Positions 1 through 64,000 of a stretch of 64,000 nucleotides of DNA are shown in pieces. This DNA is from Utricularia gibba (Eukaryota; Streptophyta; Magnoliopsida; Lamiales; Lentibulariaceae). The notes under the pieces are model-generated. The model worked only from the letters and a program-made list of their open reading frames with translations. It was not told the DNA's origin and made no database searches. The stretch is taken from NCBI GenBank assembly GCA_002189035.1, contig NEEC01000018.1, positions 496,001 to 560,000 of the forward strand. The letters are read 5' to 3'. Made by a program: the position numbers and the translations under genes. How positions within the stretch are numbered: position 1 is the stretch's first letter; each line of letters begins with the position of its first letter.

Positions 1-885
1 TGACAGAAAACTTGCTAAGAAGCAACCAAAGTCAAGGATGCGTGGAGTAGTTATTGTTGATGTATTGTGGTTTGGGAATGCAGCGGAGCGTAATTTTCAA
101 CATAGGCTAATGCCAAATTGGCTTAAAAGGAATGAATCATGGAACAAGAACTACATAATTATTCCAATATGGATGGAGTAAGTAATGCTTATATGTATTT
201 TGCTTTTGGTTTCATATAAGTCATATTATATGAACTTTATTTTCGTAGGGGCCATTATGATTTAGCTATATTCTGTAATTTGGGATGCAAAGAAAATCGA
301 TGTGTTCTTGTACTTAATTCACTGCACTTAGACTACCAAAAAGGGCGTGAAGCTGCCATCCGCAGGTATTTTTTGTTTAGGATGATCCTAAATGACATAT
401 AGGTTGGGTATCTAATTGATTTCACTTAGGTTGCTTTCTGTGATCCTCATAGCGAATGGGGAAACTGAGGAGGATGCTTTAAAGGTTTTGATTCATTGGC
501 CTTTGATGAGTAATATGTAGTGATGTTGTTTCGCTTCATAGTACAAACGTTATTGTTGTGTTGATTTGACAGGTGCCTTTACAAGAGGGGGGATCTGAGT
601 GTGGGATTTATACGTTGATGTACTTCGACTTATTCATAGCATAGAAACCGGAGAAATACATACTAGATGGTTATCCTCACTTTGTAAGTAATGACTTCTC
701 ATAAGTATTTTAAATATCATTTCATATCATCTAGTAATTTATCTCTTATTTTATAGATGGTTCCGGAGTGGTTTACTGATGATGAAATTCGAAAGTTTGC
801 ACAAGATATGCGAATTCCACGCCATCGACGCAACATTTCAGATGTGGGAACACAAGAGGGTGAAAAGATGGATTCTTATCTTTGA
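1..885 (+). pseudogene. Ulp1-type (C48) cysteine protease, C-terminal catalytic part, left end cut by window
   Basis: Five exons can be joined in one frame with GT-AG introns: 1-177, 249-365, 430-484, 573-683 and 757-885. The translation shows the Ulp1/SENP fold signature in order: a GHYDLAIF block with the catalytic His, VLNSLHLDY where the usual catalytic Asp is Asn, then VPLQEGGSECGIYTLMYF with the oxyanion Gln and nucleophilic Cys, and a WFTDDEI tail. Family members cleave SUMO or related conjugates; many plant copies are carried by Mutator-like elements. A TAG codon at 642-644 interrupts the frame 13 codons after the catalytic Cys, unless an unseen splice avoids it, so I call it a pseudogene or transposon-borne remnant. 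The 5' part lies outside the window. Family assignment is firm; status is inferred. Confidence 0.75.
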
Positions 886-2430
886 GTTATTAGCACTGGT
901 TATAATTATCTAAATTTACTTATGAAACATTGTTGATCTCTTTTGTTCAATGAATATATATCTTAGCAGTAGGGGAAGCTCGGCCAGATTACCTAAATCC
1001 ATAAATTCATAAATCCACTTGCCCATTATAGATAATAATTATTATTTTGATTTTATGTTCTTCAACTGAGTTTACTCAATTGTAATTCTAGCAATTGTTA
1101 GAAAAAAAAAATCATTGAGGTGTTAACATTAAATTTATTCAAAATTTGATTTTAAACTTAAATATTTAGTAATAAATGTTCGAATTTATTATAATTATAA
1201 GTATTAATGAGTTAACATTCAATTTATTGTATACTTTTTACATCAAAATAATATTTTCAACGTAAAATTCAACTTTAAATTCTATTAGATTTCTCCCAAG
1301 AATCCAAATTTAAACTCTAAATTCGTATTCATTTTACTTCCATAAATTTTAAGAATTTTTATTTTATTTTAAAGACCATTAAACTGATAAAATAATTATA
1401 TATATAGACATATTTTTCTATTATTTTAGGATTATAGTGATATGTTTAATAAATAGTGATAAGAAATGTATATTATTGAAAAAGTCGAACAATATATTAT
1501 TAGTAAGTTAAGTCAATACAAACTTTCCAATGCTCTTTTAATCATAATCATAATTATAAATATATTCACCCAAATAGAATATTATTGAACAAATCCAACA
1601 ATATTTGATTACAAAAAAGGGGCACTACATGATGAAAAACAAGATTTGATATTCAACAACACCATTATCAAAAGAAATTGACAACAAAATTCCCAATGAA
1701 CATTGAATGATTTATTTGTGGAATGAGTGTTGCCAACTTAAAAAATTTTAAATGATTATAATATTTTTATAAGAATTAATCACATCATATTCTCATTTTA
1801 TGAACTCATATTTTTTAAAAATTCAAATTTTTAAATCAATTTTATTATCTTATTTTTCATTTAATTGACAAGTTCTAATATCAATGTAACCATCTTTATA
1901 AACACTTTAATTTTTTTTAAAAAAATCAAACATGGTTCAATATAGATCAAAATGCATATGGTAGTTGGGTCAAAACAATCAAAAAAAAGATAACATTCAA
2001 CCAAAGTAGCTCCATCCACAAGAACGTTAGGATCAAAACCACATAATTGAAAATGTTAATTGAGTCAAAATAGTTCTAAATAAAATTTATTAGATTAAAA
2101 AAGTTATAAAAAATATTTGTTGAGTCAAAAGTGTAGATCACATAGGTCAACATAATCAGATCAGAAAAACAGTGGATCATACAAGTTAGATTGGCTCAAA
2201 ATACGTAGATCAAAATGAATAAACAGAATAAACAGTAAGGTCACAACTGCCATCACCCCAATTCCAAATATTCAGTGTGATTGGCTAATCTCAAGGGGGG
2301 TGGTATTAAAGATTCCTTATCTACCTTGGGTCAGTATTAGCATCTAGACCTACTACAGCCAATAACTGACCTTGAAAAGGACCTTTTAAAAAAAATCCAT
2401 TTACTCCAAATAGAGGTCTAAACCCTTGTA
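886..2430. other. AT-rich spacer without recognisable gene
   Basis: Low-complexity A/T-rich DNA with stops in all frames. Around 1930-2220 there are loose repetitions of a theme like 'gttgagtcaaaa'/'agatcaaaat', suggesting decayed repeat DNA. No family recognised. Confidence 0.5.
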
Positions 2431-2574
2431 AAAAACCATATCTTCATGGAATCTAAAAATCCAAAGACCTTCATTTTTCCCTCTAGCAACATACATCAGT
2501 TGAGGAAAAGATCTATTGGTGAACTCATGCCTGGAAAATAGTCAAAGAAAGCTAAAGGCATTCCTAAGATTAAT

Positions 2575-2802
2575 TTGTGCAAGACATATGGGGTAGATGG
2601 CCATAACTCACGAACTTGCTCAAAAAACAAATCATCACCACTAGTGGCCAACACAACATCAAATGTAAACAACACTCAACCAGTTGGGAATGAAGTTGAA
2701 CCTATCCATGGGAAGGCTAAAATTTCCTTACAACATGAGTCTGATCATGAACAAGTTATGCAGACAGAAGCAGATGATAGAGCTACTCGACATGATGTAT
2801 AA
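2575..2802 (+). pseudogene. Mutator-like transposase zinc-knuckle tail remnant
   Basis: The frame reads LCKTYGVDGHNSRTCSK near its start. This resembles the C-terminal CX2CX4HX4C knuckle that follows the SWIM domain in MuDR/FAR1-type transposases, with the second Cys replaced by Tyr. The stretch just upstream (about 2490-2575) carries a stop in the same direction and no clear transposase core, so only a decayed tail is present. It is on the same strand as the Ulp1-like fragment 1.7 kb away, a pairing seen in Ulp1-carrying Mutator elements. Assignment rests on one short motif. Confidence 0.4.
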
Positions 2803-3388
2803 TCACAACCTAAGTTAGTTGAGAACGGGACAATTGACATTAGTGAAACACTTGTCACTCTATTATCTATATAAATGGCATGTAAGACTTGTGAAATTAC
2901 AGATTGATATATCTCCAACCTTTGATTGCAACATATTATTATACTCTTGCAATTGCATATTTGTTTTTTATACACTTCTTCTCTCTTGCTTACTATAATT
3001 TTAAACTCTTACAAAGTATTACCTATCGAGTTCTAATTCTGGAATGCTGATTCCAATTAGCATTTCTGTCTGGACAAAGGTTCATGGTAATTTGAACACA
3101 TGTTATCACCCCATATGCCCAAATGTTGAATTTAAAAATACATTTTCTTGTTTTTTAAAATGAAATCCAAATGCAGTATGACAATTTCAAAGTGCCAAAG
3201 ACACGATTTCATTGTCAATTGTCCGATAAAGTTAGATTCCAAAGGCTTACGAGATAAGCTCCAAGTCGAGATAGCAACAGTGAAGTATGTATAATTATTC
3301 AAATGCATGGACCGAAGTCGTGTCTAAGTTTAGGGAGAACATGTTGAATGATGTTCTAACATATTGATAGCAAGGGATTTTAATTTTC
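2803..3388. other. Spacer downstream of the NAC gene
   Basis: No coding signal. It would contain the 3' untranslated region and polyadenylation site of the minus-strand NAC gene; no clear AATAAA-type signal decides the end. Confidence 0.4.
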
Positions 3389-4388
3389 TTAACTTATTTT
3401 TGGCTTGCTTCCTGTGGAAGTAACTCCGATGAAAGGAGCCCCTCCTCCACCGCCGTGAACGATGTAATCCCTCATCGTCGGTGCCATGCCGTCATCATCA
3501 TCGCAGGAGATGAAGGCTGTCGCAGCGGCGTCTTTGTAATAATTCACGATGCACTCCGTCGTGTCCCCGGATTTCCCGCAGTGGCGGGGCTGCGTCTGGT
3601 AGAACACCTTGGAGATCACTAGCTCGCCGTCGTTCTCCTGTTCGTTGTCGCCGAGATGGTACTGGTGCATCACCCAGTTGGTCTTCTCCGGCTTCTTCTG
3701 GCGGCCGTAGTTGGTGTACAAGACGAGTATTTTCTTGTAGCCCTTCAGTTTCCCGGCGGAGGAAACCGGTCTAGTCTTACCGGTTTTATGCCACCGGGTC
3801 TCCCCGCCATCCGCATCCGTGTCGACTCTCCTCCTCTTCCGTGTCCCCGTCGTGTATGCCCTCGACGGCCGGTAGAAAAAGTGCCGGACTTGCCCGTCCT
3901 TGCTCACTCCTGTCAACATTGAGAGGTTATTTACATACTTCCTGCACACACAAATTCCAAGAGTTCCACCTGGTAACTTCTGCGGATGCGTATAACAAAT
4001 TCCATTTTCACCGTCGATGGTAGGGATGAATTCATCGATCAAGGGATGAAGCCTTCTTGGATCACCCAACACTTTAGCTTCCAAGTGCTGAAGAATTTCT
4101 TGATCCGATGGATCAAACTTCACCCCGGCTGGCAGATCCCGCAATCCGCCCCCAACCTGCAACCCAAAAGAGTGTTAAATTCAATCCATGGCAGATCACT
4201 CATCGGGTTTTGAAGTTTTTTTTGACTGCTAAAAGAAATAAATAGAGTGTTATTGTATGTGTGAACCTGGGTGACCTGATGATGTCGGAGCTGGAAGGTG
4301 TTGCCACAAGAAGGGCAGCAGATGAAGGTATCCTCCTCCCCTCTTCGTGTTGGAAGTTGGGTCGGTGATCATCGATGCACCATCTCAT
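3389..4388 (-). CDS. NAC transcription factor, SND2/NAC073-like, with a one-base frame defect in exon 1
   Basis: Nuclear DNA-binding protein of the NAC subgroup that regulates secondary wall genes. Proposed exons (transcript order): 4388-4267, 4156-3970, 3909-3389. The opening MRWCIDD and a CPSCG motif before [23 protein letters not shown] match the SND2-type N-terminus. Then come [51 protein letters not shown] and [13 protein letters not shown], the DNA-contact and dimer parts of the NAC fold. The 60-nt segment 3910-3969 has GT...AG ends and interrupts a conserved LPG|VSKDG junction; it is a multiple of three, so it reads through if retained. Exon 1 is 122 nt where 123 is needed: the frame of the start ATG and that of CPSCG differ, so one base is missing between about 4320 and 4365. 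Either the gene is damaged or the assembly is. Confidence 0.8.
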
Positions 4389-6799
4389 TTCTGCTGTTTT
4401 GGTGGCGGTAATCCCATGAGAAGTCAGTAGTGGGTCGGCGTCATCCAAAGGCGGGAGCATCAAAATTGATAACACAACAAAAGAAAAAGGAGGAGGAGAT
4501 CCAGGCCAGGCCAGGCGGGGTGCAGAAAGCGAGAAGATTTCGCTTTGTTCCTTGAAGTCCCTGCAAGGAAAGCAGCGATTCTCCGACAGCAGCAGCAGAC
4601 GTGGAAGGAAGAGATCAGAGGCACTGCTGGTTGGTTGTTATAACCGAGAACAGGAAGAAGAAGAAGAAGAGCAGGGCAGGGCAGGGTATTGCTTGGACGT
4701 CACGTTTGCTTCTGGTTGTATTCGTATCACACTTGTGGTTTGAGGCAACAAACCGACTTTGCCCCCCGCCCCCACACTTTTATTAAATTAAAAATATATT
4801 TTTTATTTCACTTGTTTTTTTAATTGAAATGCATAACGCCATCAACCCAACAACTGCCGGACAACCGCTTCAAATGCATGAGTAGGAGTTTACTCCACCA
4901 CTCATCAAATCAATTCGTAACATCCTTTTTTCTTCATTATTATTATTATTAAAAAATGGGGCTCATTCCCAGGGTCGGACGTTTTACCTAAGCGTCCACT
5001 TGGAGTATTCAGGAATCCACAACTAGAGGACTGGTAGGGTGGTACCCCACCATCCACATTACTCTTTCTTCCTTTTTTATTTATTTATTTTGGAAATAAT
5101 ATCTTTATATAACGAATACAAATTATCCATGGGGATCAACCAGAAATAGATAGTAAAATTTAATGAAAGCAGAAGTGGGTCCCCTCTACTAGTCTGTTTT
5201 TTTTTTTTTTCCCACGAAACAAGAAGTTTAGAATTTATAGAGAGACGACATTTAAGTTGTTTGTATACAATTTATACCTTTTTTCCTAAATAGTGAGGGG
5301 TTGAACCATCAATGTTTTGTGTTGGTATATTAATAATAATAATATGGCATTATTTAATTAAAAAATAAATGTAATTACAAATTATATAAAAAGAAAAAAG
5401 AAAAAGAAAAGAACACGGGAAGACTAAGACGAGAACAGTGTTAGCATATTAAGTAGATGACATGTGTAGACTAGGAAAAGAAGAGCAGAATGGGTACTTG
5501 AATATGTTGTTGGATCATTGCAGCATATGCTCCTGCTTCAGCCCAGAAAATCAACATCAAATGAACAATCCCGCTAGAGGGAAGGATGCGGTTTATAATC
5601 TGTACTCCTTCCGTGATTTTCCATTCATCCGTTCCCCTGCTCTATTCCATTGAGGTGGTCCACTAGTTCCCTTTATCCTTAAAATCCGAGTCATCAGGAG
5701 GCACTGGTTTTCATTCAATGATCTGATCAACAAACTGGGAATGTATCAGTGATACCCATGCACCGTGTGCGCACCTGGATTCATTTGTGGTAGGCAATGG
5801 CTATTGTTGTTGTTGTTTCTTTTTTCTTTTTTTTTTAAATTATTAATTATTAATTATTAATTTTAATAATAAAATATTTATTTATTTAATCAAAATCTTA
5901 ATCAATTCACTTGATTTTCTCATATTTTCATATATTTTTATTTAAAATGTCTGATGATCATTCATTAATTATCATCATTATCTGTTATTCAAAATTGGAT
6001 GATCATGGTTCCTTGACTAATTTTTGTTTGTCGTTTATAAAATGTTCAATTTTTTTATTAAAATTATTTTATTTTAATATTTTTTAAAATTATCCTAATC
6101 CATGAATAATTTTTCTTCAAATCAAGAATTGATGTCCTAGAATCCGTGAATCGACGAATCTATGCACCTACACCTATATATCCTAGTCAACAACTCACCC
6201 TCATTGTCATAGGCTAAATTACAAAAATGGTCACTCTCATTGTCACAAAGTGTGTGTAAAAAATGGAACAACGTAAATCTTTTGTCTAAATAAATGAGAT
6301 ATAAAATGGCAATAGCTAGTTTTCTAAATTACACATATCTTACTCTTTATTGAATTAAACCGCATGACTTGAATTGCCATTTACCACATTAGCAAGCGTA
6401 GAATATACATGACTTGTTTGGCATATATTTTTTACGTAAAAAATTTCTTTTTGTTTCATTGCAAAGCACCATACAACATGAATTTGATTATGTGATATTT
6501 TTAATTACAATATAATAATAATAAATTTTATAAACAAAAGGAAAATCTAAGTCGTGTAGTTTGCACTAAAGCGCGCGCACACTGTATCATGTCAGCAGTC
6601 ACATTATGCACTTGATGAAGTGCCATTTTTTAATTAAAAATTTCCTTTTATTTTTAATAAAAATGATATATCAATAAAAATTCATTGATGCGGCATTTTA
6701 TATTTGAAATAATAAAATAATTATAATTTTATAAAAATAACGAAAAAAATAGGTCATTTAATTCAAATCTCACAAATATTTTTTTAATATTTTTAATTA
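4389..6799. other. Upstream region of the NAC gene and AT-rich spacer
   Basis: The first 400 bases are less AT-rich, with short GGCCA/GGGCA and GAA tandem runs (about 4500-4690), and probably contain leader and promoter of the minus-strand NAC gene. A moderately GC-balanced island at 5420-5770 holds no recognisable protein. The rest is AT-rich with homopolymers. Confidence 0.4.
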
Positions 6800-6975
6800 G
6801 GCCGTATTTGATTGGACATTTTACTTGAATTTAACTCTAAACTCATAAGTTTTGTGAGTTATAGGTAGATAAAAATAAACTCATCTATTACCTTTACATT
6901 CAATAGAAACCCCCCAAAATTGGAGGGAGGTGAATAAGGAAGTGATGGGTTTATTTAAACATAGTTCGTGTCTTC
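6800..6975. mobile_element. Decayed end of a PIF/Harbinger-like element
   Basis: Starts GGCCGTATTTGATTGG directly after a TTA-containing flank and continues into a GTAG-TAAAAATAAAC block and 'gggtttatttaaac', the same order of motifs as the left end of the well-preserved element at 56857. No matching opposite terminus was found, so it is a solo or badly eroded end. Confidence 0.4.
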
Positions 6976-8602
6976 CATTTTTACTCTTCACAGGTGATGC
7001 TCAAATTCAAGTTGCGATAATTGACAACGCCCGATTTTTACTATGCAAGTTATGCAAAGCAGAGAGTGGTCATCCAACTAGGTTATATTAGAATAGTTCA
7101 TGTGTTATGCTATCCGGATGAGTTTTTATTTTATTTTTTTATTCTAATGTAACCTAGTTCATGTGTTTTTATTTCCTTTTCTATTCCATTTGTGTCTTAT
7201 TAGTCCCAAAGCTCTCACATAATATTTCTTGGAGCATCAGATATAGAAACGTGGAATAAGGTCTTTACTTCTTCATTTTCTTTTATCTTCATTACATAAG
7301 AATCATTTGTATATGTTACTAGTTTGTTTCATATCAGTTAGGTTACCAATGTTTGATGTGGAAAGTTCGCTGTTAATTGTGATTGGTATCCCTTGTTTTT
7401 TTTTTTTTTATGAGCAATGCGAAATTTTGGATTCGATACATATGAAACATATGAATAATATATGAAAATAAATACATTTTTTTGTATACAATATATTAAT
7501 AATTTCAAATAAATTTTAATTTACTTTGTTATATCAATTGAATTTATTAGTACATTTATAAAATTATTTTTTTAATAATAATATGATAAATAATTCTATC
7601 TTATTATTATATTTTCAATAAACTTTTTAAATTATGTTACATAATTTTTTTAAATTAAGTATAATATTTAAAAATTTTATGAATAAATTGATTATATAAA
7701 TTCCATTATAAATCAAATATTAATAAAATACAAAATAAATAAATAAAATAAATAATATCTTACACTTATATGTACATAAATCACATGGAATAAATTAAAT
7801 GATAAATGTTTATTATTTAATTCATACTCATGTAATCCATAATTAAAATAGTATATCATTATACCATATAATTCATATCTATGTAATAAATAAACCAAAT
7901 AAGTGTGTTATTTGTTGTTTCTACGTATATGTTTTTATAATAATTATTGTTTTTTAATTTTTTGTTATATACATATAAATATTAAATAAATATTTATACA
8001 TAAAAAAATATATTTTTAATATAATTACATAAAAAATAATAAGAAAATTCAAAAGAATGATACTTGGATAATACTTTTAGAACTAGGGTATTCCACCAAA
8101 GAGGTCTATATGGTGCTAACAGAATTTATTTTAGGTTTAGTAAACGTACAAAATTTAATGTCAAGCATTTCATTCATTTTCGGGTTGTCATACACCATTT
8201 CAATGATTACATGCTATTTAGCGTAATTTTATTTTAGGTATAATTAATATATAACATTTGCTATACGCAAGTACCATGTTCATTCCAACCTGACATCAGT
8301 AAAGTATTGGATTGGATTGTGGAGCTTGGTTGAATTTTTGAAGGAATAGAGTTTCAATCAAGTACCACAAGACAACAACCTAAAAAGTATTTTTAATAAA
8401 ATTAAAAATAATTATGGAAAATTATTTTTTAAAAAAAATTAAAAATAATTATGGAAAAATATATTTTTAATAAAATTAAAAATAAATTGTATTTTTTTAA
8501 TAGAATTCATTTATTTTTATTAACTAAACTGTTTTAAATTCTAAATGATTTACCATGGACCTTCCGACGAGGAAGAGTTGGCGGGCCGATCCGTCCCTTG
8601 GT
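6976..8602. other. AT-rich spacer
   Basis: Extremely AT-rich, especially 7440-8050 and 8380-8550, where 'aaaaattaaaaataattatgg' style segments repeat in tandem around 8400-8470. No coding signal. Confidence 0.5.
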
Positions 8603-8608
8603 CACGTG
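8603..8608 (+). promoter_or_regulatory. G-box CACGTG upstream of the PARN-like gene
   Basis: Perfect palindromic CACGTG about 85 bases before the start codon, followed by AGCCCAATAAG. G-boxes bind bZIP/bHLH factors; function here is inferred from position only. Confidence 0.45.
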
Positions 8609-8692
8609 TAGAAAGCCCAATAAGCTTTTTGCCTCTCCCTCCCCTGGAGAGTTTCATGTTAATTGGTATTGCAGCGAAGTGAGCGGAGAAGA

Positions 8693-11624
8693 ATGATGAC
8701 AACCTTTTTCATGCGTTGGGGCCTTCTCCGGGCCGGAACCGGAACCCGAAATCGACTTGCCTCCGTCACGCATTCAGTATGCACGGCCGCGTCACCGCCG
8801 GAATTGTCTTTGAAGAATGTGACCAAGTCAAATTTCGAGCCGGCTCTCGCGGAACTGCGGCGGCACATAAGAGAAGCCGACTTCGTCGCGATCGACTTGG
8901 AGATGACCGGAGTGACCAGCGCTCCTTGGCGGGAGATATTTGTGTTTGACCGCAGCGATATCCAGTATTTGAAAATAAAAGACTCCGCCGAGAAGTTCGC
9001 CGTCATTCAGTTCGGCGTTTGTCCATTCAAATGGAATTCACAAAGCGATTGCTTTGTTGCTCATCCGTAAGTCATCTACGATAATTTCTAAATTCAGGTG
9101 TCGTAGTGGCAAATTAAAATGCTTAACTTCTCCCGTCATGTAGGTTTTTTTTTTTTTTGCTTGCTCGACTTGGTGTTCCTCAGTTATAAAACTTATGCGC
9201 TTTAGCTGTAATTAAGTTTCTTCAACCAGTAGTTAACTCTTTCTTTTTTTTCCCGGGGGGGGGGGGGGGTTTGCAATATTTTCCAGGTTCAACTTTTATA
9301 TATTCCCACGGAAAGAGCTTCCGGATCCGATTGGCAGTTCTTGCAATGAGTTTCTGTGCCAAACAAGCTCGCTGGAGTTCTTGGTCAGATACCATTTTGA
9401 TTTTAATACTTGCATTAATGAAGGTGAAGTATCCTGGAAATTGTTCTCTTGAAATGACTTGAAGAGTCATTCTTGTTGTGTTAGTAACCGTTATTTAGAA
9501 TTTTACACTATTAAATAATCTCAGGAATATCTTATTTATCCAGAAGCCAAGAGTTGGAAGCATTGGAACAGGTAGACGCTGCACACAGGGATGAGTTTTC
9601 ATCTTTGAACCTGAGAAAAGGTGAAGATGGAAAGTTAGTTAGAATGGCGGATGTTTTATTTGTCGAAAGAATGAAGATCACAATCAGAGAATGGTATTTG
9701 AGTATGAGAGTGGGATATCAAAGTTCTTCGAGTTCTATAAGTTTAATGAACTCCGTTCCTAGATTTCAGACTACCTTTTTAGGCATTCGTCCTGCCCTTG
9801 TGCTGAGTAGCATGAATTCACGTCAGCTGAGGTTGACTAAGTCGGTAATACATTTTTATACTTCTTTTGTGTCTGCAAATAACCTCATCAACAATGCTAA
9901 CGTTGCTCAGTCTGAAATCTAGTCTAGTTTTTTTTTTCTTAATAAATGTTCTCATTCTTGCTTGTGTAAATCAGGTAATTGTGAAGCATTTTCAAGATCT
10001 TTGCTATGTGGATGCCATTAGTGATACAACCTTTTCCCAACCATTGCTTGTCTACACAGAATCCGTTGCAGATAGGGATTTGTTGAATGTGAGTCTGTCC
10101 CCCCCCCCCCCCCCCCTCCCCCCCAAGTCTTGCTTCCAAGCATTTCATTTTACATCTTTGTACTTTTTTCTTGTAGAAGGAGATTAAATCATGTCGACAG
10201 CAGAAGGCTGAACAAAAAATTAAAGGTGCAGTTGGGTTCCGACATGTTATCGATCTTCTGTCTTCAGAGAGAAAGTTGATAGTTGGCCATAATTGCTTTC
10301 TTGGTATGATATTTTTCAGTGGGTCTCATTGTAGGCACTTTGTTTTGTTTGTGTTTTCTTCTCTTTCACTCAATCGTTTTTATAATTCCCTTGCTTGACT
10401 ACTGTTTTACAATTTTATGCCAGATCTTGCACACATTTACAGCAAGTTTTTTGGTCCTCTTCCTTCAACTATTGAGGAGTTTGTGACATCCCTTCAGATA
10501 CATTTCCCTTTTATAATCGACACCAAACTGCTGCTAAATTCTGATGATGCATTATTACGTATCATGAACAAAGCTGGTACTTCACTTGACAGAGCGTTTA
10601 ACTTGCTTTGTCAACCTGTTGCACCAACTGGCACAAGCAGTTTTGGAAACAAGCCAAGTCCCAAAGTGGAAATTCATGTGGATGATCTAAGGTTACATTT
10701 CCATCTACCATAGCAACATTCTTTGTTTTCACAATGTTAACTCACTGGTGTATCAGCTTGTTTTTTTCGTGGCTGCATTACGCATTTTCTTATTTACCAC
10801 TTTTGAACAATATGTGGCTTTGGATAATTTAATTCAGGTCTTCTCCACTTGCATTTCCGACGTTGTTCCTCAGTTCCACCAACTTTGTGTACTATATCCA
10901 TGACTGTTGAACATCAGGATAATGGTTTCAAACTATTGTTTTCAGGTTTTCAATCTGGAATCCAGGGACTAAGCATGAAGCAGGATACGATGCATTCATG
11001 ACAGGATGCATCTTTTCTCAAGCCTGTTATCATTTAGGGATTAATTACGGATATGGTGCAGCCCATTTTGTTCAAAATGAGAAGCTGAAAAGTTACATCA
11101 ATCGTTTATATGTCAGTTGGATAAATGGAGACATCATTAATCTGGAAACAGGGAAAACAGTTTTGTCGTCTCGAAAGCCCACCAGTTTCAAGATTGAGTT
11201 CTCCAGAATAATTATATTGTGGGGAGAAGCATCAAAGCTCCAAATGAAGGACATCAAATGTTGTTTTTCTAAAGCTTTTGGCATCGGTTCTGTTACTTCT
11301 TTCTACCATTTGGATGAAACTGCCATCCTTCTACAGTTCAGCAAGGAGGAATTCGTTGCCAAGTTCCTCCAGCTGATGGAAACCTTGCAAAGTGTGAATA
11401 ACCCTATTTCTGTTCTGCATCCTTTGACCAAAATATTTGATGGTAACCGAGTTCATGCGGGGACTTACGAGATGTATAAAGAGATATGTCAGTCACCTAT
11501 ATCGGAAGTGATGTTCTTAAACCAGGCTCAAGCGGTGTTGGCCTCAGTTCTGATTCAGAAAGTTGAAGCGGATACAACCTCTGAAGATAAATTACAGTGC
11601 TTTGAAGCACAGTTGAGCAAGTAA
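8693..11624 (+). CDS. Poly(A)-specific ribonuclease PARN-like, 672 aa
   Basis: A 3' exonuclease of the DEDDh/CAF1 family that shortens poly(A) tails; in plants a PARN of this type controls mitochondrial mRNA polyadenylation. Exons: 8693-9066, 9287-9423, 9525-9844, 9975-10088, 10177-10303, 10424-10691, 10946-11624; all introns are GT-AG and the sum is 673 codons with no break. Catalytic residues are visible: Asp68 and Glu70 in AIDLEMTG, Asp358 in GHNCFLD, His457 and Asp462 in KHEAGYDAF. The first 35 residues are rich in Arg, Ser and Thr and lack acids, fitting a mitochondrial presequence. I start at the first ATG of the tandem pair; the reading frame upstream has no ATG. Complete and apparently functional. 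Assignment to PARN versus its close plant paralogue is less certain than the family. Confidence 0.93.
9255..9269 (+). repeat. Poly-G tract in intron 1 of the PARN-like gene
   Basis: Fifteen consecutive G, preceded by a T-rich run and CCC, 17 bases before the exon 2 acceptor. Confidence 0.9.
10099..10124 (+). repeat. Poly-C tract in intron 4 of the PARN-like gene
   Basis: Eighteen C, one T, seven C, starting ten bases after the exon 4 donor. With the poly-G run in intron 1 it makes two long G/C homopolymers in one pre-mRNA. Confidence 0.9.
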
Positions 11625-11867
11625 AACTTGTTTCTCCTCTCCTCGAATTATAGTGATCTCCTTCATTAGGGTGTTTGAAAATCTAGCGATCCCTCTGAAG
11701 GGAGAGTTTTTTATGGAATGAATTCATGAAGTGGGAAGATGATAAATGCATCCAGAAACAAGGAAATTCTGATGACAGGTTAAAATACTGAAACAGCCTA
11801 AGCCCAATACAGGCTTGGAGAGAATCAGAACAATGAAAACATCTAAACGAAGAACGGGAATGCTCTC

Positions 11868-12494
11868 CTACATGAATTTGTAGAGAACCCCTGCAACAAC
11901 TGTGCCCACAATACTGGAGAAAACAGAGAGCTTTGAAGCGGAACTTTGTGGCTGTGATGAATCATCGGAACCTTCACCGTCTCCACCAGAGGGCACCGGA
12001 GTTGGTGCAAGTTCCGATGCAGGAGCTCTGTGAGGGTGAATGACGTCCACAATGAGTCTCTCACCTGAAGTGCAGTGCCCTGGCTGACCGCTTATGAAGA
12101 AGAAGTATCCCGGACGATCAAGCTGGAAAATGGTGTTGCCGCCTTCAAACCTTGAGATGGGATTTGATGTTGTGCAGTTGAGATAATCAGCAGAGGTCAC
12201 TAGCAGCACGGAGTCGTTCTGGTACTTGAAAACTAGGAGAAAGGACATGAGAAATCAGCGTGTGAAAGTCACAGAGACACAAACGCAAGGTGCTTATGGG
12301 GAGAAAAACTGACCAATTGTGTCACCAACATGGAACCTGTTCCTAGATGCCCACTCATTGTACGTCTCCGGCTCTCTTCCGGTGGGTTCCCGCCACTCAC
12401 CAACATTGAACTGATACGCCGATGACACCATAGCGCCAACCGCTGCCACAAGAAAGGTGCAGAGGATTACATTCTTGAAGGACTTCAACGCCAT
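11868..12494 (-). CDS. Early nodulin-like (phytocyanin-family) cell-surface protein, 181 aa
   Basis: Two exons, 12494-12314 and 12232-11868, joined across a GT-AG intron inside the GDTIVFKY block. The protein has an N-terminal signal peptide (about residues 1-26, ending SSA), one plastocyanin-like domain with GEWREP, YNEWASRNRFHVGD and GHCTSGERLIVDV, an Ala/Pro/Ser-rich linker that could carry arabinogalactan, and a hydrophobic C-terminus ending YKFM typical of a GPI-anchor signal. The PGYFFFISGQPGHC region lacks the cysteine used as copper ligand in true phytocyanins, so it should not bind type I copper, as is normal for ENODL proteins. Likely plasma-membrane or apoplastic, role in cell-surface signalling inferred from family only. 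Confidence 0.9.
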
Positions 12495-12583
12495 TGGAGC
12501 AGAAGTAGTAGCTTGCTGAATGAAATTTCAATGGCAAAAGGCTAGCTTTTCATGTAGAACAGTGAGTTGCATCCGGTGCATTC

Positions 12584-12590
12584 ATTTATA
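12584..12590 (-). promoter_or_regulatory. TATA box of the early nodulin-like gene
   Basis: TATAAAT on the minus strand, about 90 bases upstream of the ATG at 12494, a normal plant spacing. Confidence 0.55.
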
Positions 12591-13049
12591 GGGGGGAGAA
12601 ACAGAAGAAGAGAAGTGGGGGGAGAGGAGAGTGGGAAGTGGGCATCACCTTCCAACTTACGTGACAGGTTCTCTCAAAAGGAGCGGTTAGAAACAGTCAA
12701 TACCATCTTCCTGTTGCGTTGCGGTTTCTTCTTTTACTCGGTGCTTTGCTTTGACCGAAGTAACAAAGGTTAGTAATTTCCTTGATAACTCAAGCTACGA
12801 GTTATGTACGGAACACAAGGATTTTCACTTCCCTATGTTACTTGAGATGCGTATTCCTAGTGCTGCTGTGTTGTGTGTTTACGTCGCTGGTTGAATCACA
12901 TCTAGTAAAGTGTTATGTTCCGTAATGCATTCTGAGGTCTCTGTAGTATTATACATGCACAATGTACTAAAAGTACGCATCTATCACACGCAGAAGCAAC
13001 TACAGCAAAGCACGCCAAACCAAACCAGAACAAGGACATTGCAATTCCT

Positions 13050-15083
13050 TCAGTCCAGTCGGATTTCGATGTGGTGGGAATCCGACGGTGCATAATCTTC
13101 ACAGTCTGAAACGATCTCGTCGATGCTACGAGGAAGGCTGTTGGTGAACACAAGAGTTGGTTTCACTTTCGGCACGGCCAGTTGGGGCGCTTCATCCTTG
13201 AGAATTTGGAACACTCTCCTCATCGAGGGCCTCTCCAGGCTGTCAGGATTTGCACAACTCAACCCCACGATCAGTAGCTTCTTCAGCCCTGCTTCATCAA
13301 ACTCTTTCTTCATGCGAGCATCTGCTGCCTCCAAAATTCTACCCTCGGAATGCAGATTCCATACCCAGTCCACCAAATTCACCATTTTTTGGCTCTCTCC
13401 TTCCCTCTCAATGGGCCTTCTCCCACAAGCAAGTTCGAGGATGACAACCCCGTAGCTGAAAACATCGGTTTTCTCAGTTGCTTTGCCGTACTGCAGATAC
13501 TCCGGTGCAAGGTATCCCATTGTGCCAGCTGTGAGTGTGGAAACAGGGCTCTTATCATGATCCATAAGCCTTGCCAGTCCAAAGTCACCTAATCTAGCAT
13601 TGTAAGCTGCATCAAGCATGATGTTGCTAGTCTTTACATCTCGGTGAATGACTTGCTGTTCACATTCTTGATGCAGATATGTCAAAGCTGAAGCGAGCCC
13701 GACTGCAATGTTGAATCTCTGAGGCCATTTCAGAGGCTCACCATTTCCAGTATCTTGATACAGCACTTTGTCCAAACTCCCATTAGGCATGAACTCATAT
13801 ACAAGCAAGAGATCTCCTTTTTCCACACACCAACCTTGGAGTTGGACCAAATTTTTGTGCCTCAAGCAAGCAATGATCGACAATTCAGATAAGAATTCAC
13901 TCCTTCCTTCGTGTGTGTGCTTGGATTTTTTGACAGCTGAGAAAGTTCCAGAATCAGGGAAATAAGCTTTGTAAACGGTACCAAAGGCCCCATGCCCAAG
14001 AATCCTACTCTGATGGAATCCTCTGGTTGCAAACTTGAGTTCTCTGTAGCTAAACTGCCTTGGCCCAGGCATCACTCCTGCTTTCAAATTATTCTCCGTT
14101 TTCATGCACCTCCACCTCTTCAGAGAAACCAAGCCGAAAACCACAAGTGCTGCACAGAAGAAAGCAGGAAAACCAACACCAAGACCCAAAGCTATCTTCC
14201 GATGGATATGGTTACTAGATTCATAGAGTGGAATTGGAGGCCTCAGAGGCACTGAATTATCAGATACGTTATGAGGATGAATTCGAGGCCTCGTATGCCG
14301 AAGTCCTGTGGTGTGAAAGCTCCAACTCTCAATATAATGGCGCTCGGTGCTTCCCTCAGTGGAAGCTGAAAATCCGAGAAACATGGACTCCTCTCTCAAG
14401 TAATCAGACAGATCGATATCCACACTCAAGACAGCCTCCTCAGGCTTCAAGCTGGAGTAACTCAAGAACACTTCCAACTTCTTCTGTTCAGCAGAGTAAT
14501 CGATCCAAGAAGTTATCATATTCCCACTCTTCAGATCAACAGCTATAGATATGGGATTTGCAGTTTTAATCGAAACAAGGCTATTGATATCGAGCCCCAC
14601 ATGATTTTCGTCAGGATCTTCGAAATCTATATCCAATTTTGTGTCGAATTCAACAGCAAAGAACCTGCTATTCGTCAATCGTGAAGAGTTGGCGAGGCCC
14701 AAACACCCGCCTGCGCTACCCAGAGTAAGATTATCCGGCGACAAGAAAAACGTCAACCCATCACCGAAAGACGTGGGGTTTATATTTCCAATGGAAAACG
14801 TAAATCTGGTAGAAAACGAAGCGGTGGAATTCGTTTCTTGATCGAAAAAAGAAATGGGGTGGTTGTAAATGACGGAGCCGGAGCTCGAGGAGGGAACTCC
14901 GAGCTCCTGCGTAAGTCCGATGAGTCCATTCCGGAGGTGTGAGTCGCCGAGAAGAGTGAAGTTCCGGAGACTGAAGTAGGGGAACTCAAGATCCACATCG
15001 TATGAAGACCCCTCAATCAAAGGGCTGCAGAAACAAACCCAGGCGAGCAAGAAAACAAGCAGCTTTCTGAAAATGTGGATCAT
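13050..15083 (-). CDS. L-type lectin-domain receptor kinase, S.7-like, 677 aa, intronless
   Basis: Membrane receptor serine/threonine kinase. The frame is open upstream to 15206, but I start at the ATG at 15083 because it begins a good signal peptide, MIHIFRKLLVFLLAWVCF. Order: signal peptide, legume-lectin domain (about 30-255; contains FTLLGDSHLRNG, AVEFDTKLDIDFEDPDENHVGLDIN, GFSASTEG), juxtamembrane region, transmembrane helix (about 297-321), kinase domain from about 350. Kinase residues are intact: GHGAFGTVY loop, Lys385 in AVKK, HRDVKTSN with Asp482, DFGLA with Asp500, APE. It is an RD kinase and should be active. The lectin part matches the small S-type subgroup exemplified by Arabidopsis LecRK-S.7 better than the large clades. 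Ligand unknown. Confidence 0.92.
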   Translation of the reverse strand: MIHIFRKLLVFLLAWVCFCSPLIEGSSYDVDLEFPYFSLRNFTLLGDSHLRNGLIGLTQELGVPSSSSGSVIYNHPISFFDQETNSTASFSTRFTFSIGNINPTSFGDGLTFFLSPDNLTLGSAGGCLGLANSSRLTNSRFFAVEFDTKLDIDFEDPDENHVGLDINSLVSIKTANPISIAVDLKSGNMITSWIDYSAEQKKLEVFLSYSSLKPEEAVLSVDIDLSDYLREESMFLGFSASTEGSTERHYIESWSFHTTGLRHTRPRIHPHNVSDNSVPLRPPIPLYESSNHIHRKIALGLGVGFPAFFCAALVVFGLVSLKRWRCMKTENNLKAGVMPGPRQFSYRELKFATRGFHQSRILGHGAFGTVYKAYFPDSGTFSAVKKSKHTHEGRSEFLSELSIIACLRHKNLVQLQGWCVEKGDLLLVYEFMPNGSLDKVLYQDTGNGEPLKWPQRFNIAVGLASALTYLHQECEQQVIHRDVKTSNIMLDAAYNARLGDFGLARLMDHDKSPVSTLTAGTMGYLAPEYLQYGKATEKTDVFSYGVVILELACGRRPIEREGESQKMVNLVDWVWNLHSEGRILEAADARMKKEFDEAGLKKLLIVGLSCANPDSLERPSMRRVFQILKDEAPQLAVPKVKPTLVFTNSLPRSIDEIVSDCEDYAPSDSHHIEIRLD

Positions 15084-15480
15084 CGCAGAAACGAATGGAA
15101 AGAAACAAGAAGAAGGAAAGGCGATTCCGGGGAGAGTAGAAAAATGGGTCTCCGTGAGAGATGATGAAGTGGTGGGAAAAATGGGGTTTTGAACAACGGT
15201 TACCAAAAGGGGGGTAGGGGGCTGGAGGAAAATGGAATCAATATTGAATTAAAAAAAGAAAGAAGGAAAGAAAAGGAGGCCCACAGCACAGCACAGATCC
15301 GGACATTGCAACGGTAAGATCGGCACCAAGAGGAGGCCGTACGCAACGCAATCTTGGGGGGGTTGCTCTGATGCTCCGCAGTCTACTACACTACACCACA
15401 CCCATTTCGATTTGTCTTTTAAAATAGCAAGAAGCAAACTATTGGAAGCAATAGCGTTGATGGCGGTTGTCGGAAGCGCT

Positions 15481-15504
15481 GGGATGGGGATGGGGATGGG
15501 GATA
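15481..15504 (+). repeat. Hexanucleotide microsatellite (GGGGAT)n
   Basis: Four units of GGGGAT in the region upstream of the lectin receptor kinase. Confidence 0.85.
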
Positions 15505-15739
15505 GTCGGACAGTCAGCCGTGGTGCTCTGCTGTCGGGCGGGCAGGGGAGAGGTTTCAAAATAGCCGTTGGCTGTCTGTCCGGCATTTCATTACAGGGTC
15601 TTTGGAATCGGTGGACCGCCAGCTGGCAGACTGCTGATCGCGTGTCTGAACCCTGCCTGCTGCGCAATATTTGAACAGTACCCCAAATGCTCTTGAGTGT
15701 GTACTCTATATTCATTTGTAAATGTTGTCCAATATGATT

Positions 15740-16245
15740 TTATGAATATATTTTACAAGCAAAGCTTTTATTTGCCCCTGCCCCTGCCCCTGCCCTGCCT
15801 ATGGCCTCTCTTTCATTCCCCCAACACGAATGAATAATCAAAGGGACGGGAAGGGGCGATAATAATGAGGGAATTTGGGCCGAGGGGCCGCACCCGCACC
15901 CAGTCATCCTTCCATCTATTACTATTAGTCGGAGGGGCTAGCTACACATGCCACCAACCAACACTGTTCGTCCGAATTGGTGGCATGAAATTTTTTAGAA
16001 AATTAGTTTGCAAAATACCGGATTTTGAATTCAATTTATAAATATACATTTGCCACGCACAGGTTTTATTTGCCCCTGCCCAGGGCCTCTCTTTCTTTCT
16101 TGCCTGCGAATTGGGAAATTGCGTTCATTCTTCCGGCACGAGTAATCAAAGGGCTGAGGGGCCAGACATTCATCCTTCAATCTAATTGTCATTACTTTGT
16201 CTGCGTTCAGGCTGGGCCTGGGGGGGTTGCTACACACACCGGGAA
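15740..16245 (+). repeat. Diverged direct duplication of about 210 bp upstream of the lectin receptor kinase
   Basis: Copy 1 lies at about 15740-15957 and copy 2 at about 16036-16245. Both run in the same order through 'ttttatttgcccctgccc', 'ggcctctctttc', 'taatcaaaggg', 'gaggggcc', 'catccttc.atct', and a closing 'gctacacac' block. Copy 1 additionally has a (CCCCTG)n expansion. The copies differ by many indels, so the event is not recent. No coding content. Confidence 0.65.
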
Positions 16246-18596
16246 ACACAGTTTATTATTTTTATACTCCCACTGTATTTAAGGTGAATTTATAAAGTAT
16301 ACACTCAATGCTTGAGTGAGACAGTAAAATTGTTTTTTATTCAATTTATATTAAAGAAAAACCATATAAATTCATGTTATTTCCATGAACGCTGATGTGG
16401 ATTTTCATTTTGCTATCTATTTACTTTTTATATAAATTTGATAAATGATATGGAAAATATGAATTTGTATTAAATATATGATAATTAAAAATAAAACACA
16501 GTTATACAACTTTAAAAAATATAATTAATTTTAATATTAATTTCCGTTTTTTTAAATTGAGAAAAATTATATTGTAACTAGTCACCCATACATGTAACAC
16601 TGAATAGTAAACATATTAAAAAAAATTAAAATCTAGGAATAATGTGAATGTTAATATATATGCATTATTTTTAAGTTGATTCTATGTATAATCAATATAA
16701 ATGTGACTAAATATAATTCACAATTCAATAGATTTTAATCAATATATTTATTATAAATAAATTTAAACATACAATCAATATTCAATACAATGTAATTAAA
16801 TATGATTAATATAACCTCTATATGTAATCATTTGGAATGTTTGCATCATTTTATGAAAAAAATTTAACATTCTTTGAAATGTATTTTTCTTATGTGGTTT
16901 TTTATTCAATTGTCTTGATGGATTGAAGTTCAGGTGTTACAGCCATTCTTATATAGAGCCATGTGATGGTGGAATTGGCTTGAAGTTTTGTTCATGAGAC
17001 ATATCTATTGATAATCTATGTGGTTATGAATGACTTTGATTTTTTTTTTCTTTCATATGTGTAAATCATGTGTTTGCATGTCTACATTTTACTCTATTTA
17101 CCTTCATTGGAAAATATGTAATAGGATAACGTCAATGGTGAACATATGGACCATGTTGTGGGTTAATAGAAATGTCCGAAGGGACAAATGACGTGTAGTG
17201 AGTGTAGGGGTAGGCTCAACTGCGGTGGTGTTAGGCGAGGAGTGTGATAGTGGGTGGCGACGGGACTGGTGGTGGGAGCTTGCTAATAGTAGGTGTTGTC
17301 AATGATAATAATTTACTAATATAATTTAGGAAAAATTAATGTTTAATTATGGGGATTCATTTTGACATTTTAAAAAACAATAGGAAATGTATCTTGTCAA
17401 TAATGAGGACTAATTATATCAAGCATTTGAATAGTAGGGATCAACTATACCAAAATTAGAAGTTGTTGGGATTATATTTGTTCGATATTTTAAAATTTGA
17501 TACTTGTTCAATCTTGGGGAAAATTACCAAACATGTCATATTTGCTTTTTTCATTTACGATTTTAGACATTATTATTTTGAAATATCAAAATTAGCTCAA
17601 ACTATTTCATTTGTTGCAAAATACAACCTTTATGTTTACAAAATGTTCATTTATTTCAGTTTGTAATGATAATATATAGTTAACTCACACGCCCCTCTTT
17701 CAATTACCGCAAAAATCAAGCTTGAACTCTAACCATCTGGGGAGACATTGAAATTTGTCTTCGATTGTGTTCAGGGTCGTATGATGAGGTAGATCTGATT
17801 CCCCCAATCGCTATTTTTTATTTTATATAGATAGTTTTGCATCTGGGTGTATATGATTTGGGATGCTATAATGATAGGAAAGGGATTTCTTGAATGGTAC
17901 CATATTATTTTGTCCAATTTTGAATGATGAGGGTTTAGCCGAGGATGATGCTATATACTTGGTTATTTCTACTCCACTAGTAAATTTACAGTCTGAGATT
18001 TGTGTATGTAGTTTAGGTAGGAGATTGTGTGAGTTGCATAGTTGGCCAATTGTGATAAATGTCTAGTTTTGGTAAGTTCTTAAGCGTTGAAGCTACATAT
18101 TTTAGACAACAAAATATTGATCATATAGAATAAGAATATCTTACACTAGTTAAAAACAAATTCAAGCTAATCTCTACATAATCTAATTCATAATAGTTCA
18201 TATATTCAAAAGGTTTTTGGATGATTCATTCACGGGTCCTATAATGCACCAATCTCCCTTGCAAACTTCTGAACCTAAAGTTGCTTGAACTAGTTTTTCT
18301 TCATCTGCACATGTACACTATATTACATTGACTACTTTCAAAAGTGGCAACAACATATGGACTCTTAACTTACAAAGTAAGATGATCTTTTTAGCTCATA
18401 GGTTTCTGGTGCACATTGCAAAAACAACATGATATAGTATAACAAAAAATAATCACACTCACTACCCCCAACTTGCTTGGGCATAGTAAGTAATGTAATG
18501 ATATCTTGCAATAAACCCCTAAAGGTTCTTTAGGCTTCAATAGGTTTAATAGTGCATGCACAAAGCTATAGGCCACAATACCTGATGGTAATTCTG

Positions 18597-18660
18597 CAAG
18601 TGTACAGAAACCGTTGAAGTAATAAAATAAGATCGTATCCACAGGGAATTGTTATTGGAA
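18597..18660 (-). repeat. Dispersed plant repeat motif (LTR-like end)
   Basis: The segment 'tgcaagtgtacagaaaccg ... taataaaataagatcgtatccacagg' is a pattern I recognise as recurring near retrotransposon ends in many plant genomes. A weak inverted relative, 'ctttgtgattgacccc', is at 39197-39212. No element boundaries could be set. Confidence 0.3.
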
Positions 18661-19792
18661 TTTTCCTTTCAAAACAAAGATTTAAAAAGACTAAAAACAA
18701 AAGAAAGATTGAGTTTTGAATGATATAGGACCAATTCAGTTGTTATCCAAGAGTCTTTGACCGAGTTTTCATCCGGATAGACCAAATCTTTGACTCCATC
18801 AAGGTCAACTCGAAAATCCTCCAAATTGTGCCAAAATTGTCCTAAAAAATCACAAAACACACTTTCTCTCCAAAAAGATAAAAGTAGTATAAAAGATATA
18901 AAATTCTTCTAAAAACATAAGGAAAGTGGGATAAAAAGAATGTAAAACCCATCTAAGTGGATCCTAAAAAGCACAAATATAAGTGACACAAAATCACTTA
19001 TCAATACCTAAGGTTAGAACATATGTAGCAAATACCAATATGAATGACTTACTCTCTAATACTGTTATGCTTATCACTTTGATTGTCACGACCCAAAGAA
19101 TCCAAGGCAATCATGCATCATTTTACTCTCGTTTCCATGTTGCACAAGATGAGTAACCACCAATGATACTTATAGTGCACATGTAGAAAATAAATTACAA
19201 CATGTGCTATTATTAGCAGCTATTTTAACTGCTGTATCTTTCTATCATGGGGATCATTATATATTTCTTGGAAAACATTGGCATCTTATTGTTGTGCATC
19301 ATTGAATTTGGTGTTGGATTTTCTTTGATAGTCATTCTAGTGACTAAGTCATCAATGAACAAAAAGTTATTAATTCATGATGATGAGATAACATTAATTA
19401 CCCTCCTGCAAAACACAACAAGAAAATCATTAACGTCACTGATAATTGTTGTTGTAATATCATTACTTTTAAACAACTATGTTCATTTGTCATACTGTAA
19501 CAAAATTGGAAACATGTTTGTTTTCATCTTTGGATATTTATGTAAGGTGTAGGTTTCATCAGGGTTCGATTCCTCTTGATACCTTGTCAATAGAAGAATA
19601 GACTAAGAAATTGATGTGACTTATCACATTATTATAGGTAAATACCAAAAGTGAAAACATGAAGTCTATTAATTACTTGTTTCATTATTATTTCCATTAG
19701 AAATTGTGAATGTGTTGTTCACATTTGAGATTTGGATGCTTAGCTGCCCACTAGAGATATTTTTTGGAAACTCTATGATATTAAACTTCATA

Positions 19793-19864
19793 GCTAGTCA
19801 TTAGCTCATTAATCGATGTATAAATTTTGTCATATTATGAATGTCTTGTCTTTAATGGTGCAAT
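19793..19864 (+). repeat. Direct repeat, copy 1
   Basis: Shares 'attttgtcat.ta.tga.tgtcttgtct' and flanking bases with 21050-21121, roughly four in five positions matching. Flanks do not match, so it is a short repeat, not demonstrated LTRs. Confidence 0.5.
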
Positions 19865-21049
19865 CTGTTTTATTTGTTGTGCTGATTAGCTTAGCTTCCA
19901 TAGTGTTCCCTCCTATAGCATGAAATTTTTTCATGGGACGCACTCAATCAATATGGACTTTAAGGTTGCAATATGCATAGGAAGAGGTAGGATGCCAGAA
20001 GCATATGGATGACTGATAGTTGCTATTCTTGCAAAAGGGGCAGACTGCATGATTGTTCATCTTGTTTGCGTTGGTAAGCTATAGAATAAGTTTCTTGTGT
20101 AGGTTTTATTGAGTCAGTGTCCCTTCCTTAACTTCGAGAGGGTAAGTAATTTTGAGTCATATTTAACATTCTTTTAAAGATTTCATATTATCTCACTATT
20201 TAGCCTCCTCTTCTAATTCACTTAGGTGTTCCAACAATTTTTTTTGAAAGATATAGAGTATATCACTATAACTCAAAGTGTAGTGACAATTGGTACTTAA
20301 GTGTGTCGTGGAGAGCTAAGGATGTTGGACTTGACTAGTCTATTGTCCATAGTTTTTTCCAGAGTCCGTAACTCAGTAACATCCTTGGTTAATATATAAA
20401 AAAATTGTAAGTTAGTTATACGTGGTGCAAATTTTAAGTTGTAAAAGAGTTTCAATTATCTCTGAATGCGATTTTTTCGAACTTCTGTATTTTCCTCATA
20501 GAGTTTATCTAGTTTTAACAAGATTTCTCTAGGGTTCTTTATATTCATGATTATGGTAAATAATTATTCAGACAAGAGTTGATCCAAACTATACTTGGCC
20601 TCTTTGATTTGAGAATCATTGACCTTATTTGAGTGTGATGGCTCTATGGTAGGTGGAGATGTACAAGTAGAATCCACTAACATACAGATGTCGTTCATAT
20701 GCAAGTACCCCTCCATCCGGACGATCTAAGAAGCATTACTTTGTTCATTAAATATTGGAGGGGATTGTTATAGGGTGGTCATAGTTTCCAGCACATTGAA
20801 GATTTGAGAAGTGAAGTGAGGAAGAGTATAATGAGGGCGGAGTAAAACTATGAAGGTAGTATTCACGTCGGGTTCACCATGATAGACAATACTTTGTATG
20901 AGTTTGAAGTTGTAGTGAGAAAGAGGGAAGAAGTGTATCGAAAGCATATATGTAATTTTAGGAGAATAAAAATATGTTGCAATCAAAGTTTGAAGATGTA
21001 TTAATTTACAGTTTCACAAGTCGTATAGGCCATTTATATAGATAATAAA

Positions 21050-21121
21050 ACTAGTCGTTAACTCATTGTTTATTACATAGATTTTGTCATGTAATGAGTG
21101 TCTTGTCTTCAATGATGCAAT
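21050..21121 (+). repeat. Direct repeat, copy 2
   Basis: Partner of the copy at 19793-19864, same orientation, 1.26 kb away. Confidence 0.5.
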
Positions 21122-22146
21122 TGTGGAATATGCTTGGGAAACAACATACTTTAACGCACTTGGATTTGGGCTGACCTCATTTTCATAAATAGGTTGGATG
21201 CTTTTGAAGTTGATAGGGTCCAATAAGATTAAACTCAATTCAGTCGCATAATACTTCTACTTCAACAAAGTCTTTTTTGGGATCATCGTACATGATCTTT
21301 CAATTCTATTGATATTCAAGTTCAATAATAGTTTCAATTCCATCCTTACACTTCAATAGAACTATTGTCGCATTGTCACATGGTACACAACTATCATTTT
21401 TTTTAAAAAAAATTCAATTTGAAAAATGCCTTAATTTTATAATATATCCTAATTTTTTAATTCAAAATACTTTTTTATTTTTTAAAATAACCAAATTACT
21501 TGTTATTCTTTTCATTTTCTTCAAAAAAAATTTTTGAGTAAGAAATGAATTTCAAATAGGGGCCGATTTTCGCAAAAAATGTGAGTAGAAACATGACAAA
21601 ATGAAATGATTTCTATAAAAAGAATTTATTCTTTAATTGAAGTCATGTTTTTATTTTGAAATTATGTAGTATATTATATAGTGAATGAGTTTTAAAATTA
21701 TATAAATAAAATCAATTTGATATTGTAAAACCATTTATTTTATAAAATAACATTGTATTATAAAGTATATTATAAGTTTTAATGCTATAATATAAATATA
21801 TTTTTAGAATGAATAAAGTAATTAATATAATTTTCTAATTAATTTTAATTAATGGAAATAATTTTTGAGGTTAATCAATAAATCTAAATTTTTGATTTTA
21901 TTACAAAATACCTAAAGATTAGAATTTTCAAAAATAAAATTATCCTGTATAAATGAGTTTATTTAAAACTACATTTTACCTGTATTTTGTTTAATACTAA
22001 TTTTAATCTTATTAATAAAAAACTAATTTTTCTACATCAATTTTATTTTATTTAAGTCAACGAAATGCTAATTTTCCGCGCCACGCCCATGTTGTGCTTA
22101 CATTATGTGGCGGCGGATTAGTTGAAGCGATTTCGCCTGAATTCAC

Positions 22147-24177
22147 ATGCCTTCTTCCTCGAGAATCAGAAGCACCTATACTCACACCCGAGGCATCAGC
22201 TTCAGCATTTCTCGAGTGAATCCTTCGGCATTCTCAATCCTGCCTAACAGAAGAAAGCCCAAGGCAGCGTCTCCTTCTTGTGGTTGGAAAACGACTCACA
22301 GGTTCGTGCTTTCAAATCCTACGCTCTCACTCCTCGAATCCAAATGCACGTCTATGTTCCACTTGAAGCAGCTGCAATCTCAAATGATCGTATCTGGGCT
22401 TGCTGCTGATGGCTTGGCTTACAGTCGATTGATAGCTTTTTCTGCACTTTCTCCAACGGGCGATCTTGATTACTCCAAGAGGTTACTGTTTGCAATGCAG
22501 AATCCAAACGTTTTCTCTTGGAACATAGCGATAAGAGGTTTGAGTGAGAGCCGGAGTCCGTGGGAAGCTTTGATTTTGTATAAAAAGATGCTGGTTCTCG
22601 TCAGTTTAAGGCCTGATCATTACACATTTCCTCTACTGTTGAAGATTTGTACCAACTTTTCGTTTTTTTACATGGGGCATGAGATTCTTGGACATGTGTT
22701 GAAGATGAATCATGAAAGGGACACATACGTGCACAATTCCTTGATTCATTTTTTGGTTTGTTGCGGAGAGTTGGAGGCTGCACAGCAACTGTTCGATAGA
22801 AGTTCTGACAGAGACCTTGTTTCATGGAACTCTTTAATTAATGGGTATGTAAGGAGTGGAAGAGCAAATGAAGCTCTGACGCTATACAGGGAATTGGAGA
22901 TGGATGGCGGAGTTGAACCAGACGAGGTAACGATGATCGGAGTTGTCACAGCATGCACACAACTACAGGATCTGGCCCTTGGCTATGAATTTCACGTTTA
23001 CTTTGAGAAACTTGGACTGAAGATGTCCACTCGTCTGATTAATGCACTTCTGTACATGTATGTTAAATGTGGGGCACTAGAACAAGCTAAAGCCCTGTTT
23101 GAGCAAATGAAGGAGAAGAGTGTGGTGAGCTGGACAACCATGATTGTGGGGTATGCAAAATACGGGCATTTGGACGTTGCTCGGAGACTGTTCGACATGA
23201 TGCCTGAGAAGGATGTCGTACCTTGGAATGCACTAATAAGTGCTTACGTCCAAAGTCAGCGTGGAAAAGATGCATTATCACTGTTCCATGAGATGCAGGG
23301 GATGAACGTTGAGCCTGATGAGGTGACGATGACGAGCTGCTTATCAGCCTGTGCCCAGCTCGGGGCGCTCGATTTGGGGATTTGGATACACAGATACATT
23401 GAGAAACACACGCTGTCTTTGACTGTTGTTGTGGGAACAGCGCTGGTCGATATGTACGCCAAATGTGGCAACATCCAGAAGGCACTTCAAGTTTTTCATG
23501 AGATACCCGGGAGAAATGCACTGACGTACACTGCACTCATCGGTGGTCTGGCCCTTCACGGGGACGCCAAGGATGCGCTGTCCTTCTTCTTTGAGATGGT
23601 TAGTTTCGGTTTGATCCCAGACGAAGTGACATTTCTTGGAGTTCTGTCCGCTTGCTGCCATGGAGGCTTAGTCGACGATGGCCGGAGATTGTTCTCTCAA
23701 ATGAGCTCCGAGTATGGCATCCGCCCCCAAATCAAGCACTACTCCTGCATGGTTGATCTTCTCGGAAGGGCTGGTCTTCTCCAGGAGGCTGTGGATCTCG
23801 TTGAGAGTATGCCTATGGAGGCAGACGCAGCTGTTTGGGGAGCCTTGTTCTTTGCCTGTCGAATGCATCGGAATGTCGAGGTGGGCGAGAGGGCTGCACG
23901 TAAGCTGCTGGAGTTAGATCCTGGTGACAGTGGGATATACGTTCTGCTGTCGAATATGTACGTAGAAGCAAATCAACGACACAGGGCGGTGGAGGTGAGG
24001 AAGATGATGAGGGAAAGGAAAGTGGACAAGACTCCTGGTTGCAGCTCCATTGAGGTGAATGGGAAGCTGTATGAATTCACAGTACGAGATAAGTTCCACA
24101 TTCAATCCGAGGAGATACTCAGGTGTTTGGCCGTCTTGTCATCACAAATCGAGCTCATCGAATCTGGTCAAGAATGA
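22147..24177 (+). CDS. SLO1: PLS/E-class pentatricopeptide repeat protein, SLO1-like mitochondrial RNA-editing factor, 676 aa
   Basis: Intronless. N-terminus rich in Ser/Arg without acids (about 1-45) fits organelle import. Then a run of PPR motifs of alternating P, L and S type, for example VHNSLIHFLVCCGELEAAQQLF, VVSWTTMIVGYAKYGHLDVARRLF and VVGTALVDMYAKCGNIQKALQVF (shortened here to their start and end in sense), followed by an E domain (ADAAVWGALFFACRMH, DPGDSGIYVLLSNMY) and an E+ stretch (GCSSIEVNGKLYEF). It ends soon after, with no DYW deaminase domain, so editing would need a DYW partner in trans. Length and order match Arabidopsis SLO1, which edits nad4 and nad9 transcripts; orthology is inferred from recalled similarity along the whole protein. 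Confidence 0.85.
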   Translation: MPSSSRIRSTYTHTRGISFSISRVNPSAFSILPNRRKPKAASPSCGWKTTHRFVLSNPTLSLLESKCTSMFHLKQLQSQMIVSGLAADGLAYSRLIAFSALSPTGDLDYSKRLLFAMQNPNVFSWNIAIRGLSESRSPWEALILYKKMLVLVSLRPDHYTFPLLLKICTNFSFFYMGHEILGHVLKMNHERDTYVHNSLIHFLVCCGELEAAQQLFDRSSDRDLVSWNSLINGYVRSGRANEALTLYRELEMDGGVEPDEVTMIGVVTACTQLQDLALGYEFHVYFEKLGLKMSTRLINALLYMYVKCGALEQAKALFEQMKEKSVVSWTTMIVGYAKYGHLDVARRLFDMMPEKDVVPWNALISAYVQSQRGKDALSLFHEMQGMNVEPDEVTMTSCLSACAQLGALDLGIWIHRYIEKHTLSLTVVVGTALVDMYAKCGNIQKALQVFHEIPGRNALTYTALIGGLALHGDAKDALSFFFEMVSFGLIPDEVTFLGVLSACCHGGLVDDGRRLFSQMSSEYGIRPQIKHYSCMVDLLGRAGLLQEAVDLVESMPMEADAAVWGALFFACRMHRNVEVGERAARKLLELDPGDSGIYVLLSNMYVEANQRHRAVEVRKMMRERKVDKTPGCSSIEVNGKLYEFTVRDKFHIQSEEILRCLAVLSSQIELIESGQE

Positions 24178-24482
24178 TGCATTATCTTCATGAAGGAAAC
24201 ATACGTACTTGAAGAGAGAGGGAAGCACTTGGCCATCAAGGACTTTTACGAAATAGTTCACAAGCAGCATACAACGGCTCCGACCCAAAATTGGTTTTGA
24301 GATCAGCAGTCCATAATGAGTCAGACACGGGCACTGAACAACAAGAATCCAAAAAATGTCTAGCTACTTCTCTCGATCTCTTGGAAATCATAATTCACAT
24401 ATGCTTGCATGAAGTTTACGAGCAGTTTAATGGAAGGTAATACCTTGATGGATGTAGATGCAAGATTATGTGCCATCGAATG

Positions 24483-27143
24483 CTAATTCCTTGACTTCTT
24501 CCGTGATTTCGATGACTTGGAGTTTCCAGATGTGCTTGCAGTTTGAGAGGGAGCGGTGGAGCTGCTAGCAGCTTGGTTGCTAGACTTGGAATTGACATGA
24601 CCATCAACTTCCTTGGCAACTGCACCCTGAGAACCCCTGATTTGAGCAGCTCGTTTATCTTTCCTCTTTGGTCGATAACTCGATCTCTCCCGCTTTGGTA
24701 GCCATCTTTCTGGGTCGGCTGGAGGGCCAGGATTTGCAGGATTAAAGCCCTTTGGGTATCTGGGCTTTCTCTTCCTCTTCTTCCTTGTTTTCTCCTTACT
24801 CTTGTGTTCATATGCATCAGCAATGCTCGCGGTCGGACCATTCTCTGCATGCTTCGGGCCAAAGGTTTTCTCCAAATTCTCAACATCTATTTCCTTCAAT
24901 CCAGGGAGCGGTTTCAGCTGCTTCTCATAATATTCAGCCTTTTCAATATTTGAATGAGCAGCTGTCTGAACGAGACCTGCCAGTGCCTCAATGCTTCCAT
25001 GGGTTTTCACTAGAACTTCGTAGAGATGTGCAGCCTCATCTTTCTTCCCATGCCTGAGCTTAAAAGAAGCAGCTTCTTTCATGATAACACCAAGCTTACT
25101 GTCTTCTGTCATACCATCAGACAACCATCGTATTGACGCATCAAATGTAGACTCAGCGCCGGTAATATCTCCAGCATGTTCCTTCAAAGAGGCAATTGTT
25201 GCGACAGTTGCAGGCATGTGTTGAATATCTGGTATACCAAGGAGAGATTCAGCAGCTACTTGACGATGGCCTGCTGCAGCAGCAACCTGAGCCCTTGCAA
25301 GCAGGACAGTCCTGGACTTTTCAGGAAATTTATTTGCAAACTGCCACAAAACCTCCTCTGCTTTGTTGGCTTTATTTTCTCTTACATGCACCGCAGCTTG
25401 GAGGAGCACGGGTGTTACACTGTCTGGGAATAGAACAGGGAGGGCTGAAGCAAGTTCCCTAGCCTGTAGTTTTTATACGGATTAGTTTGATCTCATAAGC
25501 ATGCATTTATAATAACAGCAATGATATTTACCATATCAAGCTTATTAGAATGAAGCAGCAACAACAGCCGGTTAACATATATGGCTTCTCTTTGCTTTTT
25601 CGCTAACTTTAGGTCAAGGCCTCGAGTGAGTTGGAAAGCAAGAGGATCACCAACTTTCTCTATCAGCTTATCAAGTTTCCGCAAACCATCGGCAACATCC
25701 TTTGGACCTTTTACAGCTGTAAGGTTGGTGATAGCCACTGCAATCGACGGTTCATCAGCAAGATTTTTCTTGATGATATTGGAGTATGATTCAATAGCTT
25801 CTGGAGTATTTCCTAGTAGCTGGAGAATAGTGTATGGTATTAGTCTCTGAGGCTATGCAAGAAAACCACTAATCAACGCTAAATATTCTACTTACCTGCT
25901 GAACATAGGCCAATTGGACTGCTATTGGAGCCAGTTCAATCTCTATATCATCATCAGCAAAGTCCTCTTCCAAGAGTGTCTCCTGCCCAACTCTGAAAAA
26001 CTACTTATCATCAGTGGAAGCCAAAATTTTATAAAGATATCCTAATCCTACTGCTCCATTAACCAAATCCAGGACTGTTTCTAGGAAAAAATAAGTTCTA
26101 AGTCATGCAGAATTAATAAGAAAGAAACAATTTACAATCAGTTCTTCAACGAAGTTCAATGTCCTTTGTTCCATGATTTTGTAAGTGGATGACACTGAGA
26201 ATGAGATGACTTCTATTATTCTTTCAATTTACTTAGATTCAACAAACAATCCAATTGTAGGCATCTCTTATACTTAAAAAGGTGATAGATAAGAACGACT
26301 CGTGAAATTTGATATCACCTCCGAGCAGACAACAAGAGTTGCTCTGCATCTTTATACTTGCTCCTCTCTATCAATGAGCAAGCAACATTGTAGGCAAGTT
26401 CAAAACTACTAGTTGGTTTAACTCTCAGTGCATCAATCGTCCCCTGCACTTCAGAGGATCTGCCAGCAGATACCAAGGCAGCAACAAGATTTATTTCTAA
26501 GGATTCTATCTTCAACTTCTGAAGATTTTGGTACACATGCAGTGATTCATCAATTTTCCCCAAACGATATAATATCTGCGACTGTAATAACATGCTTGAA
26601 GATTTTCCATCATGCCCCCTTAGCAATTCCAGAGCTTCATCCAACTGATTCCGCCTGTACAAGCAGTATGCCTATACTCACCAATAACACCGGCCCCGAG
26701 ATTAACAATGCAAATAAGCATAAAATCCAATAAACCAAAACGCCGCATCTATGAGACTTTATATAGCAAACGAACTACGCTCACAGTGTAAAAGCTGAAA
26801 TCAACAGAAGATATCTTGGCGAAGTCTTGAATAGCATTTAAAGCTCCATTGAAATCGTCATTCTTGAGCAATGCCACAATCTTACATCTCATAGCGTCCT
26901 CATCTCCCAGAGCGATCGAGAGAACTGAATTCCCACGAAATCAAATTTAGAGCACAGAAAACGGATACGACGTAACAAATTTAGCTTACTTTGATCTGAT
27001 ACTTTAACGGCTAGGCCAAGCTCAGATCGCTGGATGTGACGATTAAGCGTCGTGAAGAGCTCATCCATAGAGAGCGCCGGCGACGCCGGCGACGACGCCG
27101 CCGGCATCGGCTTCTTCGCCTTTTCTTTAGCCTTCGGCGCCAT
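24483..27143 (-). CDS. SRP72: Signal recognition particle subunit SRP72, 670 aa
   Basis: Cytosolic SRP component that binds 7S RNA with SRP68 and helps target secretory ribosomes to the ER. Exons in transcript order: 27143-26990, 26924-26785, 26671-26319, 25992-25896, 25819-25532, 25463-24483; phases fit and the sum is 671 codons. Start: MAPKAKEKAKK at the ATG 27143. The middle is TPR-like helices (for example AYCLYRRNQLDEALELL). The C-terminal RNA-binding part is diagnostic: a basic run RKKRKRKPRYPKGFNPANPG, then PPADPERWLPKRERSSYRPK and KDKRAAQIRGSQG, followed by a Ser/Lys-rich tail. Complete. The 3' end faces the SLO1-like gene tail to tail, about 300 bp apart. Upstream TGGGCC-type elements suit a constitutive gene. 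Confidence 0.93.
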
Positions 27144-27231
27144 CAATCCGTAAGCTTAGCCTTGACAAGGTTAAAATGAAAGGCCCTTAAAACTCGGTCC
27201 GAGATTCAATGGGTATTCTGAGACCTCAGAA

Positions 27232-27257
27232 AGCCCAATACACATTAACTGGGCCCA
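27232..27257 (-). promoter_or_regulatory. Site II (TGGGCY) elements upstream of SRP72
   Basis: AGCCCA at 27232-27237 (TGGGCT on minus) and palindromic TGGGCCCA at 27250-27257, about 90-115 bases before the start codon. Such pairs bind TCP factors in promoters of growth-related housekeeping genes. Confidence 0.5.
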
Positions 27258-27996
27258 TTTAAACACGTTTTGTTTTGTTTTGTTTTTTTTTTATTTACAT
27301 GTATTTCTGTTTAGTATTTTGGGGGTTAGTAAGGAGGATTCTCCCAGAAACTTTACCTCTACAGTCCACAGGGACCAAAGTAGTAGGGTTGTCTGTGAAA
27401 AATTAACTATTATTCCCGACTATTGAATTTTAGTCATGGTAATTTCTAGGATATTAAATATTTATTTATTTTTTTATCAGTATCTAAATATTCAACTAAT
27501 TACTAGTGTAAATAAATGAGGTGGCGTTTGCTTTTATTTTTTAAAAGATTTCTGACCAAAAAAATTTTGATTCACAAATGGTTTTTACTCTTTAATCAAT
27601 TTTTTCAAATTTATTTTGCCATCTGCAAAATTTTTAAAAAATTATTGACTTGAACCAACTAATTAAAAATCATATGCTAATCAACTAGGCCATCAAACTT
27701 TCATGTTTCAACATAACAGATTCAAAACAAGCTTCGAAATCCTAAAGCAAATGATGGCTTTATACAAAGTTCCCTTCTAACATATATCCTATTATGTATT
27801 GAATACATATTTAATATAGAAAAAATATGGAATATTTCACGACATTTACTCTTCGATCATTTCAACTTGGAAGTGAGGGATGCAGAGTCGCATGCCATGG
27901 GCCAAAAGTCAATAACACTTAGTCATTTGAGACCAATAGGCGCCGGGAATGCTCCTGGGAGTTGAAGCAGAGCAGCAACTAAAGCATTCAAATAAC
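27258..27996. other. AT-rich spacer between SRP72 and the CCR-like pseudogene
   Basis: No coding signal; contains T-rich runs and presumably the 3' flank of the minus-strand CCR-like locus. Confidence 0.5.
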
Positions 27997-28705
27997 TCAG
28001 GAGAAATTAACGAAGTTCTTCTCCTTGAGGCTGTCAACAGTTTCCTTGATTCCCTGCTCAAGTGGGGTGAATTCAACTCCGAGGGATAATGCTCTTTGTT
28101 TTGAAACCTGGTAATTTGGCACCAAGGGCTGGCCCTCGTCGGTGCATCTGTCGAAGGCAGTTCCCAAAAGACAAACAAACACATGAACTCATGACAGCGA
28201 AGGCAATGCCACTCTCTAGCTACTACTAGGAGCGAATTTCAGAAGCTCACTTTTCAGCAAGTCTCAGAGAAGGATAGTTGTGGGATATTATTTTCACGAT
28301 CTCGGACATGTGAGCCACCCTATCCACTAAGCAGTATCTTCCACTGGCACAAGGATTCTCCAAGGCTAGAATATGAGCATTTGCAACGTCCTTAACATTC
28401 ACCCACCCAAAAGTAGAATTTGGGTATGTATCTGCACCTGCTTATGCAAACAAAGATCAAGATTTCCTTATAAAATATTGAAAAGTCGAGAACGAGGGGG
28501 TATTGTAGGGTTTCATTAGTATTTCCGATCATGAACTCTAGAAAGCCAACCGATCAAGTTCAATATTGCGGCAGAACTCGTGTTTAGAGAAGGCTGCAGC
28601 ATTGGACCGATGACCATCCGGGGGTTTATAGCAACCAAGCCAATGCTCTTTTCCTTTGCAAGTTTCCATGCAGCTTCTTCAGCAAGTGTCTTTGAAAGCA
28701 CATAC

Positions 28706-28923
28706 TAAACAAGTAAATAAAGAATCGCGAGAGGAAGATGAGCACAGTAAAATATTTCCGTAAAAAATCAGCTCTATGCATAAAAAAAAACAGCAGTCTA
28801 CAAAGCTTATTTCAAGAAGACTAAAAACCAAAACACACGCAAAGAATGTGGGTATCCCACACGAAACCTCCTCTGCACATCAGCAGGTTTAGCCCAGCTA
28901 TTTCATAATAACGTTCCTCTTTA
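28706..28923 (-). repeat. 3' LTR of the copia element in the CCR-like gene
   Basis: 218 bp; pairs with 33517-33746. Lacks the 12-bp 'gcttttctgcac' block present in the other LTR. Confidence 0.95.
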
Positions 28924-28949
28924 CTCCCTCCTCAAGCTGGGGAGGACAA

Positions 28950-31900
28950 GGTCGTAGCCCAAGCTTGCCGATGATAGTAAAAAACGGTAGAGAATCTAAT
29001 GCCTTAGTGAAGACATCAGCAAGTTGCTGTTTAGAAGGCGTGTAGATGGGTAAAAGAAATCCAAGCTTGAATTGATCCCGAACGACGTGGCAATCGATTT
29101 CTATGTGCTTCGTCCGTTCGTGGAAAACAGGATTTGCGGTAATGTGAATTGCAGACTGGTTATCACAGTGCAAGGGAATAGGGAGAACGAAAGGTTCACC
29201 AAGTGACTGCAAGAGATAAGAGATCCACAAAAGTTCCAAAGTAGTAACCCCATGCTGTGATACTCCGCCTCTGCGGAGGAGCGGGAGACCAAGCTTTGTT
29301 TCTTGGTCTTCCAGGAGATTAGACATCCACCAAAGAAGATGCAAAAACTTGTAACAGAGTGCCGAGTTGTAACACATGCTCCCCAATCAGCATCACAATA
29401 AGCAGTGAGAGAGGAGGGGGAGCCATAAGGATATAGAAGGCCCATGTCAATTGAACCAGAAAGATAACTCAATAAGCGTTTCAGAGCGATCCAATATTCA
29501 GACCCCGGACAATGAACATACTGAGATAGCTGCTGCACCACAAAGGTAAGATCAAGCCTTGTAAAATTCAAGTAAAGTAGTCGGCCGACTAACCCACGAT
29601 ATTTCTCAACACAGATGGGATTAGAAACGGTATTGGCCAAGAACTTAAAACTCCATGGCATGGGAGTGACCACACGAGGAGATAAATCAGCACTCAAAGG
29701 CTGAAGAATATCTGAAATATACCGTCGCTAAGATAAGAAAAGCCCATTAGCAGTTCGTGTGAGCTCAATCCCTAAGAAAAAAGTAGCGTCGCCAAGATCC
29801 TTGATAGTGAATTTGGCATGCAGATCTGTTTTAAGCTGGGTAATGGCATCCAAGGATGAGCCCCTAAGAAGGATGTCATCCACTTAAATCAGAACGACGA
29901 GAACAGATATCGCATCCCGCCACACAAATAGGCAAGTGTCCGAGGGGCATTGAGAGAAACCCAAGCTTACCAGAAATCGACTAATTTCAAGGTTCCACTG
30001 ACGCGAGGCTTGCTTAAGCCCGTATAAGGATTTACGCAGCAGGCAGACGTCTCCCTCCTTGCACCCATATCCTTCTGGAGGGTGCATTTAGATCTCTTTG
30101 TCCAGGAATCCATGAAGGAAGGCGTTGTTAACATCAATTTGATGCAGAAACCATGAATGCTTCGCAGTAAGTGCCAACAACAAGCGAATGGAAGTAGCCT
30201 TAGCAACCGGTGCAAAGCTGTCATGGTAATCCACCCCTTCCACTTGTGTGTAACCTTTGGCTACCAAGCATGCCTTGAACCGATCAAGACGCCCATCAGA
30301 TAATCGCTTGATTTTGTAAACCCATTTGCAACCGATGGCACGCTTACCCTTTGGCAAAGGAACAACCCTCCATGTTTCGTTGTGCTCAAGAGCCTTAATC
30401 TCTTGAGACATAGCATCACACCAGTGGGGGAATCGTGATGCCTCTCTATATGTGCGAGGTTCAGAAAGGAGACACGGCTCTTCAGGGTCTCCCGCATCAA
30501 CCTGAAAAATGTGGTAGTCACGCAACCAGTCAGGTGAGATATGGCTCCTTTGACTTCGCCTAAGTCTCGGATCAGGAGAAGGCACCAAACACGGCGAGGA
30601 GTGGTGTGTCCCACCGGACAGAGGGGGAGCATGTGTATTAATGATGGGGTGCTCTGAATGATTAGACCCGTCAGGGAGAGAAGCATCAAGCACATCGCTA
30701 GGTGCATCCCTCATAGCATCATGCATACTAGATAGGGACTCAGGCGGCATAGCAGCAACTGGGACCTCTGGGTCATCATTATCAGGAAACACTAATGGCA
30801 ATAAAACATCATGAGAGTCCAGATCGTGAATAACACTCTTCATCGGAAATACTCCTTCATAAAATTTGATGTCGCGAGAAATGAACATTGTATGCGTCTC
30901 CAGATCATAGAGCTTATACCCCTTATGATCCATGGGGTATCCGATGAAAATGCATTTGCGTGCCCAACAAGCTTATCGCCCCGAGAATCCAAATTTGCTG
31001 CAAAAGCCAAACAACCAAATATCCACATATGAGCTAGTGCTAGGGGTTGGTGCATAAGAACTTCAAAAGGAGTCGCCCAATCAAGCACGGAGGATGGCAT
31101 GCGATTTATAATGTAAGTTGCAGTGAGAAGAGCTTCACCCCAAAAATTCTTCGGTACCCCTGATTGAAACATTAATGCTCGCGTAACCTCCAAGAGGTGG
31201 CGATGCTTCCGTTCAACTCTGGCGTTCTGCTGTGGCCGCTAAGTGCATGAATATTGATGGCAAATCCCCTTCTCACAAATTCTGCAAGGCAGAGCTCATA
31301 AACTCTCCTCCTTTATCCGTGCGAAGATGCTTAGTAGTTAGGCGAAAATGATTTTCTGCATACGCAAGAAAGGCTTGTATGTAACTGCCAATCCCATCTT
31401 ATCGCACAATAAGAAAGTCCATGTAGTGCGGGTATGATCATCCACAATGGTGAGGAAGTATCGCATTCCATTAAAGGTGGTAAGTTCATACGGCCCCCAT
31501 AAATCACAGTGGAGCAGGTGGAACGCATGTGGCGCACGGGAAGTGCTCAAAGGGAAGGGGACTTTCTGAAATTGAGCATATTCGCAGACATCACAAGGAA
31601 CACCAGATAAGCCACATGGAACATGCATATACTGAGATTTAGAATTTGAAATGTGCCCAAGGCGGCAGTGCCATAGAAGACGTTTATCACCACTATGCAA
31701 GGCATCAACAAAGAAACACATAGAAGGTAATACCACATTAACAAGACTATTGCGGATAACAGGTTTGTGGGCTACTGCAGCATATGCCGAAATTACACTT
31801 GATTGGAACGACCTCTTGTCCACCACATAGAGGCCATCTCGCACACGACCAACCCCTAGGACCTCATGGGTATCCGGGTCTTGCAGCAAGCAATGGTGAC

Positions 31901-32468
31901 TAGAAAACACAACATTGATTCCAACATCATCTGCAAGCCTCTTGACAGATAGCAAGTTGTACTTAAAACCAGGCAAATACAGGACATTCTGTAGTTTAAT
32001 CCGCCTAGTTAATGGTATGCTACCCATATGACTCACCAGGACAAACTGTCCATTAGGTAGAGTCACTTGTAAGTGAGCTACCTGCTTCATGCCCTCAAAA
32101 CTGATGGTGGAACAACTAATATGGGTAGTGGCTCCAGAATCAATAATCCACTCACATGGGTTACATACAAAGCATGCAGATGCAGTGTTCATGAATCCTA
32201 ACACCATGGGTGACGTACCTGAGAATTCCAGTTTGGACAGATTGATTGATGGAGAAGATGGCATGTGACCTCCAGGGTTTTCCCTTGAGGTAGAAGGTGG
32301 AATGCTACCCATCAACTTTGTCAATTCTCGCTGAATGACCTGTAAAGGATCAGTGGAGTATGAGATATTAGAAGCGTATGAGAGAGACTCATCCAAAGGG
32401 GTCTCAACACAATGCACAGCAGGTCGATAAGAATTATAAGACACAGGCTGACGAGGTGCCAACGGCAC
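28950..32468 (-). pseudogene. pol of the copia element (protease, integrase, reverse transcriptase, RNase H), broken
   Basis: Fragments in several frames: protease WIIDSGATTHIS (Asp codon near 32140); pre-integrase LLWHCRLGHIS and CDVCEYAQ; integrase HCDLWGPYE with FLTIVDDHTRTTW, frame lost near 31340 and regained at 31193 (NFWGEALLTATYIINRMPS); reverse transcriptase NETWRVVPLPKGKRAIGCKWV, VDYHDSFAPVAK, DVNNAFLHG; RNase H YCDADWGACVTTRHS and SWKTKKQSLVSRSSAEAEYH, then HCDNQSAIHIT and RTKHIEIDCH in another frame. Three point stops are clear: TAA at 30090-30088 in place of Tyr of the EIYMHPPEGY motif, TAA at 29886-29884 in place of Tyr of the catalytic YVDD box, and TAG near 29728 after GLFLS. 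No functional polymerase can be made. Confidence 0.9.
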
Positions 32469-32641
32469 TTGTTGATACTGATTCCAAGGGGGCGAGACTG
32501 CTCATAATGAGGTGATTGTGATTTCACATCTTGGGAATCATATTTACCCCCTTTTTTGCGCCACCAAGGGGAGGTTCTTTGACCGTGAAGCAATTGTCAG
32601 ATAGATGACCCTGCTTATTACAAATGGTACAGAACCTGTTA

Positions 32642-33466
32642 TCACGACGCTGTCCCAGGGTTGGGCTCTCGAATGGACTTAATCATCATGGCTGAGTTGG
32701 TGTGGATATTCACCACCTCAGATGTCCTTCGACACATCTGTTGCTCAACATTCAAGAGGGCCCCATATGCCTTGGACACTGTCATGGATTCATCCATGGC
32801 TAGTATCTGATTACGAATCCCATCAAATTTCGGGTGGAGACCCAGCAGAAATTGAGTGAGCTTAGTTGATCCAAAGAATCTGTCGGCATTTACTGGTATA
32901 TTGCACTTATGACATTTAACCTCTGGAAACAGAGCATCTAATTCTTTCCATAGAGCATTTAATTTGGTATAATAATGTGCGATACTCATATCGCCTTGTT
33001 TCAAGGAGTATAATTCAGACTGAATGTGGTATAGCATGTTACTATTAACCTGGCCATAGTGCGCTTCCAAAGTCTTCCATAACTCGTGCGAACTAGAGCA
33101 CCTAGTGAAACTTCCCACCAAATCCTTTGAGACAGAATTTAGGATCCAAGACATGAGCATATAATCATTTTGGAGCCAAAGACCATAGGAAGGGTCGGTG
33201 ATCGAAGGCTTGGGCACCTCGCCAAGAATGAAGCCAAGTTTATTTTTAGCTCCCAGGGCAAGGCGGACTCCTCGTCGCCAATCGAAATAATTCTGTGTAT
33301 TCAGAAGTTCGCTTACGAGGGAATCATTCAGATGGTCGGAGCCACTAAGGTGTAGTGGGTCCGCACGATCCAAATCGCCATCTGTGAATGCTGCTACCAT
33401 CGAAGTTCGTCCAGAGCGCAGTGGTTCTTCAGAGGATCGATCAGTCGTCGTAGCAAAGGTTGACAT
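32642..33466 (-). pseudogene. gag of the copia element
   Basis: Starts MSTFATTTDRSSEE. Contains the retroelement Gag signature: LVSELLNTQNYFDWRRGVRLAL, GAKNKLGFILGEVPKP, LWKTLEAHYGQ, LYSLKQGDMSIAHYY and KLTQFLLGLHPKFDGIRNQIL. Structural capsid protein. A stop follows PGTAS; the CCHC zinc knuckle (CTICNKQGHLSDNC, 32631-32590) lies just beyond in another frame, so gag is separated from it by a frameshift. Confidence 0.88.
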
Positions 33467-33516
33467 GATGAGATGCGAGCTGGTAGATGCGCGATTCCTC
33501 CACACTCACCGCACCA

Positions 33517-33746
33517 TAAACAAGTAAATAAAGAATCGCGAGAGGAAGATGAGTGCAGTAAAATATTTCCGTAAAAAATCAGCTCTATGCATAAAAAAAA
33601 ACAACAGTCTACAAGGCTTATTTCAAGAAGACTAAAAACCAAAAGACATGCAAAGAACGTGGGTATTCCACACGAAACCTCCTCTGCACGCTTTTCTGCA
33701 CATCAGCAGGTTTAGCCCAGCTATTTCATAATAACGTTCCTCTTTA
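33517..33746 (-). repeat. 5' LTR of the copia element in the CCR-like gene
   Basis: 230 bp; the extra 12 bp near 33690 is a local duplication around 'ctgcac'. Its outer end abuts the GTATG target copy. Confidence 0.95.
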
Positions 33747-34650
33747 CATACCATTGCTGAAGGTTTAAAATTCAGCATGTGGAGGGATTAGGACATAAAG
33801 ATGTTTTTTTAAAGGGAAATAAGAAAAAAAAAACAGGCCATCAACCTGCTGTTTTCTGCCAAGTTCTGGATCAGACCACCAAGTTTCATCGACTACTACA
33901 TCAGGCGTTCGAGGTTTATGATTACAAGCCACAGCAGCTATAGAGGATGTCAGCACATCCCTTTTGATAGAGGGTACTTTCGCACAGGATGCAAGAACAT
34001 TGAGAGTCCCCATAACTGCAGGATCAATCAGTTCAGCCTAAAAAATTCCATCAAATAAACTGTCTCAGCCCGGTGCATTGGATGTTCCAGCTGTATCATT
34101 AGACATCAATCCAACTACATCAGCATGATCAAAGCAACCAGACAGAATCTATTATCTTAAATGTGTAAACTGTTAGCTGCGCAGAGTAATGTTTCGAGGG
34201 TCTCAAAATCAATATTTTATGGTAGTTTCTATGAATAAAAAAGGAAACATATGAAAAAGACCTGTGGATCAGTGACACCATAGTAGAAGGGAGAAGCATT
34301 ATGGAAAACACAATCACAACCTTGAACAATCTCGTCGAAGGACCCCTCTTCCAGCAAATTTGCCTTCAAAAATTTAAGTCCTTCCTTGGCTCCATGAAGG
34401 GAGTTTAAATGTTGAGTTTTCTTAGGATCATTTGCAAAATTGAAACAACAGTAGAATAAAAAAAGAGAGATAACTACTACAATCATCCGTTAGTCCTCCC
34501 ATAAATTGAAACAGTATATAATATGACTTACTGGGATCACAAACAGATGCCTTGACGAGGTAGCCACGGTGAAGCAAGCATTTGACAAGCCAGGAGGCTA
34601 CGTAGCCTGATCCACCGGTGACACACAGTTCTCGCCGGCGCCCACATTCT

Positions 34651-35420
34651 CGTAATCACAGACCCGTTGTACTTCTTCTTTCTTAAGGTACTGTTCAGTA
34701 TCTATCCTACTTTCTACCAGCGTGGATGACTACGACGGCCTCCATTTTGGGCCAACAATCCAACATGTAGTAAGCTGAAGAATAAAACTTACATTCAACA
34801 GACCAACAACTCAAACCCAATTTGGAGAACAACACTTCGGAGTGGATTTGCCGTCTACGAGTGGATGGTCAACAACAGATATAACATCTCTGCATCCAAA
34901 TCTAAACTACATGGCATTAAATTGTTTAGGTGAGGCTTTAGATCTGTTAGTAAATACGAGAATGCCACAAGATACAGAAGAAGAGTGCGAGACTGGTTGT
35001 GAAGATGGAGATTCTTGTGTTATACCCACCGTGAACTTCATAATTGAAATAATATTTCTATTACTAGTTAATATCCATCACTGTAGTAATTAATATGTAT
35101 TGCACCGTGTGTCGGACTTTAGTAGCGTGCTGTTTTCTACTTCTTCTCTATTCGGGTATGTTGCACAAACATGGGTGGGAGGTAAGAGATTACGTGGGTG
35201 TGAGATTCGTCGATTTTAGGAATTCGATTTTTAGAGTGCATTAAATATACATTATTTTAAAACATATATAGATTAAAAAAAATTAATTTATCAAATACAA
35301 CAACTAATTTAAAAATATTTATTAATACTTAAAAAGAAATGTCAAAAAACATGAAACAACATAATAAAAAATTTCAACAAAATATCCATGAATTACATTA
35401 GCCTAAACATTAAAGTCAAC
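34651..35420. other. Spacer between CCR-like pseudogene and hAT remnant
   Basis: An open frame at 34842-35093 (plus) matches no family I know and has no supporting context. The rest is AT-rich. A hAT terminus may lie here but I could not define a terminal inverted repeat or 8-bp duplication. Confidence 0.4.
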
Positions 35421-37649
35421 ATCTAATCCTAAATCAAAGTCTTCATTGTTGATTCCACTCTGATTACCATTCCCTTGTTCTTCTCCATATAGTGGGACAT
35501 CGTAAGACACATCACTTTTGCTCTAACATATTTATCTCCAAAGTAGATTCATCCAAAGATAAATTACTATTTTCAAGAATACTAGAATCATTTACCTCAC
35601 ACAAGTTACCCAAAATATACTACATCTTGGACACTCTTTCAGTATACTTAGGTGATTTTCAAGATAAGAGGCGTAGATTAGTGTTCAAATAAACAAGATC
35701 TTCTGCTTGTTGGGAAGTTAATTTGTTCCTTTTGGTTGAATGTATGAACTTATAAGTGCTCTAATTTCTATCACAAGCCAAAGAAGATGAGACGGCACAA
35801 AGTAATTTGAGCAAGATTTTGAATTAGAGGTGTCTTGCCTCCAAAACATAATCACCATTTAATTCCATCCATAGTTGTTCTTTCATCAATAGCATCCAAA
35901 AAGCTAAATTCAAATCTTGCATTCATATATCTTCTAAGCTCACCAAATACTGTCAAGCATTTCTTTCTATCACTAAAAAGTCGTTGCAATTCTTTCTCTC
36001 TCAATCTAATCAATACTTGATCAATAAATAGAAAAAAATATTGATAAAAACTAAAATTTACCTAGTTTATTTTTTAAAAATATTATTCCAACCTTTATGT
36101 CATCTTTTCATTTATGACCTTCCAAAAGTCACTTTCCATGTCAATGTTCTTTTTCTCAAAAGTATATATTGCTTTCTTCATCTTTTCCAACATGAAATGC
36201 CACATAGTGTAAATCATGTGAAGACTAGCTTTATCTATATCACAAATTTTGATCATAGATTAAATAGAAGTTGTAAAAGAAAACACATTATTAATGGATT
36301 TCTAGAAATATATATCCAAAACCATATCACGATATTCTCTTCTTTTCTCTATTTTATCATTTCGACATCCATATAGATTAATCTACTCATTACTAACATC
36401 CATAGCTTTCAACTCTTGTTTAACTATCTTAAACCATCTCATCATGACAATAACCGAAGCAAAATGTATCTCTACCATTATCAATAATCTCAATTTAGAA
36501 TATTTTTTAAATGAAGTAAACCTCTTTTGATGACTTATGATAAACTGCTTTATTTTTTTCATCTTCTCAATAGTTTCCATAATCCATTCACATTGTATAT
36601 AAGCCAGGGTATTTGGTGTAGGTGAGAAAATATCTTTACAAAGCAAGTTTGTAAGGATATTAACTTATACATTTGTATAAATATGACAATAAAATATAAA
36701 TTTACATTATGTTTGGAAATTTTTATTATATAAATTCATCAGCAATCCACAAATACTAGCTTTATCAATTATATTTTGTACCACATGTGCAGCCCCAACT
36801 TCAGTGATTGTCTTTTACATCAATGAAGTAACAAAGGCAGCATCTTTGAACTCACTCTCATAATTAATAGCTTTTAAAAATTGTTCTCCACACTCATTCA
36901 TAGCCAAAAAGTTAATCAGTGGTCATTTTTATGGATCAGTCCACACATTGCTTACCAAAGTAACAAACATGGTCTCCTAACTTTTTCTAAAAGGTTGCAA
37001 AGGGTTTTCAATTCAAACCTTTTCATTTTTCAATATCTTAGTTCTAAAAGCATTATATCACGTGGTTTGTAACTTACGAAATATATAAAACATATATTTA
37101 TCAAACAAGTGATGAAAAATATAATTAAAATTAGTAATTAAGTAAATTGGAATAACAAGCACTGCTGCAACTTCAAATACCTCTATGTAATATGGGTTAG
37201 GGGCATAATAAAAAGAATTCCACTAGCTTAAAATAACCTTACAATTATTGCATCCAACATCTCTTTCGCTTGTGCATGATTCTTGAGCATTTCATCTCCT
37301 TTTTGCTGACATTTTCTTTTAACTCCCCTCATCAAAGTACCATGTTTGGAGTTCTACATGATCCAATTTCAGTATCATTAGATTTTGACATAGTTGCTGA
37401 TTTCTTACTTTCTCTTAAAGCCACTCCTTTATTCTCCATCTCCCTCATTTGAACAAGTGCCGCATAATTAATCTTGCCTCTAGTAAGATGTAGTAAAAGG
37501 TTTTTTTCACAAAAAGCACAAATAACATGTCTATTGCCTCTAGTATCACAATCCCTCCTGCAATGCAACATGAATTGCTATAATGGAAATTTGAGATCCT
37601 CTTCTATAGGAGATATGAGATATGGATCTTCTTCATCCACATTCGACAT
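35421..37649 (-). pseudogene. hAT transposase pseudogene (BED finger, DUF659, hAT dimerisation domain)
   Basis: Start MSNVDEEDPYLISPIEEDL at 37649, stop soon after. Then a finger-like CAFCEKNLLLHLTRGK (about 37510), NVWTDP and LINFLAMNECGEQFLKAINYE with VVQNIIDKASICGLL (about 36740-36980) matching the DUF659 block, KRFTSFKKYSKLRLL and EIHFASVIVMMRWFKIVKQ (about 36420-36540), and the C-terminal dimerisation signature AVSSSLACDRN-stop-STYKFIHSTKRNKL and QQAEDLVYLNTNLRLLS (about 35660-35830), then DFDLGLDVDF near the end. The conserved Trp after DRN is a TAG. Many other stops and frameshifts. Cut-and-paste transposase of a plant hAT family, clearly dead. Confidence 0.85.
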
Positions 37650-39877
37650 CTCAATATGTACCAATATGAAAAAATAAAAAAAATGAAAAGAAATGCCTTC
37701 TCAAAATAAGCAAACAACAATAAAAAAAAAATTATCAAGCAATAGTAGCCATAGAATAAAATCCAAACTCCGGTGAAAGGAATATTGAGATTTCAATCCT
37801 CAAGAATCAAGTTAAGGAACATACTCAAATAAGAAGAGATTTGAGGTTAGAAACCATTAAAATCTAAAAAATCTGTTGTGAAACTAATAACACACAAATT
37901 TTCCTGTTTTTATGATATAAAAATGATAAATTTTAATTATGTTTTAGTTGCTTATGATATGAAAATGATAAATTTAGGGAATACATGAATTATGTATGCA
38001 AATGCACTAAATTATGTGATTTAGCTCATTTCATGCTATTAATCTTTTTTTGAGTCTAGCAACAAGTCACATAAATCAGGGAAAGATTACGTACAAGCAA
38101 CCATGTAGCAGAAGGAGCATCATAAAAAGAGAGGACAATGCGTACACTTCCATCAGAGTAGTCTGCAAGTCAGGGGTAGAAGCAGTTGTACTATCAGAGA
38201 TAGCACTTGCTTTGGGAAATGAGAGGAGAAGATTTTTTTTTTTTAGAAGAGATAGAATCACAAGGAAGGAGAGCTTTGGCTGTAAAGAATACATACACAA
38301 AAAAGCTCCAAGAACACCGAACAACAGGAAGAAAGAAGGAGATTATTGGGAAAGAGACTCTTCAACCTAATGAACAGCTCCAAAACCCAATTCAACGCTA
38401 CTGTTCCGAGCAGTGCACAGTAGTAGATAGAAATCAGAACTATTTTCACTTTTCTTTTCGTTTGCTAAATGTTTTAAGTTTCGATGACTGACTTTCTCAC
38501 ACTGTTTTTGTCATTTTTGCCACCTTATCTAAATGATATCATGTTTTATGTTCCACTCTTTCGAACCATTGTTCCTTGTAATTGTTGACTCACCAGTAAC
38601 CGAAACATGGAACATGAGTAACTAAACTTAAGAGATGTCTTAAAGTGTAGAATGGTGATGTGGGGCTAAGTTCATAACACAATTGATCATTGTTTCTTAA
38701 CTTTTGTTGGTATCATTCCTCAGGTAGACCTAAAGGGGGAAACGAATGGCTTCACAATTCAGATGCTTAATTTAGAGGTAGACCAACAAATCAAGATGAG
38801 AATAGTAGGTGTTAGTTGTGGATAGAACCAATAAAGTTGGGTAGATCTAGTTCTACATATTTCGCACATGGGTAAACCTAAATGTGGTATGAGTGATGAT
38901 ATCATGGACTATCTTAGTCGAAAACATGAGAAATAACCTAAATAGAACTAGGTTGTTCGAAGTTGTAAGTATAGAAACCTTGTAGATTAAATTAAGAACC
39001 TTAACACCACATCATCTTCACACCTTTGAAGCATCTTAGTGTTAATTTGTACTAGAACCAATATTTATTACTTTCAGCGTTGAGACGATATTGTTTACTG
39101 AACTTGCCTATTATTTTGAGTTTGGGGTTAGACTAAAAACAATGTTTATTTTGAATTCTGCATATCCTAAAACACTTTGCAAGTACCAATTCTTTGTGAT
39201 TGACCCCAAAATCCACTATACAAGTTTTCTAAATTTGTATTTTGTATAGATTAGGGCTTATAAATTTAGTTGATGTGAAGATTTCATTTCTTGCAATGAT
39301 TTTAGAAAATTTTCGTTTATTAGAAATACAAATGGAGAAAGTATGAGAAATAAAATCGATCCTTGTAAATACCCATTATCAATCGTAAATTCATACTATC
39401 CAGATAAGTGGGATTAACACTATCTATAATTATAACAATACTGCACTTAAAAAACTTGCCACCAAATCAAATTAGCAATAGTGGCCCTCAATTACCAAAG
39501 CACCTAGATCATCACATGCCAGTGAAAAACCTCATTTCCACACTCTTTTCAAGCTCTCGTAGCTGTGTTTACAAGTTTTAAATCATGTGAAGTCATGGCT
39601 GGGCTTGTATTGCTTTAAATAATATTGGGATTATCTTTTGATGTACCATACCCATTGACTTCTTAATGTAGAAATTAAGATGCTCTTTGCATGCACCCCG
39701 TAAATACTGCAGTCGGTGTGCACCTGGTGCATGATTTCTCATGAATCTCAAGGAATTGTGCAATCTAACTATTCGGTACATGTTTGATCATTGAAGGTTT
39801 TTCTGCTTCTATAAAATCATCTTCAGTTCATCCTGGGTTGTTACCCAGTTTTTCAATACGATTACGATGTTGTATTT
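37650..39877. other. Spacer with repeat debris
   Basis: No gene identified. 38050-38490 has open frames on both strands without recognisable domains. 38600-39250 resembles non-coding retroelement DNA, with a weak inverted copy of the dispersed motif found at 18597. 39580-39877 may be the 5' LTR of the following copia remnant, but its partner is not visible. Confidence 0.4.
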
Positions 39878-42800
39878 TTTGTACATAGTGTGGTGAGCGT
39901 GGAGGATTGACATGGCATGGAGCTCACTAATGGCTGCATCTCAGGATGACCCATACATATTGCTCAGCTCGGACTCACCAAATACAGCTCTAGTGCAAAA
40001 TCTGTTGACAATTGCAAACTACTTCGAGTGGGTGGATGGAGTCAACTTAGCTCTTCTAGCAAGAAACAAACTGAGTTTTGTTAATGGGAGCTTACCAAGA
40101 CCCTGAAGAAATGACATAAATTATAATGTCTAGAGATGTGTAGATGCCATAGTTCTTTCTAGGCTATGACATTCCATATTTTTTGACGTCATTATTGGAT
40201 TTCGATCGACTAAGACCTCTTGCGAACTCCAGGAAAGTCTTGAGAAACACTATTGGAAACATAACAATACGTTTTTTTTTCAAGACAATGTTGAAAATGT
40301 TCAACTTTAAGGAAGGGGAGTTTTCTATCTCTGAATATTATGCTTATTTAAATGGATATTGGACTGATTTGGATTTTATGTTACTTGAAGCATATGGAAG
40401 GTGTGGAAAAATAATGGAATTAACTAGATTGACTAAGTTTCTTCATGATCTTAATGATTGTTATCAAGTTCATCACGATATGATAATGGCCATTGACCCA
40501 ATGCCAAATCTTGAGATGGCATATCAATACTGTTAGATGTAGTATCCAAGATGCAACTAAAAGAATCTGAGGTGTGGTCACTAAAGGAGCATTTTATGTT
40601 TAGATTGGATTTTTTAAAGATTCTAAAAATTTCAAAGGACATGATGGAACTTGTGGAAATTGAAATCCTAAGAGGAGATTTTGCGCGAAATGCAATAAAC
40701 CTGGCCACCTTGCTGAAAGTTGCTTTCTGGATTGTTGAATGATAAGAAGCTGGATTGGTAGCATCAATAAAGGAAGAAATGCACATCAAAGGGAAAAGGG
40801 ATCACTTCACATGGAGTTTATAATGTAATTAATGCTTCTACTAAACATCAACGAGTGGGGAAAGTTTCTAATCTGAATTATTCTATATTAAACTTACCTT
40901 TGACCCAACAATTGTGCTAGCTTGAGCTTGAATGATTGAGTGGTTCTCAACAGGTTAGTATGAGAGAAAAACAATTGTCTCAAGAAAGTGGCGGAGCAAG
41001 TCAACAAAAAACATCTAGCAGGCAGTCATCACACCAAGTTCATTTTGCATTGCTAGGAGATTTATTTGGTAACTTTACAGCTTCAACAACATTTATAGAT
41101 GCATTTAACTCTATACTTCACAATTCTTAGATTATTGATTCAGGTGCAACTACACATGTTTGTCATAATCTAGCCTTATTATCCAATTTCTCTTATCATC
41201 TAAATCCTATTTCACTCCTACTTACGAATGGAAATAGTTCCAACTAAACTATATAGGAAGCAGTAAAATCTCTGAGTTCATCTATTTGTATGATATCCTT
41301 GTCGTGTCGAATTTCAATTGTAATCTAGTGTCTATTTCCAAACTCTAAGCCTTAATTGAGTTTATTTTCCTTGGTTCATGTTGTTTCCTACAGGGCCAGG
41401 TCTCTAGAAAGTTACTAGGGGTGGAAAGACTGAAGAATGGTCTTTATTATCTAAATAAAAAATCTTTTTTATCACATGTGTTGACATTATATTTTTCAGT
41501 ACTATCTAATGTGCTATTACCCTTATATGTAAACTTTTGTTTTGATGAAAGTGATCTCGTGTTTGCTGGAATATGTTATTTTTTTAGTTCAAGTAATGCA
41601 TCATATTCAAACTTATTATGGCATTGTCGCCTTGGACACGTATCCAAAAGTAAGGTTTTGCACTTGGAAGTTCTATGTTTCCTTAAGGGTGCCCTATGTG
41701 ATATTTTTGTTTAGATGTATAGATTACCATTTCATTCAAGTGCAACAAAAACTACCAATCCTTAAAATATGTTGCACTATGATCTTTGGAGTCCTTATAG
41801 AGTTCAAATTTATATTGATGCACCATATTTCCTCACTGCTGTTTATGATTTTACACGCTGCACATGGATTTTTTTGTTGTCTTCCAAAGCCAACCTTCAG
41901 TCTAGTTTCAAGTGTTTGATTCCCCTCCTTAAAAAATAGTTCAATTCAGTTGTCAAAATACCGAGAACTAATAATGGAAAGGAATTCACTAGAGGAGAAA
42001 TCAAAAGTCTATGTGAGGAGTTTGGTATTATGCAACACAATATTTGTCTATACGCATTGGAAATGAATGGTGTTGTGAAAAGAAAACATTGCTCTTTATT
42101 TGAAGTTACTAGAGCCTTGATGTTCCAAGCTCATTCACCTCCTTGTGTTTTTGGGAAGATGCTTTACTTATGGCAAACTATATAATAAATTGGTTACCTA
42201 CATTTGTCTTAGGTTGAAAGTCTCCCATTGAGGTCCTTCCGAGTGTCAAACGAAGTAGAGTGGACAAGTTGGATATGAGAGCACTTAAGTATATTTTTGT
42301 AGGTTATCTAAGTGAGGTAAAAGGGTACAAGCTTTATGATATTGTAAATAAACGAGTGATTGTATCTAGGGATTTATAATTTTTGAAGGTTTCTTTCCTT
42401 TTGCAAAATCTAATGTTAGCATCCTCATACCTAATCCCACTATTACAGCCATCATTCCTAAGTTAATGTCATCTAATTCTTTCCTCTCATCCACAATGGG
42501 AGACATATCACCAATTCCTTCTAATGATGAATGTGTTTTTCCATCAGTTATCCCCTTAATTCTATCCACAATCTCCTCCTTCACAAGCTTCTACTCCATT
42601 TTTCAGTTCCACATGCAGTCACATCTAATCCAACTAGCCTACTTGATATCTTTGAAATTTCAGATTTGGTTCCCACATCTAATCCTGCCTCTTTAGTACC
42701 TCGTCGATCACTTAAACTTTCCATACTACCAATTTGAATGCAAGATTATGTTTCTCATCTTATTGATCGATCTCCTCATACTTCTTGCCACCTCTCTCAT

Positions 42801-44030
42801 ATCCTTGGTGGCCAGCATGTGATTGTTCCACCCACTTCAATACCTCTAGAACCACATTCGTATCAGGAAGCTAAGGGTGATCCTTCCTAGGAAGAACTTA
42901 TGGCAGTAGAATTGTTTGTGCTTGAAGAAAATAAAACTTAGATCCTTATGGATCCTGCACCAAACTGCCACTTGATTGATAAAAACAAGTTGACTTCTGA
43001 TGGTGCCTTGGAATGTCATAAGGCTCAGGTAGTGGCACGAGGATATACACAACAACCTGGTTGAGATTATGATGAGCTTTTTATCCCTGTTGGCAAGTCT
43101 ATTACTATTTGGTTATTTATCTCTCTTGCGGCCTCAAAACCTTCGCATATTTATCACGTAGATATTAATAATGCTTTCCTGCATGATTTTTTGGAGCATC
43201 CCATTTACATGAGGCCCTCTGATGGTTACGATGTCCGAGATGGAAAGGTATGTATTCTACACCATTCATTATATGGTTTGAATCAAGCATCATGCAAGTG
43301 GAACTCATAGCTTTGCAAATTCATCAAATTGATCAAGGTATTTTCTTGTCTCAATGAATCTATCTGGAAAATATATAGAGTATTTTTGACCCATGCTCCA
43401 CGTTGAAAGTTGTGGATACTTCTTTGTCATGAAATTTCCAGTTCCATATGACAGTTTCTCAACTGTTTCATGACCTTAATCAATATAGGAGCTTAGTGGG
43501 TAAACTTCATTATCTTGGTTTCACTAGACTAGATATTGCAGCAATTGTTTCAGTTTATGCATGTTCATAGTCTTATTCATTGGAAGATAGCTCAAAGATT
43601 ATTAGTTGATATGAAGGGGACCTCTGATTATAGTTCATACTATAGTGCAGAGTCTTTTTCAACTGTTCAAGCTTTCTACAATTTCCATTGAGTAAGGTGT
43701 ACTTGCACCAGAAAATCTATCATTGGATACTGTATGTTTTATGGTACTCATTTAATTTCATGGAAATCTAAGAAGTAAGATACAATTTCCAAATCCTATG
43801 TAGAGACCTTGTATTGTGCTGAATGTCATTGCTGCTGAACTTCAATGAATTTCGATTTGTTAGCAGATCTTGGGTAGGGACACAATTTTCCCATTCCTCT
43901 TTGGTGTGACAATACAATTGCTCTATCCATTGCTTTGAATACAGCCTTTCATGAACATACAAAGCACATTGAAGTGGATTGTCACAATGTTCGTAACTTA
44001 TACAAAGCTAAGGTGTTGTTTTTTTGTACA
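39878..44030 (+). pseudogene. Heavily decayed Ty1/copia retrotransposon
   Basis: Leader GTGTGGTGAGCGTGGAGGA just before the gag ATG at 39912 is nearly the same as the leader of the element at 28706-33746. Gag: DDPYILLSSDSPNTALVQNL, NYFEWVDGVNLAL; CCHC knuckle CAKCNKPGHLAESC at 40682-40723; protease IIDSGATTHVCHN at 41131; pre-integrase NLLWHCRLGHVSKSK near 41610; integrase NNGKEFT near 41965; reverse transcriptase RGYTQQPG, HVDINNAFLHDF and LHHSLYGLNQAS at 43030-43310; RNase H SWKSKK near 43760 and FHEHTKHIEVDCHNVR at 43945. Dozens of stops and frameshifts. No paired LTRs recognised, so boundaries are domain-based. Confidence 0.85.
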
Positions 44031-45400
44031 AGATTGATGCAATGCAATGATTTTCACTTTTTGTTTAAGTTGATGATATTTTTAATTTCTAATATCAAAA
44101 TTATTACAATTATCCAATCTTATTATTGTAATTTTTACTTTTTAATTTATTTTCCATACACACTCAATAAGAATTGAGGGTAATTGGAAATTTGTTAAAT
44201 ATTTTAGTAATTTTTTATTTTAAAATCATTTCAATTGTTTTTATTTTATAGGCATGCATACCAATGTTTTTGAAAATGCAAATCATTTATCTGGAAATTA
44301 TGCATTAAAAATGATAATAATGATTGTACATGTCTTAAAATAATTTTGGATATTTTCAATCACCAACATGATGTTACCAAATTATGCATTAAATAAAAAC
44401 ATAATTTATTTTTCTAGAAAATATTTTATGTAATAATATTTAAAAATTATTATGTTTATTTTCCAAAAATACTTAAGTCACATTGTTTTTTTTCGGTTTT
44501 TTTTTAAATTCTGAAAAATATTTTTAATTTTTTAACACATATTTTTTCGAATTTTTTACTTTGTAGACATGGTAAACCAACAATTAGTTGAATGTTAGAT
44601 ATGACATTCTTTTAATTAACAAATCACCTTCTAGTTAATTAGGAATTCGTTGAGTAGTTCTTATCTCATAAATATTTTATGGATCATGTTATATACAAAA
44701 ACTAATCTAATGTATTCAAGAGGAATAATATCATTTTGCTGATACCTTATGTGTATATACACAAGAATTGTACATCAGTATGTACCTTACTCGAATAATT
44801 ACTTAACACCCTTGATGTGCCTAGTTTCATCAGTAACTTTCGGATAGATCAACTCAGTGTATGTGAGGGGGATCTATTAGAATATTAATATGAATGTATC
44901 ATGAATAATTACAAATATTGTTATGAGTGATAGTATGTTAATGTGATATTCTTAATATTTTATTTCAACAAAATAATAAATGTTTTGAGATATTAAATAT
45001 TACAATATTTATAAAAATCATAAACAATTATTTTATATAAATAATTTAAAATTATTCATAAAATTATACATTATTTGATTTTTACTTATTTTTGTTGTTT
45101 TTATATGTTTTTAAAATCATTATGGTTTATTATATAATAATTATATTAAACAAAAGATTAATGATATAGTTAAAAATATTTTATTTCATAAAAAAGAAAT
45201 TTTAAATTATATGCATAATAAAATATTGAAAAAATGAAAAGTTAATCATTTGGTAAATAACAAAATTTGACATATAATTTACAATTTTTTATGAAATTAA
45301 GGTATTTTGTAAAAAAAAATATTCTTACATAGGTATTTTGCCAAGGGGCCACTTTTGTGTATGTTTTCAGAATACAACCGATTATTCACTTTATTGTGAT
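44031..45400. other. AT-rich spacer upstream of the starch synthase gene
   Basis: Very AT-rich (44180-45330) with no coding signal. Confidence 0.5.
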
Positions 45401-45877
45401 GCTCAACTCAACTGTTGCTCACTCATTTTTTGCTTTTGAAAAAAAAGGATGAAATATTATTGGTTAGGAGAGCCACACCGACGTCGTTTTGCATGTGGTA
45501 TGCGCTGTGGGCATCCTTGTTTGTAACGCTTGCATATCTTCACGCTTTCCCGCGCACCACACCATTGATTCCCACGGCTCCTCGGTGTGGGCAATGGTGT
45601 CTCTGCCCTCCGGACACCTGTCCTCGTCTCTGGATATCACCATGACCAATTTGAGTGATCGCTCAGAGTTCCCGCTGCTCGCTCCGTTTTCCGAAGGCAC
45701 CCGATCCTGGTAACGCACTTCCCATTTTCATCGCTGCACTTTCTTGATCCAGTTACTCAAACAAATTGGATTTTTCTGTTTCTCTTATATATATATAGTT
45801 TGGTTGGGTTTTGTTTTCCTAACGCCTTCTTATTCATGTTTGCTTTACTGGGAAAAGGCTTTCATTTTTCGCCTCCA
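45401..45877 (+). promoter_or_regulatory. Putative promoter, leader exon and leader intron of the starch synthase gene
   Basis: A GC-richer block at about 45470-45710 ends ATCCTG|GTAACG, a plausible donor; the next acceptor-like AG is at 45855-45858, 20 bases before the ATG. This fits the leader intron common in plant starch synthase genes. The block contains upstream ATGs and a short frame at 45489-45713. Inferred from composition and splice-like signals. Confidence 0.4.
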
Positions 45878-48745
45878 ATGGCATCTTTGGCGACTTCCCA
45901 CTTCGTGCGTCAAGTGCATGGGCAAGAAGAATCGGGCTATACGAAAACCAACTTGGCTCTGATTGGTTTCAGGAATCAGCGAGTTGTGCAAAATCATATT
46001 GGTTTGAGAAGGGTGCGGTTGATTCCCAAGAAATCATCGAGTATATTGAAGGAATTTTCGAAATGTCCGCCACCAGGAACAATTGTTTGCGAAATGGGGA
46101 TGAAGTTGGTTTTTGTGTCAGCTGAATGTGGACCTTGGAGTAAAACTGGTGGGCTGGGTGATGTGGTTGGCGGATTGCCTCCAGCTTTGGCTGTGAGATT
46201 CAATTTTTTCTGCTTGATTTTGTTCATTCTTAGTGGGAAGGCTTTTTTTTTGTTTTCTTTATTTGTAGTTATTTACAAGGATGGCTCTGTTTGCTAACAC
46301 TTTCATGAACTTTTGGTGATGGTTTTAGGCTAATGGCCATAGAGTGATGACAGTTTCTCCTAGATATGATCAGTATAGAGATGCCTGGGATACTAGTGTT
46401 CTTGTTGAGGTTAACTCTTTTTACTATTGTTTACGACCTGCTTTTCTCTTCAAAATGGCGGACTGCTGACTGAGTCTTGGTTCTACATGCTGTAGGTGAG
46501 GGTTGGAGTCAGATTTGAGAGAGTGAGATTCTTCCACTGTTATAAAAATGGGGTTGATCGTGTTTTCCTTGATCACCCTTTGTTCTTGGAGAAGGTTTGT
46601 ATAAAGCGGTTTATTTAGTTGCTTAAGATCCAAGATTTGTTGGCTGTTTTTTCTGATTCATGATATTGTTTTAATTGGCGTTTTATGACCACTGGGAAGG
46701 TCTGGGGCAACACTAAATCCAAGATTTATGGGCCTACAGCTGGGACAGATTATGAGGATAACCAACTTCGCTTTAGCATATTGTGTCAAGTGAGTTTTTC
46801 CGGTGAACTTTGAACTTTCGAGTACAGAACATCTCTGTTGGTTGTCTCATTTTCTATCTCAAGGTATTTACAGGTATCTTTTATTCTTTTCAGGCAGCTT
46901 TAGAGGCACCCAGAGTTTTGAATTTGAATAATAGCACTTACTTAGATGGAAAATATGGTACCAATGCAATATTAACCAAAAGACTTTGCATGATGATTGA
47001 TGAAGAGACTATTTTCTGACCCTTATTCACTTTGAAAGGTGAGGATGTTGTCTTCATAGCAAATGACTGGCATACGGCGTTGCTTCCTTGCTACTTAAAA
47101 TCCATGTATCAGTCTAGGGGAATGTATAAGAATGCCAAGGTAAGATTAGGATGTGGCATCCACACTTGCGACTATTAGTCTCAGATTTTGCTTAAATTTC
47201 CAGGTTGCCTTTTGTATCCACAACATAGCATACCAGGGAAGATTTGCATTCTCAGATTTCCCTTTGCTCAACTTGCCAGATGAATACAAGAGCTCTTTTG
47301 ATTTCATGGATGGGTATGATCTACATGCAGGAAGAATCTTGGCTTTTTTGCGAATGTTGTATGATTGTTCTTACTTTATAGATATGATAGGCCTGTGAAG
47401 GGAAGGAAGATCAACTGGATGAAGGCTGGAATAATAGAGTCGCATAGAGTTGTCACCGTTAGCCCCTACTACGCCCAGGAACTAATATCTAAGCATGACA
47501 AAGGTGTGGAACTGGATAATATAATCCGTGGGCGTGGGGTAACTGGCATCACGAATGGAATGGATGTTGAGGAGTGGAATCCGGCTACTGATAAATATAT
47601 TCCGTATCATTACGGCATCGACACTGTTAGTGCATTTTTTCCCTGCTCTTCAATAAATATGCTATCAATAGAGTTCTATTCTATTTTTGCATGTGATTTG
47701 CTGTATATGGGTAACGCAGCTTACTAAGTAAGCCTTCATCAGGCTGTGGATGCCAAGCCTTTGTTGAAGGAAGCTCTTCAAGCTGCTGTTGGCCTGCCTG
47801 TGAACCGAGACATTCCCGTCATTGGATTTATTGGCAGGCTTGAAGAACAAAAAGGCTCAGATATTCTAGTTACAGCGATTTCTAAGTTCATTGAAATGAA
47901 CGTTCAAGTCATTGCTCTTGTAAGTAATCAGAGCCACTATTCTCAGATTGGTGAATAGGCCCGAGATTCATTCTGCAGGCTGCTTTTACAGGGAACTGGA
48001 AAGAAGAAGTTTGAAGAACAGATTGAGCAGCTAGATGTTCTGTATCCAAAGAAAGCCAGAGGGGTGGCTAAGTTCAATGTTCCTTTGGCTCACATGATTA
48101 CTGCGGGTGCTGATTTCATGTTGATCCCGAGCAGATTCGAGCCTTGCGGTCTGATTCAGTTACATGCCATGCGATACGGGACTGTAAGCAATCTACTTAG
48201 TACAAAAATGTCATCCCCACATCATACACATCATCCGCTTCGATGACTTGCTTGTATTTTGTGTTCGGTTCAGATTCCTGTCTGCTCTTCGACTGGTGGC
48301 CTCGTTGACACCGTGATAGATGGATACACTGGATTCCACATGGGAGACTTCAATGCTAAGGTATGGATGCGATCGTGCCTGCTTAAATCTTGTACATTCT
48401 TTTGCGAGTGACGCGTTGTTCTGATGTTACGTCGGGTTGTGCTAGTGTGAGGCAGTCGACCCAGCCGATGTAGAAAAGATTGCTAAAGCTGTGGGCAGGG
48501 CCGTGGCGTTTTATGAAAGGCCGGGCTTGAAGCAGATGATAAACAACTGCATGTCCCAAGATTTTTCCTGGAAGGTGAGGCACAAACATGGTTTGGTTTT
48601 CATTGATGGGTGGTGCATTCATTCTGGCGTACTTCAGGCACCTGCGAAAAAATGGGAGACGCTTCTACTGAGCATGGCCGTTGCCGGAAGCGAGGCCGGA
48701 GTCGAAGGCCAGGAGGCGGAGGCGGAGACTGTTGCAGCTCGTTAA
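45878..48745 (+). CDS. GBSS1: Granule-bound starch synthase I (waxy protein), plastidic, 598 aa
   Basis: Transfers glucose from ADP-glucose to make amylose inside starch granules. Thirteen coding exons: 45878-46192, 46329-46409, 46496-46594, 46700-46789, 46894-46957, 47039-47139, 47204-47313, 47382-47625, 47743-47919, 47992-48183, 48274-48360, 48446-48574, 48638-48745; all GT-AG, sum 599 codons without break. The N-terminal 75 residues ([10 protein letters not shown]...) form a transit peptide. GT5 domain begins [21 protein letters not shown] with the ADP-glucose motif KTGGL at 89-93; further [52 protein letters not shown] and the second STGGL at 497-501. The C-terminus APAKKWE...AGSEAG is typical of GBSSI rather than soluble synthases. 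Start chosen at the first ATG giving a transit peptide. Complete. Confidence 0.95.
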
Positions 48746-49342
48746 GAGGGAAGGTCAATGGGACTGCGTCTGATTCCAATAAACATAATAAGAGTAGAAT
48801 GAGGGATGGATCAAGGACGGAATCAGTGTTTTCGTTAACTGAGTAAGGATCCAAATCTTAATGCCACTGGCTAGTGATCTGAATCAGTGTTAAGGGCCCT
48901 GCCTGAATCTTTTCCTTCGTTTGAGGAATCATGGACTTCAATGCATCTGTTCCCGTTCCCAGCTCTTCACCGGCCGTTTAGAAAACTCACAATCCTTTTA
49001 CATTAGGGTGGTCATTTTTTTGAGGCACTAAATCTCAAATATCCACCTTTCTAAATGTCCGAGTTCTTCGCACGTTTTGCCAAGTAACAAAGTGAGAATT
49101 ATGCACTTTTCGAAAGTGTTCAATTTAGTATTATTTTTGAAATAGGGATATCGTGAGTTTGCACTTAGCCTAGATTTAATTCATTTGTGTAATTTTAGAT
49201 GGAATTTATATATTTAAAAGATTATGCATGTTTGATACGTGAGTTAGAGGTATTCGCATTTAATTTTATTAACTCCTTATTATATTAGTTTATATTGGGA
49301 CAATGTTAATTTGTCTAGTGGGAGTTTCCTCTATGGTAACTT
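48746..49342. other. 3' flank of the starch synthase gene
   Basis: AATAAA at 48778-48783 may be the polyadenylation signal. Otherwise no feature; becomes AT-rich towards the copia element. Confidence 0.45.
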
Positions 49343-49535
49343 TGTTAAAAATAGCAATAGTATTGCTTGAAGATACGCAGATATATGATATGCAAATATA
49401 CAATTTCATGGCCAAGATTACATCACATTTGTTAGATTCTTTATTTAGATTTTCTTGTATCTATAAAATTGATTAGAATCTAATGAAAAACAATACTTTT
49501 GATTTTCAAAATTCTGTTATTCTCTCAATTCAACA
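49343..49535 (+). repeat. 5' LTR of the deleted copia element
   Basis: 193 bp, begins TGTTAAAAATAG and ends CTCTCAATTCAACA, canonical TG...CA. Confidence 0.88.
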
Positions 49536-51207
49536 TGATATCAAAGCTATCGATCATCTATAGGTGATGATCATGAGATCCCCAAGGCAATGATAGAGGC
49601 GGGTTGTTTTTAAAACTACTCCCCTCTCATTTCTCACACACTCCATGCACAAAAACACATATAGAGTAGGTAGATTTCTCATATAATCATTTGATAAGGG
49701 GTATTTTTCAAAATCACCTGGTAGAGGCTGCTAAGAAGGCTTTTGCCGATGCCTATGAAATTGATTTGGTGGCTATACAATCCTATCATATAAATCCTGC
49801 AGCTTTTGCAAATCAGTTTTTAGGATCCATCCAACCCTTTGGGATGACGTGAAAGAGCGATTTCAGATTAGTCTCTCCATGAGTTCTTACCTCTCTAATG
49901 TACGATTTAGTGCTCATCATCATGCTTTTCTAGCTCATATTCATCAAGGACAGGAAGCTTTACGAGTGCAAAATGGCAAGAGGCGAAGAGGAAATAAATT
50001 AATGCCTTAAAAAGCGAATAACACTTGGATCTTGGTCTCTCCTCTTGGAGAAAGAATTCTTTGAATTAAGTGGATCTTTCTAATTAATTGCAATTCAGAT
50101 GGTAGCATTGAACACTACAAAGCATGCTTGGTGATCATGGGGAATACACAAGTTGAAGGCATTGATTACATAAAGACATTTGCACCTATTGCAAAAATGG
50201 TTATAATCCGGCTCTCACTAATAATTACCATCAGTTGCAATTGGGTTGTACATCAAATGAATTTGAACAATATGTTCCTGCATGGTAATCTCAACGAAGA
50301 GATGTATATGCATTTGCCTTCTGAATTTTCAAAGGGAGCAGAAGAAAAAGTGTGCAAGTTATAAAAGTCTCTCTATGGATTGCGACAACCTTCCATATGT
50401 TGGTTTCCGAGCTCACTACATCTCTTAAACAATTTGGGTTTCATGAATCCAAGTCAGATTACTTTCTTTTCCGATATCAGTTTTCAGAAGATGATTTTAT
50501 TCGTTCTCATAAACATGGATGATTTAGTCATTTTAGGCGCTCATGATGACAGAGTAAATTGCTTCAAAAAATATCTCAGCCATTGTTTTATTATCCCTAT
50601 TTTGTCTCAGTTTCTTCTCAAGCCCACTTTGAATCATTGGTCAACGGTTCTATGTGTTGTACAATATTTAAAAAGATGCTTGAGACTAGGGATTCTTCTC
50701 GAAAGATGCAGCAATATTGGATTGAAAACTTATTGTGACTCAAATTACGTAAGTTGTCCTCTCACTAGGCATTCGGTGATAAGCAATCTAGTAAAGTTTG
50801 GACGTTTCATTATCTCTTGGAAAACGAAGAAACAGCTTCCCGTTTCTTGTTCTTCTGTTGAAGCCAACTATCGCACTATGGTAATGATGGTGTACAAATT
50901 GAAGTGGCTTACAATGTTACTTGTTAATCTTGAAGAATAAAATGTAATGCCTATTCTTCGTCATAGAGACAATTAGGTGGTTATTTTAATCTCCACTAAT
51001 CTGATGTTCCATGAATACACCAAGCACATCAAAGTTGACTGTCACTTTGTTCGTGATATAATCAAATGTGGTCTAGTGGCTCCTACTCACATTCTGAAAA
51101 TCAAGCTGCCGACATGTTTACAAAGGCCTTGAGACGTCCTTTACTTCACAATCTTTTAGGTAAGCTCAATGTTCAAAATATACGCACCAACTTGAGTGGG
51201 AGGGGGG

Positions 51208-51381
51208 TGTTAAGAATAGTAAAAATATCGAGAGAAGATATGCAGATATACAAGATATGCGAATATACAATCTTGTGATTTACTTGATACTGTATTTAGA
51301 TTTTTTGTGTCTATATAACTGATCACAATTAATGAAGAACAATAATTTTGATTTTGGAAAGTATATTCTCTCAATTCAACA
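51208..51381 (+). repeat. 3' LTR of the deleted copia element
   Basis: 174 bp, begins TGTTAAGAATAG and ends CTCTCAATTCAACA; follows the polypurine tract directly. Confidence 0.88.
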
Positions 51382-51386
51382 AACTT

Positions 51387-54300
51387 CCTACATAGAACAC
51401 CATAAAGAGGTCAAGAGTGCAATTTTGAAGTACAAAGTAAGTGCATGCAAAGCAATTCATAATACTCTAGATAAGAATTAAGGGTGAATATTCTAAGGTG
51501 CCTTCTTTGTATAAATACTCCAGTATGAAAAATGATTTTGTTGAATACTCCTAAATTTTACTATCTTCGTTTAATACTCTTTTTATTTTTTTATTTTATA
51601 AATACCTTAAATAATATATATATGTATATATACACAAATATTCTTAATGAATATATAAAAAATATTTAATGATATAGAGACAAATTATTTAAGGAATTAT
51701 AAAATTATAATCTATAAATACTAAATTATTTCGAAAACTAAATTAATATATATATATATATATATACAAATTATTTGATATTTATGAATAACATATTTAA
51801 AAAGTCAATTATTTATCTTTTTAAAAATAGATTTTTAATTTCAATTCAAAACTTAATTTTTTTTCAAATAAATATAATATTTTATAAAATCTATTTTCGA
51901 GCATTTTTATTAGAAAATAATAAAAAAAGCAATTTACATCATGTCCACACCAACATGGCTTATGTGGTGGTGGAGGGCATGGTATAAGTGGGTACACATT
52001 GGTCCAAACATTTAATAAAAAAATAACTGTTGGAATTTTCAATGCCAATTTCATTATTTAATAAAAAATAATTGTTGAATTTTTCAATGATTATTTTATT
52101 AATTTAATAAATAAATATTTTTAAAAAAATTTCTATAAATACCATATATTTTACATAAATTTTCATTTCACTTTCAAACATTTATTTTACTTATTTCATA
52201 CATTCTCTTATTCTCTATACAAACATTCATTTTTATTTTTTACATCTACATCCTCAATCCTTTCATTTATCATGACAACAATTTCAATGATTTTACTATT
52301 TATATGATGTTCGACGGAATATCGGATGAATATTTTGGATTCAAAAGAGGAATCAACTTTGAATTACTCTGCCATCATTTATATGTTATAATAGGTACTC
52401 TAAATTAATATTCCCTTAAAATTATTATCCAATACATTGAATACAAAATTAGTACATGAAACTATATTCTAGAGCAGACTTTTAATTCAGAGACGCATTT
52501 TTCCAATATTGGAGGTGTTGATGAGGCCCAAGATGTATTGGCTCATCTTGCATACTCAACCCATTGAACCCCAATACATGGGGGTTGGAGGCAGGGAAGG
52601 GCATGATCCTTTTTGCTGGAAATTTCAGGTACTTGTGAAAACCACTTCCAACTCAGTGTTGGGTTTGATTTGGGGATTGAATTTATTTGGGTGGGGCACC
52701 CTTCTCAGGTTATTGAAGATTGAAGTTCGTAGTGTTTCTCTAAAGCAATGATTTGGAATCTTGATGGCATATTCATTCTCTATATTTTCCTTCCAGTTTG
52801 GTTTCTTAGGGGAGTTTGCCCTCTCGAGGAGATCTTTCATGAATTTCGTTGCTGTTTGGCAATATAATTACGCTCTTTGTTTTGTTTGTTCTTGTCAAGA
52901 GATTCTGAAAATTTGTCTATTATCTTTGAGGAAGAAATCGAGTGTTTTTATTTTCTTTTGACTGGCGTCAGGTTGTTAGGTTGAATCTAATTTGTTCTTC
53001 AAGTATGAGCATCATCTTTGTGTTATGGAGAAGGAACAATAGGCACTTTCAACCTAATCTATTTGCAAAGTTGTGAGCAATAAGAGTTAGGATTAAATGT
53101 AAGAAAACTGTGTTATCATGGGAAAAGAAATAACTCTTAAAATTTGATTCTATAATTCCATCAAATTAGGAACGGTATTATTAGGATTATCGAATATTAT
53201 TATTCACTGGACAACCGCTTCATGGGTGAATCCTATACCCTATTTTTCATTGGTTCATCACAAGTTATGTGAGTTAACATCATTTTTTTTATTATTTATA
53301 ATGATCAATCCTTAATCTCTTTATTTTATATATTTATAATTATCATAAGATGTTATTATGCATGTACAAAATTCCAAAAATGAGTTTGGCATGGCACCTT
53401 CTTGACAACATATTGACACAAGACGATAAAATGAGCACCATATTTTAAGTTAATAAATGTGACTCAAGAAGGATAAGAAAATGAGATGCATGATTCCCCA
53501 TCGCCATTTTACTGGCTTCTCTGAGTGCCAGAAATTGGCTCTTTGCCAATAAGTTAGTGAGGTACCGGCAATTTGTAAAGTAGTGGATGTTTAGGGAACT
53601 CCACCTTATCCTCTACATCTACCTACGCCTATTTTAAAGCAGTTGTCAAGTATGCAGCCCAAGTCCCAATATGCTCATTTTTCGTTAGGTCAGCAAACAC
53701 TTTCGATCCAAAGCTTCCAGAAAACCCTCTCCGATTGGCTTTTCTTGTCATCGTCGAAATTAATGTATATCGGAAAACAGAAAGGGTCTCGAACCACGGC
53801 TCTCTCCTCACCTACAACCAATGTGGAAAGCAATGACTCAAGGCCAGGTCCGGTGGTCTCGCTATGTGACAAAAGGAGCAAGTTGTTGCTCAATCAACTA
53901 CTCGGCTAAGATCATGATTAATGGTTGAACGTGAGGAGTCCATACATGATCATTACATGTTCTCTCCAACACCACACAGACAGACCACATCACTCTCAAA
54001 TTCGACAACATGGTTGTCAGGAAACATCGGAACCGAGAGCTCGAAGAACCCATCACTCAGTGGGGTTTCCAATTTGTGAAAAATGAAATATGATTCCTTT
54101 CAATGCTAGAAATGCTATGATCCACAGTGAAAACTGAGAAATGGTTATCTATTGTTGAAATTAAAGATCTTATTGGTCAAATGAATATATATATATATAT
54201 ATAAATTAAGTGCATAAGAAATATAAATTACATTAGAAAATATTAAATCAATTTAATTATTAATCATTTATAATTTTTTTTTATATATTTGATATTTCAT

Positions 54301-55336
54301 TTTCAAGTTTCCATATTGCATTTGTTTGTTCTAATATCAATCCTATCTATTTGATAAAAAAAACCTCGGTAAAAGAGAACAAACAAGAAATTGACAGTTG
54401 CGCCACCTCCCCTAACTGAGTAGGAAAAGACAAAGAAGAAAAGCTGCAGGGATGTCATCTAATTGAAGGTAAAAGAAACGATGTCTTGCAGCCCAGTTCT
54501 AGAATTGACTGCTTTCGTACATGCATCAAGCTGGTAATTCATGCTTACGAAATGGACAACTACATTTGTTTTGTGTTAAACTTTCTACATGATTCAGGTT
54601 CCACTGGTGTGTGAATCTATCTCGTTTGGGAAAATCGACCGCAAGCGTTCAGCAGAGAGTTCACTCGTTTTTCTCGAAGGTCAGTATCATGGTGCACAAA
54701 GAGTGCATTTTCCATAAGATTTTTGTGAGTGAAAAAAAAAAAGTTACCGCAAAGAGCACTATAAGAAAAGCATTGATGCCAAGCACGGCATGAGACTAAA
54801 ACATATATGGTGGTTTGGGTGGGGGTTTTCTATGGGATTTTTAAGGTGTAGTGTCACATTTTAAAACGAAATGGGGCTTCTGGACCACTTATAGGCATGT
54901 TGCCTCATCAGACAACTTCCGGATACGGTACATGTTCTAACACTGACAACAAGTGCTCACTATGGGAAAAAGTAAAATTGTTTCGAAATGCCTCCAAATC
55001 ATAGGAAGCTGTCAAGCTTATGGCTTTAAAAATGTCTGTTTTTTTAATTTTCTTAGGGCATTAAACCCTGGAAGTTGTACCAAGCAATAGGTTCATGTGG
55101 TCTCCCAAGACTGCATTTTTGTTGGTATGCATCAAACGTATTCTGTGAAAACAAAGGGGAGGAAGTAATGATGAAACATCGCATTCCTTCGCCCACGATG
55201 ATGCTCACAACTCAACCTCCATACACCTAAATTTTCCATGCACCTTTCCAACAACCACTGCTACATAAATTCTTCAACCCTCTTGCACAATTTTTTCAAA
55301 ATCCCACTTGCGAGTTCGATTCCTAACACAATCGCA
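51387..55336. other. Long spacer before the NST-like gene
   Basis: AT-rich to 52480 with a (TA)n run near 51750. At 52980-53075 (plus) a frame reads SIIFVLWRRNNRHFQ, faintly like the tail of plant LINE proteins; too short to call. 53600-53910 is less AT-rich with open frames on both strands and no recognised domain. 54400-54800 likewise. The last few hundred bases are the promoter of the NAC gene. Confidence 0.4.
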
Positions 55337-56474
55337 ATGGATTTGTCACTAAATGGTCACTCCAACGTCCCACCCGGATTCCGGTTCCACCCCACCGAGG
55401 AGGAGCTTCTCCAGTACTATCTCCGGAAAAAGGTGGCCGGAGATAAAATCGATCTCAATGTCATTCATGATGTTGATCTCAACAAGCTTGAGCCTTGGGA
55501 TATTCAAGGTATTATTAGTTCATCTGACTACTAAGCAGCTTTCTAGGCGAATCTTTTAGTTTCACTTGTGCATATCGTCTCGTCGTGTAGATAAGTGTAA
55601 GATAGGGTCTGCTCCTCAAAATGATTGGTACTTCTTCAGCCATAAGGATAAGAAGTACCCGACGGGGACCAGAACCAATCGAGCCACCGCTGCAGGCTTT
55701 TGGAAAGCCACCGGTCGGATAAGGTCATCTATAGCTGTTTCACAAGAATCGGGATGAGAAAGACTCTAGTTTTCTATGGAGGCAGAGCTCCGCATGGCCA
55801 AAAAACCGACTGGATCATGCACGAATATCGCCTAGAAGACAACAAAGCTCATGAATCCTCCAATGTAATGTAACTACTCTTGCTTAGCAACTCACATTTC
55901 CGGAATTAGTGTAAGATTACGAGGATTCTTCTACTAATGTACATGATTGATATAGGCATCAAATGCGATGGGAGATTTTGGATCTGAAGAGGGTTGGGTG
56001 GTTTGCCGGGTTTTCAAGAAAAAAAATCACCATAAAGGAGCCGAATCAACATCATCATCGCCATCTACATTGCCACGAAACGATAGCGTGATAGACCAGC
56101 TATTGATGTACATGGAGCGATCATCTTATTGCAGTCCGGAGAAGGATGTGAAAATGCACTTCTCCACTAATCAGCCCATGCAGCTTCCAGGCCTAGAAGC
56201 TCAGCCTCTCACCAATCCATCGTATGCTCAACCGGAAATCAAGCCATCTGCTGACTGGGCCGCCCTCGATCGCCTAGTAGCGTTTCAGCTCAACGGGCAG
56301 CCATGCAGGCATCAGAATTTGATATTCTCGTGCGGCGAACAAGAAGATGATGCCCAACTCATAACCATTCAGCAGTGTGGGGAAGATGAGGATGATCGGG
56401 GCGAGTCCGATCTTTGGAACTTCGCTCGATCTTCGGGATCAGCATCCGATCCGCTGTGTCACTTGTCCGTGTAA
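55337..56474 (+). CDS. NAC transcription factor, NST/secondary-wall type, with a one-base frameshift in exon 2
   Basis: Nuclear activator; NST-clade proteins are master switches of fibre secondary wall formation. Exons 55337-55508, 55591-55864, 55956-56474. Exon 1 gives [43 protein letters not shown]; exon 2 [36 protein letters not shown]; exon 3 [16 protein letters not shown] and a C-terminal [16 protein letters not shown] box found in NST/SND1 relatives. After ATGR the frame reads IRSS and stops at 55755-55757; adding one base to the GG at 55717-55718 would continue the expected [26 protein letters not shown] and DWIMHEYRL (read in the other frame). Exon 2 is 274 nt where 275 is needed. Pseudogene or assembly slip at a GGG run; the perfectly kept downstream frame favours the latter. 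Confidence 0.82.
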
Positions 56475-56853
56475 GTAACTCCAATTTGAAAATTGAGGAG
56501 AAAGATAGTATGCATCTCATATAATTTGCCTGAGGGTCCTCAATAAAGCTAGATTGTATTTCACTAATTTTTTTTTCCTTTCCCCTCTCTGATCTTTAAT
56601 GTTTCGAATGGGAGTGTATACGTTGGAAGTGTAATCAAATATTTCGCAATTGTGAGCAAGATTAGATGAGCAGTTAAGCACGTTTTTCCACTAAACCAAA
56701 GTAATAAATTAATAAAATATAACTTTCTTTATGAAATATAATCAAATAATGAAAAATAAGAAATAAATAAGCTATATTTAAATTTAATTAAATGAGTAGT
56801 TAAGCACATTTTCCACTATAGTTATTTTTAGATTTTTTTAGGAGACAAATAAC
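56475..56853. other. 3' flank of the NST-like gene
   Basis: No coding signal; T-rich then AT-rich up to the transposon. Confidence 0.45.
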
Positions 56854-57594
56854 TTAGGGCGCGTTTGGTTGTTGGGTTTAGGTGGATTACGGTGTGGGTT
56901 TAAACATAAACCCATGTTTGGTACGTGGGTTTCAGGTAGGTAAAAATAAACCTACCTGTTCCATAAACCGGGCGGGAACCCGTGGAGCTGGGTTAAACCC
57001 AGGGGGGGAGGTCGGTTTAGCTAAACCCATCTCATCACTTCCACTTTTGCCCTCGCGTGAACTACATTTGAACGCAGATCTACAACTCAGATTTGATAGC
57101 TGGTTTGCCGATGGCGTCGCCTGTTCTTTGAGCGCAAGAGGGTGGATCTTTCAGTAAGTATGCAGCTACCCCATTTTCTAGAAATTGTGTTTCATTAGTA
57201 GAAAAGGGGATGACCTTTTAGGCTGTGTAAGTATAGCTGGGAGGTGATTTCTTTCTCCCATCTCTACTAATCATTAGTTTTTTTTATTTGTAAATGATTT
57301 ATCATACTAAATTTATGATTTTTTTTTATGTTTTTGCATCATATTAGGTAGTAATTTCATTTGTAGGAAGGCTTTATGATAGACATTATTTTTTTTTTAA
57401 ATGTTGTAGGACAATTAGTATTTTTTGGACTTTGGTTTCAGTTATTTTGCTGAAGCACCCCTTGCATGCAAAGAGAAGGTTGAAGAAATTCTTGGTTATA
57501 TGTTGACGCTTCAGGGGCAGGATGAGTTAAAGTTAGACTTGCAACTGTCTAGTAGTTTTTTCCTTGACAGTTTGAGTTTTTATATGCTGACCTT

Positions 57595-57860
57595 GTTAGT
57601 TTTTAATCGATCACTGATCGCGGTGGCACCGCATGTTGTAACATCCGGTGCCATCACTGGATTTGAAACCTTGTGTCTAGACGTGGTGCTTCGTAATATA
57701 CAACACCAACACGGTACTAGTCCATCACTACTCAATAGCACCGCTCTAAATGTGGTGGTAGTTGCAGTACGGTGTTTGCGGAAGAGTGCTCAACAACGAA
57801 GCACCGCGATTGTTTATACGCGGTGCTTCCACATACAAAGTCAGAACACTGTCTACCCTT
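57595..57860. repeat. Cluster of GCACCGCG / CGCGGTGC words
   Basis: Variants of GCACCGC or its complement occur about eight times in 260 bp (for example ATCGCGGTGGCACCGCATG, TAGCACCGC, TACGGTGTTTGCGG, GAAGCACCGCG...CGCGGTGCTTCC). The last pair is an inverted repeat. Similar words crowd the subterminal zones of plant CACTA elements, so this may be a nested fragment; no CACTA terminus pair was found. Confidence 0.45.
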
Positions 57861-58119
57861 TGCAGTGCTCATATCAGTTTAAAGGATGATTAAAAGATGA
57901 AATACACCTGTTCCATGAGTCCAACATAAGGCGGAGCACCACACAACAGATTTAAGATCTACGTTTGGATACTAAACTATGCACAATAAGCTCTCTTTCA
58001 CAGTCGCTAGAGGCAAGGAAATAGTGCAACCTCGTAGGGTTGGAACTAATCGTCTCTACTATGGTAAAACGTTCGATGGCAGTTAATTGCACCGGCATAC
58101 CTCTAATGATCTCCCCTGC

Positions 58120-58488
58120 CTAACGCTGATTATCCACCAACTCCCGCACTTGCTGCACCACTATTAATCTCAAGTGACATAGCTCTTCGCATGTGCGCAC
58201 ATTAAGCTCCTTCATTTCTGTGATAAATTGCACATCATCATCGATTCCCCTCGGTCCCCTGCCGCTTCGTCCAGTCCACCGCGACGAGTCGATGCTGTTG
58301 TGTGATTCGGAATCCCTACTAGGCGTGATGTTCACACCCTCCACAGCACAACCAGTTGGGTCACAAGGCGTGTCAACATACGAGAAGTTCATATCGTATC
58401 CAGTGCTATCCGGGTCTAGAGGGCAATCCGGCTTCCAGGCGCGTTTCGTTTTTTTGTGAGACTCTTCCATCACGTTTGGTCTATGCAT
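58120..58488 (-). CDS. Unrecognised open frame inside the Harbinger-like element, 122 aa
   Basis: Starts MHRPNVMEESHKKTKRAW. Hydrophilic, with an acidic/Ser-rich middle (SRDSESHNSIDSSRWTGRSG) and a C-terminal helix-prone part (ELCHLRLIVVQQVRELV). Longer than chance expectation in a GC-balanced patch. It might derive from the accessory Myb-like protein of Harbinger elements or from a captured gene, but no diagnostic motif is visible. Confidence 0.3.
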   Translation of the reverse strand: MHRPNVMEESHKKTKRAWKPDCPLDPDSTGYDMNFSYVDTPCDPTGCAVEGVNITPSRDSESHNSIDSSRWTGRSGRGPRGIDDDVQFITEMKELNVRTCEELCHLRLIVVQQVRELVDNQR

Positions 58489-59009
58489 ACCTGCAATCTG
58501 TGATGGAGGAAATAAAACAATAAGAACAAAGCACCTACACCGAACACTATCACAAGTAAACCGTGAAATTCACTCAAAATTCAACGGATTTCAAACGAGA
58601 AACTCTGCGCAACTAAGGGAGTATACAAACTGGACTTAACCCATGGCTCTTCACTCTCAATTACTTGTGAAAACGAGAGATCTCGTCAACTGCCAGTACC
58701 GCGACAACCGACTGTGAAAATCGGTGGACGAAGGGGGTAATGGTAATAAAGAGGAATATGTATGAATGGGTAAAGTCGGTGTGAAAGCCGGTGAACGAGT
58801 GAAAGACTATATCGGTAAATTCCCATGAAAATTGTGTATAAACCCAATTTTATACCCATCTACCAAATGTGGGTTTATTTAAACCCAAATAATGTAAACC
58901 CATCAACCAAACATGATTTACAGAGACTAAACCCACAAAACCGGGTTCCCTAAACCCAAATAAATTAAACCTGGATTTAGGCCAAACCCACCAATCAAAC
59001 GCGCCCTTA

Positions 59010-59719
59010 AAGATATAGAAGAAATAACTAAAAACCTCATTATTCTCGGATAATATAATGGATCCAAAACCTTGAAGAAATGGAAAAGAATTAAAATAAC
59101 TTTGAAATAGGATTTTTTCCATTTTATTAAAAAAAAGACATACTAGAAGAAAGTGTAACTGAAAGAAGTTGGTATTCATCGTACAAAAGATGAATTGGAA
59201 TTTTGGTTATGTGTCGTACAGTGTGTGAAAAAAATGACACCTCCAAATTCTAATGCCACCTCCTGATTGAAATAATATGTAGAACTCAAAGTAGGAATTT
59301 GGAATAATAATACAGACATAAGAACGAAAACTTACAAACGAATATGAATACTGTGTGGAGAATAGAGTATATGAAAGATGTATGAAAGATTTTTGAGAGT
59401 GAAATGAAAAAAATAAGTATATTGGATTCGGTATTTATATGTGAATTTTTAGAATAAAAGTTTTTAAAATTTTTTAAAACTAATTGTTCAAACCATGGGT
59501 TCATGTGACATTTTGAAAGGACAGTTCCACATCTTGGAATCAATTTAAAACTATGACACAGTTTTAGTTCCATAATTGGAAGTGATCAAAAAACAAAAGA
59601 GTTAAACAGGAACTAAGACATGGTTTTAGTTCGAACTAGTCACATCTCTAAACATAAGTCCATCAATCTCCTACTAATAATATCGCCTTTCAAAACAGAC
59701 AAAAGGCTACCTAAGATCA
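59010..59719. other. Spacer after the Harbinger-like element
   Basis: AT-rich, no coding signal. Confidence 0.45.
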
Positions 59720-60740
59720 AGAAAACGATTGTGGCTTTATCAACAACTTGCGAATGAGCTGCACAAACATTAGTGTAATAAGACCAGCACTTTGAGCTTC
59801 ATGTGAGGTCTGATATTTCACCTTGATGTATTTTATGCTACCATGAAACATTGGATTCTTTGAAATAGTAATAGTAGACAGAGAACCACACAAAATGTTT
59901 TTAGGCCAACTTCAAATCACCCAAAAACATTCTAAGCAATTGGGCTTGATTACACATCATAGTGGTAGCATATTATTTACTCTCCATTAGTGAGTGCCTT
60001 TGTGCGCTAGGAAGCCCTATCACTTGGAAGACAAAAAAGTAACCCGAAGTGCTTTTTATATAATTACATAGAACAAGCGAATTATGAATAAAGAAACCCT
60101 CCTTCTACAGTGTATAGAATGCCAAAAATTGAAAAATCTGAAGTCTACTATAGTAAGAGAATGTATGCAATGAGATAATACATAGTTAGGAAAAGCAATA
60201 TGATTTCTTGTGCAACATAGAACATAAGCTTTCTAATCAATGATCTATAAACGAATGGATCAATTACAAGAACATCACCATGCTTGTCAATCTTATTGAT
60301 AGAAAAACTGCCTTAGAATATCACAAGTACATTTATATTGTGAAATGAAGATCCCTTGTGAAGTTTAAGATACTTTAGTTTTCTCAAAATAAGACAATTT
60401 TCCCAATTTAGTCATCTTAAACTGCGTCTAAAGCTAAGTTCTAAATTCATCATAAGCAAGACTAATTTTTCAGAGTATTAGAGTGTCATCCACATAAATG
60501 GATACAATCAACATATTTCCATCAGAAAATTTAACATAAAAGAGAGGATTAAACAATGACTTTTCAAATCCACAACCCAATATAAACTTTTTCAAATGAG
60601 CAAACCATCTTTGAGGAGCCTATCTTGAGTCATATAAGGTTTTCTTCAAATGATAAACTTTTGAAGACTCATTGGTCTTCTCAAATTCCAAAGTTTTAAA
60701 GACATAAATCTCCTCATTCAAGAAATGGATGAGAGAGTCT
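59720..60740 (-). pseudogene. Ty1/copia pol remnant (reverse transcriptase and RNase H)
   Basis: Minus strand, 60730-60450: LNEEIYVFKTLEFEK, VYHLKKTLYDSR-stop-APQRWFAHLKKF and IYVDDTLIL, the palm region of a copia reverse transcriptase with its YVDD box. Minus strand, 59900-59730: SKNPMFHGSIKYIKVKY and EAQSAGLI, the RNase H end. Between them, at about 60000-60040, the plus strand reads LGSPITWKTKK, an RNase H motif in the opposite orientation, so the piece has been rearranged. No LTRs found. Confidence 0.7.
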
Positions 60741-63700
60741 TGTGTCGCTAGATAAGAAAATTAGAATCATTCAAGAAAGCCACTTCTAGATGCCTAAGTG
60801 ATCTATGAAGTTAAAGATGAGAGGATGTGGTCTCATAGCTTGATGAGGTATGTGCCTACATACCTACTAACTCATTGGACTCCATTTCTAGCTTTGTCAT
60901 GGTACTATATTGCCTATTGGGAATCAAACTTTTTCTCAATGGTGAAATACATCTAGGGATAGAAACAATGACCAACTCTCAAGAGTATTTCAATAAGGTG
61001 ATTTAAATATGATAAAAAATGATAAGTACTATCCTATCACTTAACTTTATATAAGTATAAATACTACAAGAAGAAAGAAAACAACAGCCAACTCCACAGA
61101 GTATTTCAATAAGGTGAAAAAAAACTCTAGTATTCTCATTTTTAGGATTTTCAAAATTGATAGTAGAAATTTCTCTCTTGGTGTATAAACACCCCTGGTT
61201 TTCTAATTTTATGGGCTATCAACTATTGTCAACTTGCTTTTTTAAATCTTGCCTAAAATTCAGTTTGATATTACATAAATCTCAATAAAAACAATCAAAA
61301 TTCATGAACCATATAGCAAAATTGCTAACGGAGGTATGACTTGTCTCCCTATCTTTTTTAGAATAACTAATGTTTCGCATACTTTCTTGTTTTTCTGGCA
61401 TAAAATGAACAACTTACTCAAGTCAATTTGCTACGAAAGCACTTGTGAAGCTAGTGCGTAAGGATGTTACTATTTAGTTTTTAACTTGTTTCATTTCATA
61501 CCAGCCCAGCCAATCATTCGTGTCCAAGTATAACCATAAGGTGTTGCCATATGTTGATCTCGCATGTGTGATACATGCTGCTTTTGCATGCATGCCACAT
61601 GTTAACCTAGCATTGCTTGTGTTGCATGTGTGCCATATGTTGCACATAAAATAAGGATGACGTGTAGAAGGGATATATATGATGGAATTTAGAGTTCTTT
61701 CAGCCATTATCGAGTTTTGGAAAGGCAAGGAGAAGAGGTTGACAGGAACGGTTACAGTAAGTAAGGTGAATGAAGGTTTAGAATTGATTTGGAATCTAAG
61801 TTGTCAAGGTAAGTGACATGATTGCTTTTGAAGCTTTACTTATCTTTGAAATTGATTTATGCAAACTTATGTGTCTATGTGATGTTGGTATTTAATTTTC
61901 ATTATTTTGAACGTGATTGTGGCTACCCTCTAAAACTTTTTACGTTGCATGAAGATTTTAATAAGGGAGTAAGTTATTTCATGTTATTTTGGAAAATGGT
62001 TTTCGAGTCCTAAAAGTATGATTCTCTTTATTAAGAATAACCACCCTTGTCACTTTTAAGATGGTATGTATTTTTTGTAACTTATGTAGTATGTATCTCT
62101 ATTATGTAATAAACAAGTTATGAAAGAATTAAGGAGATATGGACGCATATCTCTAGCAAAGTAGTTGTACCATGGGCATTATGGCTAATATGTCAAGCAT
62201 GTCTGAGGTATTATGTATAAATGAAAGGCAAAAAAGTATGAAAATTATGTAAGAAAGATATGATATGTTATATATGACTTGAGTCTGTGGTAGGAGGTGC
62301 TTCTTCTGATTGTTGAATCATTAAACAAGGACACCTTATGTCTCGCCTATTATGGTCTAATAGAAAGACCAAGATTGGATGGTCATGAGAAGTGAGAAAA
62401 GATAGTTATTAGGGCTCATAAAGTTTCTTTTATAAGCTCTTCATGATTTTTCTTGGTTTTTGACTTGCTTCAAAACTCAAAAGCATGTTGACTCTTTTAT
62501 TTTTTTTAGGGGATTAAGGGATAGTAGCGTAGCTTGTTTACTAAGTTTGGATGAGTATGGTATATGTATGCATAATACATGTTATGTTTGATTCTATTTA
62601 ATTATGAGTTAAGTCAGATAAAAAATATTTGGACATAGTCTTATGTCTAATTTATTTATATATTTACCCACTTTGATGACAATAGATCGTGTTATAAAAA
62701 AACAACTTGATTTCTAGTGTTTTAGCTAGAATTGAATGATCACGGCTCATCTTTCCTAGGCCTTAAAAGTGGGTCGTGATAAAGTACTCATGGAGTGGGT
62801 AATCCTATGGCAGAAGTATTTGTAGGGTGCTTTACCTCTTTTATTATTTTGTGCAAAGTTCTTTGTGAGACAATCTCTTGAAAGGCTATCTATCATGCAT
62901 GTCATCTTCCCAAGTTCATGTTGTGGTGCCCATTTTTGTGGCCAACAAATGATTATAGATTATCCCCACATTACCTCGGAGGAGGATGAATTACTCCTTC
63001 TTAGGCAACAAGGCACACGAATTGAATGAAATGAGAGGATCATTTGCAAGAGGGGGAGAGGGTAGAAAGACATTGGTATGAAGTCAAATTTCAAGTCAGA
63101 GGAAGGTTGTTAGTTCAATAGAACTGAAGACATACTTATGATGCTCTTGCTTCATAAAACCATCCCTCATACAAGAAAATGATGATGCCACTCTCATGGA
63201 GGAATACTACAATTCTCTACTTTAGGTTGGTAGTTATGCCTTCATTTCCCTTATCACATCTCATTTGTTTTTCATGTCTTATAATTTCCTCTTATTTGCA
63301 GGCTCTCAATCATGGCCTTAAGCTGACATCCTCCACTTAACTCATGGATTGAGGTGGTAATGAAGGAGAAGGCTATCCTTGCTTAGGAAAATAGAAAGCT
63401 AATAGGGGAGATTGTTGAGAAAATAGCAAAAAGAGAAACTTGATATAGAGAGAGTGGAAGTGGAGCTTCTACACACTCAGAAGTACTTGGCTGAGTTTGC
63501 GTTGTGATTAGAAGCAGATATCAAATGTGAAAAGAAGCTTAAGGAGGAAGGACAACAGCTGAGGGTCCATGATCCTAAATGAAGCACAATGAGCATACAT
63601 CATTCATACCATATAGTTTGGGTTATGCAAGTGGCTACTTCTTAGCAACTCTTAGTTATACCCCAGCTATCGCACCATCATCATAGCCAACAACTATTCA

Positions 63701-64000
63701 AGATAAAGCTCCTTGCTCCAATTTATTTCTTAAATTTCTTGCAATAACAATAGCGAACTTTTCCAAAGACTTTAAAAGAACTAATAGAAGGTGTTTCTTT
63801 TTTAAAACCATTTCTTAAATGAAGTTACAAATGAAATAGCTTTGCAAAATAATCTATTTTTTAAAAGCACAAAAATTGGAGTAAACAATGGATCATATCT
63901 AGAATGCTTTTATTCTTTATTCAGAGACTTCATTTTTGGGGGGATCATAAGGTTATAGAAAGATGATGATTAACCTCTGAGTCCCTTAATAAGGTTTCAA
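60741..64000. other. Repeat-like region without recognisable gene
   Basis: At 61530-61650 an imperfect word GCATGTGTGCCATATGTTG recurs about four times. 62730-62780 has an internal near-inverted 'gatcacggctcat...gggtcgtgat' arrangement. 62940-63600 on the plus strand carries broken frames with Glu/Lys-rich content reminiscent of retroelement coat regions, but nothing diagnostic. No gene supported. Confidence 0.4.

What the first reader, a model, noticed from the sequence alone, without database searches (positions are those of the whole stretch)
28701..33751. Clean copia insertion into a CCR-like coding exon with TAAA...TTTA LTR ends
The target duplication GTATG lies within the exon encoding QWYVLSK, so the pre-insertion exon can be read across the site. 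The LTRs end TAAA/TTTA rather than TG/CA. LTRs beginning TA and ending TA are a recognised but small minority class in plants, mostly in copia. A datable insertion (about 3.7 percent LTR divergence) in a lignin-pathway-like gene is a useful polymorphism candidate.
Basis: partly seen in the sequence, partly recalled or inferred. Interest (0 to 1): 0.65.

Follow-up and report, generated by a model that had tools for sequence, protein, structure and literature searches.

The report
Copia retrotransposon inside a reductase gene
A decayed Ty1/copia retrotransposon with unusual TA...TA ends sits cleanly inside an exon of a plant reductase gene copy that carries other damage too; this is mostly ordinary, but its relatives in the same genome show a tRNA-Phe primer site and ends ranging from TG...CA to TA...TA.

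Summary
A minus-strand Ty1/copia element occupies 28706-33746, with LTRs of 218 and 230 bp beginning TAAA and ending TTTA, flanked by CATAC/CATAC (GTATG on the gene strand). A genomic paralog reads through the site uninterrupted. A second copy elsewhere has its outer boundary at exactly the same TAAA.

Three corrections. (1) The host is CCR-like only at superfamily level: it carries WYVLSK, not CCR's WYCYGK, and its best solved match is a different SDR reductase. It also shows an exon-1 frame loss and a destroyed exon-2 acceptor, so the insertion is not the only lesion. (2) No empty allele is in the genome held, which may be incomplete. (3) The TA...TA class is already catalogued.

New detail: the primer site matches the genome's own tRNA-Phe (17/18), whereas a published survey finds tRNA-Met in plant copia lineages that use whole tRNAs. 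About 16 other gag-bearing elements share this site. Within the window's gag clade, TSD-defined ends are TA...TA, TG...TA and TG...CA. That is a small natural series for integrase-end evolution; otherwise the finding is ordinary.

The parts
28701..28705 (.). target-site duplication CATAC, left copy
28706..28923 (-). 3' LTR, 218 bp, TAAA...TTTA, lacks 12 bp present in the other LTR and in the C244 copy
28924..28933 (-). polypurine tract GAGGAGGGAG directly upstream of the 3' LTR
   Evidence: the same type of tract lies at other 3' LTRs
28898..29386 (-). RNase H-like open stretch (residues ...CDNQSAIHIT...ADVFTKAL...); no Pfam hit, recognised by eye only
29884..30087 (-). reverse transcriptase fragment (RVT_2, profile 98-164)
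30088..30972 (-). open stretch with SH3_retrovirus and the N-terminal half of RVT_2
31338..32501 (-). open stretch with Pol_BBD and, below its cut-off, GAG-pre-integrase
32642..33505 (-). gag open stretch (Retrotran_gag_3, Retrotran_gag_2), 287 codons stop to stop
33499..33516 (-). primer-binding site TGGTGCGGTGAGTGTGGA, 17/18 complementary to the 3' end of the genome's own tRNA-Phe(GAA)
33517..33746 (-). 5' LTR, 230 bp, TAAA...TTTA
33747..33751 (.). target-site duplication CATAC, right copy
28551..28705 (-). host exon 4, part after the insertion (ends ...AACTTGATCG, donor gttggc)
33752..33756 (-). host exon 4, first 5 bases (CAATG) before the duplicated GTATG
34262..34431 (-). host exon 2 with destroyed splice acceptor (AA instead of AG)
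34532..34647 (-). host exon 1, reading frame lost between the ATG and the conserved VTGGSGY motif

Best explanation
It is an ordinary integration of a Ty1/copia LTR retrotransposon. An RNA copy was reverse transcribed from a tRNA-Phe primer, and the element-encoded integrase joined a DNA whose ends read TA...TA to a staggered 5-bp cut in exon 4 of a short-chain reductase gene copy, duplicating GTATG. The integrase of this lineage accepts TA as well as TG/CA ends, because close relatives with TG...TA and TG...CA ends made equally clean 5-bp duplications. The element has since decayed (pol broken in several places), and the host copy carries at least two further lesions. Shown: anatomy, duplication, uninterrupted paralog, primer match, ends in relatives. 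Inferred: priming by tRNA-Phe, tolerance of the integrase, order of events.
For: Boundaries and duplication. Uninterrupted paralogs. Copia gag, Pol_BBD, SH3_retrovirus and RVT_2 in copia order. Second copy at C244:1898884, 96-97% identical over most of pol, whose host homology to two tandem paralogs runs exactly to the base before TAAA. TA...TA with TSDs GTCTT (L037) and GTAGC (L036); TG...TA with TSD GATTG (L034); TG...CA with TSD ACACG (L040). Primer site versus tRNA-Phe found by ARAGORN. LTR differences fall on both LTRs when polarised with C244 (3 against 4, 1 ambiguous), as expected for changes after insertion.
Against: Only one complete copy of this exact family is in the genome held; the C244 copy lacks its right side. 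One of the four terminal positions in L036 (3' LTR start) reads G instead of T. No second haplotype or other accession was available. Priming and integrase tolerance were not tested.
Confidence: 0.93

Rival explanations
1. The TA...TA ends are a boundary-reading artefact: the true ends are TG...CA a few bases away, or the TA comes from decay (C-to-T) in one old copy.
For: The element is decayed and 7 of 8 LTR differences are transitions, so single-base decay at the ends is conceivable.
Against: Both LTRs have both ends TA, the C244 copy has its outer boundary at the same TAAA, and L036/L037 (L037 LTRs 99.6% identical) show TA...TA with exact duplications.
Confidence: 0.03
2. The host copy was already a pseudogene when the element landed, so the insertion had no functional effect.
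For: Exon 1 has lost the frame from its ATG to the VTGGSGY motif, with no in-frame upstream ATG; the exon-2 acceptor is AA.
Against: Exons 2-6 have no internal stop, and dN/dS against the C98 paralog is 0.19 at dS 0.52, so constraint lasted until recently; the lesions could equally follow the insertion. An error in the assembly is not excluded.
Confidence: 0.45
3. The insertion disrupted a working lignin-pathway CCR and is a segregating knockout.
For: The exon is open on both sides and the site lies in the catalytic W-Y-x-x-x-K region.
Against: Motif WYVLSK, nearest solved relative 4qtz/4quk (169 and 167 bits) well ahead of true CCRs (98 bits, WYCYGK); additional lesions; no empty allele found.
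Confidence: 0.05

Closest known systems
TARE1 (tomato, Ty1/copia, TA...CA; PMC3701649)
   Same: Short-LTR copia with TA at the LTR start, 5-bp duplications, attributed to a G-to-A change followed by amplification
   Different: TARE1 keeps CA at the 3' end, has the published PBS TGGTATCAAGAA and 354 copies; here both ends are TA, the primer site is tRNA-Phe, and few copies were found
AcCOPIA1 (onion, TG...TA; cited in PMC5659011)
   Same: TA at the 3' end, as in L034 and the window element
   Different: Different host; only one end is changed there
LTR_retriever motif class TATA (list quoted in PMC8220671)
   Same: LTR begins TA and ends TA
   Different: A software category, not a family
Ty1/copia lineages of REXdb, including the club-moss group Lyco (PMC6317226)
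   Same: Copia-type gag and pol, 5-bp duplication
   Different: That survey reports tRNA-Met as the variant found in all copia lineages using complete tRNAs; the site here is tRNA-Phe. Lineage membership could not be tested

Membership tests
Ty1/copia LTR retrotransposon | copia-type gag and RVT_2, with integrase-side domains before RT | tested here: met
   Retrotran_gag_3/2, Pol_BBD, SH3_retrovirus, RVT_2 in this order on the minus strand
Ty1/copia LTR retrotransposon | two LTRs, PBS, PPT, 5-bp target duplication | tested here: met
Ty1/copia LTR retrotransposon | intact integrase catalytic domain | tested here: not met
   no rve domain hit in any open stretch; pol is broken in several places. 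Decay of this copy, not absence from the family
Non-canonical TA...TA class | both LTRs begin TA and end TA, duplication directly outside | tested here: met
Copia lineages primed by tRNA-Met | PBS complementary to the 3' end of tRNA-Met | tested here: not met
   PBS matches tRNA-Phe(GAA) 17/18
REXdb Lyco or other named copia lineage | placement in the RT/RH/INT tree | not testable with these tools
   REXdb sequences not held; supplements not readable
Cinnamoyl-CoA reductase (host gene) | WYCYGK catalytic motif | tested here: not met
   host has WYVLSK; two PDB chains named CCR have WYCYGK

The most novel reading that the evidence does not exclude
A tRNA-Phe-primed copia lineage in this genome has moved from TG...CA to TA...TA ends through forms with one changed end (TG...TA), with all states still making clean 5-bp duplications. 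That would make it a natural series for how a copia integrase and its DNA ends evolve together.
Probability: 0.45. Interest if true: 0.45.

Novelty: new member of a known kind. Interest (0 to 1): 0.28.

Why it matters
By itself it is a routine retrotransposon insertion in a damaged reductase gene. The relatives make it more useful: one small group in one genome with TA...TA, TG...TA and TG...CA ends and an unusual tRNA-Phe primer site would allow a direct test of which integrase residues permit non-canonical ends. It is also a reminder that searches requiring TG...CA miss such elements.

Tried and rejected
Empty allele: flank searches gave only the window and paralogs at 70-86% identity; G000 may be incomplete, so this is not evidence of fixation. 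Copy count: the LTR finds only three places. Second independent origin of TA ends: the gag tree rejects one clade for all TA-ended copies (AU p about 2e-94), but in the second clade (L047, L067, the C451 copy) the LTR ends read TA, CT and AT and no duplication fixes the boundary, and L043 and L044 are single decayed copies; so I do not claim two origins. Within the window's clade a single origin is not rejected (p 0.42). L039 LTRs are too decayed to place the start. NCBIfam on the host gave only weak general SDR hits. No paper on tRNA-Phe-primed plant copia was found in the open library; that library is partial, so absence there is weak evidence. The LTR_retriever paper itself is not held.

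Full report
Observation. The minus-strand element lies at 28706-33746 with LTRs 28706-28923 (218 bp) and 33517-33746 (230 bp), flanked by CATAC on both sides. The LTRs differ at 8 of 218 positions (K2P 0.038) and by one 12-bp indel. With the related C244 LTR as a reference, 3 changes fall on the 3' LTR, 4 on the 5' LTR, 1 is unclear, and the indel is a loss in the 3' LTR. This fits changes after insertion. An absolute age needs a rate for this lineage, which I do not have; two commonly used plant rates (from memory, 1.3e-8 and 6.5e-9 per site per year) would give about 1.5 and 2.9 million years, and the excess of transitions would make either an overestimate.

Element. In reading order: 5' LTR, primer site, gag, Pol_BBD and pre-integrase region, SH3-like region, RVT_2, RNase H-like stretch, polypurine tract, 3' LTR. 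This is the copia order. gag is open for 287 codons; pol is broken into several frames and no integrase core domain is recognised, so the copy is dead. The primer site TGGTGCGGTGAGTGTGGA follows the 5' LTR directly and matches the 3' end (with CCA) of the genome's own tRNA-Phe(GAA) in 17 of 18 positions.

Ends in other copies. The LTR occurs at only three places in the 100-Mb genome held: the two here and C244:1898884. The C244 copy is 96-97% identical over most of pol but has lost its right side. It lies in a GDSL-type gene (named by eye from its translation), and two tandem paralogs show the host sequence running exactly to the base before TAAA. More distant relatives (66-73% in DNA) give complete boundaries: L037 TA...TA with GTCTT, L036 TA...TA with GTAGC (one 3' LTR start reads G), L034 TG...TA with GATTG, L040 TG...CA with ACACG, all in element sense. 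Primer-site junctions with gag downstream number about 16 beyond the window; their 3' ends read TA or CA. A gag tree places the window with the L036/L037 type, L034, L040 and L044 in one supported clade (96/98). TA-ended copies as a whole are not one clade, but the copies in the other clade have uncertain boundaries, so repeated origin is not claimed.

Host gene. Joined flanks align to an uninterrupted paralog on C98 (73% over 1.5 kb including introns) without a gap at the site. Splicing by homology gives exons 2-6 without internal stops, dN 0.10, dS 0.52, dN/dS 0.19. Exon 1 has lost the frame between its ATG and VTGGSGY, with no upstream in-frame ATG, and the exon-2 acceptor reads AA where the paralog has AG. 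The protein around the site carries WYVLSK; the best solved match is 4qtz/4quk (deposited as dihydroflavonol-4-reductase; from memory these are Medicago CAD2), ahead of CCRs with WYCYGK. It is an SDR reductase of the CCR/DFR/CAD2 group, not a bona fide CCR.

Comparison with the literature. TA...CA (TARE1, PMC3701649), TG...TA (AcCOPIA1) and other non-TGCA copia elements are known (PMC5659011), and TATA is in LTR_retriever's motif list (quoted in PMC8220671). A survey of plant elements reports tRNA-Met in all copia lineages that use whole tRNAs (PMC6317226). The tRNA-Phe site is thus unusual against that survey, although its supplements could not be read and lineage Lyco (club-mosses) could not be compared.

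Limits. I suspect a Selaginella from genome size and compact introns, but this was not tested. Counts of repeats are lower bounds.

Verdict. The lignin-gene reading is weakened. The mixed ends and the tRNA-Phe site in relatives are the part worth a follow-up.

Noticed in passing
L011 5385 onwards (C244:1898884), L014: Second copy of the element sits in a GDSL-lipase-like gene exon amid tandem copies of that gene; its right part is missing, and unrelated DNA of about 370 bp lies inside pol (joined coordinates about 8674-9040).
   Followed up: partly
window 33499-33516; L042-L048, L050, L055, L059, L062, L063, L066, L067, L069-L071: Many copia elements of this genome carry a primer site complementary to tRNA-Phe.
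   Followed up: partly
L034 1950-6864: Related element with asymmetric ends TG...TA and 5-bp duplication GATTG; LTRs 92% identical.
   Followed up: yes
L037 3163-8775: Related TA...TA element with LTRs 99.6% identical (245 bp), i.e. a very recent insertion.
   Followed up: partly
window 2861-3027 and 20881-21047: 167-nt inverted repeat, 82% complementary, 17.9 kb apart; not identified.
   Followed up: no
C317:1481453 and about 35 other places matching the DNA upstream of the L066 5' LTR: A roughly 198-bp repeat family at 89-95% identity, many copies in the genome held; seen because it flanks L066.
   Followed up: no
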